In this document: in pieces, positions 1 through 45,858 of the stretch
Numbering within the stretch: the stretch's first letter is position 1
How the letters are laid out: each line of letters opens with the position of its first letter
Origin: Acidimicrobiia bacterium
GTDB lineage: Bacteria > Actinomycetota > Acidimicrobiia > IMCC26256 > PALSA-555
Reading direction: 5' to 3'
NCBI GenBank assembly: GCA_040881685.1
Contig: JBBECS010000032.1
Coordinates: forward strand, 1-45,858
Length of the DNA stretch: 45,858 nucleotides
Translations under genes and position numbers: made by a program
Notes under the pieces: generated by a model
Database searches by the model: none
Seen by the model: only the letters and a program-made list of their open reading frames with translations
What the model was told of the DNA's origin: nothing

Positions 1-1
1 A

Positions 2-817
2 CTAGCCCGTCCAGGCGGGGAGCATTGCCTTCATGAAGTCTTCGTCACTCGACGCCCGCCAACCTTGGAGCATGCCGATCGCGAGCGGATCGCAGCCCAC
101 ACGCAGCGGCGAATCGTCATCGAGGATCGCATCGGCAATCGTGTTGGCTGCATCGGCCGTCGAGGTGATCTGCCCTTCGATGTTGCGTCGGCCTTCGTAG
201 TACCGCTCGGCGACTTCGCGGTACCCCTCGAAGTCGATCGCTTCGGGCGCGCGGTCGGAGCCGGCGAGCATGTCGGTGTCGATGGGACCGGGCATGATCT
301 CGAGCACCCGGATTCCCAGCGGTGCGAGCTCGGCCCGCAACGACTCGCCGATCGCGCTCACCGCGGCCTTGCTCGATCGATATGGGCCGTAGAACGGCAC
401 CGGCGCGAGGATCGACGACGACGTCACGTTGCAGACGACCCCGCCGCCGGCCGCGCGCAGGGCTGGGATCGCGCGGCGGGTCACCTCGATGAGACCGAAG
501 ACGTTGGTGTCGTACATCTCTCGCCACAGCTCCATCGGCGTTGCCTCGAACGGGGGATGCGGCTTCTCGGTGCCGGCGTTGTTGACGACGACTCGTAACG
601 GGCTGGGCAACGTGATGGAGTCGGGATCCGTCACGTCGAGGCGCTCGACGCGCAGCGTGCCCGCACCGCCCGCGGCTTCGTCGGGGAGCACCGCCCCATC
701 GTCCGGTCGTCGCATGGTGGCAACAACGTCGAAGCCGCGGCGGGCGAGCTCGATGGCTACGGCGCGTCCGATCCCCCGGCTCGCTCCGGTGACGACAGCG
801 GTTCCTTGAGCATCCAT
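2..817 (-). CDS. SDR family oxidoreductase
   Basis: A 271-residue short-chain dehydrogenase/reductase, a cytosolic NAD(P)-dependent alcohol or ketone oxidoreductase. The Rossmann motif TGASRGIG lies at residues 10-17, NNAG at 79-82, a Ser cluster near 133-135 and the catalytic YxxxK at Y146/K150. A longer reading frame extends upstream, but ATG 817 sits just before the nucleotide-binding strand and leaves a 27-bp gap to the divergent CMD gene. A possible -10, TAGAGT at 828-833, lies 10 nt upstream and overlaps the -10 of that neighbour. The stop is the second codon position of the window, so nothing downstream is visible. The family is certain; the substrate cannot be assigned. Confidence 0.9.
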   Translation of the reverse strand: MDAQGTAVVTGASRGIGRAVAIELARRGFDVVATMRRPDDGAVLPDEAAGGAGTLRVERLDVTDPDSITLPSPLRVVVNNAGTEKPHPPFEATPMELWREMYDTNVFGLIEVTRRAIPALRAAGGGVVCNVTSSSILAPVPFYGPYRSSKAAVSAIGESLRAELAPLGIRVLEIMPGPIDTDMLAGSDRAPEAIDFEGYREVAERYYEGRRNIEGQITSTADAANTIADAILDDDSPLRVGCDPLAIGMLQGWRASSDEDFMKAMLPAWTG

Positions 818-831
818 GAGGGGCCGAACTC

Positions 832-837
832 TAGGCT
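832..837 (+). promoter_or_regulatory. -10 TAGGCT, leaderless start of CMD gene
   Basis: TAGGCT is followed by 7 nt and then ATG 845, with no Shine-Dalgarno sequence. This is the spacing expected when transcription starts at the start codon. It shares two bases with the opposing TAGAGT of the SDR gene, so the two promoters probably exclude each other. Confidence 0.6.
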
Positions 838-844
838 CGTCGCG

Positions 845-1318
845 ATGCCGCGCATCGACGTGCCCGATGGTCCCGGTGGGCCTCCCCGTCAGGTGTGGAA
901 CTTGCGCCCCGAGCTCGTGCCCACCGTGACTGCGATGATCGACGGCCCGTACAAGCGAAGCCTGTTGCCGGTTCGAGAGCGCGAAGCCGCTCGGATGCGC
1001 ATCGCCGAGCTGAACGACTGCTCCATCTGCCGTGACTTCCGCGCCCGCTCGGCGATCGCCGGGGGCGCCACCGAGGACCTGTACCAACACGTGGGTGAGG
1101 CACACAACCGCGAGGGGTACACGGATCGAGAACGGCTCGCGGTCGAGTTCGCCGAACGCTTCGCGATGGATCACGCCAACATCGGCGACGAATTCTTCAG
1201 TCGGTTGCGCAGTGCGTTCGGTGACGACGAGATCCTCGATCTCGCCATCTGTTGCGGTGCGTTCCTAGGCCTCGGCCGAGTGCTCGCCGTCCTCGGGATC
1301 GAGGCCGACCAGCCCTAA
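845..1318 (+). CDS. Carboxymuconolactone decarboxylase (CMD/AhpD-like) family protein
   Basis: A 157-residue all-helical protein of the CMD/AhpD superfamily. The family core is visible in the sequence around E..NDCSIC (Cys59 and Cys62), a CxxC pair in the position used for peroxidase chemistry in AhpD. The His that follows CxxC by four residues in AhpD is Arg66 here, so full AhpD activity is doubtful; a role as a small redox or lactone enzyme is as likely. An upstream TTG at 806 is in frame, but ATG 845 has a leaderless -10 seven bases before it. Its TAA overlaps the TAG of the convergent MFS gene by 4 bp. Function unassigned beyond family. Confidence 0.8.
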   Translation: MPRIDVPDGPGGPPRQVWNLRPELVPTVTAMIDGPYKRSLLPVREREAARMRIAELNDCSICRDFRARSAIAGGATEDLYQHVGEAHNREGYTDRERLAVEFAERFAMDHANIGDEFFSRLRSAFGDDEILDLAICCGAFLGLGRVLAVLGIEADQP

Positions 1319-2595
1319 GCGCGACGAGCCGCCGAGAGGTCAGCGTACGCGGCGAGCAACACCGCGACGGCCGCACCCATGAGCAACACAAGCGAGATGG
1401 ACGTCGCGTGCGCGACCACGCCGAAGACGAGAACCCCCAATGGCACGGTGCCACCAAAGCCCATGATCCAGAGCGCGATCACGCGTCCTCGCACCGCGTC
1501 GTCGATGTGGCTCTGGAGCACGGTCGAGAGCGACGTGATCACCACGAAGTAGGCGTAGCCGAGTGCCGGTGCGATCAGGAACGCCGCCCATGAGACGCGC
1601 ACCACCGCGAAGCCGGCCAACAGCACGGCGAACGCGAGGAACGCGGGGCGGATGAGCCGTTCCTTGGGGAACGCGGCAAACCACGTACCCACGCTCACGG
1701 CACCGAGCGCGGCACCGAAACCGAACACGGCGTAGAGCACGCCGTACTCGACGCTCTTGCTCGGGATGCCGAAGTTCGTCTCCGCGATGGACGGCATCTG
1801 ACCGATGAAGACGAGCGAGAAGAACGACATCGTGAACAGCGTGATCAGCACCCGCCGAATCAGCGGATCCGCGCGCGCGATCCGGAATCCTTCACCGAGC
1901 CGACGAAAGACGCTGTCGTCGCTCTGAGTCGCCGGATGACGTGGGTAGCGCACGACCAGCAATGCGGTGATCGCAAACCCGTAGGTGGCGGCGTTGAGGA
2001 AGAACACGGGCGCGACGCCTGCCGTCGTGTAGATCGCCGCTCCGATCGCCGGCCCGATGACCCGGGAGAGGTTCATCTGCACGGACTGGAGCGACACCGC
2101 GCCGGGGAGATCGGGCTTGGGTACCAGCGTGGGGAGGATTGCGCTCAGCGCAGGAGCCCCGAGGGCATTCCCGATCCCGATGACGAGCACGCACAGGAAG
2201 AGCACGACCCGCGACGGTTGGTCGGACGTCACGATGAGCGCCAACACGATCGAAAACGCGAGCTGCTGCACCTGCGTCAACAGCAGGAGACGCCGCCGGT
2301 CCAGGACGTCGGCCAACACGCCGCCGATGTTCGACAGGAACAGCAATGGACCGAGCTGGGCGAAGAACAGGAGGCCGACGTAGGTCTCCGACTTGGTCAG
2401 CGTGTATGCGTAGGCGCCGAGCAGCACGTTCTGCATCCACGTCCCGATGTTCGACGCGAAGGTGCCGCTCCAGACGATCCGGAAGTCTCGGTGCGACAGC
2501 GCGGCCTGCGCCGTACCGCGAGCGAGGATGCGGTCCCCATCGACCAGCGCATCCGTTGCGTCCTCGGGCGCCGGCTCGGGGGCGTGCAGCGCCAT
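1315..2595 (-). CDS. MFS transporter (DHA3/EntS-like)
   Basis: A 426-residue integral membrane transporter of the major facilitator superfamily. The N-terminal segment HRDFRIVWSGTFASNIGTW, about 11-12 hydrophobic segments and a cytoplasmic loop with DRRR after TM2-3 (near residue 103) match the MFS_3 / enterobactin-exporter-like subgroup of drug and siderophore exporters. The first ~30 residues are acidic, Pro-rich and cytosolic. The start at ATG 2595 is fixed by TAGGGT at 2603-2608 with a 7-nt spacer. It is monocistronic and convergent with the CMD gene. The substrate is unknown; efflux is the likely direction from the family. Confidence 0.88.
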   Translation of the reverse strand: MALHAPEPAPEDATDALVDGDRILARGTAQAALSHRDFRIVWSGTFASNIGTWMQNVLLGAYAYTLTKSETYVGLLFFAQLGPLLFLSNIGGVLADVLDRRRLLLLTQVQQLAFSIVLALIVTSDQPSRVVLFLCVLVIGIGNALGAPALSAILPTLVPKPDLPGAVSLQSVQMNLSRVIGPAIGAAIYTTAGVAPVFFLNAATYGFAITALLVVRYPRHPATQSDDSVFRRLGEGFRIARADPLIRRVLITLFTMSFFSLVFIGQMPSIAETNFGIPSKSVEYGVLYAVFGFGAALGAVSVGTWFAAFPKERLIRPAFLAFAVLLAGFAVVRVSWAAFLIAPALGYAYFVVITSLSTVLQSHIDDAVRGRVIALWIMGFGGTVPLGVLVFGVVAHATSISLVLLMGAAVAVLLAAYADLSAARRA

Positions 2596-2602
2596 GCCAT
2601 CG

Positions 2603-2608
2603 ACCCTA
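2603..2608 (-). promoter_or_regulatory. -10 TAGGGT, leaderless start of MFS gene
   Basis: On the minus strand TAGGGT is followed by 7 nt and ATG 2595. No ribosome binding site is present in the spacer. Confidence 0.6.
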
Positions 2609-2647
2609 GTGACGAGCGCGCCGTCGTCACGGGGTGAATGCGATGTC

Positions 2648-2653
2648 TATCCT
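2648..2653 (+). promoter_or_regulatory. -10 TATCCT, leaderless start at 2662
   Basis: TATCCT is followed by 8 nt and ATG 2662, which selects this ATG over the in-frame ATG at 2638 upstream of the motif. Confidence 0.6.
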
Positions 2654-2661
2654 GCGAGGCG

Positions 2662-3114
2662 ATGGCCGGAAACGAGGCCCTGCGCGCCGAGCTCCTCGCA
2701 CTGGCGGAGCACCCTGGCGATCCCGCCGGCGCAGATCGACTCTGGTCGATCCTCGACGACTACGAAGCCTGGCCGGGCCGTCGGCTCGTCGGCCACGACG
2801 GCGAGCACGCCGCGTGGCTGCTCGTGCAGCTCGCCGACACGGACCTCCAACGCCGCGCGCTGGAGCACCTCGAAGCGGCTGTCGACAGCGGCGACGCCGA
2901 CCCGTCGCACTATGCGTGCCTCGTCGACCGCGTGCGCATGGCCGAGGGTCGCCCGCAAGTGTTCGGATCGCAGTTCGTTGCGGCCGGTGACGATGCCGTC
3001 ACACCGTGGCCAATCGAGAACCCGCTCGGACTCGACGAGCGTCGCCGGTTGTTCGGGCTCGAACCGCTTGCCGTGCAAGCCCGCCGCATGACCGCGGAGC
3101 ACAACGCGCACTGA
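2662..3114 (+). CDS. DUF6624-like hypothetical protein
   Basis: A 150-residue soluble protein without signal peptide or membrane segment. The pattern of a W-P-G-R stretch, then HDGEHAAWLLVQLAD, then a YxCLVDRVRMAEGRPQVFGSQF segment matches what I recall of the DUF6624 family (usually HxGWP, lLvQHaD, DRv..~G..Q.YGTQ). The family's biochemical function is not known. The start is chosen from the leaderless -10. It stands alone, divergent from the MFS gene and convergent with the glycosylase, 13 bp apart. Confidence 0.72.
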   Translation: MAGNEALRAELLALAEHPGDPAGADRLWSILDDYEAWPGRRLVGHDGEHAAWLLVQLADTDLQRRALEHLEAAVDSGDADPSHYACLVDRVRMAEGRPQVFGSQFVAAGDDAVTPWPIENPLGLDERRRLFGLEPLAVQARRMTAEHNAH

Positions 3115-3127
3115 GCGAGCGCGCAGG

Positions 3128-3766
3128 TCAGCGACCGTCGGGCAGGATCGTGTCCGTCGCGCGCCAGCAGTACCACGCGGCCGCCGTCCGGATCGGGCGG
3201 AACACCTCACCGCTCACCTGCAGCTCCTTGGGCGTCGGCATCACATCGAGCCCGTAGAGGATGCCGTAGCCCTTTCGAACACCGAAGTCGTCCACCGGCC
3301 ACACGTCGAGCCGCCCGAGCTGGAAGATCAAGAACATCTCCGCCGTCCAGCGCCCGATTCCGCGGACGAGGGTGAGCTCGCGCACGATCTCATCGTCGGG
3401 AAGACGCCCCATCCGATCGAGCTTCACGTCTCCGGCGAGCACCTTGTCCGCAAGATCGCGGACCGATGCCGTCTTGGCCACCGAGAGCCCAACAGCTCGG
3501 AGTCCGTCGACCGGATGCGCGAGCACCGCCTCGGGTGTCGGCGCGCCGTCGAACAAGTCCGAGAAGCGGCCGTGGATCGCCCGCGCGGCTGGGCCTGCGA
3601 GCTGTTGGAAGCAGATGGCCCGTGCAAGCTCGGCAAAGTGCGTACGGCGCGGCCGCCCGCGGCGAAGATCGGGCGGCCCGATGGTTTCGATGATGGGACG
3701 CATGGGGGCGTGGCGACGAGCGAGCTCCTCGGATGCTTCAACCAGCTCGCGCCGCACGCGCACCAA
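3128..3766 (-). CDS. AlkA-type DNA-3-methyladenine glycosylase (HhH-GPD)
   Basis: A 212-residue base-excision repair glycosylase that removes alkylated purines. The helix-hairpin-helix is LVRGIGRWTAEMF (residues 133-145), followed by the glycine/proline-rich loop and PVDDFGVRKG, where Asp160 is the expected catalytic acid. It lacks the N-terminal AlkA domain, as is common for short bacterial homologues. The start is uncertain. The frame opens after a TAG at 3767-3769 with TTG 3766, GTG 3763 and ATG 3703 (MRPIIETIG) as candidates, and none has a ribosome binding site. The leaderless promoter lies upstream of that TAG, before a 29-residue ORF in the same frame (see separate entry), so this gene may depend on reinitiation or readthrough. 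Confidence 0.85.
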   Translation of the reverse strand: MVRVRRELVEASEELARRHAPMRPIIETIGPPDLRRGRPRRTHFAELARAICFQQLAGPAARAIHGRFSDLFDGAPTPEAVLAHPVDGLRAVGLSVAKTASVRDLADKVLAGDVKLDRMGRLPDDEIVRELTLVRGIGRWTAEMFLIFQLGRLDVWPVDDFGVRKGYGILYGLDVMPTPKELQVSGEVFRPIRTAAAWYCWRATDTILPDGR

Positions 3767-3856
3767 CTACGTACGCTCCAGCACCGCGAGCCGATCAGCT
3801 GCGCTTGGCGCCTCGGGGTCGTAGAGCCCTGATGCTTCGAACGCTGCCGTGTCCAC
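3767..3856 (-). CDS. 29-residue leaderless ORF in frame before the glycosylase
   Basis: GTG 3856 opens 29 codons ending in TAG 3767-3769, immediately followed in the same frame by the TTG of the glycosylase. TACCGT (3863-3868) sits 6 nt before the GTG, a leaderless start like those of neighbouring genes. The peptide contains GLYDPEAPSAADRLAVLER, which resembles the LYDP..P.AADRL.LL motif at the N-terminus of actinobacterial adenylate-cyclase regulatory domains. It could be a leader peptide, the true N-terminus of the glycosylase cut by a stop codon, or a decayed remnant. That it is translated is inference. Confidence 0.4.
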   Translation of the reverse strand: MDTAAFEASGLYDPEAPSAADRLAVLERT

Positions 3857-3862
3857 CGACCC

Positions 3863-3868
3863 ACGGTA
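3863..3868 (-). promoter_or_regulatory. -10 TACCGT before the short ORF/glycosylase
   Basis: TACCGT, then 6 nt, then GTG 3856 on the minus strand. It is the only promoter-like motif upstream of the glycosylase and is back to back with TACCAT of the L,D-transpeptidase gene. Confidence 0.5.
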
Positions 3869-3902
3869 TCGGCGCGAACCCTGGGGCTGGGCGGGGGTTC
3901 AC

Positions 3903-3908
3903 TACCAT
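3903..3908 (+). promoter_or_regulatory. -10 TACCAT, leaderless start at 3917
   Basis: TACCAT is followed by 8 nt and GTG 3917, with no Shine-Dalgarno sequence in between. Confidence 0.6.
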
Positions 3909-3916
3909 CGGCGGTC

Positions 3917-4666
3917 GTGCGCCGGTCTCCGATCTTCATCGTCGCGCTCGCGCTCGTGGTCAGCGCTTGTAGCGCAGGAGGCGACGACCGTCCGACGCTG
4001 TCCTCGCGCCCTTCGCGCTCGTCCACGACGACTACCACGCTGCCCGACTACGTCTCACTCGTCGCTCAGGCACGGGTGCTCCTCCTACAGGTCTACGACT
4101 CACCCGATGCGGTCGATCCGTTGCAAAGGCTGCCGAATCCGTGGTTCGTCAACGACGACAAGACCAAGCCGGTCAAGCAGGTCTTCCTCGTGAAGCAGCA
4201 GGTCGAGGACTGGTACGAGGTGTACCTACCGATCCGACCGAACGGCACGACCGGTTGGGTCCGGGCGCGCGACGTGACCATCTCCCAGACTCCGTATCGC
4301 ATCGTCGTGCACCTGTTCTTTCACCGCATCACCGTGTACAACGGCGAGTCGGTTCTGCTGCAAGAGCCGATCGCAGTCGGGAAGCCCTCCACTCCCACGC
4401 CTCCTGGCACGTACTACCTCCGGGTCCTCCTCAAGGCGCCGAACCCCAACACGGTGTACGGGCCGTACGCCTATCCCCTCTCGGGTCACTCCGACGTGCT
4501 GACGTCATTCAACGGGGGTGATGGTGAGCTCGGGATCCACGGCAACAACGACGAGTCGGTGCTCGGCCAGAGTGTCACGGCCGGCTGCGTCCGGATGAGC
4601 AATGCGAGCATCACACGGCTCGCGCCGATGATCCCCCTCGGCACCCCGGTGGAGATCCGACCGTGA
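3917..4666 (+). CDS. Lipoprotein L,D-transpeptidase (SH3-like + YkuD)
   Basis: A 249-residue exported lipoprotein that would form 3-3 crosslinks or attach proteins to peptidoglycan. A signal peptide ends in the lipobox VSAC with Cys18, followed by a Ser/Thr-rich linker (to about residue 43). A small SH3-like region with WYEVYLPI...GWVRARDV (99-120) precedes the YkuD domain (about 127-249). Catalytic motifs are HGNN with His208 and SVTAGCVRM with the nucleophile Cys224. GTG 3917 is preceded by a leaderless -10. Its TGA overlaps the GTG of the next gene (GTGA), so the two are probably translated together. Confidence in family is high; the exact crosslink made is not known. Confidence 0.92.
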   Translation: MRRSPIFIVALALVVSACSAGGDDRPTLSSRPSRSSTTTTTLPDYVSLVAQARVLLLQVYDSPDAVDPLQRLPNPWFVNDDKTKPVKQVFLVKQQVEDWYEVYLPIRPNGTTGWVRARDVTISQTPYRIVVHLFFHRITVYNGESVLLQEPIAVGKPSTPTPPGTYYLRVLLKAPNPNTVYGPYAYPLSGHSDVLTSFNGGDGELGIHGNNDESVLGQSVTAGCVRMSNASITRLAPMIPLGTPVEIRP

Positions 4667-5265
4667 ACCGCCGCGCGCGACGCGCGTTCGCGCTCGTGCT
4701 GCTCACGTGCTCGCTCATCGGCGTGGTTCCGGCCGGCGCCGCGATCAGCGAACGGCGGCTCCCGCCACCCGACCGGGAAGACCTGGTGCGGATCTTCGAC
4801 CCGAAGGTCGAGGACCTCGGATTCCGGACCACGCGTGCTCGTCTCCAGAACCTCGACACGTACGCGATCGACCCCCGGGGTCGTCACCTGGCCATCTACC
4901 TCGAACCGATCGGTGACGAGTTCACCGACGCCGCGTACGTCGCGGCGGTCACCGAGACAGCGGAGGTCTTCCTCCCGCTCGTGTTCAAGCGTTGGAAAGG
5001 CCTCAAGAGCTTCGACGTGTGTCTCGAGCCGCTCCCGGCAGAGGACGCCAGCGAGGAGCCGGCGCCGATCACCCAGCTGCTCGTGACGCGACCGGGCCTC
5101 GACGACGTCGACTGGAAGCACGCCGCACTCGCCGACCTGATCGCCGCTTCGAACAAGTACGAATCGAAGGAGTCCGCCGAACGCGCGGTGTATCTGTACT
5201 TCGAACCCCGCCTCGACACGCAATCGGAGCTCGTCGGCGCGCGCGAGGTCGCACGCCTGCAATAG
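4663..5265 (+). CDS. Secreted hypothetical protein, coupled to L,D-transpeptidase
   Basis: A 200-residue protein with a Sec signal peptide (basic RRARR, hydrophobic LVLLTCSLIGVV, likely cut after AGA near residue 27). The mature part is soluble, acidic and mixed alpha/beta, with a repeated RGRHLAIYLEPIGDEFTDAAYVAAV-type segment and one Cys in FDVCLEPL. I do not recognise a family. The 4-bp GTGA overlap with the L,D-transpeptidase gene points to translational coupling and to a cell-envelope role. No catalytic motif is apparent. Confidence 0.7.
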   Translation: MNRRARRAFALVLLTCSLIGVVPAGAAISERRLPPPDREDLVRIFDPKVEDLGFRTTRARLQNLDTYAIDPRGRHLAIYLEPIGDEFTDAAYVAAVTETAEVFLPLVFKRWKGLKSFDVCLEPLPAEDASEEPAPITQLLVTRPGLDDVDWKHAALADLIAASNKYESKESAERAVYLYFEPRLDTQSELVGAREVARLQ

Positions 5266-5297
5266 CTCGCCGCGTGGCGGGTTTGACGGGCGATTGG

Positions 5298-5303
5298 TAC
5301 CGT
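5298..5303 (+). promoter_or_regulatory. -10 TACCGT, leaderless start at 5311
   Basis: TACCGT is followed by 7 nt and GTG 5311. The motif overlaps the alternative GTG at 5302, which argues against that upstream start. Confidence 0.6.
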
Positions 5304-5310
5304 GCCGCCC

Positions 5311-6108
5311 GTGCAGATCGACGGTTCGACCATCCTCGTCACTGGCGCATCATCTGGCATAGGCGCCGCGCTGGCTCCGATGCTCGCGGCGAAGGGCGCG
5401 ACCGTGGGCATCGTCGCGCGACGCAAGGAGCGACTCGAAGAGGTCCTTGCACGCTGCCGCGAGCACGCCCCCGGATCGCAGCTCTGGGCGGTCGACCTCG
5501 GCGACCTCGACGCGGCCGAACGCGTCGTCCTCGAAGCCTGGGACGCGTTCGGTGGTCTCGATTGCCTGGTGAACAACGCGGCGATCCCCAAGCGCACGCC
5601 GATGGCTCGCCTCACGAAGGAAGAGGTCGACACCGTCATGCGCGTGAACTTCACATCGCCGGTGCGCATGACGCTCGCGGTGCTCCCCCGTTGGCTCGAA
5701 CGGGGCAGTGGTTGCGTCGTGAACGTGTCGAGCATGGGTGGGCGCTTGGGCATCGTGCACGAAGGGGCGTACTGCGCCTCGAAGTTCGCCCTCTGTGGCT
5801 GGAGTGAGGTCATGGCCATCGATCTTCACGGCACCGGCGTCGAAGTGAAGCTCGCACTCCCTGGCCCCATCGAGACCGAGATCTGGGACCTTCCCGACAA
5901 CGAGCCCGCACTGTACGAAGGGCCGTTCGTTCCCGCCGAAGAGTGTGCCGCGAGCATCTGCGAAGCGATTCAGGGCACCGGGTTCGAGTACTACGTGCCA
6001 CCCGAGTTCCCCGGAGGTGCTGGTCGCCAGCACGACATCGTCGTCGGCAAGACCAGCAATGTGGATGCGTTCCTCGACGCCATCGCACAGATGGCCAAGG
6101 GATCCTGA
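5311..6108 (+). CDS. SDR family oxidoreductase
   Basis: A 265-residue classical short-chain dehydrogenase. TGASSGIG is at residues 11-18, NNAA at 88-91, the catalytic Ser near 140-141 and Y154xxxK158 (YCASK). GTG 5311 is chosen over GTG 5302 because of the leaderless promoter. It is followed after 15 bp by an MBL hydrolase and then a GNAT, likely one transcription unit. NNAA in place of NNAG is tolerated in the family. It is clearly diverged from the SDR at the start of the window; substrate unknown. Confidence 0.9.
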   Translation: MQIDGSTILVTGASSGIGAALAPMLAAKGATVGIVARRKERLEEVLARCREHAPGSQLWAVDLGDLDAAERVVLEAWDAFGGLDCLVNNAAIPKRTPMARLTKEEVDTVMRVNFTSPVRMTLAVLPRWLERGSGCVVNVSSMGGRLGIVHEGAYCASKFALCGWSEVMAIDLHGTGVEVKLALPGPIETEIWDLPDNEPALYEGPFVPAEECAASICEAIQGTGFEYYVPPEFPGGAGRQHDIVVGKTSNVDAFLDAIAQMAKGS

Positions 6109-6123
6109 CCGAGCGGTTGACTG

Positions 6124-6840
6124 ATGACGGACCGCCTCTACTTCCGACAGCTCCTCGCCGGGCGCGACTTCGCGACCGACGACCCGGTCGCCCGTCAGAT
6201 GGTCAACTTCGTCTACCTCATCGGTGACCGCGAGAAGGGCGAGGCACTCGCGGTCGACCCGGCGTACGGCGTCGCCGAGCTCGTCGACCTGTTGAGCACG
6301 GAGGGTCTGCGGCTGACGGGAGTGCTCGCGACGCATTGGCACGCTGACCACGTCGGCGGCGATCTCATGGGCTACCCCATCCAGGGGATCAAGGACCTCG
6401 TGGGGCGCGACGACGTGTCGGCGCCGGTGCACATCCAGGGCCCCGAAGCCGAGTGGGTGAAGAAGTTCACCGGCGTGTCCGACTCCGACCTCGTGCTCCA
6501 CGAGAGCGGCGACACCGTGATGGCCGGCGACATCCCGGTCACGCTCATGCACACTCCCGGGCACACCGCGGGGAGCCAGTGCTTCCTCGTGGACGGCAAG
6601 CTCGTCGCGGGTGACACGCTCTTCCTCGACGGTTGCGGCCGCACCGACCTTCCCGGCGCCGACCCCGACGCGATGTTCGACAGCCTCACGAAGCGATTGG
6701 CCGTCGTGCCCGACGACACCGTCCTCTACCCCGGTCACCTCTACTCGCCCGAACCGTCCGCCACGATGGGCGAGACCCGCCAGCGCAACTACGTATTCCG
6801 CTTCCCCACTCTCGAGCAATGGCGAATGATGTTCGGGTGA
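6124..6840 (+). CDS. Metallo-beta-lactamase-fold hydrolase (glyoxalase II / persulfide dioxygenase-like)
   Basis: A 238-residue MBL-fold metalloenzyme. The dinuclear metal motif THWHADHVGG gives His71, His73, Asp75 and His76. MHTPGHTAG supplies another His, and VAGDTLFLDGCGRTDLPG and LYPGHLYSPEP supply the bridging Asp and last His. The GCGRTDLPG segment is typical of the persulfide dioxygenase / rhodanese-linked branch rather than classical glyoxalase II, so sulfur metabolism is a reasonable guess. It is the middle gene of an SDR-MBL-GNAT unit and ends in GTGA overlapping the GNAT start. Confidence 0.87.
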   Translation: MTDRLYFRQLLAGRDFATDDPVARQMVNFVYLIGDREKGEALAVDPAYGVAELVDLLSTEGLRLTGVLATHWHADHVGGDLMGYPIQGIKDLVGRDDVSAPVHIQGPEAEWVKKFTGVSDSDLVLHESGDTVMAGDIPVTLMHTPGHTAGSQCFLVDGKLVAGDTLFLDGCGRTDLPGADPDAMFDSLTKRLAVVPDDTVLYPGHLYSPEPSATMGETRQRNYVFRFPTLEQWRMMFG

Positions 6841-7289
6841 GGTTGCTGCCCGACCGCCTCGACTCCCCCGAGGGTGCAGGGCTCGCCGCGGCGCACCTCG
6901 CCGAGATGGCGCATCGGTACGGGGCCGAGGACGAACAGGACGGCCTCGAGCCGGATCAGCTCGCTCCACCGCATGGCGCGTACTTCATCGCGTGGCTCGA
7001 CGACGTGGCCGTGGGTTGCGGTGGGCTGCGCCGGATCGACGACACCACAGGTGAGATCAAGCGCATGTACGTGACAGACAGTGCCCGCCGCCGCGGCGTC
7101 GCACGCACCGTGCTCGAAGAGCTCGAGCGCACTGCGGGCACGTTGGGCTACGAGCGGTTGATCCTCGAGACCGGGACGTTGCAACCCGAGGCGATCGCGC
7201 TCTACGAAGCGCACGGCTTCGAGCCGATCGAGCCGTATGGCGTGTACAAGAACTCCCCGCTCAGCCGCTGCTTCGCGAAGGATCTCTGA
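6837..7289 (+). CDS. GNAT family N-acetyltransferase
   Basis: A 150-residue acetyltransferase. The central strand EIKRMYVTDSARRRGVARTVLEELE contains the acetyl-CoA pyrophosphate loop RRRGVA, and the C-terminal half carries LILETGTLQPEAIALYEAHGFEPI, a typical GNAT motif B. GTG 6837 is chosen because it overlaps the MBL stop as GTGA, like other coupled genes here. ATG 6819 (six residues longer) is the alternative. Its TGA is directly adjacent to the stop of the convergent P450 gene. The acceptor substrate is unknown. Confidence 0.85.
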   Translation: MRLLPDRLDSPEGAGLAAAHLAEMAHRYGAEDEQDGLEPDQLAPPHGAYFIAWLDDVAVGCGGLRRIDDTTGEIKRMYVTDSARRRGVARTVLEELERTAGTLGYERLILETGTLQPEAIALYEAHGFEPIEPYGVYKNSPLSRCFAKDL

Positions 7290-8489
7290 CTAGCTCGGGT
7301 CGAACAGCACCGGGATGGACTCGGGACCGCGGAACGCCAAGCCTTGGATCTCGGGCGCGGGCTGGTCGGGATCGAGGCGGAGATTCCGCAGCCGACTCAG
7401 GATGCAGTCGAGGCCGACACGCAGCTCGAGGCGCGCGAGGTGCATGCCGAGGCACTGGTGCTGGCCGGTGCCGAACGCCATGTGGTTGAGCACCGGGCGG
7501 TCGAGGTCGAACTCGTCAGCGTTTTCGTAGCGCCCCTCGTCGCGGTTCGCCGACCCCGTGATCACGCTGATCGCCGCGCCCTTGGGCACAGGGCAGCCAT
7601 TGACTTCGAGGTCATCGGTCGCGCAGCGACTCACCTGGGTCACCGACGACTCCCAGCGCAGCGTCTCCTCGATGACCTTCGGCATGAGCGACCGATCGGC
7701 CAGCACGCGCTGCATCACGTCGGCGTGCGTGAGGAGCGCGGTGAGTGCGTTCCCCATCACACGGAAGGTCGTCTCGGCGCCGGCGGGGAGCAACAGGCGG
7801 AGGAATCCGTAGATCTTCTCGTCGGTGAGCTTCTCGCCGTCGATCTCCGCGTGCACGAGATCGCTGATGAGGTCGCCGGTGGGGTTCACCCGGCGGTCCT
7901 CCACGATCGGAGCCAAGTAGTCGCGCATCGCTCGTGAGGCCGCCATGCCCTCCTCGGGGTGCATCGGCCCGCCGTTGATCAGCTCCGACCACTGGTGGAA
8001 CTGCGCCGCATCCTCGAGCGGGACTCCCACGATGCCGCAGATCACCTGGACCGGGTATTTGCTGGTGATCGCCTGCACGAGGTCGGCGTTGCCGAGCGGC
8101 GCGATGGCGTCGAGGAGGCGGTCGATCGTCGGGCGTACGAGCGCGTCGTCCCACTTCTCGAGTTGCGAAGCACGGAATGCGTGGGCAACCAGACCCCGGT
8201 AGGCGCGGTGCTCCTGCCCGTCCATCGCAAGGATGAGCTCACCCATGTACTGCCCGATGTGCTCGGCGTTGATCGACGATGACACGCGCTCCGTGTCGCG
8301 CAGCACCTGCTCCACGTCGGCGAAGCGCGTCACCACGAACGTCGGGCGGTCGGTGAACGAGGTGGTCATGGCGCGGGTCTGGAAGACCGGGCACTCGTCG
8401 CGCGCCTGGGCCCACAGAGGGTAGGGCTGGCCGGTCATGAAGTCGACGTCGACATCGAACTGGGGTGCTTCGGCGTCGCTCTTGGTCAC
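7290..8489 (-). CDS. Cytochrome P450
   Basis: A 399-residue soluble bacterial P450 monooxygenase needing external ferredoxin and reductase. The I-helix oxygen motif is AGAETT (236-241), the K-helix ExxR is ETLR (275-278), and the heme loop is FGTGQHQCLGMHLAR with the thiolate Cys346. GTG 8489 is preceded by GGAGG five nt upstream, which rules out longer in-frame starts. Neighbouring ACAD and acyl-CoA synthetase genes suggest hydroxylation of a lipid, terpene or steroid, but the subfamily cannot be fixed by eye. The promoter contains a palindrome around the -10, so transcription is probably repressor controlled. Confidence 0.93.
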   Translation of the reverse strand: MTKSDAEAPQFDVDVDFMTGQPYPLWAQARDECPVFQTRAMTTSFTDRPTFVVTRFADVEQVLRDTERVSSSINAEHIGQYMGELILAMDGQEHRAYRGLVAHAFRASQLEKWDDALVRPTIDRLLDAIAPLGNADLVQAITSKYPVQVICGIVGVPLEDAAQFHQWSELINGGPMHPEEGMAASRAMRDYLAPIVEDRRVNPTGDLISDLVHAEIDGEKLTDEKIYGFLRLLLPAGAETTFRVMGNALTALLTHADVMQRVLADRSLMPKVIEETLRWESSVTQVSRCATDDLEVNGCPVPKGAAISVITGSANRDEGRYENADEFDLDRPVLNHMAFGTGQHQCLGMHLARLELRVGLDCILSRLRNLRLDPDQPAPEIQGLAFRGPESIPVLFDPS

Positions 8490-8513
8490 GGTCCCCTCCA
8501 CGCAGCCTGGTTT

Positions 8514-8548
8514 CCTGACACGGTAGTCAGGTTCGCCACCGTGGTCAG
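8514..8548 (-). promoter_or_regulatory. P450 promoter with operator palindrome
   Basis: CCTGAC (8514-8519) and GTCAGG (8526-8531) are perfect inverted arms around a 6-bp centre that reads TACCGT, a -10, on the P450 strand. A third half-site GGTCAG (8543-8548) overlaps a candidate -35 TGACCA, 16 bp upstream of the -10. ACACGGT/ACCGTGG form a further imperfect inverted match. A dimeric repressor (TetR-like, not encoded nearby) would occlude RNA polymerase here. The elements are directly visible; binding is inference. Confidence 0.55.
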
Positions 8549-8561
8549 CGGTACCTCCTTC

Positions 8562-8630
8562 TCCGCTCTCGGCGCTGCGCGCCGGGCCGCTCGGGCCACG
8601 GCTACCTGCGTCGCGGGGTACCCGCGCCGC
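8562..8630. repeat. Paired-palindrome repeat, copy A
   Basis: GC-rich intergenic segment sharing CGCTCTCGGCGC..GCGCCGGGCC and GGCTACCTGCG with copy H (43403-43470), and ending in the near-palindrome CGCGGGGTACCCGCG at 8612-8626. It lies just upstream of an ACAD gene, as several other copies do. Confidence 0.5.
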
Positions 8631-8636
8631 GATCGG

Positions 8637-8642
8637 TAGCCT
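8637..8642 (+). promoter_or_regulatory. -10 TAGCCT, leaderless start at 8649
   Basis: TAGCCT, 6 nt, then GTG 8649. No ribosome binding site in between. Confidence 0.6.
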
Positions 8643-8648
8643 CACACC

Positions 8649-9851
8649 GTGCCGGCACAGGGAACCGACCCGTTCGCGGAGACCGAGGATCAGCAATCGC
8701 TGCGCGCGCTGGCCCGTGAGGTCGCCGATCGCGATCTCGCCCCCAACGCACGCCACTGGGACGAGACCGAGGAGTTCCCACAGGGGTCGTGGGACGCGCT
8801 CTGCAAGGCCGACCTCTTCGGGATCACCATCGACGAGCGCTACGGCGGCATGGGGATGGGCGACATCGAGGCGGCCATCGTCCTCGAGGAGCTGGCCCGC
8901 GCCGACGTGTCGAGCGCCATCCTCGCCCAGCTCATCTTCAACGGACCGCCGCGCGCCATCCAGCACCTCGGCAACGACGCGATGAAGGAGCGCTGGTTAC
9001 CTCTCGCGGCGAGCGGGGAGGCGCTCTTCTCGATCGGCATCAGCGAGACCGAGGCTGGCTCCGCGGTCACGCACATGCGAGCGAAGCTCACGCCCGACGG
9101 CGACGGCTACCGCCTCAACGCGTACAAGAACTACTGCACCGGCGGTCACAAGGCGCGCTGCTGTCTGGTGTGGTGTCGCTTCCCGGGCAGCGAGGGCGCA
9201 CGCGGGATCGGCGCGGTGGTCGTTGACCTCGAGTCCGAAGGTGTCACGGTCGCCGGCACGCACGTGAAGATGGGTCTTCGGGGCACGAGCGAGGCCGAGC
9301 TCGCGTTCGAAGACGTGTGGATCGCGCCAGACGACGTTCTGCTCCCCGGCGAGGCCGACAACTCCGAGGCGTTCAAGACGCTCATCTCGCACATCAACCA
9401 TGAGCGCTGTGGCAACGCGGCGATGTGCGTCGGTGCGGCACAGGGCGCGCTGGAGTACGCGGTGCGGTACATGAACGAGCGCACCGTGGGCGGCCGACCG
9501 ATCGCGGAGTACCAGGGGCTGCAATGGAAGATCGCCGACATGGCGACCCAGCTCGAAGGCGCGCGCCTGCTCCTCCAGCGCGCGCTCCACCTCGCCGGGC
9601 CCCACGGCACTCCACCGGCGCTCGAGACCGCGATGGCCAAGACCGCGGCGAATCTGGCCGCCAAGTTCGTGTGCGACGAGGCGATCCAGCTGCTCGGCGG
9701 CTACGGGTACAGCCGCGAGTACCCCGTCGAGCGCGCCTACCGAGACATCCGCGGCCTGTGCATCGGCGCCGGCACCATCGAGATCCAACGCAACTTCATC
9801 GGCTCCCAGGTCGTGCGCGGTGCCAAGACCGGCAGCCCCGGCTGGATCTGA
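8649..9851 (+). CDS. Acyl-CoA dehydrogenase
   Basis: A 400-residue FAD-dependent acyl-CoA dehydrogenase catalysing alpha,beta-desaturation of acyl-CoA and passing electrons to ETF. Visible family signatures are GISETEAGS (130-138), KNYCTGG (160-166) and the C-terminal GAGTIEIQRNFIG. The usual catalytic Glu of YEGT is Ala374 here, while Glu252 in INHERCG is in the helix-G position used as base by isovaleryl-CoA-type enzymes. GTG 8649 is set by a leaderless -10. An acyl-CoA synthetase follows after 67 bp, probably in the same transcript. Substrate chain unknown. Confidence 0.9.
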   Translation: MPAQGTDPFAETEDQQSLRALAREVADRDLAPNARHWDETEEFPQGSWDALCKADLFGITIDERYGGMGMGDIEAAIVLEELARADVSSAILAQLIFNGPPRAIQHLGNDAMKERWLPLAASGEALFSIGISETEAGSAVTHMRAKLTPDGDGYRLNAYKNYCTGGHKARCCLVWCRFPGSEGARGIGAVVVDLESEGVTVAGTHVKMGLRGTSEAELAFEDVWIAPDDVLLPGEADNSEAFKTLISHINHERCGNAAMCVGAAQGALEYAVRYMNERTVGGRPIAEYQGLQWKIADMATQLEGARLLLQRALHLAGPHGTPPALETAMAKTAANLAAKFVCDEAIQLLGGYGYSREYPVERAYRDIRGLCIGAGTIEIQRNFIGSQVVRGAKTGSPGWI

Positions 9852-9918
9852 GGTCAGTGACCGCGAGATTGCGTCGCTGCGCCGCAACTATTCCGGTGCA
9901 GCGACGCAAGAACGCAAG

Positions 9919-11439
9919 ATGAGCCGACTCCGGCCGACGTACACGCACCCGGAAGCGACGGCGTACCGCGCGCCGGGCGGGCCGTGGGACATCCCATCGC
10001 TCGATGCGGCCGTAACCGAAGCGGCTCGCGGAAGCGACGGCATCCTGCTCGCCGACGACACGTCGGACATGACGTTCGACGGTGTCGCGCTCGAGGCTGG
10101 TATCGGCGCGCTGGCTGGCGGGCTGCGAGCCGCGGGTGTTCGGCGCGGCGACGTGGTCGCCTGGCAGGCACCCAACTGGCACGAGGTCGTGTTGCTGTAC
10201 CGCGCGTGTTGGCGCCTGGGCGCGATCGCGGGACCGATCCACCACCTGGCCGGCGACGCGGACATCGCCGCCATGCTCCGCGTACTCGAGCCGAAGGTGT
10301 GGCTGCCCCCTGAGGAGATCCGCGGGTCAACGGCGCGCCTCGCGAGCCTGCTCGACGGCGCCGCGCCGGTCACGCGGTCGGCCGCGCGCCCGTCGGACCT
10401 CGCCGCGGTGCTGTTCACGTCGGGTTCAACCGGCGGTCCCAAGGCCGCGTTGCACACGCAACGCGGACTGGCGTACAAGGCAGGCGTCATGGCGCGCGCG
10501 CACGCCTTGACGCCGAATGACGCGGTGCTCATGCCGGCTCCCCTCGCCCACGTGTCGGGCTTGTTGAATGCCGTGCTCGTGGCGGGCGTCGTGCCCATGC
10601 GCACTCACCTGATGGCGCGGTGGGATCCCGAGGCCGCGCTCGACATGATCGAGCGAGAGCGCATCACGTTCATGATCGGCCCCCCGACCTTCTTCGTGTT
10701 CCTGATGGACGCGCCCGGCTTCTCGACGAACCGAGTCTCGTCGCTCCGGCTCGTGTCGAGCGGTGGCGCGGGCGTGACACCCGCGTTCGTCAACGAAGCG
10801 AGCAAGCGACTCGGGTGTCTCGTGAAACGAACGTACGGTTCGACCGAGGCTCCGACCGTCTCCACCAGCACGGCCGCCGACCCGGTCGAGCGCGCCCGTG
10901 AGACCGACGGGCGCAGCACCGGTGCGCGCCTGCGGGTGAGCGATCCCGCAACCGGCAGAGAGTGCGCCACGGGTGAATCGGGCGAGCTCTGGCTGCGCGG
11001 TCCCGAGCTCTTCGTGGGCTATGCCGACCGGGCTCAGACGCGCGCCGCCATCCAGCGCGGCTGGTTTCGCACCGGCGACCTGGCCACCGTCGACGCGGAC
11101 GGATGGCTCACGATCGTCGGGCGCATCAAGGACGTCATCATCCGCGGTGGCGAGAACATCGCGGCGGCCGAGATCGAGGCCGTGCTCGAGCGGCATCCCG
11201 ACATCCGCCACGCCGTGGTCGTCGGCTATCCCGACGACCGCCTCGGCGAGCGCGTGTGCGCCTTCGTCGTCGCGTCGCGCCCGTTCGACCTCGACGCGTG
11301 TCGCACCTGGTTCGAGCAGAGCGGCTTGGCGCGCTACAAGACGCCGGAGCGCGTGGAGCAGCTCCACGAGCTCCCACTCCTCGCGGCGGGAAAGCCCGAC
11401 CGAGGCGCGCTTCGGACACTGGCGGCCACCAGCCCTTAG
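9919..11439 (+). CDS. Acyl-CoA synthetase (AMP-forming)
   Basis: A 506-residue ANL-superfamily ligase that activates a carboxylic acid via acyl-AMP to the CoA thioester. Motifs in order are FTSGSTGGPK (166-175, phosphate loop), RTYGSTEAP, GWFRTGDLATVDADGWL, GRIKDVIIRGGENIAAAEIE, and the C-terminal lysine in AAGKPDR (Lys492). The domain order and length are normal. ATG 9919 is preferred over the upstream frame, which would run back into the ACAD gene. Coupled to the ACAD upstream, it would supply the first two steps of a beta-oxidation-like route. Confidence 0.92.
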   Translation: MSRLRPTYTHPEATAYRAPGGPWDIPSLDAAVTEAARGSDGILLADDTSDMTFDGVALEAGIGALAGGLRAAGVRRGDVVAWQAPNWHEVVLLYRACWRLGAIAGPIHHLAGDADIAAMLRVLEPKVWLPPEEIRGSTARLASLLDGAAPVTRSAARPSDLAAVLFTSGSTGGPKAALHTQRGLAYKAGVMARAHALTPNDAVLMPAPLAHVSGLLNAVLVAGVVPMRTHLMARWDPEAALDMIERERITFMIGPPTFFVFLMDAPGFSTNRVSSLRLVSSGGAGVTPAFVNEASKRLGCLVKRTYGSTEAPTVSTSTAADPVERARETDGRSTGARLRVSDPATGRECATGESGELWLRGPELFVGYADRAQTRAAIQRGWFRTGDLATVDADGWLTIVGRIKDVIIRGGENIAAAEIEAVLERHPDIRHAVVVGYPDDRLGERVCAFVVASRPFDLDACRTWFEQSGLARYKTPERVEQLHELPLLAAGKPDRGALRTLAATSP

Positions 11440-11466
11440 CTGCGGGGTGACGGCCGCGCGGCGCGG

Positions 11467-11892
11467 TCAACCAGTGGGGTGCTCGATGTCGAACCCGCCC
11501 TCGACCTCGGGGTCGGGATCGATCCCGCCTGGGTCGAAGGGCTGGCGCTCGATCGCCGGTCCCTCATCACCGGTACCGGAACTGCTCTCGCTCTCGGTGT
11601 CTGGCGATTCGGTGGCCGACGGGCTGTCGTCGGATGTCGAAGCCGACGCATCAGCCGGAGGCGTCGACGCGTCATCCGCACCGTCCTCGACCGTCACGGA
11701 CTCGGTCGCGTCGGGAGCAGTGGTCGACTCATTCGCACCGACCAACAATGCGGCCCCGCCGCCGACCGCCGCGCTCAATGCGAGCGCCGCCACGATCGTC
11801 ACGACGCGTGACGAACGGTGCGGAACGTCGTTGGCCCTCGGTGCATGGTCACCCTCGGTCTGGTCCACCTTGGTCTCGTCCGTCGTGTCCAT
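11467..11892 (-). CDS. Single-pass membrane protein with acidic Ser/Thr-rich tail
   Basis: A 141-residue protein with a short cytosolic N-terminus, one membrane helix at about residues 30-52 and an extracellular low-complexity tail rich in Ser, Thr, Asp and Glu, ending with repeated acidic-Pro segments. ATG 11892 has AGAGGAG seven nt upstream; GTG 11925, which overlaps the preceding stop as GTGA, is the alternative and would add 11 residues. The gene follows the His/Asp-rich exported protein by 29 bp and shares its acidic bias, so they form an operon. No family recognised; a cell-surface ion-binding or spacer role is possible. Confidence 0.72.
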   Translation of the reverse strand: MDTTDETKVDQTEGDHAPRANDVPHRSSRVVTIVAALALSAAVGGGAALLVGANESTTAPDATESVTVEDGADDASTPPADASASTSDDSPSATESPDTESESSSGTGDEGPAIERQPFDPGGIDPDPEVEGGFDIEHPTG

Positions 11893-11921
11893 GTCGCAGC
11901 TCCTCTCACTCGTTTCGCTGG

Positions 11922-12710
11922 TCACTCGTCGAACGGGAGCCGCGGCTTGTCGCCGTCAGCTCGATGGCCGGTACGCCCAAGCGCACCTGGGAAGTCGTGC
12001 GCGAACGCATCCGCCGCGTCCTCGAACGTCCACACGTGGAACATCAGCGGCGGGTTCCCTGCCCCCTCGCCGCCAGTTGCGGCGGGACAGTCAGGGTGCG
12101 CGACCGGGCAGCCCATCGCGGAGTGGTCGTGCCAGACCGTCAGCGGGCCGCCGGGTTGCGGCGGCTCGTCGGCCTGCGTCACCCAGACCGCGCCCAGCAG
12201 CGTGGCCTGATCGTCGTCGACGAAGTACATGAGGCCCGACGGATGGTCCGGGTCGAGTCGTGCGCCGTTCACGCCCGACTTCATGTAGTGCTTGATCGTG
12301 AGCCCCGCGCTGCTCGGGCTCTCGACGTAACCGTCGTCGAGCGCGACTTCGAGGTCCTCGTACTCCGCGATTCCTTCAACGACATCGTCGGAGAACGCCT
12401 CGGCGTTCTCGTGGTCCTCGTCCGTGGGCTCGCGACCTCCGGTCGAGTCGTGGATCACGAGCCCGTGGTCGTCGTGGGTGGTCTCGTCCGACAAGCCCGA
12501 CTCCGAGCCCGAGCTCGTGCCCGAGCCGTGGTCATGGTCGCTGTCGTCACCTTGGTTGCTGTCGTCGCCTTGGTCGGTGTCGTCGTGGTCGTGTGCGCTC
12601 ATTGCCGCGCCGGCTGAACCGCCAGACGCAACGAGCACGACTCCCGTCGTGCCGCCGAGCATCAACGCGCTCAGTGCGACGCTCAACAACCGCGCCTTTC
12701 GGAATGCCAT
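11922..12710 (-). CDS. Exported His/Asp-rich protein
   Basis: A 262-residue protein with a signal sequence (basic FRKAR, hydrophobic core, likely cut after AGA near residue 36). A low-complexity His/Asp/Gly/Ser segment (about 40-100) is followed by a folded domain. That domain (about 105-262) contains EVALDDGY, IKHYMKSGVNGARLDPDHPSGLMYF, LLGAVWV, WHDHSAMGC, HPDC and MFHVWTF, a pattern I recall from small secreted proteins in Actinobacteria and soil bacteria with His-rich conserved positions. The clustered His and two Cys suggest divalent metal binding. AGGAG precedes ATG 12710, so the longer frame is not used. Function not established. Confidence 0.75.
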   Translation of the reverse strand: MAFRKARLLSVALSALMLGGTTGVVLVASGGSAGAAMSAHDHDDTDQGDDSNQGDDSDHDHGSGTSSGSESGLSDETTHDDHGLVIHDSTGGREPTDEDHENAEAFSDDVVEGIAEYEDLEVALDDGYVESPSSAGLTIKHYMKSGVNGARLDPDHPSGLMYFVDDDQATLLGAVWVTQADEPPQPGGPLTVWHDHSAMGCPVAHPDCPAATGGEGAGNPPLMFHVWTFEDAADAFAHDFPGALGRTGHRADGDKPRLPFDE

Positions 12711-12733
12711 CTCCGTTCTCCTTCTCCATTGCC

Positions 12734-12770
12734 TCGCACGCTGCGGGCTGGATACCCCGTCCGCGTCCGC
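12734..12770. repeat. Degenerate repeat-like segment, copy B
   Basis: CTGCGGGCTGGATACCCCGTCCGCG in the leader of the 12710 gene resembles the core of copy F (CTGCGGGCCCGGGATACCCGTCC). It is short and only partly palindromic, so membership of the family is tentative. Confidence 0.3.
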
Positions 12771-12895
12771 TTCCTCGGTCAGAGGTGGTTGCTTCACTCC
12801 GGAGCGTGCGGTACGTGTCGCGTGCCGTTGTGAGCGCCGGGTCATGGCTTCGCGAGCGGAGCCTGAGCGGAGGCTGAGAGACGACGCCCGTCGCG

Positions 12896-12901
12896 TACCC
12901 T
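12896..12901 (+). promoter_or_regulatory. -10 TACCCT, leaderless start at 12908
   Basis: TACCCT, 6 nt, then ATG 12908, without a ribosome binding site. Confidence 0.6.
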
Positions 12902-12907
12902 CGACCC

Positions 12908-13789
12908 ATGCGGTACGGCCAAATCGTGCGGATCGCCGCCTGCGCGGCAGCTGTGCTCGCCCTTGGGTTGTCACGAACCGCAGACGCGGCGATGCCAGCG
13001 GTGCATCCGAGACTCGCGTCGGTTACGAGCTTCGCGTTGGCGCTCGGTGACGAAGCGCAACACGTCCGTCGGCTCGACCAGCTTGCCGAGTTCGACCTCG
13101 TCGTCCTCGACGGCGAGCACGCGTCGCGCTCGCTGATCGATGGTCTGCATGCGCAGGGTGCGCTCGTCCTCGGCTATCTCAGCGTTGGGACCGTCGAGCG
13201 TGGTCGGGCATGGACTCGTGACGCGAAGCCATACCGCCTCGATCATTGGGATGACTGGGACGAGTGGTTCGCCGAGACGTCAGATCCTGCCTTTCGCACC
13301 CTGCTCAGAGAGACGGTCGCGCCGGCGATCCTGGACCGCGGGTTCGACGGCTTGTTCCTCGACAACGTCGACATGGTCGCGAACCACCCTCGGCAGCGGG
13401 CCGGCATGGAGCAGCTCGTTCGCGAGCTCTCCGCGCTCACCCACGCGCGCGGCGGGGTGCTGTTCGCACAGAACGGCGAGGAAGTAATGGACTCGCTGCT
13501 GGGCGCCCTCGACGGGTGGAACCGCGAGGATGTCACCGGTACGTACGACTTCGACACCGGGCGGTACGTCGAACAAGGCAGGCAAGACGTACGCGCAGCA
13601 CAACGGGCGCTTCGAAGCATCGCGGGCCGCGGTCTGCTCGTGACAGCCACCGACTACTTCGCACGAGGCGACGAGGTCGAGGCACAACGCGCGACCCGGA
13701 ATGCGTGCGCTGCCGGCGCCCTGTCGTATGTGTCCGACATCGGACTGAATCGCGTGCCATCGCACCCGACCCGGTGCCAGGACCTCTAG
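12908..13789 (+). CDS. Secreted GH114-like (endo-alpha-1,4-polygalactosaminidase family) protein
   Basis: A 293-residue exported protein with a signal peptide likely cut after ADA near residue 27. The TIM-barrel pattern of the GH114/TM1410 family is visible: LVVLDGEH (Asp68), VLGYLSVGTVERGR, HWDDWDEWF, FDGLFLDNVDMV (Asp152, Asp155), VLFAQNGEEV and the late TDYF segment. Members degrade galactosaminogalactan-type polymers, although many homologues are untested. It is monocistronic with a leaderless start. Its TAG overlaps the stop of the convergent ACAD gene within CTAG. Confidence 0.82.
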   Translation: MRYGQIVRIAACAAAVLALGLSRTADAAMPAVHPRLASVTSFALALGDEAQHVRRLDQLAEFDLVVLDGEHASRSLIDGLHAQGALVLGYLSVGTVERGRAWTRDAKPYRLDHWDDWDEWFAETSDPAFRTLLRETVAPAILDRGFDGLFLDNVDMVANHPRQRAGMEQLVRELSALTHARGGVLFAQNGEEVMDSLLGALDGWNREDVTGTYDFDTGRYVEQGRQDVRAAQRALRSIAGRGLLVTATDYFARGDEVEAQRATRNACAAGALSYVSDIGLNRVPSHPTRCQDL

Positions 13790-14874
13790 ATCACACTCTC
13801 CCCTGCTTCGACCCGCGAACGCAGGAGGCCGGCGAGGCGCTCGCGATGGAACACGGCGTCGCCGAAGGTGACCTGATCCAGCTGGCCCCGCTTCATGAAC
13901 AGATGGAGATCGTGCTCCCAGGTGAAACCGATGCCACCATGCACCTGGAGTGCCGACGCCATCACGCGCTTGGACGCGTCGGAGCACCACACCTTGGCCG
14001 TGGATGCGGCGATCGAGGCTTCCGGATCGGCAGCACCGATGCACCACGCGGCCCAGTATGACGTCGAGCGCATCCCTTCGACGTCGACGAGCATGTCCGC
14101 GCACCGGTGCTTCACCGCCTGGAAGCTTCCGATGGGACGGCCGAACTGCACCCGGTCTTTGGCGTATTCGACCGCCATCTCCAGCGCGCGCTCCGCACCA
14201 CCGAGCATCTCCGCAGCCGCGAACGTGGCTCCGCGATCTACGAGCGCGCTGACCGCCAATGCGTCTCCGAGCGCCGTCGCCGGTGCAGCGTCGAAGGCGA
14301 GCCATCCGACTTCACGCGTCCGGTCCATGGCCGGCTCGCGTGCCGGTCGGCCGTGCACTTCGAGGTCGATGGCGAACAGACCCGGGCCGTCAGGCGTGGC
14401 GGCGACGACGACGGCCACCGCCGCCGACGGGGCGTACGGCGCGGGGTCGGCCCGGCCCGTCAGCTGCCATCCGTCGCCAACCCGCTCGGCCCGCACCGCG
14501 TCGGGCCGCTTGCTCCACGCGGCACATCCGATGCCGCTGGCACCGAGCAGGCGCTCGACCCACTCGGTCTCGCCGGCGTCGGCGAGCGCGCCGAGCGCAA
14601 GCACCGTCGACGCGACCGGGGCCGGCGCCGCATGGCGCCCGACCTCCTCGAGGAGCACTGAGACCTCGACGGTCCCGAGGCCGAGCCCGCCGAGCGACTC
14701 GTCGATCGCGACGCCAGGCCAACCCTGCTCCGCCATCGCCGTCCAGAGATCCGCGTCGAACCCCTCGGAGGCTTCGACCACGGCCCGCACGCGCACCGGG
14801 TCGGCAACACCGTCGAGCAGGTCGCGGGCGCCGTCGCGCAACGCGAGCTGGTCGTCCGACAAGTCGAAGTTCAC
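13786..14874 (-). CDS. Acyl-CoA dehydrogenase, small (beta-type) subunit
   Basis: A 362-residue ACAD homologue. The core is recognisable from AEMLGGAERALEMAVEYAKDRVQFGRPIGSFQ and LQVHGGIGFTWEHDLHLFMKR. It lacks the YEGT catalytic motif and is shorter than the ~400-residue forms, as are the FadE27/FadE29-type partners in mycobacterial heterotetrameric ACADs. GTG 14874 is fixed by TAGCCT 8 nt upstream, excluding the longer frame to 14952. The likely partner is the 400-residue ACAD at 16415, on the other side of citrate synthase. Pairing is inference from size, motifs and layout. Confidence 0.85.
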   Translation of the reverse strand: MNFDLSDDQLALRDGARDLLDGVADPVRVRAVVEASEGFDADLWTAMAEQGWPGVAIDESLGGLGLGTVEVSVLLEEVGRHAAPAPVASTVLALGALADAGETEWVERLLGASGIGCAAWSKRPDAVRAERVGDGWQLTGRADPAPYAPSAAVAVVVAATPDGPGLFAIDLEVHGRPAREPAMDRTREVGWLAFDAAPATALGDALAVSALVDRGATFAAAEMLGGAERALEMAVEYAKDRVQFGRPIGSFQAVKHRCADMLVDVEGMRSTSYWAAWCIGAADPEASIAASTAKVWCSDASKRVMASALQVHGGIGFTWEHDLHLFMKRGQLDQVTFGDAVFHRERLAGLLRSRVEAGESVI

Positions 14875-14882
14875 GACGGCGG

Positions 14883-14888
14883 AGGCTA
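14883..14888 (-). promoter_or_regulatory. -10 TAGCCT, leaderless start at 14874
   Basis: TAGCCT, 8 nt, then GTG 14874 on the minus strand. Confidence 0.6.
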
Positions 14889-14921
14889 CCGGACCACCGT
14901 CGATGCCTTCGGAGGCGCCGC

Positions 14922-14946
14922 TAGGCTGAACGGTCGGCAGAGAGGA
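14922..14946 (+). promoter_or_regulatory. Citrate synthase promoter and ribosome binding site
   Basis: TAGGCT (14922-14927) is a -10, and AGAGGA (14941-14946) is a Shine-Dalgarno sequence 4 nt before ATG 14951. Unlike its neighbours this gene has a short leader. It is divergent from the leaderless ACAD promoter 34 bp away. Confidence 0.5.
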
Positions 14947-14950
14947 ACAC

Positions 14951-16249
14951 ATGGCCGACCAGCCGGTACACCTGCGTCACGGCGAAACGGAAGTCGATCT
15001 CCCGCTCGTTCGCGGCACGGAGGACGAGCTCGGGATCGACATCTCGAAGCTCCGCGCCCAGACCGGGATGATCACACTCGACCCAGGTTTCATGAACACG
15101 GGCGCGTGTGAATCGTCAATCACGTTCATCGACGGTGAAGAAGGCATTCTCCGGTACCGCGGGATCCCGATCGAGCAGCTCGTAGAAGGCCACCAGCCTT
15201 CGTTCCTCGAGACGTCATACCTGCTGATCTACGGCGACCTGCCCAACCGCGAGGAGCTTGACGACTTCCGCTACGGCATCCGCAAGCACACGCTGCTGCA
15301 CGAGGACGCCAAGCGATTCTTCGACGGCTTCCCGAAGGACGCCCATCCGATGGGCGTGCTGGCGTCGGTGGTGAGCGCGCTCTCCACCTTCTATCCCGAC
15401 AGCATCAACCCGCACGATCTGGACCAGGTGCAGCTGTCCATCATCCGGCTGATGGCCAAGCTCCCAACGATCGCCGCGTACGCGTACAAGCGATCGATCG
15501 GTCAGCCGTTCCTCTATCCGAACAACTCGTTGGACCTCATCGAGAACTTCCTCACGATGATGTTCGCGGTTCCCTCCGAGCCCTACGAGGTGAGCCCGAC
15601 GGTTGTCCACGCGATGAAGCAGCTGCTCATCCTCCATGCCGACCACGAGCAGAACTGCTCGACGTCGACCGTCCGTCTGGCCGGCTCCAGCGACGCCAAC
15701 CTCTTCGCTTCGATCTCTGCTGGCATCAACGCCTTGTGGGGTCCGCTGCACGGCGGCGCCAACCAGGCCGTCATCGAGACGCTCGAGCGCATCCAGGCCG
15801 ACGGAGGCGAGATCGCAAAGTACGTCGCGAAGGCAAAGGACCCCGAGGACACGTTCCGGCTCTCCGGGTTCGGGCACCGCGTCTACAAGAACTACGACCC
15901 TCGGGCCCGCATCCTCCAGGTCACGGCCGACCAGATCATCGAAGAGCTCGGCACGACCGATCCGTTGTTGGAGCTCGCGCGCGAGCTCGAGCAGGTCGCG
16001 CTCAAAGACGACTACTTCATCGAACGGCGCCTCTACCCGAATGTCGACTTCTACTCGGGGTTCATCTACCGGGCCATGGGCTTCCCCGTGAACATGTTCA
16101 CCGTGCTCTTCGCGATGGGACGACTTCCTGGCTGGATCGCCCATTGGAAAGAGATGATGGAGAACCCGGACACGAAGATCGGCCGACCTCGCCAGATCTA
16201 CACCGGCCCGACCGAACGCAAGTACGTCCCAGTGGACGCGCGCGACTGA
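14951..16249 (+). CDS. gltA: Citrate synthase (type II)
   Basis: A 432-residue hexameric-type citrate synthase condensing acetyl-CoA with oxaloacetate. An N-terminal beta region precedes the catalytic core. Signature segments are LHADHEQNCSTSTVR, WGPLHGGANQAVIE, FGHRVYKNYDPRA with the oxaloacetate-binding His and Arg, and YPNVDFYSGFIYRAMGFP with the catalytic Asp. Length and motifs match GltA of other actinobacteria. It sits alone between the two ACAD subunit genes, and would consume acetyl-CoA produced by their pathway. Confidence 0.96.
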   Translation: MADQPVHLRHGETEVDLPLVRGTEDELGIDISKLRAQTGMITLDPGFMNTGACESSITFIDGEEGILRYRGIPIEQLVEGHQPSFLETSYLLIYGDLPNREELDDFRYGIRKHTLLHEDAKRFFDGFPKDAHPMGVLASVVSALSTFYPDSINPHDLDQVQLSIIRLMAKLPTIAAYAYKRSIGQPFLYPNNSLDLIENFLTMMFAVPSEPYEVSPTVVHAMKQLLILHADHEQNCSTSTVRLAGSSDANLFASISAGINALWGPLHGGANQAVIETLERIQADGGEIAKYVAKAKDPEDTFRLSGFGHRVYKNYDPRARILQVTADQIIEELGTTDPLLELARELEQVALKDDYFIERRLYPNVDFYSGFIYRAMGFPVNMFTVLFAMGRLPGWIAHWKEMMENPDTKIGRPRQIYTGPTERKYVPVDARD

Positions 16250-16327
16250 TCTTGTTGGGGCGGGCGTAGCGACCGCAGGGAGCGGAGCACGCGCTGCGAG
16301 CGAAGCGCGCGTCGAACGTCCGGAAGG

Positions 16328-16350
16328 CGGCGCCGGGTATCCCGGCGCCG
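16328..16350. repeat. Paired-palindrome repeat, copy C core
   Basis: A perfect hairpin with 10-bp arms (CGGCGCCGGG / CCCGGCGCCG) and a TAT loop, in the 165-bp gap between citrate synthase and an ACAD. The surrounding GAGCGGAGC..GCTGCGAGCGAAGCGCG sequence is similar in composition to the other copies. No T-run follows, so a terminator role is weak; the loop and position match the dispersed repeat family. Nothing else is visible in this gap. Confidence 0.45.
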
Positions 16351-16414
16351 AGTGAGACTGCCAAACGGACATGAAGCGAAGCAGAAGTAGCGGACCGGGA
16401 GCAGCGCAAGAGAG

Positions 16415-17617
16415 ATGGATCTGAAACCTACGAGTGACGAGGCCGCGCTGCGCGCCGAGTTCCGAGCCTGGTTACGGGAACATCTCCCCTGGGAGTACGG
16501 CAAGGGGCTCCCGCCTCGCTTCGACGACTTGGCCGACGAGGTGGCGTTCGGACGCGACTGGCAAGCGAAGCTTGCCAGCGGTCGATGGGTCGGCGTGCCG
16601 TGGCCCGAGGAGTACGGCGGCCGCGGCGCCGGCGCGGTGGAGCACTTCATCGTGACCGAAGAGCTCGCGCGCGCCCGTGCGCCCGAGCTTGTCGGTCGCA
16701 TCGGCATCAACCTGGTCGGCCCCACCCTGCTCGCGCACGGGACCCCCGAGCAGCGGCAGCGTTGGCTGTCCAAGATCCTCCCGGCGCAGGAACTGTGGTG
16801 CCAGCTGTTCAGCGAGCCGGGAGCCGGAAGCGACCTCGCTGCGGTCGCCACCCGAGCGGTGCGCGCAGACAACGGTTGGGTCGTCAACGGTCAGAAGGTC
16901 TGGACGAGCTACGCGCAGTTCGCCGACTGGGGACTGTGCCTCGCGCGGACGAACCCTGACGTCCCCAAGCAGCAGGGCATCACCGCGCTCGCCATCGACA
17001 TGCGCGCGGCCGGCGTCGAGGTACGGCCGCTGCGCCAGATCACCGACGAGACCGAGTTCAACGAGGTGTTCTTCGCCGATGTGTTCGTGCCCGACGACCA
17101 GGTGGTCGGGGCGGTCGACGCGGGCTGGCGCGTCGCCAACTCCACACTGACGCACGAGCGCGGCATCAATCCTCGCCAGCTCGTGATCCATGTGCAGCTG
17201 CTCGAGGAGCTGTTGCGCCTCGCGCTCGAATCCGACGCCTTCGATGATCCGCGGCTTCGTCCGCGACTCGCGCAAGCCGCGGTGGAGGTGCGCCTGTTCC
17301 AGTTGCACAACTGGCGCACACTCTCTCGAGTGGCAAAGGGTGAACCACCGGGTCCCGAGGGCAGCGCGCTCAAGCTCTACTGGAGCGAGATGAGCAAGCG
17401 GCTGCACGACACCGTGATGGCCGTACTCGGGCCGGCGTCGCCGTTGTGGCGTGGGGCGGACGGCAACCCGGGCGGTGGTGAGTGGCAGCGGTCATGGCTC
17501 TACTACCAAGCGTCGTCGATCTGGGCCGGCACGAACGAGATTCAGCGCAACATCCTCAGTGAACGCGTACTCGGTCTGCCCCGCGAGCCGAAGCCCGAGC
17601 CGGCGCGTGCCGGGTAG
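16415..17617 (+). CDS. Acyl-CoA dehydrogenase, large (alpha-type) subunit
   Basis: A 400-residue ACAD with LFSEPGAGSD (131-140), GQKVWTSYAQFADWG (159-173) and the flavin/adenine segment SIWAGTNEIQRNILSERVLGLP. The classical YEGT Glu is Ala371, and Glu248 in THERG lies where FadE26-type alpha subunits carry their base. This fits the alpha half of an alpha2beta2 ACAD, with the beta-type protein at 13786 as the obvious partner. The start ATG 16415 has only a weak AGAGAG upstream. A secreted protein and a CoA-transferase unit follow on the same strand. Confidence 0.9.
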   Translation: MDLKPTSDEAALRAEFRAWLREHLPWEYGKGLPPRFDDLADEVAFGRDWQAKLASGRWVGVPWPEEYGGRGAGAVEHFIVTEELARARAPELVGRIGINLVGPTLLAHGTPEQRQRWLSKILPAQELWCQLFSEPGAGSDLAAVATRAVRADNGWVVNGQKVWTSYAQFADWGLCLARTNPDVPKQQGITALAIDMRAAGVEVRPLRQITDETEFNEVFFADVFVPDDQVVGAVDAGWRVANSTLTHERGINPRQLVIHVQLLEELLRLALESDAFDDPRLRPRLAQAAVEVRLFQLHNWRTLSRVAKGEPPGPEGSALKLYWSEMSKRLHDTVMAVLGPASPLWRGADGNPGGGEWQRSWLYYQASSIWAGTNEIQRNILSERVLGLPREPKPEPARAG

Positions 17618-17642
17618 CGTCGTGAAACTCGGAGGAGTGCAC

Positions 17643-18284
17643 ATGCGCCGTACCTGGATCTTGATCACCGTCGCGTGCACGTGGTTCGGACTCGCGGCGA
17701 CCACGGCCGCCGCGAGCGCGACGCGTGGCGTGGACGACCTGCCAGTGCTCCAAGAAGAGGACCTCGGGCGCGATTACCTGGTCTCCGGCGAGCCGACCGT
17801 CAGCGCCACGACGAACCAAGTCGTCATCGACGGCGACGAGTGCACGCAGAGCATCGGACCGATCCCAGATCTGGAAGAAGCCGTGATCGTCCTGTTCGGC
17901 AAGGAAGGCTCCGACACGCCGCTGTTCAGTGAGGCAAGCACGACGTTCGCCACGGCGCGCGCGGCGAAGGCGTCCTTCAGGGAACGGAGCCAGGGCGTCG
18001 CCGATGCCATCGAGTGCGGCACCGTCGACGTCCTCCGCCCCAATACCGAAGAGGTGCTCACGACGCAGACCTACGACAAGGTCCCATTCCCCAAGATTGG
18101 GGATCAGACGCTCACGGTCACGGTGAGTTTCGAGAACACTTCGGATATCGGCGTCACCGTGATGTTCAGGTCGGGGACCTCGGTCGTCTTCCTCAACTCG
18201 TTCGCCATCGGTGAGGGGCCCACCGTCAAGCAGCTCAAGGCGATCGCGAAGAAGGCGAAGAAACGCCTCGCCGCCGAGGCCTGA
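17643..18284 (+). CDS. Secreted hypothetical protein
   Basis: A 213-residue protein with a clear signal peptide (RRTWILITVACTWFGLAATTAAASA). The mature domain is mixed alpha/beta with two Cys (in DECTQSIG and IECGTVDV) that could form a disulfide, and ends in a Lys/Ala helix. The arrangement is reminiscent of PknH-like extracellular sensor domains, but I cannot confirm that. GGAGGAG eight nt before ATG 17643 sets the start and excludes the longer frame. It is followed 2 bp later by the CoA-transferase gene, a curious pairing of an envelope protein with cytosolic enzymes. Confidence 0.7.
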   Translation: MRRTWILITVACTWFGLAATTAAASATRGVDDLPVLQEEDLGRDYLVSGEPTVSATTNQVVIDGDECTQSIGPIPDLEEAVIVLFGKEGSDTPLFSEASTTFATARAAKASFRERSQGVADAIECGTVDVLRPNTEEVLTTQTYDKVPFPKIGDQTLTVTVSFENTSDIGVTVMFRSGTSVVFLNSFAIGEGPTVKQLKAIAKKAKKRLAAEA

Positions 18285-18286
18285 CG

Positions 18287-19483
18287 TTGGCCGGTCCGCT
18301 CGACGGCCTGCGCGTGCTCGATCTCGGCACTCGCATCGCGGCGCCGTTCTGCGCGGGACTCCTCGGCGAGCAGGGCGCCGAGGTCATCAAGGTCGAGCAG
18401 CCCGGGAAGGGCGACTTCATGCGCGAGATCGGCCCGTTCGTGTCCGACGCGAACGGCACCGAGTACTCGCTCTTCTGGGCCGTGGAGGGGCGCGGGCGCA
18501 AGAGCGTCACGATCGACCTGCGGCGCGAGGAAGGCCAGGGGCTCTTTCGTCGGCTCGCGGCCACGGCCGACGTGGTCGTGGAGAACTTCCGACCCGGCAC
18601 GTTGGAGCAGTGGCACATCGGACCCGGCGACCTTGACGAGCGCGTCGTGATCGTTCGCATCAGCAGCTTCGGCCAGGACGGACCCAACTCGCACCGACCC
18701 GGCCTCGATCGGGTCGGCATCGGGTACGGCGGCCTTTTGCACCTCACCGGCTATCCCGATCAGCCACCCGTTCGCGTCGGGGTCACGATCTCCGACTACC
18801 TCACGGGCGTCTTCAGCGCGCACGCCGCGGTGGCTGCGCTGTACGCGCGCGATGCCCGGAACGGATCTGGCGCCGTGATCGACGCCGCCTTGTACGGTGC
18901 GGTGCTCCGGATCCTCGAGTGGACGCTTCCGGCATACGGCAAGCTCGGCATCGTTCGGAACCGCCAGGGCAACCGGCTCGAGAACTCGGCTCCACTCGAC
19001 AACTACCCCACCACCGACGGGAAGTACGTCTGCATCGTGGCTGGGTCCGACGCCAACTTTGCGCGACTCTGCAAGGCGATGGACCGCTCGGACCTCGTGA
19101 GCGAGCCCCGCTTCGCGCGCCTCGCCGACCGCGCCGAGCACGGCGACGAGATCAACGGCATCGTCGCCGACTGGACGAGCACCCTCTCTGCGGCCGAGAT
19201 CGAAGAACGCTGCGTAGAGCACGACGTCCCGGTCGCAACCGCGTACACCGCAGCCGATATCTTCGCCGACGCCCACATCTCGGCCCGCGGTGATCTGGTG
19301 ACGGTCGACGACCCGAGCGTCGGCCCGCTTCAACAGCAAGCACCGTTCCCTCGCACCGTCGGTCAGCCCGTCGTCGTACCCGCAGGTGCACCTCGCCTCG
19401 GCGAGCACACGCGTGAGGTGCTCGGCTCATTGGGCGTGAGCGACGACGAGCTCGATGCGCTCACGTCCGAAGGGGTCCTGTGA
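18287..19483 (+). CDS. CaiB/BaiF family III CoA-transferase
   Basis: A 398-residue family III CoA-transferase moving CoA between acyl donors and acceptors. Typical segments are the N-terminal GPLDGLRVLDLGTRIAAPFC, LGEQGAEVIKVEQP, GRGRKSVTIDLRREEG, VVENFRPGTLEQW and VRVGVTISDYLTG, in the region where these enzymes carry the catalytic Asp. The start is TTG 18287, three bases after the preceding stop. It ends in GTGA overlapping the DUF35 gene, making a tightly coupled three-gene set with the thiolase-like enzyme. It may activate the acid later cleaved by that pair. Confidence 0.9.
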   Translation: MAGPLDGLRVLDLGTRIAAPFCAGLLGEQGAEVIKVEQPGKGDFMREIGPFVSDANGTEYSLFWAVEGRGRKSVTIDLRREEGQGLFRRLAATADVVVENFRPGTLEQWHIGPGDLDERVVIVRISSFGQDGPNSHRPGLDRVGIGYGGLLHLTGYPDQPPVRVGVTISDYLTGVFSAHAAVAALYARDARNGSGAVIDAALYGAVLRILEWTLPAYGKLGIVRNRQGNRLENSAPLDNYPTTDGKYVCIVAGSDANFARLCKAMDRSDLVSEPRFARLADRAEHGDEINGIVADWTSTLSAAEIEERCVEHDVPVATAYTAADIFADAHISARGDLVTVDDPSVGPLQQQAPFPRTVGQPVVVPAGAPRLGEHTREVLGSLGVSDDELDALTSEGVL

Positions 19484-19896
19484 GCACGGCCACCCGCGCC
19501 GTCCACGACGCGCTGTTCCGACTCGACGACGACGGCGCGATCAAGCTCCTGGGCGGGTTCTCTCCGTCGAGCGGCAAGCACCACTTCCCGCTCCTCCCCG
19601 CCTGCCCGTACACGGGCGCGGACGACGTGCAGCCCGTGGACCTCTCGGACCACGGGACCTTGTGGGGCTGGACGGCAGTGACCACCGCGCCTCCCGGCTA
19701 CGAGGGGGACGTGCCGTTTGGGTTCGGTGTGGTCGAGCTGCCCGAAGGCCTGCGCGTCATCACCCGGATCACCGAGTCCGACCCGGCGCGGCTGGAGTTC
19801 GGCATGCCCATGCACCTCGTCGTCGCGCCGCTCAACACCGACGCCGACGGCACCCAGGTCGTCACCTACGCGTTCGAGCCGGACACCTCGATATGA
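19480..19896 (+). CDS. DUF35 OB-fold protein with degenerate zinc ribbon
   Basis: A 138-residue member of the DUF35 family that usually partners thiolase-like enzymes. The OB-fold part is clear in GTLWGWTAVTTAPPGYEGDVPFGFGVVELPEGLRV and FGMPMHLVV. The N-terminal rubredoxin-like ribbon, normally CxxC..CPxCG, is degenerate: Ser28/Ser31 replace the first pair and Cys42/Thr45 the second, leaving a single Cys, so zinc is probably not bound. Its GTG overlaps the CoA-transferase stop and its TGA overlaps the next ATG, so the three proteins are translated together. Confidence 0.85.
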   Translation: MSTATRAVHDALFRLDDDGAIKLLGGFSPSSGKHHFPLLPACPYTGADDVQPVDLSDHGTLWGWTAVTTAPPGYEGDVPFGFGVVELPEGLRVITRITESDPARLEFGMPMHLVVAPLNTDADGTQVVTYAFEPDTSI

Positions 19897-21026
19897 CCGC
19901 CGGCGTCGCGATCAGCGGGACGGGGATGCACCCGTTCGGGCGCTTCGAGGACAAGACCACGACCGACATGGGCGTGGAAGCCGTGCGCGCGGCCCTCAGC
20001 GAAGCCGGAGGCCCCACGTTCCAGGCCGCGTTCTGCGCAACGGTGTACGCGGGTGTGGCCGCTGGCCACAAGGTCCTCGGCGCGCTCGGGCTCACCGGCG
20101 TGCCGATCGTCGACGTCGAGGCCGGCTGCGCGAGCGGCGGTGCCGCGGTCATGCTCGCGGCCGGGGCAATCCGCGCCGGTCAGTACGACACGGTCCTGGT
20201 GTTCGGGATCGAGAAGATGCCCAAGGGGATCATCCGGTCGTCCTTCTTCGAGCCGTGGCGCGAGGAAGCCGGTCTCGCGGCCACTCCCGCGTACTTCGCG
20301 TTGCGCGCCCAGCGCCTGATGCGCGAGTCGGGGGTCACCAAGGATCACCTGGCTCACGTCACGGTGAAGAACCGCATGAACGGCCTCGACAACCCCAACG
20401 CGATGTTCCGCAAGCCCACGACCGCGGAAGATGTGCTCGCGTCACGCGTCGTCTGCGAACCGCTGCACCTACACATGCTGTGCTCACCGAACGAGGGCGC
20501 CGCGGCCGTCGTGCTCCAGCGCGCGGATCTTGCTGGCACTGACGCCGTCACACTCTCGGCCGCGGTGCTGCGGTCGCACCTCCCCGGCTCGGTCCTGGGT
20601 GAAGCCACACCGATGAGCGGCATCGACGACACCGCCATACTGCCGCCAAGCACGTTGGCCGCCGACGCCGCGTACGAAGAGGCGGGCATCGGGCCGGATG
20701 ACCTCGACGTCGTGGAGTGTCAGGACACCGACGCAGCACGCGAGCTGCTCGCGTACGAGGAGCTTCGGCTCTGTGCTCGCGGAGAGCAGCCCGGACTGCT
20801 CGCCGACAGCGCAACCGCGCGTGGCGGGCGGCTGCCTGTCAACGTGAGCGGCGGCCTGCTCTCGAAAGGCGAACCGCTCGGCGCGTCAGCGCTGGCGCAG
20901 GTTGTTGAGCTCACCACCCAGCTGCGAGGGAAGGCCGACGCGCGCCAGGTTCCTGGCGCGCGCGTCGGCCTCGCTCACACTGTCGGCCGCGGCGCGAACG
21001 CGGCCGTCGTGATCGTTACGCAGTAG
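19893..21026 (+). CDS. Thiolase-like enzyme / lipid-transfer (Ltp2-type) protein
   Basis: A 377-residue thiolase-fold protein of the SCP-x/lipid-transfer group. The nucleophile position is Cys79 (EAGCASGGAA). The GHPxGATG motif is changed to GEPLGAS, with Glu327 in place of the catalytic His, and the C-terminal CxG is GRG. Loss of these residues is typical of thiolase relatives such as Ltp2, which with a DUF35 partner performs retro-aldol cleavage of steroid side chains. ATG 19893 overlaps the DUF35 stop. Retro-aldolase is the best guess; an unusual thiolase remains possible. It ends 2 bp from the convergent ABC operon. Confidence 0.82.
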   Translation: MTAGVAISGTGMHPFGRFEDKTTTDMGVEAVRAALSEAGGPTFQAAFCATVYAGVAAGHKVLGALGLTGVPIVDVEAGCASGGAAVMLAAGAIRAGQYDTVLVFGIEKMPKGIIRSSFFEPWREEAGLAATPAYFALRAQRLMRESGVTKDHLAHVTVKNRMNGLDNPNAMFRKPTTAEDVLASRVVCEPLHLHMLCSPNEGAAAVVLQRADLAGTDAVTLSAAVLRSHLPGSVLGEATPMSGIDDTAILPPSTLAADAAYEEAGIGPDDLDVVECQDTDAARELLAYEELRLCARGEQPGLLADSATARGGRLPVNVSGGLLSKGEPLGASALAQVVELTTQLRGKADARQVPGARVGLAHTVGRGANAAVVIVTQ

Positions 21027-21028
21027 CG

Positions 21029-22420
21029 CTACGCGCCGACCCGCGAGTTGTACTCCTGGATCCTGGTGCCTGCCGACGACTTGGCGGTCTTCAATGCCGC
21101 CTTGGGCTTCGTCCCTTGCGTGAGCATTCCTTCGATCGCGTCGAGCACCGAGTCGCGCACGCCCTGGTAGTCACCGATGACCGGACCCGCGGTCGCCGTG
21201 TTCTCCACGCCGGTGAGCAACTGGTCGTACGCAACCTTGAAGCCGGGGATCTCGGCCCAACGATCCTGAATCGCCGGCAGGTCCGTTGACGACTCTCGAA
21301 TCGGGACGTAGCCCGTGCTCGCGCCCCAGTCGGCTTGTGTCTCGGGCGTGTTCAGGAACTTGAGGTACTCCCACGTCGCCGCCTTCTCGGCCGCCGACGA
21401 CTTGTTCGACATGTAGAGAGCCGCGCCACCTACGAGTACGCCGCCCTTGCCGGTCGGGCCAGGCATCGGCGCGACGCCGATCTCGACGTTCGGGTACTGA
21501 CCACTTCCGAGCACATCGACGATCGAACCGAGCGAAGCCGACGTGTCGATGGTCATCGCCGCGTTGTCCTCACCGATCGCGAACAGGTTGTCGAAGTTCT
21601 CGGCGTCGTTCGTGACGGCGAGGCCGGAGTCCACCATGTCCTGCATGAAGGTGAAGATCTCGACGCCTGCCTTCACATCGAAGCTCGTCGCAGTGGCACG
21701 CGACTGGCGACCGTTGCCGTTGTTCACGTAGGGCTTTCCCGCCTTCGCCAGCCACTGCTCCAAGTACCAGGGGTCGAGCTTGAGCGAGAAGCCGGCCTTC
21801 GTGACACCCTCGTCCACGATCGTCTGCGAGGCGGCCTTCACCTCGTCGAGCGTTTCGGGCGGGTCCTCGGGGTCGAGGCCTGCCTTCTCGAACGCAAGCT
21901 TGTTGTAGAGGAACACGGGGTTCGACACGTTGAACGGCATCGGCCACAGCGTGCCGTCGACGGTGTAGTAGTTGATGACCCGCTCGACGTGGTCGGAGAG
22001 GTCGTACTTGTCGGCCTTCACGCACGCCTCGACCGGGAGCACCGACTGCGTGTCGATCATCTGCTGGAGACCAGTGTCCTCGATCATCACGAGATCAGGA
22101 AGGTCGCCGGTCTGCAGTCCCGCGATGTACTTCGTGAGCGCGTCCTCGTAGGTGGTCTGGTTGACGATCGTGACGTTCACGTCGGACTGCGACGAGTTGA
22201 ACTGCGCCGTGAGCCGGTCCAGCGCCTCGCTGTTCGCGGCGTTGGTTGCGGTCCAGAACTCGATCTCCACCGGAGTGTCGGCCTTCGCCAGCGCCTTCAC
22301 GGGACATTTGGCGTTGGCTTGGCTCGGTGTCGCGGCGCCACCGCTCCCGGCTGGGAGCGCCAAGCTGGCGACGACGAGGGCCGTCGTGGCGACGACTGCA
22401 ATCCGCTTGCCTTGGCGCAT
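21029..22420 (-). CDS. ABC transporter sugar-type substrate-binding protein
   Basis: A 463-residue extracellular solute-binding protein of family 1 (UgpB/MalE type). A signal peptide ends near GGAA (about residue 30), and the mature N-terminus has VEIEFWTATN followed by the typical ALDRLTAQFN, DLPDLVMIED, PMPFNVSNPVFLYNK and AATWEYLKFLNTPETQADW segments. AGGAG five nt before ATG 22420 sets the start. It is last in a four-gene operon with two permeases and an ATPase. The presence of UgpB-like motifs suggests a sugar, sugar-phosphate or oligosaccharide, but the ligand is not readable. Confidence 0.93.
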   Translation of the reverse strand: MRQGKRIAVVATTALVVASLALPAGSGGAATPSQANAKCPVKALAKADTPVEIEFWTATNAANSEALDRLTAQFNSSQSDVNVTIVNQTTYEDALTKYIAGLQTGDLPDLVMIEDTGLQQMIDTQSVLPVEACVKADKYDLSDHVERVINYYTVDGTLWPMPFNVSNPVFLYNKLAFEKAGLDPEDPPETLDEVKAASQTIVDEGVTKAGFSLKLDPWYLEQWLAKAGKPYVNNGNGRQSRATATSFDVKAGVEIFTFMQDMVDSGLAVTNDAENFDNLFAIGEDNAAMTIDTSASLGSIVDVLGSGQYPNVEIGVAPMPGPTGKGGVLVGGAALYMSNKSSAAEKAATWEYLKFLNTPETQADWGASTGYVPIRESSTDLPAIQDRWAEIPGFKVAYDQLLTGVENTATAGPVIGDYQGVRDSVLDAIEGMLTQGTKPKAALKTAKSSAGTRIQEYNSRVGA

Positions 22421-22479
22421 GCTCACTCCTGATTCGGTTGAACGAACTGCTTCACCGCGACATCTGTGCTCATCATGCC

Positions 22480-23376
22480 TCAGCCCTTGACCGCGCCAGC
22501 GGTCAGGCCCCTCACGAGCTGCTTCTGGAAGAGCAGGAGAAGGATGGCCAACGGGATCACGGCGAGCACCGCCCCGGCAAAGGTGACGTTGAAGGACTCG
22601 AGGTTGGTGTTTCGCAGCTGCTTGAGCCCGACCTGCACCGTACGGAGGCGGTCATCCCTCGTGACCAGCAGCGGCCACAGGTACTGGTTCCACGACGCCA
22701 GGAATGCGAAGACCGCGAGCGCGGCCATCGTTGGTCGGGCCAGCGGCACAGCCACCCGCGCCAGGAACCGAAGGTGCCCGTAGCCGTCGAGCGCAGCCGC
22801 GTCCTGGAGGTCCCGGGGAACGCCGAGGAACGCCTGGCGCAACAAGAACGCGCCGAAGCCGGTGGCGAGGAACGGGATGGCGAGTCCGGCGTAGCTGTCG
22901 TAGATCCCGAGGTCCACGACCGTGGTGAGGTTCGTGATGATCGTGACCTCGAATGGAATCATGAGCGTCGCCAAGAAGACCACGAACAGCGTGCGCTTCA
23001 ACGGGAACTCGAGGAAGGCGAATGCGTATGCCGCGAGCGTCGCCGTCACGAGCTGTCCGATGACGATCATCGCGGTCATGATGAAGCTGTTCTTCAAGTA
23101 CGTACCGAGATGGCCCTCGGTCCACGCATCGGAGTACGTGTGCCACTCCGGACTGGTCGGGAAGAGCTTCGACTTCGCGATCTGGTCGATGTTCAGGAGC
23201 GAGTTGACGACCGTGATGTAGATGGGGAAGAGCACGATCACGGCGAGCACCATGAGCAGCGCGTACCGACCCACGAGGCCCCAGACGCGCTTGGGTGGAC
23301 CGGCGGACGCCGTGGTCACGGTTGGCGTAGCGAGCTCCGGCACCTTGGCCGCGAGCGCACCTTCAGACGTCGACAA
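22480..23376 (-). CDS. ABC transporter permease (UgpE/MalG type)
   Basis: A 298-residue inner-membrane permease with six predicted helices. The EAA loop that docks on the ATPase is DLQDAAALDGYGHLRFLARVAVP. The N-terminus to about residue 35 is cytosolic. The start is TTG 23376 with GAGGA just upstream, 14 bp after the previous permease gene. The next gene, the binding protein, follows after 59 bp. Partner and role follow from the operon. Confidence 0.9.
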   Translation of the reverse strand: MSTSEGALAAKVPELATPTVTTASAGPPKRVWGLVGRYALLMVLAVIVLFPIYITVVNSLLNIDQIAKSKLFPTSPEWHTYSDAWTEGHLGTYLKNSFIMTAMIVIGQLVTATLAAYAFAFLEFPLKRTLFVVFLATLMIPFEVTIITNLTTVVDLGIYDSYAGLAIPFLATGFGAFLLRQAFLGVPRDLQDAAALDGYGHLRFLARVAVPLARPTMAALAVFAFLASWNQYLWPLLVTRDDRLRTVQVGLKQLRNTNLESFNVTFAGAVLAVIPLAILLLLFQKQLVRGLTAGAVKG

Positions 23377-23390
23377 CGATCCTCACCCCC

Positions 23391-24323
23391 TCACCGCTGG
23401 TAGTGGACACGACGTTCGAGGAACCGGAGCTGGACCAGCGTGAGCACCAACGTGATCGCGAAGAGCGCGATGGCGAGGACCGCGGCCTTACCTGGGTTCC
23501 GCTGGACGCGCAGCTCCGTGTAGATGAAGTACGTCAGCACGTTCGTCTTCTTGAGCGGGCCGCCCTCGGTGAGGATGTCGATCTGGCCGAACGTCTGGAA
23601 GGCGAAGATCGTGCCGACCACGACGGCGAAGAACATCGTCGGTGAGAGCAGCGGAAGCGTGACGTTGCGAAACCGCGACCAGGGTCCGGCTCCGTCGACC
23701 TCCGCCGCCTCGACGAGCTCGTCGGGAATGGCTTGGAGTCCGGCTGACATCAAGATGAAGCTCAGTCCCAGGCTCTGCCAGATGGTCACGATGGCGATCG
23801 CGATCAGCGCCCAGCCGGGGTTGTCGAGGAACGGAGGCGTCGGGCTGATGTTCTTCAGGAGCCCGATGTTCGGGTTGAACAGTGTGTAGAACATCACCGC
23901 GGCCACGGCCACCGACGTGGCCACCGTCGACGAGAACACGGTTCGGAAGATGGCGATGCCCTTGAGCTTCTGGTGCGCCAGCACCGCCAGGCCGAGCCCG
24001 AACGCGATTCCGAACGGAACCGTCATAAGGGCGAACAAGATCGTCGTCCAGAGGCTGTCGAAGAACTCCTTGGAGCCGAGCACGTCGCCGAACTGCTCAA
24101 ACCCGACGTACTCGCTGAGATCGGGGTTGAACGGGTTGGTGCTGTGCAGCGCGAGATCGAAGTTCTTGAGGAACGGATAGAAGATGAAGACCGCGAAGAT
24201 GACGCCCGCCGGGATCAGCAGCACATAGGCGAGGCCTGCTTCCCGGAGCTTCCGGCGGGCGAGAGTGTTCACCGGCCTCGTGACCTCCGCGGGCCGCTCG
24301 CTCGCTTCGAGCGTGGTGGTCAT
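23391..24323 (-). CDS. ABC transporter permease (UgpA/MalF type)
   Basis: A 310-residue permease with six membrane helices and the EAA loop ELVEAAEVDGAGPWSRFRNVTLPLL. The first ~25 residues are cytosolic. ATG 24323 overlaps the stop of the ATPase gene as ATGA, so translation is coupled. It would form a heterodimeric channel with the protein encoded at 22480. Confidence 0.91.
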   Translation of the reverse strand: MTTTLEASERPAEVTRPVNTLARRKLREAGLAYVLLIPAGVIFAVFIFYPFLKNFDLALHSTNPFNPDLSEYVGFEQFGDVLGSKEFFDSLWTTILFALMTVPFGIAFGLGLAVLAHQKLKGIAIFRTVFSSTVATSVAVAAVMFYTLFNPNIGLLKNISPTPPFLDNPGWALIAIAIVTIWQSLGLSFILMSAGLQAIPDELVEAAEVDGAGPWSRFRNVTLPLLSPTMFFAVVVGTIFAFQTFGQIDILTEGGPLKKTNVLTYFIYTELRVQRNPGKAAVLAIALFAITLVLTLVQLRFLERRVHYQR

Positions 24324-25396
24324 GCGTCGACTCGGCGCCCGCTCGCGCTGTCGAACAAGTGGATGTGCTCGGGATCGGCCGAGAGCCGCAGGGTCTCACC
24401 TTCGTTTGGTGCCACGTCGCTGCTCGGCTGGCGGACAATGATCATCTGCCCGTCGTCGAGCCGGCAGATGATGTGCCGCTCGTGGCCCAGCGCCTCGACC
24501 ACGGTGACCTTGGCAGCGATGAGACCGTCCACACCCATGCTCAGGTGCTCGGGACGGATCCCGAGCACGGCGCGGCTGATGCTCGCGCCCTTCGCCGCGC
24601 CAGCCAGGGCTTCGGGCAGTGGGATCACGAGGCTGTCGACTCGAAGCTCGTCGCCGACCAAGTCGCCCTCAACGGTGTTCATCGGTGGGTTCCCTATGAA
24701 GCGCGCCACGAACAGGTTGGCTGGCTTGGCATACACGTCGCTGGGCGCATCGACTTGCTGGAGCACGCCTTTGTCGAGGATCGCGATGCGATGCCCCATC
24801 GTCATCGCCTCGACCTGGTCGTGGGTGACGTAGATGACCGTCGCGTTCAGCCGGCGCTGGAGCTCGATGAGCTCGGCGCGCGTCTGGACGCGAAGCTTCG
24901 CATCGAGATTCGAGAGCGGCTCGTCCATGAGGAAGGCCTCGGGGCTGCGCACGACCGCTCGCGCAAGGGCGACTCGTTGGCGCTGCCCCCCGGAGAGCTC
25001 GGCCGGCTTCCGATCGAGCAGATCCTCGAGTCCGAGCATGCGCGCCGCTTCGTTGACCTGCTGTTCACGTTCGTCCTTCGGAACGTTGCGCGACTTCAGG
25101 GGGAACTCGATGTTCCGCTTCACCGTCATGTGCGGGTAGAGCGCGTAGCTCTGGAACACCATCGCGATGTCACGATCCTTCGGGGCGACGTCGTTCACCA
25201 CGCGGTCGCCGATCTGGATCGTGCCCTCGGACGGCTCCTCGAGTCCGGCGATCATGCGCAGGGCTGTGCTCTTGCCGCAGCCTGACGGTCCGAGCAGGAC
25301 GAGGAACTCATGGTCGTGCACCTCCAGCGTGAGGTTGTTGACCGCGACCATGTCGCCGAAGCGTCTGGTGACCCCCGCGAGCGCTACGCGACTCAT
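24320..25396 (-). CDS. ABC transporter ATP-binding protein (UgpC/MsmK type)
   Basis: A 358-residue ATPase of the carbohydrate-importer subfamily. Walker A is GPSGCGKST (36-44), the signature is LSGGQ (134-138), Walker B is AFLMDEP (Asp158, Glu159) and the H-loop is VTHD. A C-terminal regulatory domain of about 120 residues with VLGIRPEHL is typical of MsmK/UgpC. It is first in the operon, an unusual order since the binding protein often leads. AAGGGGGG precedes ATG 25396, and a -10 TAGTGT lies at 25429-25434. Confidence 0.94.
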   Translation of the reverse strand: MSRVALAGVTRRFGDMVAVNNLTLEVHDHEFLVLLGPSGCGKSTALRMIAGLEEPSEGTIQIGDRVVNDVAPKDRDIAMVFQSYALYPHMTVKRNIEFPLKSRNVPKDEREQQVNEAARMLGLEDLLDRKPAELSGGQRQRVALARAVVRSPEAFLMDEPLSNLDAKLRVQTRAELIELQRRLNATVIYVTHDQVEAMTMGHRIAILDKGVLQQVDAPSDVYAKPANLFVARFIGNPPMNTVEGDLVGDELRVDSLVIPLPEALAGAAKGASISRAVLGIRPEHLSMGVDGLIAAKVTVVEALGHERHIICRLDDGQMIIVRQPSSDVAPNEGETLRLSADPEHIHLFDSASGRRVDA

Positions 25397-25428
25397 GTGT
25401 CATCGCCCCCCTTGCTGGTTGCGACGGC

Positions 25429-25434
25429 ACACTA
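25429..25434 (-). promoter_or_regulatory. Candidate -10 (TAGTGT) of the ABC operon
   Basis: TAGTGT lies 32 bp before the first start codon on the minus strand, in the 65-bp gap after the CoA-transferase gene. No clear -35 or operator is seen. Confidence 0.35.
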
Positions 25435-25461
25435 CGACGATCCGCGTCGCCGTCGCAGGGG

Positions 25462-27147
25462 TCACCGGTCGCGCAAGAACCACCCCTGGGGATCCCAACC
25501 GCGGAGCGCCGCAAGTTCATCGGCTGTTGGGGCGGCGTTCTCCCCGATGTCGGGTGCGACGGCGAGGTCCCAGCCGCACGCGGCTTTCGCCGCGGCCACG
25601 CGGTCGTGAATGGGAGCCGGACCTGCGGGCACGGTCGTCAACACCAGCTCGCCCTCGGGATCGGCCTTCTCGAGCGTGCCGAGATCCGTGACCAGCGCGC
25701 GCACCGCGCGCCCGGGCGACGTGATGTACCCGCACTCGGGCGGCGTGCGGTCGGGTGCGAGGAGCGCTACCACGATCGCTTCGGCGCAGACCGACGCGAC
25801 GTCGTTGCCGCCACCCGAGCCGACGAGGAACGGACCGTCGGGGATGAGCGTGGAGTTCACGTTGCCGTGACGGTCAACCTGCGCGCCGCCGAGACACGCG
25901 AGCGTCGTCGTCCCGGCGCCACCGACCAACGCTCCGAGCACGGACGACGCGTCGGTGAGCATTTTCGAGCGCGGAAAGTTGCGGTGGTTCAGGACAAACG
26001 GATCGGCAGGCGTCGGGGAGTACCCCCACAACCCGATCTCGGCCGTGAGCTCGACCAGACTTCCCGCTTCACGCGACTTGGCCACACCCAGCCACGCGGC
26101 AAGGTTGGCGACTCCGGCACCTGCGAGGACCGCGTCGGCGCCGATCGCCGACACTCGCTCCGCGAGGTGGCGTGCGGCCCACACCGCGGCCAGCTCCCAG
26201 CGGTTCGGCGGCGCGTCGAGATCGGGGACGTGGGCCGATTGATCAGCACGCCACGACTCGGCGTCCGCCTTCTCGCGCAAGTGCGCGATCCGCTCGGTGC
26301 CGAGACGCGTGAGATATTCGTCCTGGGAGTCGACCTCGTGGACCCAATGACGGATCCAGTCGTCGAAGTCGTCGCGGCGCGTGGCCGCACGGGTCTCGAC
26401 CCAGAAGTCGTAGTCCTCGCCGTAGCCGTCGACGGGAAGCGCGCCGGTGAACAAGCCGCCCGGGTGTGCGCCCATCGGCGCTTCACACACCGCCAGCACG
26501 CGGTGAGCCGGGATACGCACGAGATGCGACCACGGAGTGAGGTCGTCGACGATCCGCTCGACGGTGACGATCGCTCCCCGCTGGGCACCGAGCGCACCCC
26601 ACACGTTTTCGAGCAGTGGCGGGTGGATCGCCACGTTCCCGTCCCGATCGGCCACCGGCGCGTGCAGCAGCGCGACATCAGCCGCTAATGGTGCAAGCAG
26701 ACCGATCTCGCCGAAGGGAGTCTGGACACGCTCGTACGCGTCGTTGGCCTCCATTGACGAGCCCGCGATCGACCGCGTGACCACTGCAGGAAGGTTCCGC
26801 GCCGCGGCTTCGAGCCGCTGCGAGAAAGCGAGGAAGGACCAATGCTCGACCTCCACCTCGCCGCGTTGGTACGCGCCGGCGAAGATCGGGTTGGGCGTGA
26901 AGTTGGGGAAGGTGTCACCCGAGTAGCCGGTGATCACCTTTCGGACGAGCCCACCACGGAAGAACAACGTGCCGAGACTCGACAGACTCAGCATCACGAG
27001 CGTGAAGCCCGGATCGCGCCCCCACCATTGACGGATCAGCTCGCGAGCCGCGGCCGTCCAACGCGTGTGGCCTACGAGCACGTGCAGCGTGTCGCCGGCA
27101 CGCACATGATCGGCGATGGCGTCGCGCAGAGACGCCTGTTTGGTCAC
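25462..27147 (-). CDS. Fused family I CoA-transferase (IpdAB-like)
   Basis: A 561-residue protein that joins both subunits of a family I CoA-transferase in one chain. The N-terminal half (about 1-290) has VRAGDTLHVLVGHTRWTAAA, PNFTPNPIFAGAYQRGEVEVEHWS and VALLHAPVADRDGNVA, as in alpha subunits. The second half (about 330-561) has GADAVLAGAGVANLAAW, VELTAEIGLWG with the Glu at the active-site position, and FLVGSGGGNDVAS. Relatives IpdA/IpdB open the last steroid ring and are separate proteins. GTG 27147 overlaps the stop of the upstream ACAD as GTGA, so the two enzymes are made together. Confidence 0.85.
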   Translation of the reverse strand: MTKQASLRDAIADHVRAGDTLHVLVGHTRWTAAARELIRQWWGRDPGFTLVMLSLSSLGTLFFRGGLVRKVITGYSGDTFPNFTPNPIFAGAYQRGEVEVEHWSFLAFSQRLEAAARNLPAVVTRSIAGSSMEANDAYERVQTPFGEIGLLAPLAADVALLHAPVADRDGNVAIHPPLLENVWGALGAQRGAIVTVERIVDDLTPWSHLVRIPAHRVLAVCEAPMGAHPGGLFTGALPVDGYGEDYDFWVETRAATRRDDFDDWIRHWVHEVDSQDEYLTRLGTERIAHLREKADAESWRADQSAHVPDLDAPPNRWELAAVWAARHLAERVSAIGADAVLAGAGVANLAAWLGVAKSREAGSLVELTAEIGLWGYSPTPADPFVLNHRNFPRSKMLTDASSVLGALVGGAGTTTLACLGGAQVDRHGNVNSTLIPDGPFLVGSGGGNDVASVCAEAIVVALLAPDRTPPECGYITSPGRAVRALVTDLGTLEKADPEGELVLTTVPAGPAPIHDRVAAAKAACGWDLAVAPDIGENAAPTADELAALRGWDPQGWFLRDR

Positions 27148-28238
27148 ACTGGGTCGAGGACGAGGTCGGCGAGGCGCTGTCGCTGCCAGCCCTGGTAGCC
27201 GAGCATCGTGTCGTTCTGCTTCGCACGCTTGAAGTAGAAGTGCGCGTCGCAGTCCCACGTGAATCCCACTCCCCCGTGGATCTGAATGTCTTCGCCACTC
27301 ACGAAGACGGCGGCTTCGGCTCCCGCGCTCTTGGCCATCGCGACCGCGTGCTCGCGCGCCGGGTCATCGACGTCGGACGCCCACGCGGCGTAGTGCGCTC
27401 CCACTCGCGCGAGCTCGAGCCGGTGCAGCATGTCGACGGCCTTGTGGCGGATCGCCTGGAACGACGCGATGGGCCGGTCGAACTGCACGCGAACCTTCGC
27501 GTACTCGATGGCGAGGTGGAGGGCGGCTTCGGATCCACCCACGAGCTCAGCCGCCAGCATCACCGATGCATCGTCGACGATGCGTCGCCAGGGCACGGTG
27601 TGATCGCCTTGGGGGCCGATCGGCTCCACCGGCGTGTCCTCGAGCACAAGGCGCGCCGCCTTACGCGTGGGGTCGAGCGTCTCGACCGGTTCGCACTCGG
27701 GCGCCTGGAGGAGGAACGAACCCAACCCTTCCTCGATGCGCGCCACGACGATCACCCAGTCGGCCGTGTGCCCGTCCAGCACTAGCGGCTTGTTCCCGTT
27801 GAGGATCCAGGTCGCGCCCTTGCGCCGGGCACGGGTCCGCACCCGGTCGACGGGATCGCCGTGACCCTGCTCCTCGAGTGCCACCGTGCCGCGCAACGTG
27901 CCATCGGCAAGTGGAGCGAGGAGCTCGTCGGCTCCCAGATGCCGTGCCGCGAGGGTGGCGAGCACGGCCGACGAGAAGAACGGTCCCGGGAACGGAAGGC
28001 GACCCATCTCCTCCATCACGACGACCATGTCGACGAGTCCGAGGCCGAGTCCGCCTTGCGCTTCGGGCACGAGCAGTCCGGGCCAGCCCATCTCGGCGAT
28101 GCGGCCCCAGAGCTCGTCGGTGAAGCCGCGCGCGTCGTCGGCCATCGCGCGTACGTAGGAGCTCGGCGCTTCGTTGCTCAGGAACGCGCGCACCGTGTCG
28201 CGCAGCGCATCCTGATCGGCGGAAAACGTGAAATCCAT
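27144..28238 (-). CDS. Acyl-CoA dehydrogenase, small (beta-type) subunit
   Basis: A 364-residue ACAD-like protein with MDFTFSADQDALRDTVRAFL at the start, ELVGGSEAALHLAIEYAKVRVQFDRPIASFQ, and IHGGVGFTWDCDAHFYFKRAK near the end. No YEGT-type Glu is present. It has the size and pattern of the beta partner in heteromeric ACADs, and the 402-residue ACAD at 29258 is the likely alpha. ATG 28238 begins six nt from the end of repeat copy D, so the mRNA leader contains that hairpin. The stop overlaps the GTG of the fused CoA-transferase. Confidence 0.86.
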   Translation of the reverse strand: MDFTFSADQDALRDTVRAFLSNEAPSSYVRAMADDARGFTDELWGRIAEMGWPGLLVPEAQGGLGLGLVDMVVVMEEMGRLPFPGPFFSSAVLATLAARHLGADELLAPLADGTLRGTVALEEQGHGDPVDRVRTRARRKGATWILNGNKPLVLDGHTADWVIVVARIEEGLGSFLLQAPECEPVETLDPTRKAARLVLEDTPVEPIGPQGDHTVPWRRIVDDASVMLAAELVGGSEAALHLAIEYAKVRVQFDRPIASFQAIRHKAVDMLHRLELARVGAHYAAWASDVDDPAREHAVAMAKSAGAEAAVFVSGEDIQIHGGVGFTWDCDAHFYFKRAKQNDTMLGYQGWQRQRLADLVLDPV

Positions 28239-28244
28239 ACTCTT

Positions 28245-28301
28245 CGCTCGCTCCCTGCGAGCGGGGATACCCCGCTCGCGGTCGTTCGCTCGCTGGCGAG
28301 C
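28245..28301 (-). repeat. Paired-palindrome repeat, copy D (inverted partner of E)
   Basis: A 57-bp element with arms GCGAGCGGGG (28257-28266) and CCCCGCTCGC (28270-28279) around an ATA loop, followed by a second palindrome GCTCGCTGGCGAGC. Its reverse complement matches 29194-29250 (copy E) at 55 of 57 positions, and copy F matches closely. It lies directly before the start codon of the ACAD at 28238. Confidence 0.8.
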
Positions 28302-28368
28302 TCCCTTCGGTCGCCGCGCGCGCGACACATCACGACTAGCCGGCCGCCATGCTCTAGGAGCCGAGGGG

Positions 28369-28374
28369 ACGTTA
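28369..28374 (-). promoter_or_regulatory. Candidate -10 (TAACGT) for the 28238 ACAD operon
   Basis: TAACGT on the minus strand, divergent from TAACCT (28397-28402). If used, the ACAD/CoA-transferase mRNA would have a leader of about 125 nt containing repeat D. Confidence 0.25.
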
Positions 28375-28396
28375 GTCCTTCGCGGCTCTGCGCCGG

Positions 28397-28402
28397 TAAC
28401 CT
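28397..28402 (+). promoter_or_regulatory. -10 TAACCT before TTG 28412
   Basis: TAACCT, 9 nt, then TTG 28412, fitting the leaderless pattern at the long end of its spacing range. Confidence 0.45.
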
Positions 28403-28411
28403 GTCCGGACC

Positions 28412-29146
28412 TTGGATCGCTTTGCACCGAACGAACCACCTCCGCGCGCCCAGGGTCCTCCGCCGTCGCGCCGCATGCCCGGTGTGCCCGCGCCAGGACC
28501 GTGGATGCCCGACGCGCCCGCGCCCGGGCGTCGCTCGCCCCGCGCGCCGATGCCTGGAGCGCGTTCGCCGTATCCACCGCGCGCGCGGCCGTCCGGGCCA
28601 CCGCGAAGGGGCGCTCGTCCGCCGGGCCAGCGGAGCCAACCGCCTCGAGGGCCGGGACGACCGATGCGCCCGACACGACCACCGGTGCACCCGCCCGCGT
28701 TCAACGCCATCGTGCTGGTCATCATCCTGGTTGTCGCGGTCGCCGTGGGTGCCTGGTACTTCCTCCTCCGCGGTGGCGAGCAGAGCGAGTTTCTCCGTGC
28801 ACACGAGCGGTTCGTAGCCGCCGAGCACGTGGCGGAGGATGCGATGCCGAAGGTCACACGGTTCATCGAGCTCGAGGAGTTCGATGCCACGGTGCTGGCC
28901 CAGATCGACGTCATGGAGCGCCAGGCAGAGGTCTTCCAACGGCTCGCCGATGAGGGCGACGACGAGAAGGCTCAGCAGGCCCAAGAAGCCGCGGCCGCGG
29001 CCGAGCGGGTGATCACGGCGACGCGGGCATACTCCTATGCGTTGCTGCGCCGGCGGTTGACCCAGACCGCCGCGGCGGTGGTCGAGATGCAGGCCGGCGT
29101 GGTCGAGCTCGACCGCCTCGCTACCGAGTGGAACAACCTCCAATGA
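28412..29146 (+). CDS. Pro/Arg-rich single-pass membrane protein
   Basis: A 244-residue protein of unknown family. Residues 1-95 are low complexity, dominated by Pro, Arg, Gly and Ala with repeated PAPG/PMPG units. One membrane helix spans about 98-119, and the C-terminal ~125 residues form a helical, probably coiled-coil extracytoplasmic domain rich in Glu, Ala and Gln. The start is TTG 28412. It lies alone between two ACAD genes pointing away from it and is bracketed by inverted repeats D and E. The topology is like proteins that contact cytosolic partners through a disordered basic tail; no function is claimed. Confidence 0.7.
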   Translation: MDRFAPNEPPPRAQGPPPSRRMPGVPAPGPWMPDAPAPGRRSPRAPMPGARSPYPPRARPSGPPRRGARPPGQRSQPPRGPGRPMRPTRPPVHPPAFNAIVLVIILVVAVAVGAWYFLLRGGEQSEFLRAHERFVAAEHVAEDAMPKVTRFIELEEFDATVLAQIDVMERQAEVFQRLADEGDDEKAQQAQEAAAAAERVITATRAYSYALLRRRLTQTAAAVVEMQAGVVELDRLATEWNNLQ

Positions 29147-29193
29147 TCGGGAAGGCGTGGACTGGATGATCGACATGCGGCGACCCTAAGGTC

Positions 29194-29250
29194 GCTCGCC
29201 AGCGAGCGAACGGCCGCGAGCGGGGTATCCCCGCTCGCAGAGAGCGAGCG
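29194..29250 (+). repeat. Paired-palindrome repeat, copy E (inverted partner of D)
   Basis: Arms GCGAGCGGGG (29216-29225) and CCCCGCTCGC (29229-29238) enclose a TAT loop, and a second palindrome GCTCGCCAGCGAGC lies at 29194-29207. It is the inverted counterpart of copy D, 892 bp away, and ends 7 bp before the ATG of the ACAD at 29258. Confidence 0.8.
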
Positions 29251-29257
29251 AGTGGAG

Positions 29258-30466
29258 ATGGACTTCGCCTACACGCCTGAGGATGTCGCGTTCCGGAACG
29301 AGCTGTGCGAGTGGCTCGACGAGAACCTGCCCAAGTTCCTCGCCGACTGGACGAGCGACGACGATCCCGGCGGGGGTCGGCTCGCCGCCATCGGTCGCAC
29401 GCAGGAGCGCCGGCGCGACTGGCAACGACGACTGAACGACGGGAACTGGGCGGCCATCAATTGGCCCAAGGACTGGGGCGGCCGCGAAGCCACACCCGCG
29501 CAGAACGTGATCTACGCCGAGGAAATGGCGCGAGTCCGCGCTCCTGGCATCTACAACGCGAACGGTCTCTGGCAGATCGGACCGATGATCATCACGTGGG
29601 GTACGGAGGAGCAGCAGCAGCGCTGGCTGCCCGGCATCCTCTCGGCCGACGTGCACTGGTGCCAGGGCTTCAGCGAGCCCCAAGCCGGTTCCGACCTGGC
29701 CAACCTCCGCACCACGGCGATCCGCGACGGTGACGAGTACATCATCAACGGTCAGAAGATCTGGATCTCGACCGCGCACTTCGCGAAGTGGGGCTTGTTC
29801 CTCTTCCGCACCGATCCCGGCGCGATCGAGCGTGGTGCAAAGCACGAGGGCATCACCGCGTTCATCGTCGACATGGAGACCGAAGGCGTGGAGTGCCGGC
29901 CGATCCGAGACATCACCGGCGAGGAGATGTTCAACGAGGTCTGGTTCACCGACGCTCGCATCCCCGCAACCGACCGACTCGGCGAAGAAGGCGCGGGCTG
30001 GCAGGTCGCGATGGGAACGCTCGGTCGGGAGCGCGTGGGCACGGCGGGTCAAGCCATCACGATGGCCGCCGACTTGCGCGCCATGATCTCGGCGGCGCGT
30101 GCAGTCAACCCGGACTCCCTTGACGACCCCAGCATCCGCGAGCGCATCGCGCGGCTCTACACCGAGATCGAGCTCACGAAGCTGCTCAACTACCGGGCGC
30201 TCACGAAGATCATCAAGGGCCAGAAGAACTGGCCCGAGGTCCCGCTCGCGAAGCTGCAGTGGAGCTACCTCGCCCAGGCGCTGGCCGAGCTTGCGCTCGA
30301 CCTGCTCGGGCCGAACGGGTTGCTGGCGAAGGGCTCGGCCGACACGGTCGACGGCGGCTCGTGGACACGCTCGTACAGCTTCCAGCGGTACACGACGATC
30401 GGCGCGGGCGCGACCGAGGTGCAGAAGAACATCATCGCCGACCGCGCGCTCCTGCCTCGTAAGTAG
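29258..30466 (+). CDS. Acyl-CoA dehydrogenase, large (alpha-type) subunit
   Basis: A 402-residue ACAD with CQGFSEPQAGSDLANL (135-150), INGQKIWISTAHFAKWG (163-179) and a C-terminal YTTIGAGATEVQKNIIADRALLPRK. The YEGT Glu is absent; Glu258 in GRERVG is the likely base, as in FadE26/FadE28-type alpha subunits. ATG 29258 (MDFAYTPED) is taken, with GTG 29252 as an alternative. The small ACAD at 27144 is the likely partner, mirrored across one gene. The LLM oxidoreductase follows after 10 bp. Confidence 0.91.
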   Translation: MDFAYTPEDVAFRNELCEWLDENLPKFLADWTSDDDPGGGRLAAIGRTQERRRDWQRRLNDGNWAAINWPKDWGGREATPAQNVIYAEEMARVRAPGIYNANGLWQIGPMIITWGTEEQQQRWLPGILSADVHWCQGFSEPQAGSDLANLRTTAIRDGDEYIINGQKIWISTAHFAKWGLFLFRTDPGAIERGAKHEGITAFIVDMETEGVECRPIRDITGEEMFNEVWFTDARIPATDRLGEEGAGWQVAMGTLGRERVGTAGQAITMAADLRAMISAARAVNPDSLDDPSIRERIARLYTEIELTKLLNYRALTKIIKGQKNWPEVPLAKLQWSYLAQALAELALDLLGPNGLLAKGSADTVDGGSWTRSYSFQRYTTIGAGATEVQKNIIADRALLPRK

Positions 30467-30476
30467 AGCGGCGACG

Positions 30477-31349
30477 ATGCGGCTGGGGATCGTCACCCCG
30501 GTCGTCACGCGCCTTCCCGACGCCCACGCCCAGTGGGAGAAGGGCGCAGGCGTCGCCGAGATCGAGCGCGTGGTGGTCGAGGCGGAGCGGCTCGGCTACG
30601 AGTTCGCCACGTGCAGCGAGCACGTGGCCGTCCCCCGCGACATCGCGGTCACGCGGGGCGCCACGTACTGGGATCCTCTCTCGATCTTCGGGTATCTCGC
30701 CGCGCGCACGACGACTATCGAGCTCGCGACGTTCGTGCTCGTCCTCGGCTACCACCACCCGTTGGCGATCGTGAAGCGCTACGGCACGCTGGACGTCGTG
30801 TCGGGAGGTCGAGTCATCCTCGGCGTCGGCGTCGGTTCACTCGAGGAGGAGTTCGCGCTTCTCGGGGCTGCGTTCGACGGTAGAGGCGAGAGCGGCGACG
30901 ATGCGATCCGCGCGATCCGCGCGTCCTTCACCCAGCTCGAACCGGAGTACCGCGGGTCGCACTACTCGTTCGAGGGCTTCGTGGTGGAACCGTCTGGCCT
31001 GCGGCGCGAAGTTCCGATCTGGATCGGCGGTAGAACGGCGCGATCGCTCCGACGCGCCGTCGAGCTGGCCCACGCCTGGGCACCGTTCGCGCTCTCGCGC
31101 CAAGACCTCGCGACGATGCTGGAGCGAGCGAGCGCGACCGACGCGTGGCAGACGCGTTCGTCACCGTTGGAAGTGATCGTTCAAGCCACACCACCTCTCG
31201 ATCCGCTCGGCGCAGCCGACGACACGCGCTCCAGGGTCGACCGCCTGCGCGAAGCCGGCGTGACGGGGCTCGCGCTCCGGTTCGCGCACCACTCGGTCGA
31301 GCACTACTGCGAGCAACTCGGCGCCATGCGCGAGCTGGTCAGCGCGTAA
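30477..31349 (+). CDS. LLM class F420-dependent oxidoreductase
   Basis: A 290-residue luciferase-like TIM-barrel oxidoreductase, probably using coenzyme F420. Family features are the N-terminal MRLGIVTPV, EAERLGYEFATCSEHVAV, TTIELATFVLVLGYHHPLAIVKRYGTLDVVSGGRVILGVGVGSLEEEFALLG and VPIWIGGRTARSLRRAVELAHAW. ATG 30477 lies 10 bp after the ACAD gene, so they probably share a transcript. It overlaps the convergent epimerase gene by 11 bp. The reduced or oxidised substrate is unknown, but linkage to an ACAD suggests acyl-CoA or ring chemistry. Confidence 0.89.
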   Translation: MRLGIVTPVVTRLPDAHAQWEKGAGVAEIERVVVEAERLGYEFATCSEHVAVPRDIAVTRGATYWDPLSIFGYLAARTTTIELATFVLVLGYHHPLAIVKRYGTLDVVSGGRVILGVGVGSLEEEFALLGAAFDGRGESGDDAIRAIRASFTQLEPEYRGSHYSFEGFVVEPSGLRREVPIWIGGRTARSLRRAVELAHAWAPFALSRQDLATMLERASATDAWQTRSSPLEVIVQATPPLDPLGAADDTRSRVDRLREAGVTGLALRFAHHSVEHYCEQLGAMRELVSA

Positions 31350-32130
31350 CAGTCCAGCTCCACTGCGTGCGCACAACGAGCGGTGCGCCCGGGTCAACCA
31401 CCCGAGGTTCTAGGTTGAGCTCGTCCGGTGGTCCCGATTGCGGTTCCACACACACCGCGTGCTCGGGCTCGGTGAACACCACGACACACCCGCAGTCCGT
31501 CTCGATGGTCACGGTCACCGCGCCGGGCCAAGAGAGGATCGCCGCCGGCTCATGGAGATTGGTGAAGCAGTCGTCCCACGGTGGCGGGTGCACCGGGACG
31601 AGCTCACCGGTCGGGATGCCGTCATCGTCACGCTTGTACATCTGCCCGGCGTGGAGCTCGATCTCGACGCCTTCACCGCGCGTGAGGCGACGTGACCACC
31701 ACGGGTGCCAGCCGCAGGACGCAGGCATGGGTTGGCCGGTCGCGTAGACCTCCATCTCGAGCGCCAGCGAGTCCGGGGTCAACGTGGCGCGCTGGACAAC
31801 TCGCCCTGCGAACGGCCACGGGTTGTCCAGCGAGGTGGACCATTCCGCGTCGTCGGCCGACTCACGCTCGGCCGTCCAACGCTGATCGCGCACCGTGCCG
31901 TGGATCGCATGGGGCGGCTTGTTCAGCGGCAGGCGATGGGCGGTCCCGTCGAAGGTGAACATGCCGTTCCGTACACGCCCGGCCCACGGCGCCATCGGGA
32001 ACGCGCCGTAGTTGCGCTCGTGCACCTCAGGGGGCACCAGCAAATCGAGACCGGAGACTTCGAGGCGTTCGATCCGCCCGTCCGAAAGATTGATCTCGAC
32101 GCGCGCCGAACCGGCGGCAAGCTCGATCAA
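31339..32130 (-). CDS. Aldose 1-epimerase family protein
   Basis: A 263-residue mutarotase-family protein. Conserved positions visible are NKPPHAIHGTVRDQRW (His near the sugar), CGWHPWW (the catalytic His region, usually HPYF), and VCVEPQSGPPDELN with the general-base Glu. Members interconvert alpha and beta anomers. The start is TTG 32130, overlapping the thiolase stop as TTGA, which is an unexpected coupling of a sugar enzyme to a thiolase. The longer upstream frame lies inside the thiolase gene and is rejected. Confidence 0.85.
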   Translation of the reverse strand: MIELAAGSARVEINLSDGRIERLEVSGLDLLVPPEVHERNYGAFPMAPWAGRVRNGMFTFDGTAHRLPLNKPPHAIHGTVRDQRWTAERESADDAEWSTSLDNPWPFAGRVVQRATLTPDSLALEMEVYATGQPMPASCGWHPWWSRRLTRGEGVEIELHAGQMYKRDDDGIPTGELVPVHPPPWDDCFTNLHEPAAILSWPGAVTVTIETDCGCVVVFTEPEHAVCVEPQSGPPDELNLEPRVVDPGAPLVVRTQWSWTVTR

Positions 32131-33314
32131 GCCAGGCGTTCGATCACGGTGGCGTTGGCTTGACCGCCGCCCTCGCACATCGTCTGGAAGCCGAACCGGC
32201 CGTTCGTCGCTTCGAGGTGGTTCAGCATCGTGGTCATCAGGCGAACGCCGCTTGCGCCGAGCGGGTGCCCGATGGCGATCGCGCCGCCGCGCGGGTTGTA
32301 CCTCGCCATGTCGGGCTTGAACTCCTTGGCCCACATGAGTGCGATCGCCGCGAACGCCTCGTTGCACTCCATAGCGTCGAAGTCTTCGATCGACATGCCC
32401 GTGCGCTCGAGCAGCTTCCGGGTCACCGGGTTGGGCGCGGAGAGCACCAACACCGGGTCGTCGGCGAGCACGGCGAAGTGGGCGAAGCGCGCCCGGATGG
32501 GAAGCCCGAGCCGCTCAGCCGTTGCCCGGTCCGCGATCAACATCGCAGACGCGCCATCGCTCATCTGCGATGAGTTCCCGGCAGTGATGTCTGGTGCGGG
32601 CTGGTCTTCCGGCATCCACACCGGCTGGAGGTTGGCCAGGACTTCCATCGTCGTCCCGGGGCGAATTCCCTCGTCGGCTTCGAGCATCTGACCCGTCTCG
32701 TTGCCCTGCTCGTCGCGAATGGGTACCGCGACGATCTCCTTCGCGAAGTGACCGTTCTCGGTGTTCTCGTGGGCACGCCGATGGCTCTCCACCGAGAAGG
32801 CGTCCATCTCTTCGCGCGTCACACCGAACTTCTCGGCCAACACTTGCGAGACCCAGAACTGCGTACCCAGCACGCCATTGCAGGCCTCGAGGAAAGCCGG
32901 GCTGAACGGCCCGATGCCGCCCTTGGAGTTGCTCCCCATGGGCACTCGCGTCATGGTCTCGACACCGCACGCGATCCCCAGGTCATACGCGCCGGCCATC
33001 ACACCCTGCGCGACGAAGTGCATCGCCTGTTGCGACGACCCACATTGTCGGTCGACGCTCGTCGCCGGCACGTGCCACGGCAGCCCGGCCGCGACCCACG
33101 CGTTGCGCGTGACGTTGCAGCCCTGCTCCCCTGCCTGGCTCACACAACCGCCCACGACGTCGTCGATCGTTCCGGGGTCGACGTCGTTTCGGTCCAGCAG
33201 CGCCCGGAGCGCGAATCCGAGAAGGTCACTCGGATGCCAGCCCGAGAGCGCACCCTTGCGCTTGCCGATCGGGGTCCGGACGGTGTCGACGATCACGGCT
33301 TCACGACGTTCCAT
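32127..33314 (-). CDS. Thiolase (acetyl-CoA acetyltransferase, FadA-like)
   Basis: A 395-residue degradative thiolase with a complete catalytic set: nucleophile Cys in VDRQCGSSQQA, His in GGAIAIGHPLGASG and acid/base Cys in TMCEGGGQANA. The N-terminus AVIVDTVRTPIGKRKGALSG is canonical. It cleaves 3-ketoacyl-CoA with CoA, the last step of beta-oxidation, and contrasts with the thiolase-like protein at 19893 that lacks these residues. ATG 33314 has no obvious Shine-Dalgarno sequence. The aldose epimerase gene is coupled to its 3' end. Confidence 0.94.
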   Translation of the reverse strand: MERREAVIVDTVRTPIGKRKGALSGWHPSDLLGFALRALLDRNDVDPGTIDDVVGGCVSQAGEQGCNVTRNAWVAAGLPWHVPATSVDRQCGSSQQAMHFVAQGVMAGAYDLGIACGVETMTRVPMGSNSKGGIGPFSPAFLEACNGVLGTQFWVSQVLAEKFGVTREEMDAFSVESHRRAHENTENGHFAKEIVAVPIRDEQGNETGQMLEADEGIRPGTTMEVLANLQPVWMPEDQPAPDITAGNSSQMSDGASAMLIADRATAERLGLPIRARFAHFAVLADDPVLVLSAPNPVTRKLLERTGMSIEDFDAMECNEAFAAIALMWAKEFKPDMARYNPRGGAIAIGHPLGASGVRLMTTMLNHLEATNGRFGFQTMCEGGGQANATVIERLA

Positions 33315-33375
33315 TATTCGGGTCGACTCCGTTCCGGCGTCCCGACCATCCGGTCACGCCTCCACTGCGTCTCCA

Positions 33376-33391
33376 TTAGCGCGCATGCTAA
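33376..33391. promoter_or_regulatory. Possible operator between thiolase and 33485 gene
   Basis: TTAGC (33376-33380) and GCTAA (33387-33391) form an inverted repeat with a 6-bp centre in the 170-bp divergent gap. On the minus strand it contains TAGCAT, a possible -10 for the thiolase. The match is short and could be chance. Confidence 0.3.
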
Positions 33392-33484
33392 CGCCGACTT
33401 CCTCACAGGAGGCTGCCTGCCCCCGCGTGATGAGGTAGAACATCGCGCAGCCGACGCATTCGACGATCTGCCCAGGAGCACCAG

Positions 33485-33922
33485 ATGTCCGACGTCCCCG
33501 AACACGATCACATCATCGACACGGGCAAGAGCCACCTCACCCTCGAGGAGCTCGGGCACGTGCAGCCCGGCATGGCGCGAGTCATGCCCGAGGTCGGCGC
33601 GCGCATCTGGAAGTGCTTCTACGCGGGCAAGGCCAAGAACAAGCCGCTCGCGGCGTTCCAGTTGAAGGAAGCCGTGAACCTCATGGAGATGGGTGTGCTG
33701 CTCCGGCCGAAGTACACCGACAACATGTACAAGTTCATCGAGGAGCAGGTCGAAGTCGTCAAGAAGGCGATCGATTCCGAAGACTGGGATGCGTTTGAGC
33801 CTGCGTTTCACGAGATGATCGACTGCGCCAACGCCTATCACGAGGTGTACGACAAGCCCTACCTTCGGTGGAAGATCCCCGATACGCCGCCGCCCGACCT
33901 TGATATGACGCCGCGCGGCTGA
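33485..33922 (+). CDS. Conserved hypothetical protein
   Basis: A 145-residue soluble, mostly helical protein with no signal peptide. It contains FQLKEAVNLMEMGVLLRPKYTDNM, CANAYHEVYDKPYLRWKIP and a C-terminal PPPDLDM, a pattern I have seen in uncharacterised actinobacterial and proteobacterial proteins. ATG 33485 has AGGAG seven nt upstream. The ETF-like gene follows 30 bp later on the same strand, hinting at a shared transcript, and the thiolase is divergent. Function unknown; the conserved Tyr/His/Trp cluster suggests ligand binding. Confidence 0.7.
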   Translation: MSDVPEHDHIIDTGKSHLTLEELGHVQPGMARVMPEVGARIWKCFYAGKAKNKPLAAFQLKEAVNLMEMGVLLRPKYTDNMYKFIEEQVEVVKKAIDSEDWDAFEPAFHEMIDCANAYHEVYDKPYLRWKIPDTPPPDLDMTPRG

Positions 33923-33952
33923 CAACGCCCGCGCGCGAGTCTTGTTCGCGCG

Positions 33953-35035
33953 ATGAACATTGCAGTGCTCGTCAAGCAGATCTCGGGCGAGGGCGGCCCG
34001 TCCATGGATTCGCTGTCCCGACGGGCCGTCGCGCAAGGGGCCGAGCTTGCTGCCGCCGTGGGCGACGGCGTCTGTACGGCCGTCACGCTGGGGCCCCCCG
34101 AGGCCGAGGACGTCGTGCGGGAAGCTGCCGCATGGGGACGGATCTGCAGCGTCATGACCTTCGGCGTGCTGATCATCGACCCGCAGGTCGACGGGGCTGA
34201 CGGCCTCGCCCCGGCACAGACGATCGCCCAAGCCTTGCGACGCGAGGGACCGTTCGACCTCGTGCTGCTCGGTGCGCGGGCCGAAGACGGCGGCACCGGC
34301 CTGCTCGGTCCGCAGGTTGGCGAGCTGCTCGACCTCCCGTTCGTCGACAGCGCGCGCTACCTGAGCATGCAGGCCACCTCGATCCACGTGCGCGCGGAGC
34401 AGGGCGACGGCTGGCTCCAGGCGACCGTCGAGCTCCCGGCGGTCGTGTCGTGCGCGGCCGGGCTCATCGACCCGTGCGAGGCATCGCCAGCCGCGCGCGA
34501 CCTCGTGCCGCGGGAACGCATCCGCACCATCTCCACCGCGGATCTCGGCCCAGCTCCTCCGGGACTCGAGGTGGCGCAGGCGCCGAAGACTTCGAGTGGG
34601 CCGATCGCGGTCGTCGGCGAACCAGGACGACCCGACGTCACCGCCGCGCTGCTCGCCGTAGGAGCGGACCGCGCAAGCACCGCGGGCAGACAAGTCGTCG
34701 CCATCACCACCACGGACGCCACCGACGCGCTCAGCGCGGACGAGATCGTGTACGTCTCCGGCGACGTGCAGCCCGAGGACGTGGCGCACGCGGTCGCCGA
34801 GTGGTCGCTAGGCACCTCGCCGAGCGCGGTGCTCGCGCCTGACACTGCGTGGGGCCGGGAAGTCGCCGGCCGTGTCGCGGTTCGTCTCGGCACCATGGCA
34901 CCGATCACGACAATCGACCCACCGTCCGGATCAGCCCTGCCCGCGCGCGAACTCGTGACGCCACGCCTCATGACGATCACCGTGCGACCCCGTAACCGCG
35001 TGCGCGTGGTGTCGCGCACGCGGCGAACGGCCTAG
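33953..35035 (+). CDS. Electron transfer flavoprotein beta/alpha-like fusion without FAD domain
   Basis: A 360-residue protein. Residues 1-~195 match ETF beta: MNIAVLVKQI, AVTLGPPEAEDVVREAAAWG, DGLAPAQTIAQALRREGPFDLVLLGARAEDGGTGLLGPQVGELLDLPFV. Residues ~200-330 resemble the N-terminal domain of ETF alpha (PIAVVGE, SADEIVYVSGD, AVLAPDTAWGREVAGRVAVRLG). The C-terminal FAD-binding domain of ETF alpha (SGxxQHxxG) is absent. Classical ETF therefore cannot be formed by this protein alone; it may act with a separate alpha subunit or bind only AMP/FMN. Its TAG overlaps the convergent DoxX stop within CTAG. Confidence 0.78.
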   Translation: MNIAVLVKQISGEGGPSMDSLSRRAVAQGAELAAAVGDGVCTAVTLGPPEAEDVVREAAAWGRICSVMTFGVLIIDPQVDGADGLAPAQTIAQALRREGPFDLVLLGARAEDGGTGLLGPQVGELLDLPFVDSARYLSMQATSIHVRAEQGDGWLQATVELPAVVSCAAGLIDPCEASPAARDLVPRERIRTISTADLGPAPPGLEVAQAPKTSSGPIAVVGEPGRPDVTAALLAVGADRASTAGRQVVAITTTDATDALSADEIVYVSGDVQPEDVAHAVAEWSLGTSPSAVLAPDTAWGREVAGRVAVRLGTMAPITTIDPPSGSALPARELVTPRLMTITVRPRNRVRVVSRTRRTA

Positions 35036-35562
35036 GCGCTCTTCGCGTTCGCCTTCGGGGGACGCCAGAACACGGCGAGGAAGGCGATGGTGCCGCCGAC
35101 ACCCAGTGCGACCGCCTCGATGGCGTTGAGGCAATGGTCAGTCACGAACGAGAACCCGAACGCATCGTCGAGCGACCACGTGCCGGGACCGAGCGTGCCC
35201 AACGCGAGCGAGAGCACGGCCAGCGTGGCCGTGTACTCCCAACCCTCACCCGGGTTGTTGCTCCAGAAGCCGTTCTTCCGGTGGTTGGTGACGAGGGCGA
35301 CGAGCACGATGGCCGCTGTCCCGCCGAACGCAACCGGCGTGAACAACCCGAGAACGAGGGCCGGGCCCACAGCCAGCTCCGTGAGCGTGACGTTCCATGC
35401 GTGAAGCTTCCCCGGCTTGAGCCCGAGACTCTCGAACCAGTTGGCCATGCCCGGCCCACTGCGCACGGACTTCAGGTGGCGCCACCCATGAGCGAACATC
35501 ACGCCACCCACCCACACGCGGGCGACGAGCAGTGCGAGATCGATGACGTCTTGCTGGCTCAC
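35032..35562 (-). CDS. DoxX family membrane protein (copy 2)
   Basis: A 176-residue four-helix membrane protein of the DoxX family. Shared segments with the upstream paralogue include RVWVG..FAHG, LKPGKLHAW, LGLFTPVAFG, RKNGFW and GWEYTATLAVLSLALGTLGPGTWSLDD. GTG 35562 has GGGAGG upstream. The family includes subunits of quinol oxidases and thiosulfate:quinone oxidoreductases, but most members are uncharacterised. It is second in a tandem pair with 41 bp between the genes. Confidence 0.87.
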   Translation of the reverse strand: MSQQDVIDLALLVARVWVGGVMFAHGWRHLKSVRSGPGMANWFESLGLKPGKLHAWNVTLTELAVGPALVLGLFTPVAFGGTAAIVLVALVTNHRKNGFWSNNPGEGWEYTATLAVLSLALGTLGPGTWSLDDAFGFSFVTDHCLNAIEAVALGVGGTIAFLAVFWRPPKANAKSA

Positions 35563-35603
35563 GCCCCACCTCCCTCAGAGGCGGTGACGCTAGCGCGCGG
35601 GCG

Positions 35604-36146
35604 TCATGCGGCTGCGGCCTTCGCCTTCGCCGGCGCGGCTGACAGCTTCGCCGGCCGCCAGAACATCGCGAGGAACGCACCGGCGAGGCCGACGGCGATC
35701 GCGACCGTGATGATGAGCGCGGTTCCAGGTTCGAATGGGAACGTGAGGTCGGCGATCCAGTCGAGGGACCATTCACCGGGTCCGAGCGCCCCCATCGCGA
35801 CCGACACGACCCCCAAGGTCGCCACGTACTCCCAACCGCGCGCACCGGTGAAGAAGAAGCCGTTCTTGCGCTGCTCGGCCAGGAAGGTGACGAGCATCAA
35901 CGCGGCGACGACCCCGAACGCGACTGGGGTCACGATGCCCACGATGAGCAGCTCGGCGAGCACGAGCTCGACCACGCTGAAGGCCCACGCGTGCACCTTG
36001 CCGGGCCGGATGCCGACCTTCTCGAGGTCTTCGGACACCCCCTGGTTCCGTACGGTGCGCAAGAGGTGATTGGCGCCGTGGATGAAGATCACGATGCCGA
36101 TCCACACGCGCACGATGAGCAGCACAAGATTCCAGGTGTCCTCCAC
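35604..36146 (-). CDS. DoxX family membrane protein (copy 1)
   Basis: A 180-residue paralogue of the neighbouring DoxX protein with the same four helices and the segments RVWIGIVIFIHG, IRPGKVHAW, IVTPVAFG, QRKNGFFF, GWEYVATLGVVSVAMGALGPGEWSLDW. GTG 36146 has AAGGGG six nt upstream. The two probably arose by tandem duplication and are co-transcribed. Both end in an Ala/Lys/Pro-rich cytosolic tail. Substrate or partner unknown. Confidence 0.87.
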   Translation of the reverse strand: MEDTWNLVLLIVRVWIGIVIFIHGANHLLRTVRNQGVSEDLEKVGIRPGKVHAWAFSVVELVLAELLIVGIVTPVAFGVVAALMLVTFLAEQRKNGFFFTGARGWEYVATLGVVSVAMGALGPGEWSLDWIADLTFPFEPGTALIITVAIAVGLAGAFLAMFWRPAKLSAAPAKAKAAAA

Positions 36147-36223
36147 GTGATACCCCTTCTTCGAGAACCCACCCGGTCATACCCACAACCTTCAGCGCTA
36201 ACCATCCTCCCCATGGGGGCGTC

Positions 36224-36229
36224 TAGGCT
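36224..36229 (+). promoter_or_regulatory. Candidate -10 (TAGGCT) of the amidohydrolase gene
   Basis: TAGGCT lies 36 nt before ATG 36266, giving a leader of about 30 nt that ends in the ribosome-binding GGGGGTG. The 119-bp gap also contains the short palindrome CCCCATGGGG. Confidence 0.35.
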
Positions 36230-36265
36230 GACGCGAACGTCAGGATCACAGCCCGGGGGTGTGCC

Positions 36266-37456
36266 ATGCAGGCCGAAGACCTCATCCTGGTCAGCGTCGA
36301 CGACCACGTCGTTGAGCCACCCGACCTCTTCGAGGGGCACCTGCCCGAGAAGTGGATGGAGTTCGCCCCGAAGTTCATCCACAAGGACAACGGCACCGAC
36401 GTGTGGTCCTACGAGGGTGGCGAGATCCCCAACATCGGCCTGAACGCGGTCGCGGGCAAGCCGCCCGAGGAGTACGGCATCGAGCCCACGGCGCTCGCCG
36501 ACATCCGCAAGGGTTGCTGGGACATCCACGAGCGCGTGAACGACATGAACCGCAACGGCGTGCTTGGCTCCATGTGCTTCCCGAGCTTCGTGCAGTTCTG
36601 CGGCCAGCTGTTCTCGCGGTCCAAGGACCTCAACATGGGCCTCAACCTGCTGCGGGCGTACAACGACTGGCACATCGATGAGTGGTGCGGCACGTATCCC
36701 GGCCGTTTTATCCCCCTCACCATCCCGCCCATCTGGGACCCCCAGCTCATGGCGGACGAAGTGCACCGCGTCGCCAAGAAGGGCGCGCACGCCGTCACCT
36801 TCTCCGAGAACCCGGCCAAGCTCGGTTGGCCCCACATCTTCGGGGGTCACTGGGACCCGTTCTTCGCCGCGTGTCAAGAAGAAGGCATGGTCATCTGCCT
36901 GCACATCGGCTCCTCGTCCACCACGCTCGCGCTCGAGCCGGGCGCGCCGATGGACGTGATGATCCAGCTCACACCACTGAACACGATGCACGCGGCCACC
37001 GACCTGCTCTGGTCGAAGGTGTTGCGCCAGTTCCCGGACTTGCAGTTCGCACTTTCCGAGGGCGGCACCGGCTGGGTGCCGTACTGGCTCGAGCGCGCCG
37101 ACTACACGTACCAGCAACACCGCTTCTGGACGCACCAGGACTTCGGCGACCAGCTCCCGAGTCAGGTGGCGCTCGACCACTTCAGCTTCTGCTTCATCAG
37201 CGACCGCGCCGGCGTCGAGGATCGGCACCGCATCGGCATCGACAACATCACGTGGGAGTGCGACTACCCGCACTCCGACTCCACGTGGCCGCACTCACCA
37301 GAGGCCATGGCCAAGCAGGTGGAGGGCGTGCCCGAGGACGAGGTGGCCAAGATCACCTACGAGAACGCGATGCGGATCTACAACTTCGATCCGTTCACGC
37401 ACCGCCCGAAGGAGCAGGCGACGGTCGGCGCACTGCGAGCCGGGGTGAAGGACTAG
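36266..37456 (+). CDS. Amidohydrolase 2 family protein
   Basis: A 396-residue metal-dependent hydrolase or decarboxylase of the ACMSD/amidohydrolase-2 family. Visible features are the N-terminal ILVSVDDHVVEPPDLFE (DDH in place of HxH), MCFPSFVQF, YPGRFIPLTIPPIWDP, MVICLHIGSS with a metal-binding His, LSEGGTGWVPYWLERADY and WECDYPHSDSTWP with the metal Asp. Homologues are highly amplified in Acidimicrobiia and mycobacteria and are often found with lipid-catabolic genes. It is monocistronic with a leadered promoter and divergent from the DoxX pair. Reaction unassigned. Confidence 0.87.
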   Translation: MQAEDLILVSVDDHVVEPPDLFEGHLPEKWMEFAPKFIHKDNGTDVWSYEGGEIPNIGLNAVAGKPPEEYGIEPTALADIRKGCWDIHERVNDMNRNGVLGSMCFPSFVQFCGQLFSRSKDLNMGLNLLRAYNDWHIDEWCGTYPGRFIPLTIPPIWDPQLMADEVHRVAKKGAHAVTFSENPAKLGWPHIFGGHWDPFFAACQEEGMVICLHIGSSSTTLALEPGAPMDVMIQLTPLNTMHAATDLLWSKVLRQFPDLQFALSEGGTGWVPYWLERADYTYQQHRFWTHQDFGDQLPSQVALDHFSFCFISDRAGVEDRHRIGIDNITWECDYPHSDSTWPHSPEAMAKQVEGVPEDEVAKITYENAMRIYNFDPFTHRPKEQATVGALRAGVKD

Positions 37457-37459
37457 GGC

Positions 37460-37651
37460 TCAGCGTTCCCGCGCCACATGGCGGAGGTCTGGGAGCAGCC
37501 CTTCGCGCTGGAGCGCGCGGACCGCCCGCTCTTCGGCCACATCGATCACCAGGGCATCGCCGGGCTCCCGGCTGGTGACGAACATGACGACGCAGTCGTC
37601 GCACGCATCGGTGTGCTGCATCACGCAGGTATCGCAGTCGATGATCCTCAT
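37460..37651 (-). CDS. 63-residue CxxC..CxxC protein
   Basis: A small soluble protein starting at ATG 37651 (MRIIDCDTCVMQHTDACDDC). Cys6, Cys9, Cys17 and Cys20 form two CxxC pairs within 15 residues, suitable for zinc or an iron-sulfur centre, followed by an acidic helical tail. A longer frame continues upstream, but it runs through the repeat copy F and is not credible. I do not recognise the family. It lies 3 bp from the convergent amidohydrolase stop. The 106-bp gap upstream contains only the repeat. Confidence 0.65.
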   Translation of the reverse strand: MRIIDCDTCVMQHTDACDDCVVMFVTSREPGDALVIDVAEERAVRALQREGLLPDLRHVARER

Positions 37652-37687
37652 GCCGTGAGCGTCACACGGGGGTGTGACACCCACATT

Positions 37688-37745
37688 CGCTCGCTCGCTG
37701 CGGGCCCGGGATACCCGTCCCGCGGCCGTTCGCTCGCTGGCGAGC
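37688..37745 (-). repeat. Paired-palindrome repeat, copy F
   Basis: A 58-bp element colinear with copy D: CGCTCGCT, CTGCGGGC, GGGATACCC, CGCGG, then CGTTCGCTCGCTGGCGAGC identical to D apart from one base. It sits between the 63-residue protein and the 3' end of arsR. Confidence 0.7.
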
Positions 37746-37757
37746 GCCTGCGGTTCG

Positions 37758-38105
37758 CTACGGCGCCGCGCGCGAGGCGGTGGTCGGGACCGCGAGGGCG
37801 TCTCGGAGCAGGGCGACCCGCTCGGGAGCTGCCCGGTACCAGACCCACTTGCCCCGCTTCTCACGTCCGAGCAGGCCGGCGTCCACGAGGGTCGAGAGGT
37901 GGTGACTGACCGTGGGCTGGCTGCGGCCGAGCGTCGGCACGAGCTCGCAGGCGCACACCTCTCCCGCCGGCGCGTTCGCTACCAGGCTCAGCAGCCGCAG
38001 GCGCGCCGGGTCGGCAAGCACCTTGAAGGCAGTCGCCAGCTCGGTGGCGTCGTCCTCGTCGAGCGCGGCCTCGAGGACCGGCTCGCAACACACCCGGATC
38101 TCCAT
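37758..38105 (-). CDS. ArsR/SmtB family metal(loid)-responsive repressor
   Basis: A 115-residue winged-helix repressor that releases DNA on binding metal or metalloid. The helix-turn-helix is LGRSQPTVSHHLSTLVDAGLLGREKRGKWVWY. The sensor motif VCACEL in helix 3, together with the N-terminal VCCEP, gives several candidate thiolate ligands, like the ELCVCDL site of As(III)/Cd(II) sensors. GAGGAG before ATG 38105 sets the start and excludes the seven-residue-longer frame. It is divergent from the cadI-like gene across a symmetric operator. The last few codons run beside repeat F. Confidence 0.92.
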   Translation of the reverse strand: MEIRVCCEPVLEAALDEDDATELATAFKVLADPARLRLLSLVANAPAGEVCACELVPTLGRSQPTVSHHLSTLVDAGLLGREKRGKWVWYRAAPERVALLRDALAVPTTASRAAP

Positions 38106-38116
38106 CACGGCTCCTC

Positions 38117-38163
38117 GTATTGACACTCATCAATCTATCTGATAGATAGACAATGGTCAATAC
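38117..38163. promoter_or_regulatory. Symmetric divergent promoter/operator of arsR and cadI
   Basis: Everything is symmetric about base 38140. A 15-bp palindrome ATCTATCTGATAGAT (38133-38147) lies inside outer arms GTATTGAC (38117-38124) and GTCAATAC (38156-38163). The arms supply the -35s: TTGACA at 38120 (plus) and TTGACC at 38160 (minus). The -10s are TAGATA (38143-38148, plus) and TAGATT (38137-38132, minus), each 17 bp away. ArsR bound at the centre would block both genes. Confidence 0.75.
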
Positions 38164-38188
38164 ATAGCCGATTCCCCAAGGAGGAGCC

Positions 38189-38584
38189 ATGGCTCGGGTG
38201 CAGCTCGCTCTCAACGTCGCCGACATCGACCAGGCCGTGGACTTCTACTCCCGCCTCTTCGGCGTCGAGCCCAACAAGCGCAAGCCGGGCTACGCCAACT
38301 TCGCGGTCGCCGACCCCCCGCTCAAGCTCGTGCTCTTCGAGGCACCGGGCGCCACCGAGCGGCTGAATCACCTCGGTGTCGAGGTCGAGACAAGCGACCA
38401 GGTCGGACAGGCCGCGGCGCGCATCTCGGAAGCCGGCCTGCCGACGGTCGGCGAGGACGGCACGACGTGCTGCTACGCGGTCCAGGACAAGGTCTGGGTC
38501 GACGGCCCTGACGGGCCGTGGGAGTGGTACACGGTACTCGCCGACGCCGACGAGCTCGTCTGCGCTCCAGACGACTGCTCCTGA
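38189..38584 (+). CDS. cadI: ArsI/CadI family metalloenzyme
   Basis: A 131-residue vicinal-oxygen-chelate protein that is close to mycobacterial CadI. It keeps ARVQLALNV, GYANFAVADPPLKLVL, HLGVEVE (His61), TTCCYAVQDKVWV with the vicinal Cys94/Cys95, and WEWYTV (Glu112). ArsI relatives cleave the carbon-arsenic bond of organoarsenicals, while CadI is induced by cadmium; position 5 is Gln as in CadI rather than His. AAGGAGG precedes ATG 38189. Regulation by the divergent ArsR is strongly suggested by the shared operator. Confidence 0.92.
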   Translation: MARVQLALNVADIDQAVDFYSRLFGVEPNKRKPGYANFAVADPPLKLVLFEAPGATERLNHLGVEVETSDQVGQAAARISEAGLPTVGEDGTTCCYAVQDKVWVDGPDGPWEWYTVLADADELVCAPDDCS

Positions 38585-38594
38585 CACCATTGAA

Positions 38595-38637
38595 CAAGTG
38601 ACGCTGAGGTTCCGTATTTCAACCTGAACGTCACTTG
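38595..38637. terminator. Bidirectional hairpin terminator
   Basis: CAAGTGACG (38595-38603) pairs perfectly with CGTCACTTG (38629-38637), and AGGTT (38607-38611) with AACCT (38621-38625), around a 9-nt loop. It lies between the convergent cadI and NYN genes. There is no strong T-run on either side, so it may be factor-assisted. Confidence 0.6.
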
Positions 38638-38651
38638 CTCGCTCTTGGGGC

Positions 38652-40046
38652 CTAGCGACGCAGGACGTCGAGGAGCGTGGCCGCGGGCACGACGGTGGCG
38701 CCTTCGGCCTCGGCGTGGTCTCGGACCCAGCCGTCGGACGAGGCCACGATCACCGGCACCCGCTTGGGCCGTGCGCCCACCTCGCGCACGACGACCGGGT
38801 CGGCCTCCTCCCCCGCCGCTGAGAACACCACGTGCACTCCGGCGCGCTTGGGCTGCGACACGCCGACGACATCTGCGCCGTCGAAGACGACGAGCACGTC
38901 ACAGCGGAGCCGAAGGTGGAGGCGTTCGAGTGCCGCGAGGAGACACGTGCGCTGTTCGGCCGGCCGCGCGTCGGACCAGCCGGCCATCGACACGTTGTAA
39001 CCATCGACGATGAGCGCGAGGCCGCGAGTTCGGAGCATCGTGTCGAGCGCTTCTGGCGTGTCGGCGCGCATCCCTGGCGGGCATGGCACCCGCGTCCGCT
39101 TGGGTGCGGACGTCGGGGCATCGGGTGCGTAGGGCACCGGGGGTGCTGCGTCGCGGGCTTGGCGCGTGATGCCCTCCAGGGAGGTCGCGAGGTTCCGTGC
39201 TGCTTCTGCCGCGATCGCCAGCGCCTCCAGATCGGGGGTGTCGGCCTCGACCCGGTCGGGCTGCGCACGGGCGTTGAGCTCGCGACGCGCCAACCGGAGT
39301 TGGAGCTCCGCTTCACGGGCCCGATCCGCTTCACGCTCGAGTCGTGCCTCGGCCGTCGCGGCGCGCCCCGTCGCCTGCTCAGCAACGAGCTCTGCGTCGT
39401 TTCGACGTTGCTGCGCGTCGTTGACTTCGCTCGCTGCGCTCTCCTCCCGCTCCCGGCGCGTGGCGCGCTCGTCACGCAGCTCGGTCTCGACCCGGGCCGT
39501 CGCGGCCTGCGCTTCGTCGCGGGCCTGCTCGGCTCGACGACGAGCCTCCTCGACCGATGCCAGGCGCACTTCCCAGGCCTTCGTGTCGTCCTCACGCTCG
39601 TGCTCCGTGCGGTCACGCTCGGCCGCGGCACACACCATGCCGAGGCCGAACGTCCACCCCTTGGGGCGGGCGGCGTAGAGAGCAGACGCGAGCAGCGGCA
39701 GGTCGGAGCGCTCGGCGGCGTCGGCCACCCGCTCGGGCGCGGCGTCGACCGACCATGCCTCCAGCGCGGCGGCCACTTCGGGCTGCTCACGGAACTTCTC
39801 GACGACGTCGTCGCGGAAGCCGTCGTCGACGTCGAACGCGCGCCGCAGCTGTTGACGGGCCGGGCCGCTCGTCGTGAGCCGTCGACGGTCGAATCCGGCG
39901 AGCGGCCTGAGCACACCCGGAGCATCACCGGGATCCAGTCGGGCCAGGACGCTCGCGGCGACGTCGAGGAGCGGCACGAGGAGCGACTCCGCAACCGGCA
40001 GGGTCTCGCCGATGCGAGAAGCCTCGCGTTGGGTCGAGGAGGTCAC
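38652..40046 (-). CDS. NYN (YacP-like) domain protein with coiled coil
   Basis: A 464-residue protein. Residues 1-~140 are a helical N-terminal domain, ~145-285 a long charged coiled coil (Arg/Glu/Ala-rich), and ~345-464 an NYN/PIN-like nuclease domain with LIVDGYNVSMAGW, VLVVFDGAD and VIVASSDGWVRDHAEAEGATVV, the acidic metal positions of YacP-type RNases. GTG 40046 overlaps the stop of the Zn-ribbon gene as GTGA. The promoter of this two-gene unit overlaps a consensus SOS box, suggesting induction by DNA damage. RNA or DNA as substrate is not decided by the sequence. Confidence 0.85.
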   Translation of the reverse strand: MTSSTQREASRIGETLPVAESLLVPLLDVAASVLARLDPGDAPGVLRPLAGFDRRRLTTSGPARQQLRRAFDVDDGFRDDVVEKFREQPEVAAALEAWSVDAAPERVADAAERSDLPLLASALYAARPKGWTFGLGMVCAAAERDRTEHEREDDTKAWEVRLASVEEARRRAEQARDEAQAATARVETELRDERATRREREESAASEVNDAQQRRNDAELVAEQATGRAATAEARLEREADRAREAELQLRLARRELNARAQPDRVEADTPDLEALAIAAEAARNLATSLEGITRQARDAAPPVPYAPDAPTSAPKRTRVPCPPGMRADTPEALDTMLRTRGLALIVDGYNVSMAGWSDARPAEQRTCLLAALERLHLRLRCDVLVVFDGADVVGVSQPKRAGVHVVFSAAGEEADPVVVREVGARPKRVPVIVASSDGWVRDHAEAEGATVVPAATLLDVLRR

Positions 40047-40267
40047 GTCTCGGCCGGCGCCTCCGCCGGCACGATCTCGATCGCATCTCCCGACGCGCCA
40101 CACCAGCGGCACGACACCTCCTCGACCACCTCGTCGAGCACCGCCTCATCCTCCACGGTGAGCTCACCGGCCACGCTGAAGTGGTGGAACGCGCGCGTGC
40201 GGCGCGTCCCGACGACGTCGAAGCGGGTGAGATTCCCGCACGCGGTGCACCGATAGCGGATCCCCAT
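40043..40267 (-). CDS. 74-residue zinc-ribbon protein, first gene of NYN operon
   Basis: A small protein with two CxxC knuckles, Cys7/Cys10 (RCTACGNLTRFDV) and Cys53/Cys56 (CRWCG), separated by a TRRTRAFHHFSVAGEL segment and an acidic stretch. This is a split zinc ribbon suited to nucleic-acid or protein binding. ATG 40267 has TAGACT 7 nt upstream and no Shine-Dalgarno sequence. Its stop overlaps the start of the NYN gene, so the two proteins are produced together and may act as a complex. Conserved pairing elsewhere is recalled but not checked. Confidence 0.8.
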   Translation of the reverse strand: MGIRYRCTACGNLTRFDVVGTRRTRAFHHFSVAGELTVEDEAVLDEVVEEVSCRWCGASGDAIEIVPAEAPAET

Positions 40268-40274
40268 CGGGATC

Positions 40275-40316
40275 AGTCTACAAGTCGGGTCCGGGATTGC
40301 GAACAGATGTTCGCAA
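40275..40316 (-). promoter_or_regulatory. LexA (SOS) box and promoter of the Zn-ribbon/NYN operon
   Basis: A perfect 20-bp palindrome (40297-40316; arms TTGCGAACA / TGTTCGCAA, 2-bp centre) contains CGAACAGATGTTCG at 40300-40313, matching the actinobacterial SOS consensus CGAAC-N4-GTTCG. On the minus strand TAGACT (40275-40280) is the -10, and TTCGCA, 17 bp upstream inside the palindrome, is the -35. LexA bound here would block transcription. Confidence 0.75.
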
Positions 40317-40330
40317 CCCCGACCACGGCC

Positions 40331-41062
40331 TTAGCCGCGTCGACGCACCCGCGATCCGCCCTCGGACGAAGCACCGGCGCGGCTCGGCGCGTCGGCATCG
40401 CGGTCATGCGACAAGCGCTTCGCACCCTCGATGAAGACGGTGACGAGCACCGCGGTGACCAGGGCCCAGAGGGCGACGATCACGAGCAGCGGCACGAAGC
40501 GCCCGATGTCGTGCTTCACGATCACGTCGAGCAAGCGCTGGCTGTTCAGGTAGCCCGCCTTTCGGGCCGGTATCCCAACCACCACCAATGCGATCGGGAG
40601 CGCGAGCACCCAGGCGAGGATCCGGAGCGCGCGTGACGGCCCCCGGTGATCAGCGCTCCGAGCTCGTGACGGTGCCGACGGTGCACCCTCCGGTGGCGCC
40701 GCGATCGTGACCGACCCCGCTGCCCCCTTGGCGCCCGCGCCGGCCGGCGAACCGAAGACCGCGGTGTCAGGACCAGCTCCGCTCCCCTGCTCGGCGCCCG
40801 CGCCGCGGCGCCGACGCTTGGGTGCGGGCGGTGCAGCGGCTCCGGATGAGACCGCGCGACCAGCGCTGCCCGCGGCAACCGGAGCACCTGCGTCGGGAGC
40901 GGCCGCCTTTGACCGTCGACGTGAACGCGGCGGCGGGGCGACTCCGGAGCCCGACGATGACGTGAGGGCACGACCGCACCGCCCACAGGTCACGGTGTCG
41001 GGTGCCGGCGAACCCACGCGGTTGCGTGCGCCGCACGCAGGACAGGTCAGTGACTCGGCCAT
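40331..41062 (-). CDS. Zinc-ribbon membrane protein
   Basis: A 243-residue protein with an N-terminal zinc ribbon (Cys7, Cys10, Cys26, Cys29), a long Ala/Pro/Arg/Ser-rich cytosolic linker (about 35-140), two membrane helices (about 145-166 and 190-213) and a short basic tail. ATG 41062 lies one base after the trpD stop, so it is in the trpD transcript. No family beyond the ribbon is recognised. The architecture is common for uncharacterised actinobacterial membrane proteins, and no link to tryptophan synthesis is evident. Confidence 0.72.
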   Translation of the reverse strand: MAESLTCPACGARNRVGSPAPDTVTCGRCGRALTSSSGSGVAPPPRSRRRSKAAAPDAGAPVAAGSAGRAVSSGAAAPPAPKRRRRGAGAEQGSGAGPDTAVFGSPAGAGAKGAAGSVTIAAPPEGAPSAPSRARSADHRGPSRALRILAWVLALPIALVVVGIPARKAGYLNSQRLLDVIVKHDIGRFVPLLVIVALWALVTAVLVTVFIEGAKRLSHDRDADAPSRAGASSEGGSRVRRRG

Positions 41063-41063
41063 G

Positions 41064-42113
41064 TCAGAACCCCGCCTCCCGAGCCGACGCGCTCGTGCGT
41101 ACGAACGCTTCGAGAGTGGCCGCCGCGCGGCCGTCGTCGATCGCGGCGCGCGCGAGCTCCGCGCCTGCCGCGAGATCATCTGCGAGCCCGGCAACGATGA
41201 GCGCCGCGGCGGCGTTGAGGACCGCGATGTCACGCACCGGTCCCGACTCACCCGCGAGCACGGCCCGCACGGCCCCCGCGTTGGTCGCCGCATCGCCGCC
41301 CGCGAGCGCGGCGCGGTCGACAACCGCGAAGCCGAGCGCCTTCGGATCGATCTCGAAGCGCCGGATCGATCCGTCACGGAGCTCGAAGGCCGTCGACGTG
41401 GTCGTCGTCGTCAACTCGTCGAGGCCGTCATCGCCGTAATAGACGAGGGCGTGCTCCGCGCCGAGCTCGGCGAGTGCCCCGACCACGCGCTCAGCCATCA
41501 GCGGGTCGGCCACGCCGACCGACTGGCGGCGCACGCGCGCCGGATTGGCGAGCGGCCCAAGGAAGTTGAAGGTCGTCGGAACCCCGATCTCGCGGCGCGG
41601 TGGGCCGGCGAACCGCATCGCGGGATGGAACGTGGGCGCGAAGCAGAACCCGATCCCGGTTTCGTCGATGCATCGGGCGACACCCTTGCCCTCGAGCTCG
41701 ATCACGACACCGAGCGCCTCGAGCACATCGGCCGATCCGCAGTCGGACGACGCGGCGCGGTTGCCGTGCTTGGCCACGCGAGCGCCCGCGCCTGCGGCGA
41801 TGATCGCGGCCATCGTCGACACGTTGACGGTCCCGGCACGGTCCCCACCGGTGCCGCAGGTGTCGATCAACATCTCGGGCTCATCGACATCGACGCTGCC
41901 GGCGAACTCGAGCATCGTGCGCACCAGAGCCGCGAGCTCCGAGGCGGTCTCGCCCTTGGCCCGGAGCGCGACCGCGAACCCGGCGATCTGCGCGTCGGTC
42001 GCCTCCCCGGCGAGGATCGCACCGAGCGCCTGCTCGACCAGCTCGATCGGAAGATCCTCACGGCGCATCAAGCGCCCCAACACGTCAGGCCACAGCGTGG
42101 CGTCGCCCGTCAT
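41064..42113 (-). CDS. trpD: Anthranilate phosphoribosyltransferase
   Basis: A 349-residue enzyme transferring phosphoribose from PRPP to anthranilate, the second step of tryptophan synthesis. Motifs: DTCGTGGD (PRPP loop), VNVSTMAAI, KHGNRAASSDCGSADVLEALG, and FNFLGPLANPARVRRQSVGV. Length is standard. ATG 42113 has AGGAG five nt upstream, and the hairpin GGCCC-GAA-GGGCC abuts that site on the mRNA. No other trp gene is present; the downstream partner is a zinc-ribbon membrane protein. Confidence 0.96.
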   Translation of the reverse strand: MTGDATLWPDVLGRLMRREDLPIELVEQALGAILAGEATDAQIAGFAVALRAKGETASELAALVRTMLEFAGSVDVDEPEMLIDTCGTGGDRAGTVNVSTMAAIIAAGAGARVAKHGNRAASSDCGSADVLEALGVVIELEGKGVARCIDETGIGFCFAPTFHPAMRFAGPPRREIGVPTTFNFLGPLANPARVRRQSVGVADPLMAERVVGALAELGAEHALVYYGDDGLDELTTTTTSTAFELRDGSIRRFEIDPKALGFAVVDRAALAGGDAATNAGAVRAVLAGESGPVRDIAVLNAAAALIVAGLADDLAAGAELARAAIDDGRAAATLEAFVRTSASAREAGF

Positions 42114-42123
42114 ACTCGCTCCT

Positions 42124-42195
42124 GGCCCTTCGGGCCGGGCCGCTCCACTCCACTTCGGCGACCGACTCCCTGCGCCGGGGTACCCGCGGCTCGAC
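42124..42195. repeat. trpD leader hairpin and repeat copy G
   Basis: GGCCCTTCGGGCC (42124-42136) is a 5-bp hairpin touching the trpD ribosome binding site. Further on, CTGCGCCGGGGTACCCGCGGC (42170-42190) resembles the core of copy A. The segment fills the 97-bp gap between trpD and the ACAD gene; no promoter is obvious. Confidence 0.4.
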
Positions 42196-42210
42196 CGCTC
42201 GTCTCAAGCA

Positions 42211-43377
42211 TCAGTCCCACCACAAGTCGTGGTCGAGGACGCCGCGTGCGATCAAGCCGAGTTGGACCTGGCTGGTGCCCTCGACGATCGTGAGCTGCTT
42301 GGCGTCGCGGTAGTACAGCTCGAGCGGGTGATCTTCCATGTACCCGGCCGCACCCAGCATCTGGAGCGCGTCCCCCGACACCTTCACCGCGAGCTCCGTG
42401 GCGACGTACTTCGCCATCGACAGGAACGGCACGAACTCCTTGGTGAACTGACCCCGATCGGCCATCCACGCGGCACGGTAGGTGAGCAGGCGCGCGGCCT
42501 CGATCTCCGACGCCAGCTCCGCAATCTTCCACTGGATGCCCTGGAAGTCTGCGATGCGCGCATCGAACGCGCGACGCTCCTTCGCGTATTGGACGGCGTA
42601 CATCAGCGCGCCCTCGGCAAGACCGATCCCACGCGCCGCGACGATCGGTCGCATCGAGTTGAGACCGAGCATCGCAAGTCGAAAGCCGCCGATCTCCCCC
42701 ACCACGTTCTCGGCGGGAACCCGCACGTCATCGAGGACAAGCTCGCCCGTGTCGACGCCCTTCACTCCCATCTTGCGGTCGACCCGTCCGACCTCGACGC
42801 CCTTCCATCCGCGCTCGACCACGAAGGCGGTGACGCTGTCGTGCGCCCTCGATTCGGGCGGACCGGTCTTCGCAAACACGCAGTACCAGTCAGCCTGGCG
42901 CACGCCGGACATCCAGCACTTCGTGCCCGAGAGGATCCAGTCGTCACCGTCGGGGCGCGCCCGGGTGCGGATCCCCATGACGTCGCTGCCGGCCTGCGGC
43001 TCGGAGAGGCCGAACGCCGCCCGCGCCGCGCCGGTGGCCACCGGCGTGACGTACCGCTGTTGCTGCTCGGTGCTCCCGGCGATCAACAGCGGACCCGTCG
43101 GCAAGCGGGTGAGCAGCAACATCAGCGCGGCTGCCTGCGAGTACTTCGAGACCTCTTCGATGGCGAGGGTCAGACCCAAGATGCCGGCGCCGGCGCCGCC
43201 GAGCTCCTCAGGGACGCACAGGCCGGTGAGGCCGGCGGCCACGAAGAGGTCGAAGAGGTCCTGGGGGTACTCCTCGGTGCGGTCGATCTCCCGCGCCCGC
43301 GGTGCAACCCGCTCCTGGGCGAGCTTGCGGACACTCATCTGGAGCTCGGCGAGCTCCGGGGAAAGATCGAACTGCAC
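42211..43377 (-). CDS. Acyl-CoA dehydrogenase (canonical)
   Basis: A 388-residue ACAD with the complete classical active site: FGLSEPQAGSD, GTKCWMSG, and LTIVEGTSQVQ with catalytic Glu366 in the VEGT motif. It oxidises acyl-CoA to trans-2-enoyl-CoA with FAD. Unlike the other four ACADs in this window it keeps the C-terminal Glu and is likely a homotetramer. GTG 43377 follows TATCCT by 6 nt, a leaderless start. Repeat copy H lies directly upstream, and trpD follows on the same strand. Confidence 0.93.
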   Translation of the reverse strand: MQFDLSPELAELQMSVRKLAQERVAPRAREIDRTEEYPQDLFDLFVAAGLTGLCVPEELGGAGAGILGLTLAIEEVSKYSQAAALMLLLTRLPTGPLLIAGSTEQQQRYVTPVATGAARAAFGLSEPQAGSDVMGIRTRARPDGDDWILSGTKCWMSGVRQADWYCVFAKTGPPESRAHDSVTAFVVERGWKGVEVGRVDRKMGVKGVDTGELVLDDVRVPAENVVGEIGGFRLAMLGLNSMRPIVAARGIGLAEGALMYAVQYAKERRAFDARIADFQGIQWKIAELASEIEAARLLTYRAAWMADRGQFTKEFVPFLSMAKYVATELAVKVSGDALQMLGAAGYMEDHPLELYYRDAKQLTIVEGTSQVQLGLIARGVLDHDLWWD

Positions 43378-43383
43378 CGCAGC

Positions 43384-43389
43384 AGGATA
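43384..43389 (-). promoter_or_regulatory. -10 TATCCT, leaderless start at 43377
   Basis: TATCCT, 6 nt, then GTG 43377 on the minus strand. Confidence 0.6.
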
Positions 43390-43402
43390 GAGGTCCGACT
43401 CT

Positions 43403-43470
43403 TCCCGCTCTCGGCGCAGGCGCCGGGCCCCGGTGCGCTACGCCGCAGGCTACCTGCGGCGCGCTCGCTC
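43403..43470. repeat. Paired-palindrome repeat, copy H
   Basis: CGCTCTCGGCGC..GGCGCCGGGCC as in copy A, followed by a perfect hairpin CGCCGCAGG (43441-43449) / CCTGCGGCG (43453-43461) with a CTA loop. It lies upstream of the ACAD at 43377. Confidence 0.5.
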
Positions 43471-43529
43471 ACCTTGCGTGGGCGCCTCCGACCACGCCGT
43501 TGCGGTCGAACGACGCTGAGATGCCGGCG

Positions 43530-43766
43530 TTACGCGGAGCGGCGGCGTTGACGGATGAGGCGGCGGCGCTCCCTGGCGGTCATGCCGCCCCACACACCGT
43601 CCTTCTCACGCGTCGAGATCGCGTACTCGAGGCACGGCTCGCGAACCGGGCAGATCTCACAGATCACCTTGGCCGCGGCACCAGCCACGTCATCGTCTTC
43701 GGGGGGGTGGAAGACCTGGGGGTCGACACCCCGGCACCGCGCTTGGTCGCGCCACGTGCCACTCAT
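43530..43766 (-). CDS. WhiB-family transcriptional regulator
   Basis: A 78-residue iron-sulfur regulator specific to Actinobacteria. Four cluster-ligating Cys are at 11, 36, 39 and 45 (CEICPVREPC), followed by the GVWGG turn (57-61) and a basic C-terminal tail RERRRLIRQRRR that contacts DNA. The start is ATG 43766 with AAGGAG six nt upstream; the much longer frame is rejected. It is monocistronic. WhiB1/WhiB2-like by length, but assignment needs alignment. The 182-bp gap to the divergent CaCA gene holds its promoter, which I could not place. Confidence 0.94.
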   Translation of the reverse strand: MSGTWRDQARCRGVDPQVFHPPEDDDVAGAAAKVICEICPVREPCLEYAISTREKDGVWGGMTARERRRLIRQRRRSA

Positions 43767-43934
43767 CGTTCGCTCCTTGCTGACCCGGGGGAGGGCAACA
43801 TGACTACAACGGATGTCCCTCGACCCGTATTCCAAGTTTTCGACCGCCCCCGGCTCGAACCTGAGTGCGGATCGTCCGGTTCGCGCAGAACGCGCAGCAC
43901 ACCGCCCGGACCCGGCTCGGCCGCGGGCGACCCG

Positions 43935-43940
43935 TAGGAT
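43935..43940 (+). promoter_or_regulatory. -10 TAGGAT, leaderless start at 43949
   Basis: TAGGAT, 8 nt, then GTG 43949. It selects this start over the upstream in-frame ATG 43865, whose 28 extra residues are Arg-rich and lack a hydrophobic segment. Confidence 0.6.
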
Positions 43941-43948
43941 CGGCCGGC

Positions 43949-45265
43949 GTGACCTCCACTGCATCCACTCCCTCGAACCGCTCCGGCCAGCTCACGGCCA
44001 TCGTGGCGGCTGCCGCCGTGACCTTGCCCGCGCTTGCGCTGCGCGTCACCGGAACGCATCCGGCGCCCGTGGTGAGCTCTGTGGTGTTCGGCTTGGCCGT
44101 CGTCGGAGCGGCCTTCCTGTTGGCGTGGGGTGCGGAGGCACTCCAGCTCGACGTCTCCAAAGGGTTGGCGCTGGCGGTCCTCGCCCTCATCGCGGTGCTA
44201 CCCGAATACGCCGTCGACTTCACGTTCGCCTACAAGGCGGGGTCCGACCCAGACCGGTACGCCCCCCTGGCGCTGGCCAACATGACCGGCGGCAATCGTC
44301 TGCTCATCGGCGTGGGCTGGGCGCTCGTCGTCGTGGTTGCCGCGTGGCGGATCCGCTCGATCGCCCGCAAGCGCGGGTACGTGGGAGCCGTCGACACCGA
44401 AGTGAGTCTGAGCCGGCCGCACGCGATCGAGATCGCGTTCCTCGCGGTCGCCACCCTGTACTCGCTCTCGCTCCCGTTCCGGCACCGGCTCACACTGTTC
44501 CCTGACGCGGCGGTCCTCGTCGGCCTCTTCCTCCTCTACGTCGTTCGTGTGTCGCGAGCACCCACCAGTGAGCCTCACCTCGTCGGGCCAGCGCAGCTGA
44601 TCGGAGCGCTCACCCCCTACCGACGTCGGATCGTGGTTGGGATACTGCTCACCTACGCGGCGCTCGCGATCCTCCTCAGCGCGGAGCCGTTCGCGGAGGG
44701 CCTCGTGGAAAGCGGGGCGGAGCTCGGCGTCGACGAGTTCCTGCTCGTGCAGTGGCTCGCGCCATTGGCCTCGGAGAGTCCCGAGCTCATCGTGGCAGTG
44801 CTGTTCGCGTTGCGACTGGACACCAATGCGGGACTGGGCACGCTGGTGTCATCGAAGGTGAACCAGTGGACGCTCCTCGTCGGGACGCTCCCCATCGTGT
44901 TCGTGATCGCCGGCGGTGCGAGCAGCGGGCTCCCCCTCGATTCGCTGCAACGGGAAGAGCTCTTCCTCACGGCCGCGCAGTCGGTGTTCGCCGTCGCGGT
45001 GCTCATGAATCGCAGCATCAATGTGCGCGAGGCGCTCGCGCTCTTCTTCCTCTTCATCAGCCAGTTCGTGCTCGGGGGCGTGCTGCCCGAGGACATCCGG
45101 CAATGGGAGCGCATCGGCGTAGGCGTTCTGTACCTCGTCCTCGCCGCGGGCATCATCGTAAAGCACCGCAGCAACATCGTGCCGATGGCGCGTGATGGGT
45201 TCCGGACCCCGGTAGACGAGTTTGTCCACGACACCACACCTGCCGCCGTGCCCGGCCAGGGATAG
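43949..45265 (+). CDS. CaCA-family sodium/calcium exchanger-like protein
   Basis: A 438-residue membrane protein with about ten helices and the two inverted alpha-repeats of cation/Ca2+ exchangers. The first is LIAVLPEYAVDFTFAYKAG...LANMTGGNRLLIG (Glu86), the second is LAPLASESPELIVAVLFALR...GTLVSSKVNQWTLLVG. It would exchange Ca2+ or another cation for Na+ or H+. Both repeats keep an acidic residue, but NMTGGN and SSKVNQ differ from the usual GSN, so ion choice is unclear. It is followed 6 bp later by a small membrane protein. Confidence 0.87.
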   Translation: MTSTASTPSNRSGQLTAIVAAAAVTLPALALRVTGTHPAPVVSSVVFGLAVVGAAFLLAWGAEALQLDVSKGLALAVLALIAVLPEYAVDFTFAYKAGSDPDRYAPLALANMTGGNRLLIGVGWALVVVVAAWRIRSIARKRGYVGAVDTEVSLSRPHAIEIAFLAVATLYSLSLPFRHRLTLFPDAAVLVGLFLLYVVRVSRAPTSEPHLVGPAQLIGALTPYRRRIVVGILLTYAALAILLSAEPFAEGLVESGAELGVDEFLLVQWLAPLASESPELIVAVLFALRLDTNAGLGTLVSSKVNQWTLLVGTLPIVFVIAGGASSGLPLDSLQREELFLTAAQSVFAVAVLMNRSINVREALALFFLFISQFVLGGVLPEDIRQWERIGVGVLYLVLAAGIIVKHRSNIVPMARDGFRTPVDEFVHDTTPAAVPGQG

Positions 45266-45271
45266 CAGGCG

Positions 45272-45760
45272 ATGTCCGGTCCGGTCGCCGCGGGCGCGCC
45301 AGCTGTCGACGACGGCATCGACTGGCGCACGTGTGCTCGCGGCACGCTGGTCGGGATCGCGGTGATCGTGCCGACGACGATCCTGCGCGCGGTGCTCGAC
45401 CGTGAGATCGACGACTTCGACGACAGCGGCTGGATCTACCCGTTGTTCGTGCTGATCCTGATCGGTTACCTCGCGGCCGGATGGGTTGCCGGGCGCGCGC
45501 GTCCCGATCTGCCGCTGATGCACGGCACGGTCGCCGGTCTGGGCGTGTTCGTGGTGTGGGTCCCGGCGCGGGTCGTGATCTGGGCGGTGCGAGACGAGGG
45601 CCGCGAGCTGTTCTTGGGCCGCGACGCGGCGTTGCGGCCCGGTCAGGTGTTCGGCCATCTGGTGATCGCTGCGGCGATGGGCATGCTCGGTGCGGTGATG
45701 GCGGCCCGGCTCGGTCGCCGCCGGGCGACCGACCCCCAGCCTGAGCCCCGGCCCCGCTGA
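45272..45760 (+). CDS. Four-helix membrane protein
   Basis: A 162-residue protein with an acidic N-terminus, four predicted membrane helices (about 23-41, 56-74, 82-104 and 124-146) and a basic Pro-rich tail. The TM patterns GTLVGIAVIVPTTILRAVLD and GYLAAGWVAGRARPDLPLMHG resemble small uncharacterised actinobacterial TIGR/DUF membrane proteins. It starts 6 bp after the exchanger gene and probably belongs to the same transcript. Function unknown. Confidence 0.75.
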   Translation: MSGPVAAGAPAVDDGIDWRTCARGTLVGIAVIVPTTILRAVLDREIDDFDDSGWIYPLFVLILIGYLAAGWVAGRARPDLPLMHGTVAGLGVFVVWVPARVVIWAVRDEGRELFLGRDAALRPGQVFGHLVIAAAMGMLGAVMAARLGRRRATDPQPEPRPR

Positions 45761-45820
45761 CCCTGAGTGGTCGGGGGACCTCGTTGTGCGCTACGCAGCG
45801 TGGCGTGCGATGCTAGAGGG

Positions 45821-45858
45821 GCGGATGGGCACCGCAGATGCGGATGGGCACCGCAGAT
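45821..45858. repeat. Exact 19-bp tandem duplication at the window end
   Basis: GCGGATGGGCACCGCAGAT occurs twice back to back (45821-45839 and 45840-45858), the second copy ending exactly at the last base. ATG 45825 would open MGTADADGHR.. as a possible partial gene, but a contig-end assembly overlap explains it as well. Nothing else is visible in 45761-45820. Confidence 0.8.

Follow-up and report, generated by a model that had tools for sequence, protein, structure and literature searches.

Escherichia coli Cho (YdjQ) is an SOS-induced second UvrC-like nuclease. As an SOS-controlled GIY-YIG nuclease it resembles the gene that owns the LexA-type box in relatives of the locus described here; in the lineage of our locus, in contrast, the GIY-YIG gene appears to have been lost and its operator kept. 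LexA control of a GIY-YIG exonuclease (COG0847) has been predicted in Bacteroidetes (PMC8565304). That case shares with ours the type of gene, RNase_T plus GIY-YIG under a LexA-type motif, but it concerns another phylum and another motif, and the passage devoted to it is silent on a zinc-ribbon/NYN neighbor. In Streptomyces venezuelae, recA, lexA, dnaE2, ruvC, alkB, and uvrA are core LexA targets according to ChIP-seq and RNA-seq (PMC9380542). The operator motif, these core targets, and the placement of the operator within the promoter are all matched in our case, while Table 1 of that paper does not list a zinc-ribbon/NYN operon. On the protein side, Rae1 is a ribosome A-site endoribonuclease of Bacillus subtilis (PMC6613710), and members of the NYN family have been described as ribonucleases (PMC11346440).

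The stretch of DNA analyzed here (the window) comprises 45,858 nucleotides from an Acidimicrobiia bacterium whose genome (G000) amounts to 3.1 Mb in 54 contigs. Its minus strand carries a gene for a 74-aa CxxC...CxxC zinc-ribbon protein (40043..40267) and, overlapping the stop codon of the latter through GTGA (40046-40043), a GTG-initiated gene for a 464-aa NYN_YacP protein (38652..40046), an anatomy that we read just as an earlier note on this DNA had done. Ahead of the operon, the stop codon of a 243-aa gene (40331) is followed on the minus strand by TTGCGAACATCTGTTCGCAA (40316-40297), the hexamers TTCGCA and TAGACT 17 bp apart, 7 nt, and the ATG at 40267. The -35-like TTCGCA (40298..40303, minus strand) is supplied by the downstream box arm, an overlap for which both coordinates and sequence proved correct on re-reading, and the same geometry, a box arm followed after 17 bp by TACACT or TAGACT, is common to four other genomes (G001, G002, G004, and G005). 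Because only 7 nt separate the -10 hexamer TAGACT (40275..40280, minus strand) from the start codon, the zinc-ribbon/NYN mRNA is predicted to be leaderless, as had been proposed. The statistics of related loci agree: a TANNNT stands 4-11 nt before the zinc-ribbon start in 40 of 42 loci with an exact box, versus 10/42 for the reversed control pattern.

The element itself had been described as a perfect 20-bp palindrome. We find that 40297-40316 reads TTGCGAACA-GA-TGTTCGCAA, with 9-nt arms that match perfectly on either side of a 2-nt center lacking symmetry. Nested within it, and within a 30-bp imperfect inverted repeat (40292-40321) whose arms reach 14 nt and form 13 pairs, lies the putative operator core CGAAC-N4-GTTCG (40300..40313; read as CGAACATCTGTTCG along the operon strand), assigned by motif match, the regulon of the same genome, and conservation. 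A pattern search of the whole window returned this single exact match.

The regulon of the source genome bears out the earlier reading of CGAAC-N4-GTTCG as a LexA box. Across the genome we count 24 exact matches to the motif; the reversed control gives 6. Fifteen of the 24 (14 distinct, one being repeated at two contig ends) have an R-N2-Y center, and the rest lie mostly within coding sequence. The window box is of the R-N2-Y form, as are those of recA, lexA, and dnaE2. Genes directly adjoining the sites include dnaE2 (L032), an alkB-like dioxygenase gene (L034), recA (L040; RecA match 1.3e-139), lexA (L041; Pfam LexA_DNA_bind 3.6e-28 and Peptidase_S24 1.9e-31), and uvrA (L052), while the ruvC site (L048) has a different center. 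Since identical motifs precede recA, lexA, dnaE2, ruvC, uvrA, and the alkB-like gene in the same genome, the element at 40297-40316 is, judged by its sequence, almost certainly a LexA operator. Three genes with HNH matches and a fourth with a similar start and no Pfam match (L035, L036, L043, and L050) each directly follow an exact LexA box and resemble the 13E12/DUF222 proteins, known LexA targets in mycobacteria. Exact R-N2-Y boxes were also seen at L031 (C1:10472), L045 (C35:79375), L046 (C36:62513, adjoining an amidohydrolase-like gene), and L049 (C45:34654). The identical recA operator occurs at the end of contig C15 and at the start of C19 (L038 and L040), so these two contigs probably join there.

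Our literature searches turned up no relevant paper linking LexA with NYN domains and none describing the acidimicrobial LexA regulon, and an SOS-induced zinc-ribbon/NYN operon, which our analysis predicts, was not seen in it. The explanation that we favor, and regard as likely, is that a LexA operator sits on the -35 of a leaderless zinc-ribbon/NYN operon, that it was taken over from a lost divergent nuclease gene, and that its output is a Rae1-type RNase.

The NYN_YacP domain (PF05991) of the NYN protein was recognized at E = 5.6e-16, with 59.4 bits against a cut-off of 24.6, and the aspartates D348, D389, D416, and D438 are invariant in 22 relatives. The AlphaFold model (mean pLDDT 87) comprises a helical N-terminal domain, a long coiled coil, and a C-terminal NYN domain, and it matches Rae1 (PDB 5mq9) with probability 1.00 and a TM score of 0.63 on the target. 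Rae1/YacP of B. subtilis (5mq8, 5mq9) is the sole significant relative among known structures in both sequence and fold, sharing the YacP-type NYN domain and the conserved Asp residues. Unlike the single-domain Rae1, however, the window protein adds about 340 residues, namely the helical domain and the coiled coil, and it has a zinc-ribbon partner gene and a LexA box. To call it a nuclease seems reasonable. A role in repair, with damaged DNA and not RNA as the substrate, would suit LexA control and the weak resemblance in fold to ExoIX and FEN-type nucleases, but with ribonuclease Rae1 as the closest structure and NYN-family members described as ribonucleases, RNA is the likelier target, and we regard the DNA alternative as doubtful.

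The zinc-ribbon protein is less readily placed. Its four cysteines are invariant in an alignment of 22 relatives, and its AlphaFold model is confident (pLDDT 90) and all-beta. No Pfam family scored above its cut-off (the best, zf-nanos, reached 15.4 bits against 27), no PDB entry matched by fold at E<=0.001, and a PDB sequence search likewise gave no meaningful match. Neither protein matched a PADLOC defense model at E 0.01.

Comparison with related loci indicated which gene the box belongs to. With the 22-protein zinc-ribbon alignment we retrieved 80 loci in species genomes and 30 within the class. In most loci that carry it, the box is flanked on one side by the zinc-ribbon gene and on the other by a divergently oriented gene, here called EXO, whose protein carries an RNase_T (DnaQ-type) exonuclease and a GIY-YIG domain. 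In 100 distinct zinc-ribbon loci, box and EXO occurred together in 47, the box without EXO in 7, EXO without the box in 7, and neither in 39; the loci being ranked by zinc-ribbon similarity, these counts are not an unbiased sample, and the association (Fisher p = 1.5e-13) is uncorrected for relatedness. Four of the seven boxes without EXO are exact, all in the window's family, and the other three carry one mismatch and are few enough that they could be due to chance. Across the phylum, an exact box lies no more than 200 bp upstream of EXO in 30 of 38 loci, four more have one with a single mismatch (34/38), and the box-bearing EXO loci are mostly without an adjoining zinc ribbon.

The promoters point the same way. 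A TANNNT lies 0-3 nt from the box on the EXO side in 27 of the 37 exact-box loci with EXO and in none of the four without it (28 in exact-box loci against 4 for the reversed control), and in 26 of those 27 loci a start codon follows 4-11 nt beyond. With a TANNNT close to the start on both sides, EXO and the zinc-ribbon gene are probably both leaderless. To judge from this arrangement, the box serves the divergent EXO gene across Actinomycetota, with the -10 of that gene abutting the box. Of the 37 exact-box loci with EXO, 22 have the end of the box within 50 nt of the zinc-ribbon start, as do all four without EXO, so that co-repression of the zinc ribbon is plausible for a fair share of the class.

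These data bear on the view of the earlier note that the zinc-ribbon/NYN pair is a dedicated SOS system with which the box evolved. In its favor, an exact box stands upstream of 16 of the 30 NYN loci in the order, the window included, and selection on the box is strong in the four genomes lacking EXO. However, the presence of the box tracks EXO, and where EXO and the zinc ribbon are not neighbors (L192, L193, and L199), it is EXO that has the box, which then lies 1.9-3.1 kb from the zinc ribbon. Moreover, in the Streptomyces-type genomes examined, a label based on genome size, completeness, and family pattern, zinc ribbon and NYN are adjacent with neither EXO nor a box beside them. The two genes are linked, but their partnership is not obligatory, because half of the zinc-ribbon loci are without a NYN gene within 1.5 kb: such a gene follows on the same strand in 42 of the 84 distinct loci whose sequence extends far enough. 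An antisense yjbQ (UPF0047) gene parts the zinc ribbon from NYN in many families; the same holds for G001, another species of the window's genus, where NYN would thus escape direct SOS control. We therefore consider a dedicated pair improbable. The earlier proposal of a DNA-damage-inducible nuclease with a zinc-ribbon partner thus survives in part: the own-genome regulon, the box arm serving as -35, and selection on the box in four EXO-less genomes argue for LexA control in this genome, whereas the pair as such does not emerge as an SOS system.

The idea that the box belongs to NYN was likewise rejected, yjbQ separating the two in many families. A LexA-driven transcript could run antisense through yjbQ, which is found at L003:1000-1422(-) and in equivalent positions of many families.

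Our preferred reading, that the operator of a lost EXO was taken over, rests on the window's family. EXO was not found in G000, G001, G002, or G005, where the searches gave at most a weak GIY-YIG match such as UvrC would produce; as several genomes are incomplete (G002 is 80% complete), absence beyond the locus itself is not certain in these. The EXO-less state comprises the window's genus and a sister genus. In the window, a tandem 243-aa gene with an N-terminal zinc-ribbon-like motif (40331..41062, minus strand) sits where relatives have EXO, and next to it lies trpD (41064..42113, minus strand), a conserved neighbor of the locus in relatives.

In all four genomes the box is exact, lies 31-32 nt before the zinc-ribbon ATG, and has an arm 17 bp from TACACT or TAGACT. 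Conservation of the box at the equivalent position of homologous loci, the check that had been proposed, was indeed found, with 10/10 arm positions kept in G001, G002, and G005. In pairwise comparisons of the four, the arms are 10/10 identical and the -10 is identical at 5-6 of 6 positions, against 6-13 of 30 in the upstream flank and 6-10 of 17 in the spacer, in species whose NYN proteins are 56-71% identical. The data support purifying selection on the box in these EXO-less genomes. The NYN tree requires two changes for the EXO-less genomes, G005 grouping with G004 at 96/96, which means that EXO was probably lost twice, with the box kept each time. The sequence evidence speaks well for LexA control of the operon in this genome, which we read as a derived arrangement, an inherited operator having been taken over by the neighboring zinc-ribbon/NYN operon.

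That the box is instead a functionless relic of EXO would fit the failure to find EXO in the genus genomes and the decay of its -10, which is gone from all four EXO-less loci with an exact box (0/4). Yet the ten specified positions have been kept in four diverged species while the flanks became essentially random, and the box arm provides the zinc-ribbon -35 at a fixed 17-bp spacing. Together with the probable double loss, this renders a useless relic very improbable.

G004 keeps both promoters, on the zinc-ribbon and on the EXO side, and its EXO (G004:C30:47732-48271, locus L172) looks cut to the exonuclease half, a 204-aa open frame, possibly an intermediate of gene loss.

Under the take-over reading, the box would ancestrally have served the divergent EXO across Actinomycetota. 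In Acidimicrobiia the zinc-ribbon promoter faces EXO, so that one box could serve both genes; in the window's family a box arm would have become the zinc-ribbon -35, after which EXO would have disappeared, with no fewer than two losses on the NYN tree, and selection would have kept the box for the operon that was left. As long as the DNA is intact, LexA on the box would block RNA polymerase. Upon DNA damage, RecA-stimulated self-cleavage of LexA would free the operator, and the zinc ribbon would be made together with the translationally coupled NYN protein. The latter would act as a metal-dependent Rae1-type ribonuclease, with the zinc ribbon helping to bind RNA or the ribosome, and the operon would thus give the SOS response an RNA-cleaving output. 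Of the biochemical roles that the operon might have, such cleavage of RNA, aided by the zinc ribbon, seems the likeliest. A bolder version, in which damage would directly trigger cleavage of mRNA on ribosomes in some Actinomycetota through a ribosome-associated arm of the SOS response run from the lost nuclease's operator, strikes us as unlikely. Motif, regulon, promoter geometry, conservation, and gene loss at the locus are read from DNA sequence; LexA binding, induction, enzymatic activity, and the zinc-ribbon/NYN partnership are what we infer. If correct, the locus would exemplify stepwise gain of a regulon member, in which a divergent operator is shared, its original target is lost, and the operator is kept while the -10 of the lost gene decays. 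It also points to a widespread, uncharacterized actinobacterial pair of a zinc ribbon and a coiled-coil NYN nuclease, and predicts an RNase produced upon DNA damage in one lineage.

Finally, we give almost no credence to the inverted repeat being mainly a terminator of the upstream 243-aa gene and not an operator: the window repeat begins about 10 nt past the upstream stop codon and its RNA folds strongly (-28.4 kcal/mol, z -5.2), but it has no T run, a terminator/sigma-70 scan gave no match, and the conserved part is the LexA core. What led us to reject this role is the lack of conservation of the extended stem, which is absent in G001 and G005 (z 0.3 and -1.7) though the box is present there. 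An Rfam search matched no RNA family. In the window itself, the near-perfect 30-bp repeat at 40292-40321 might additionally serve to terminate transcription of the upstream gene.
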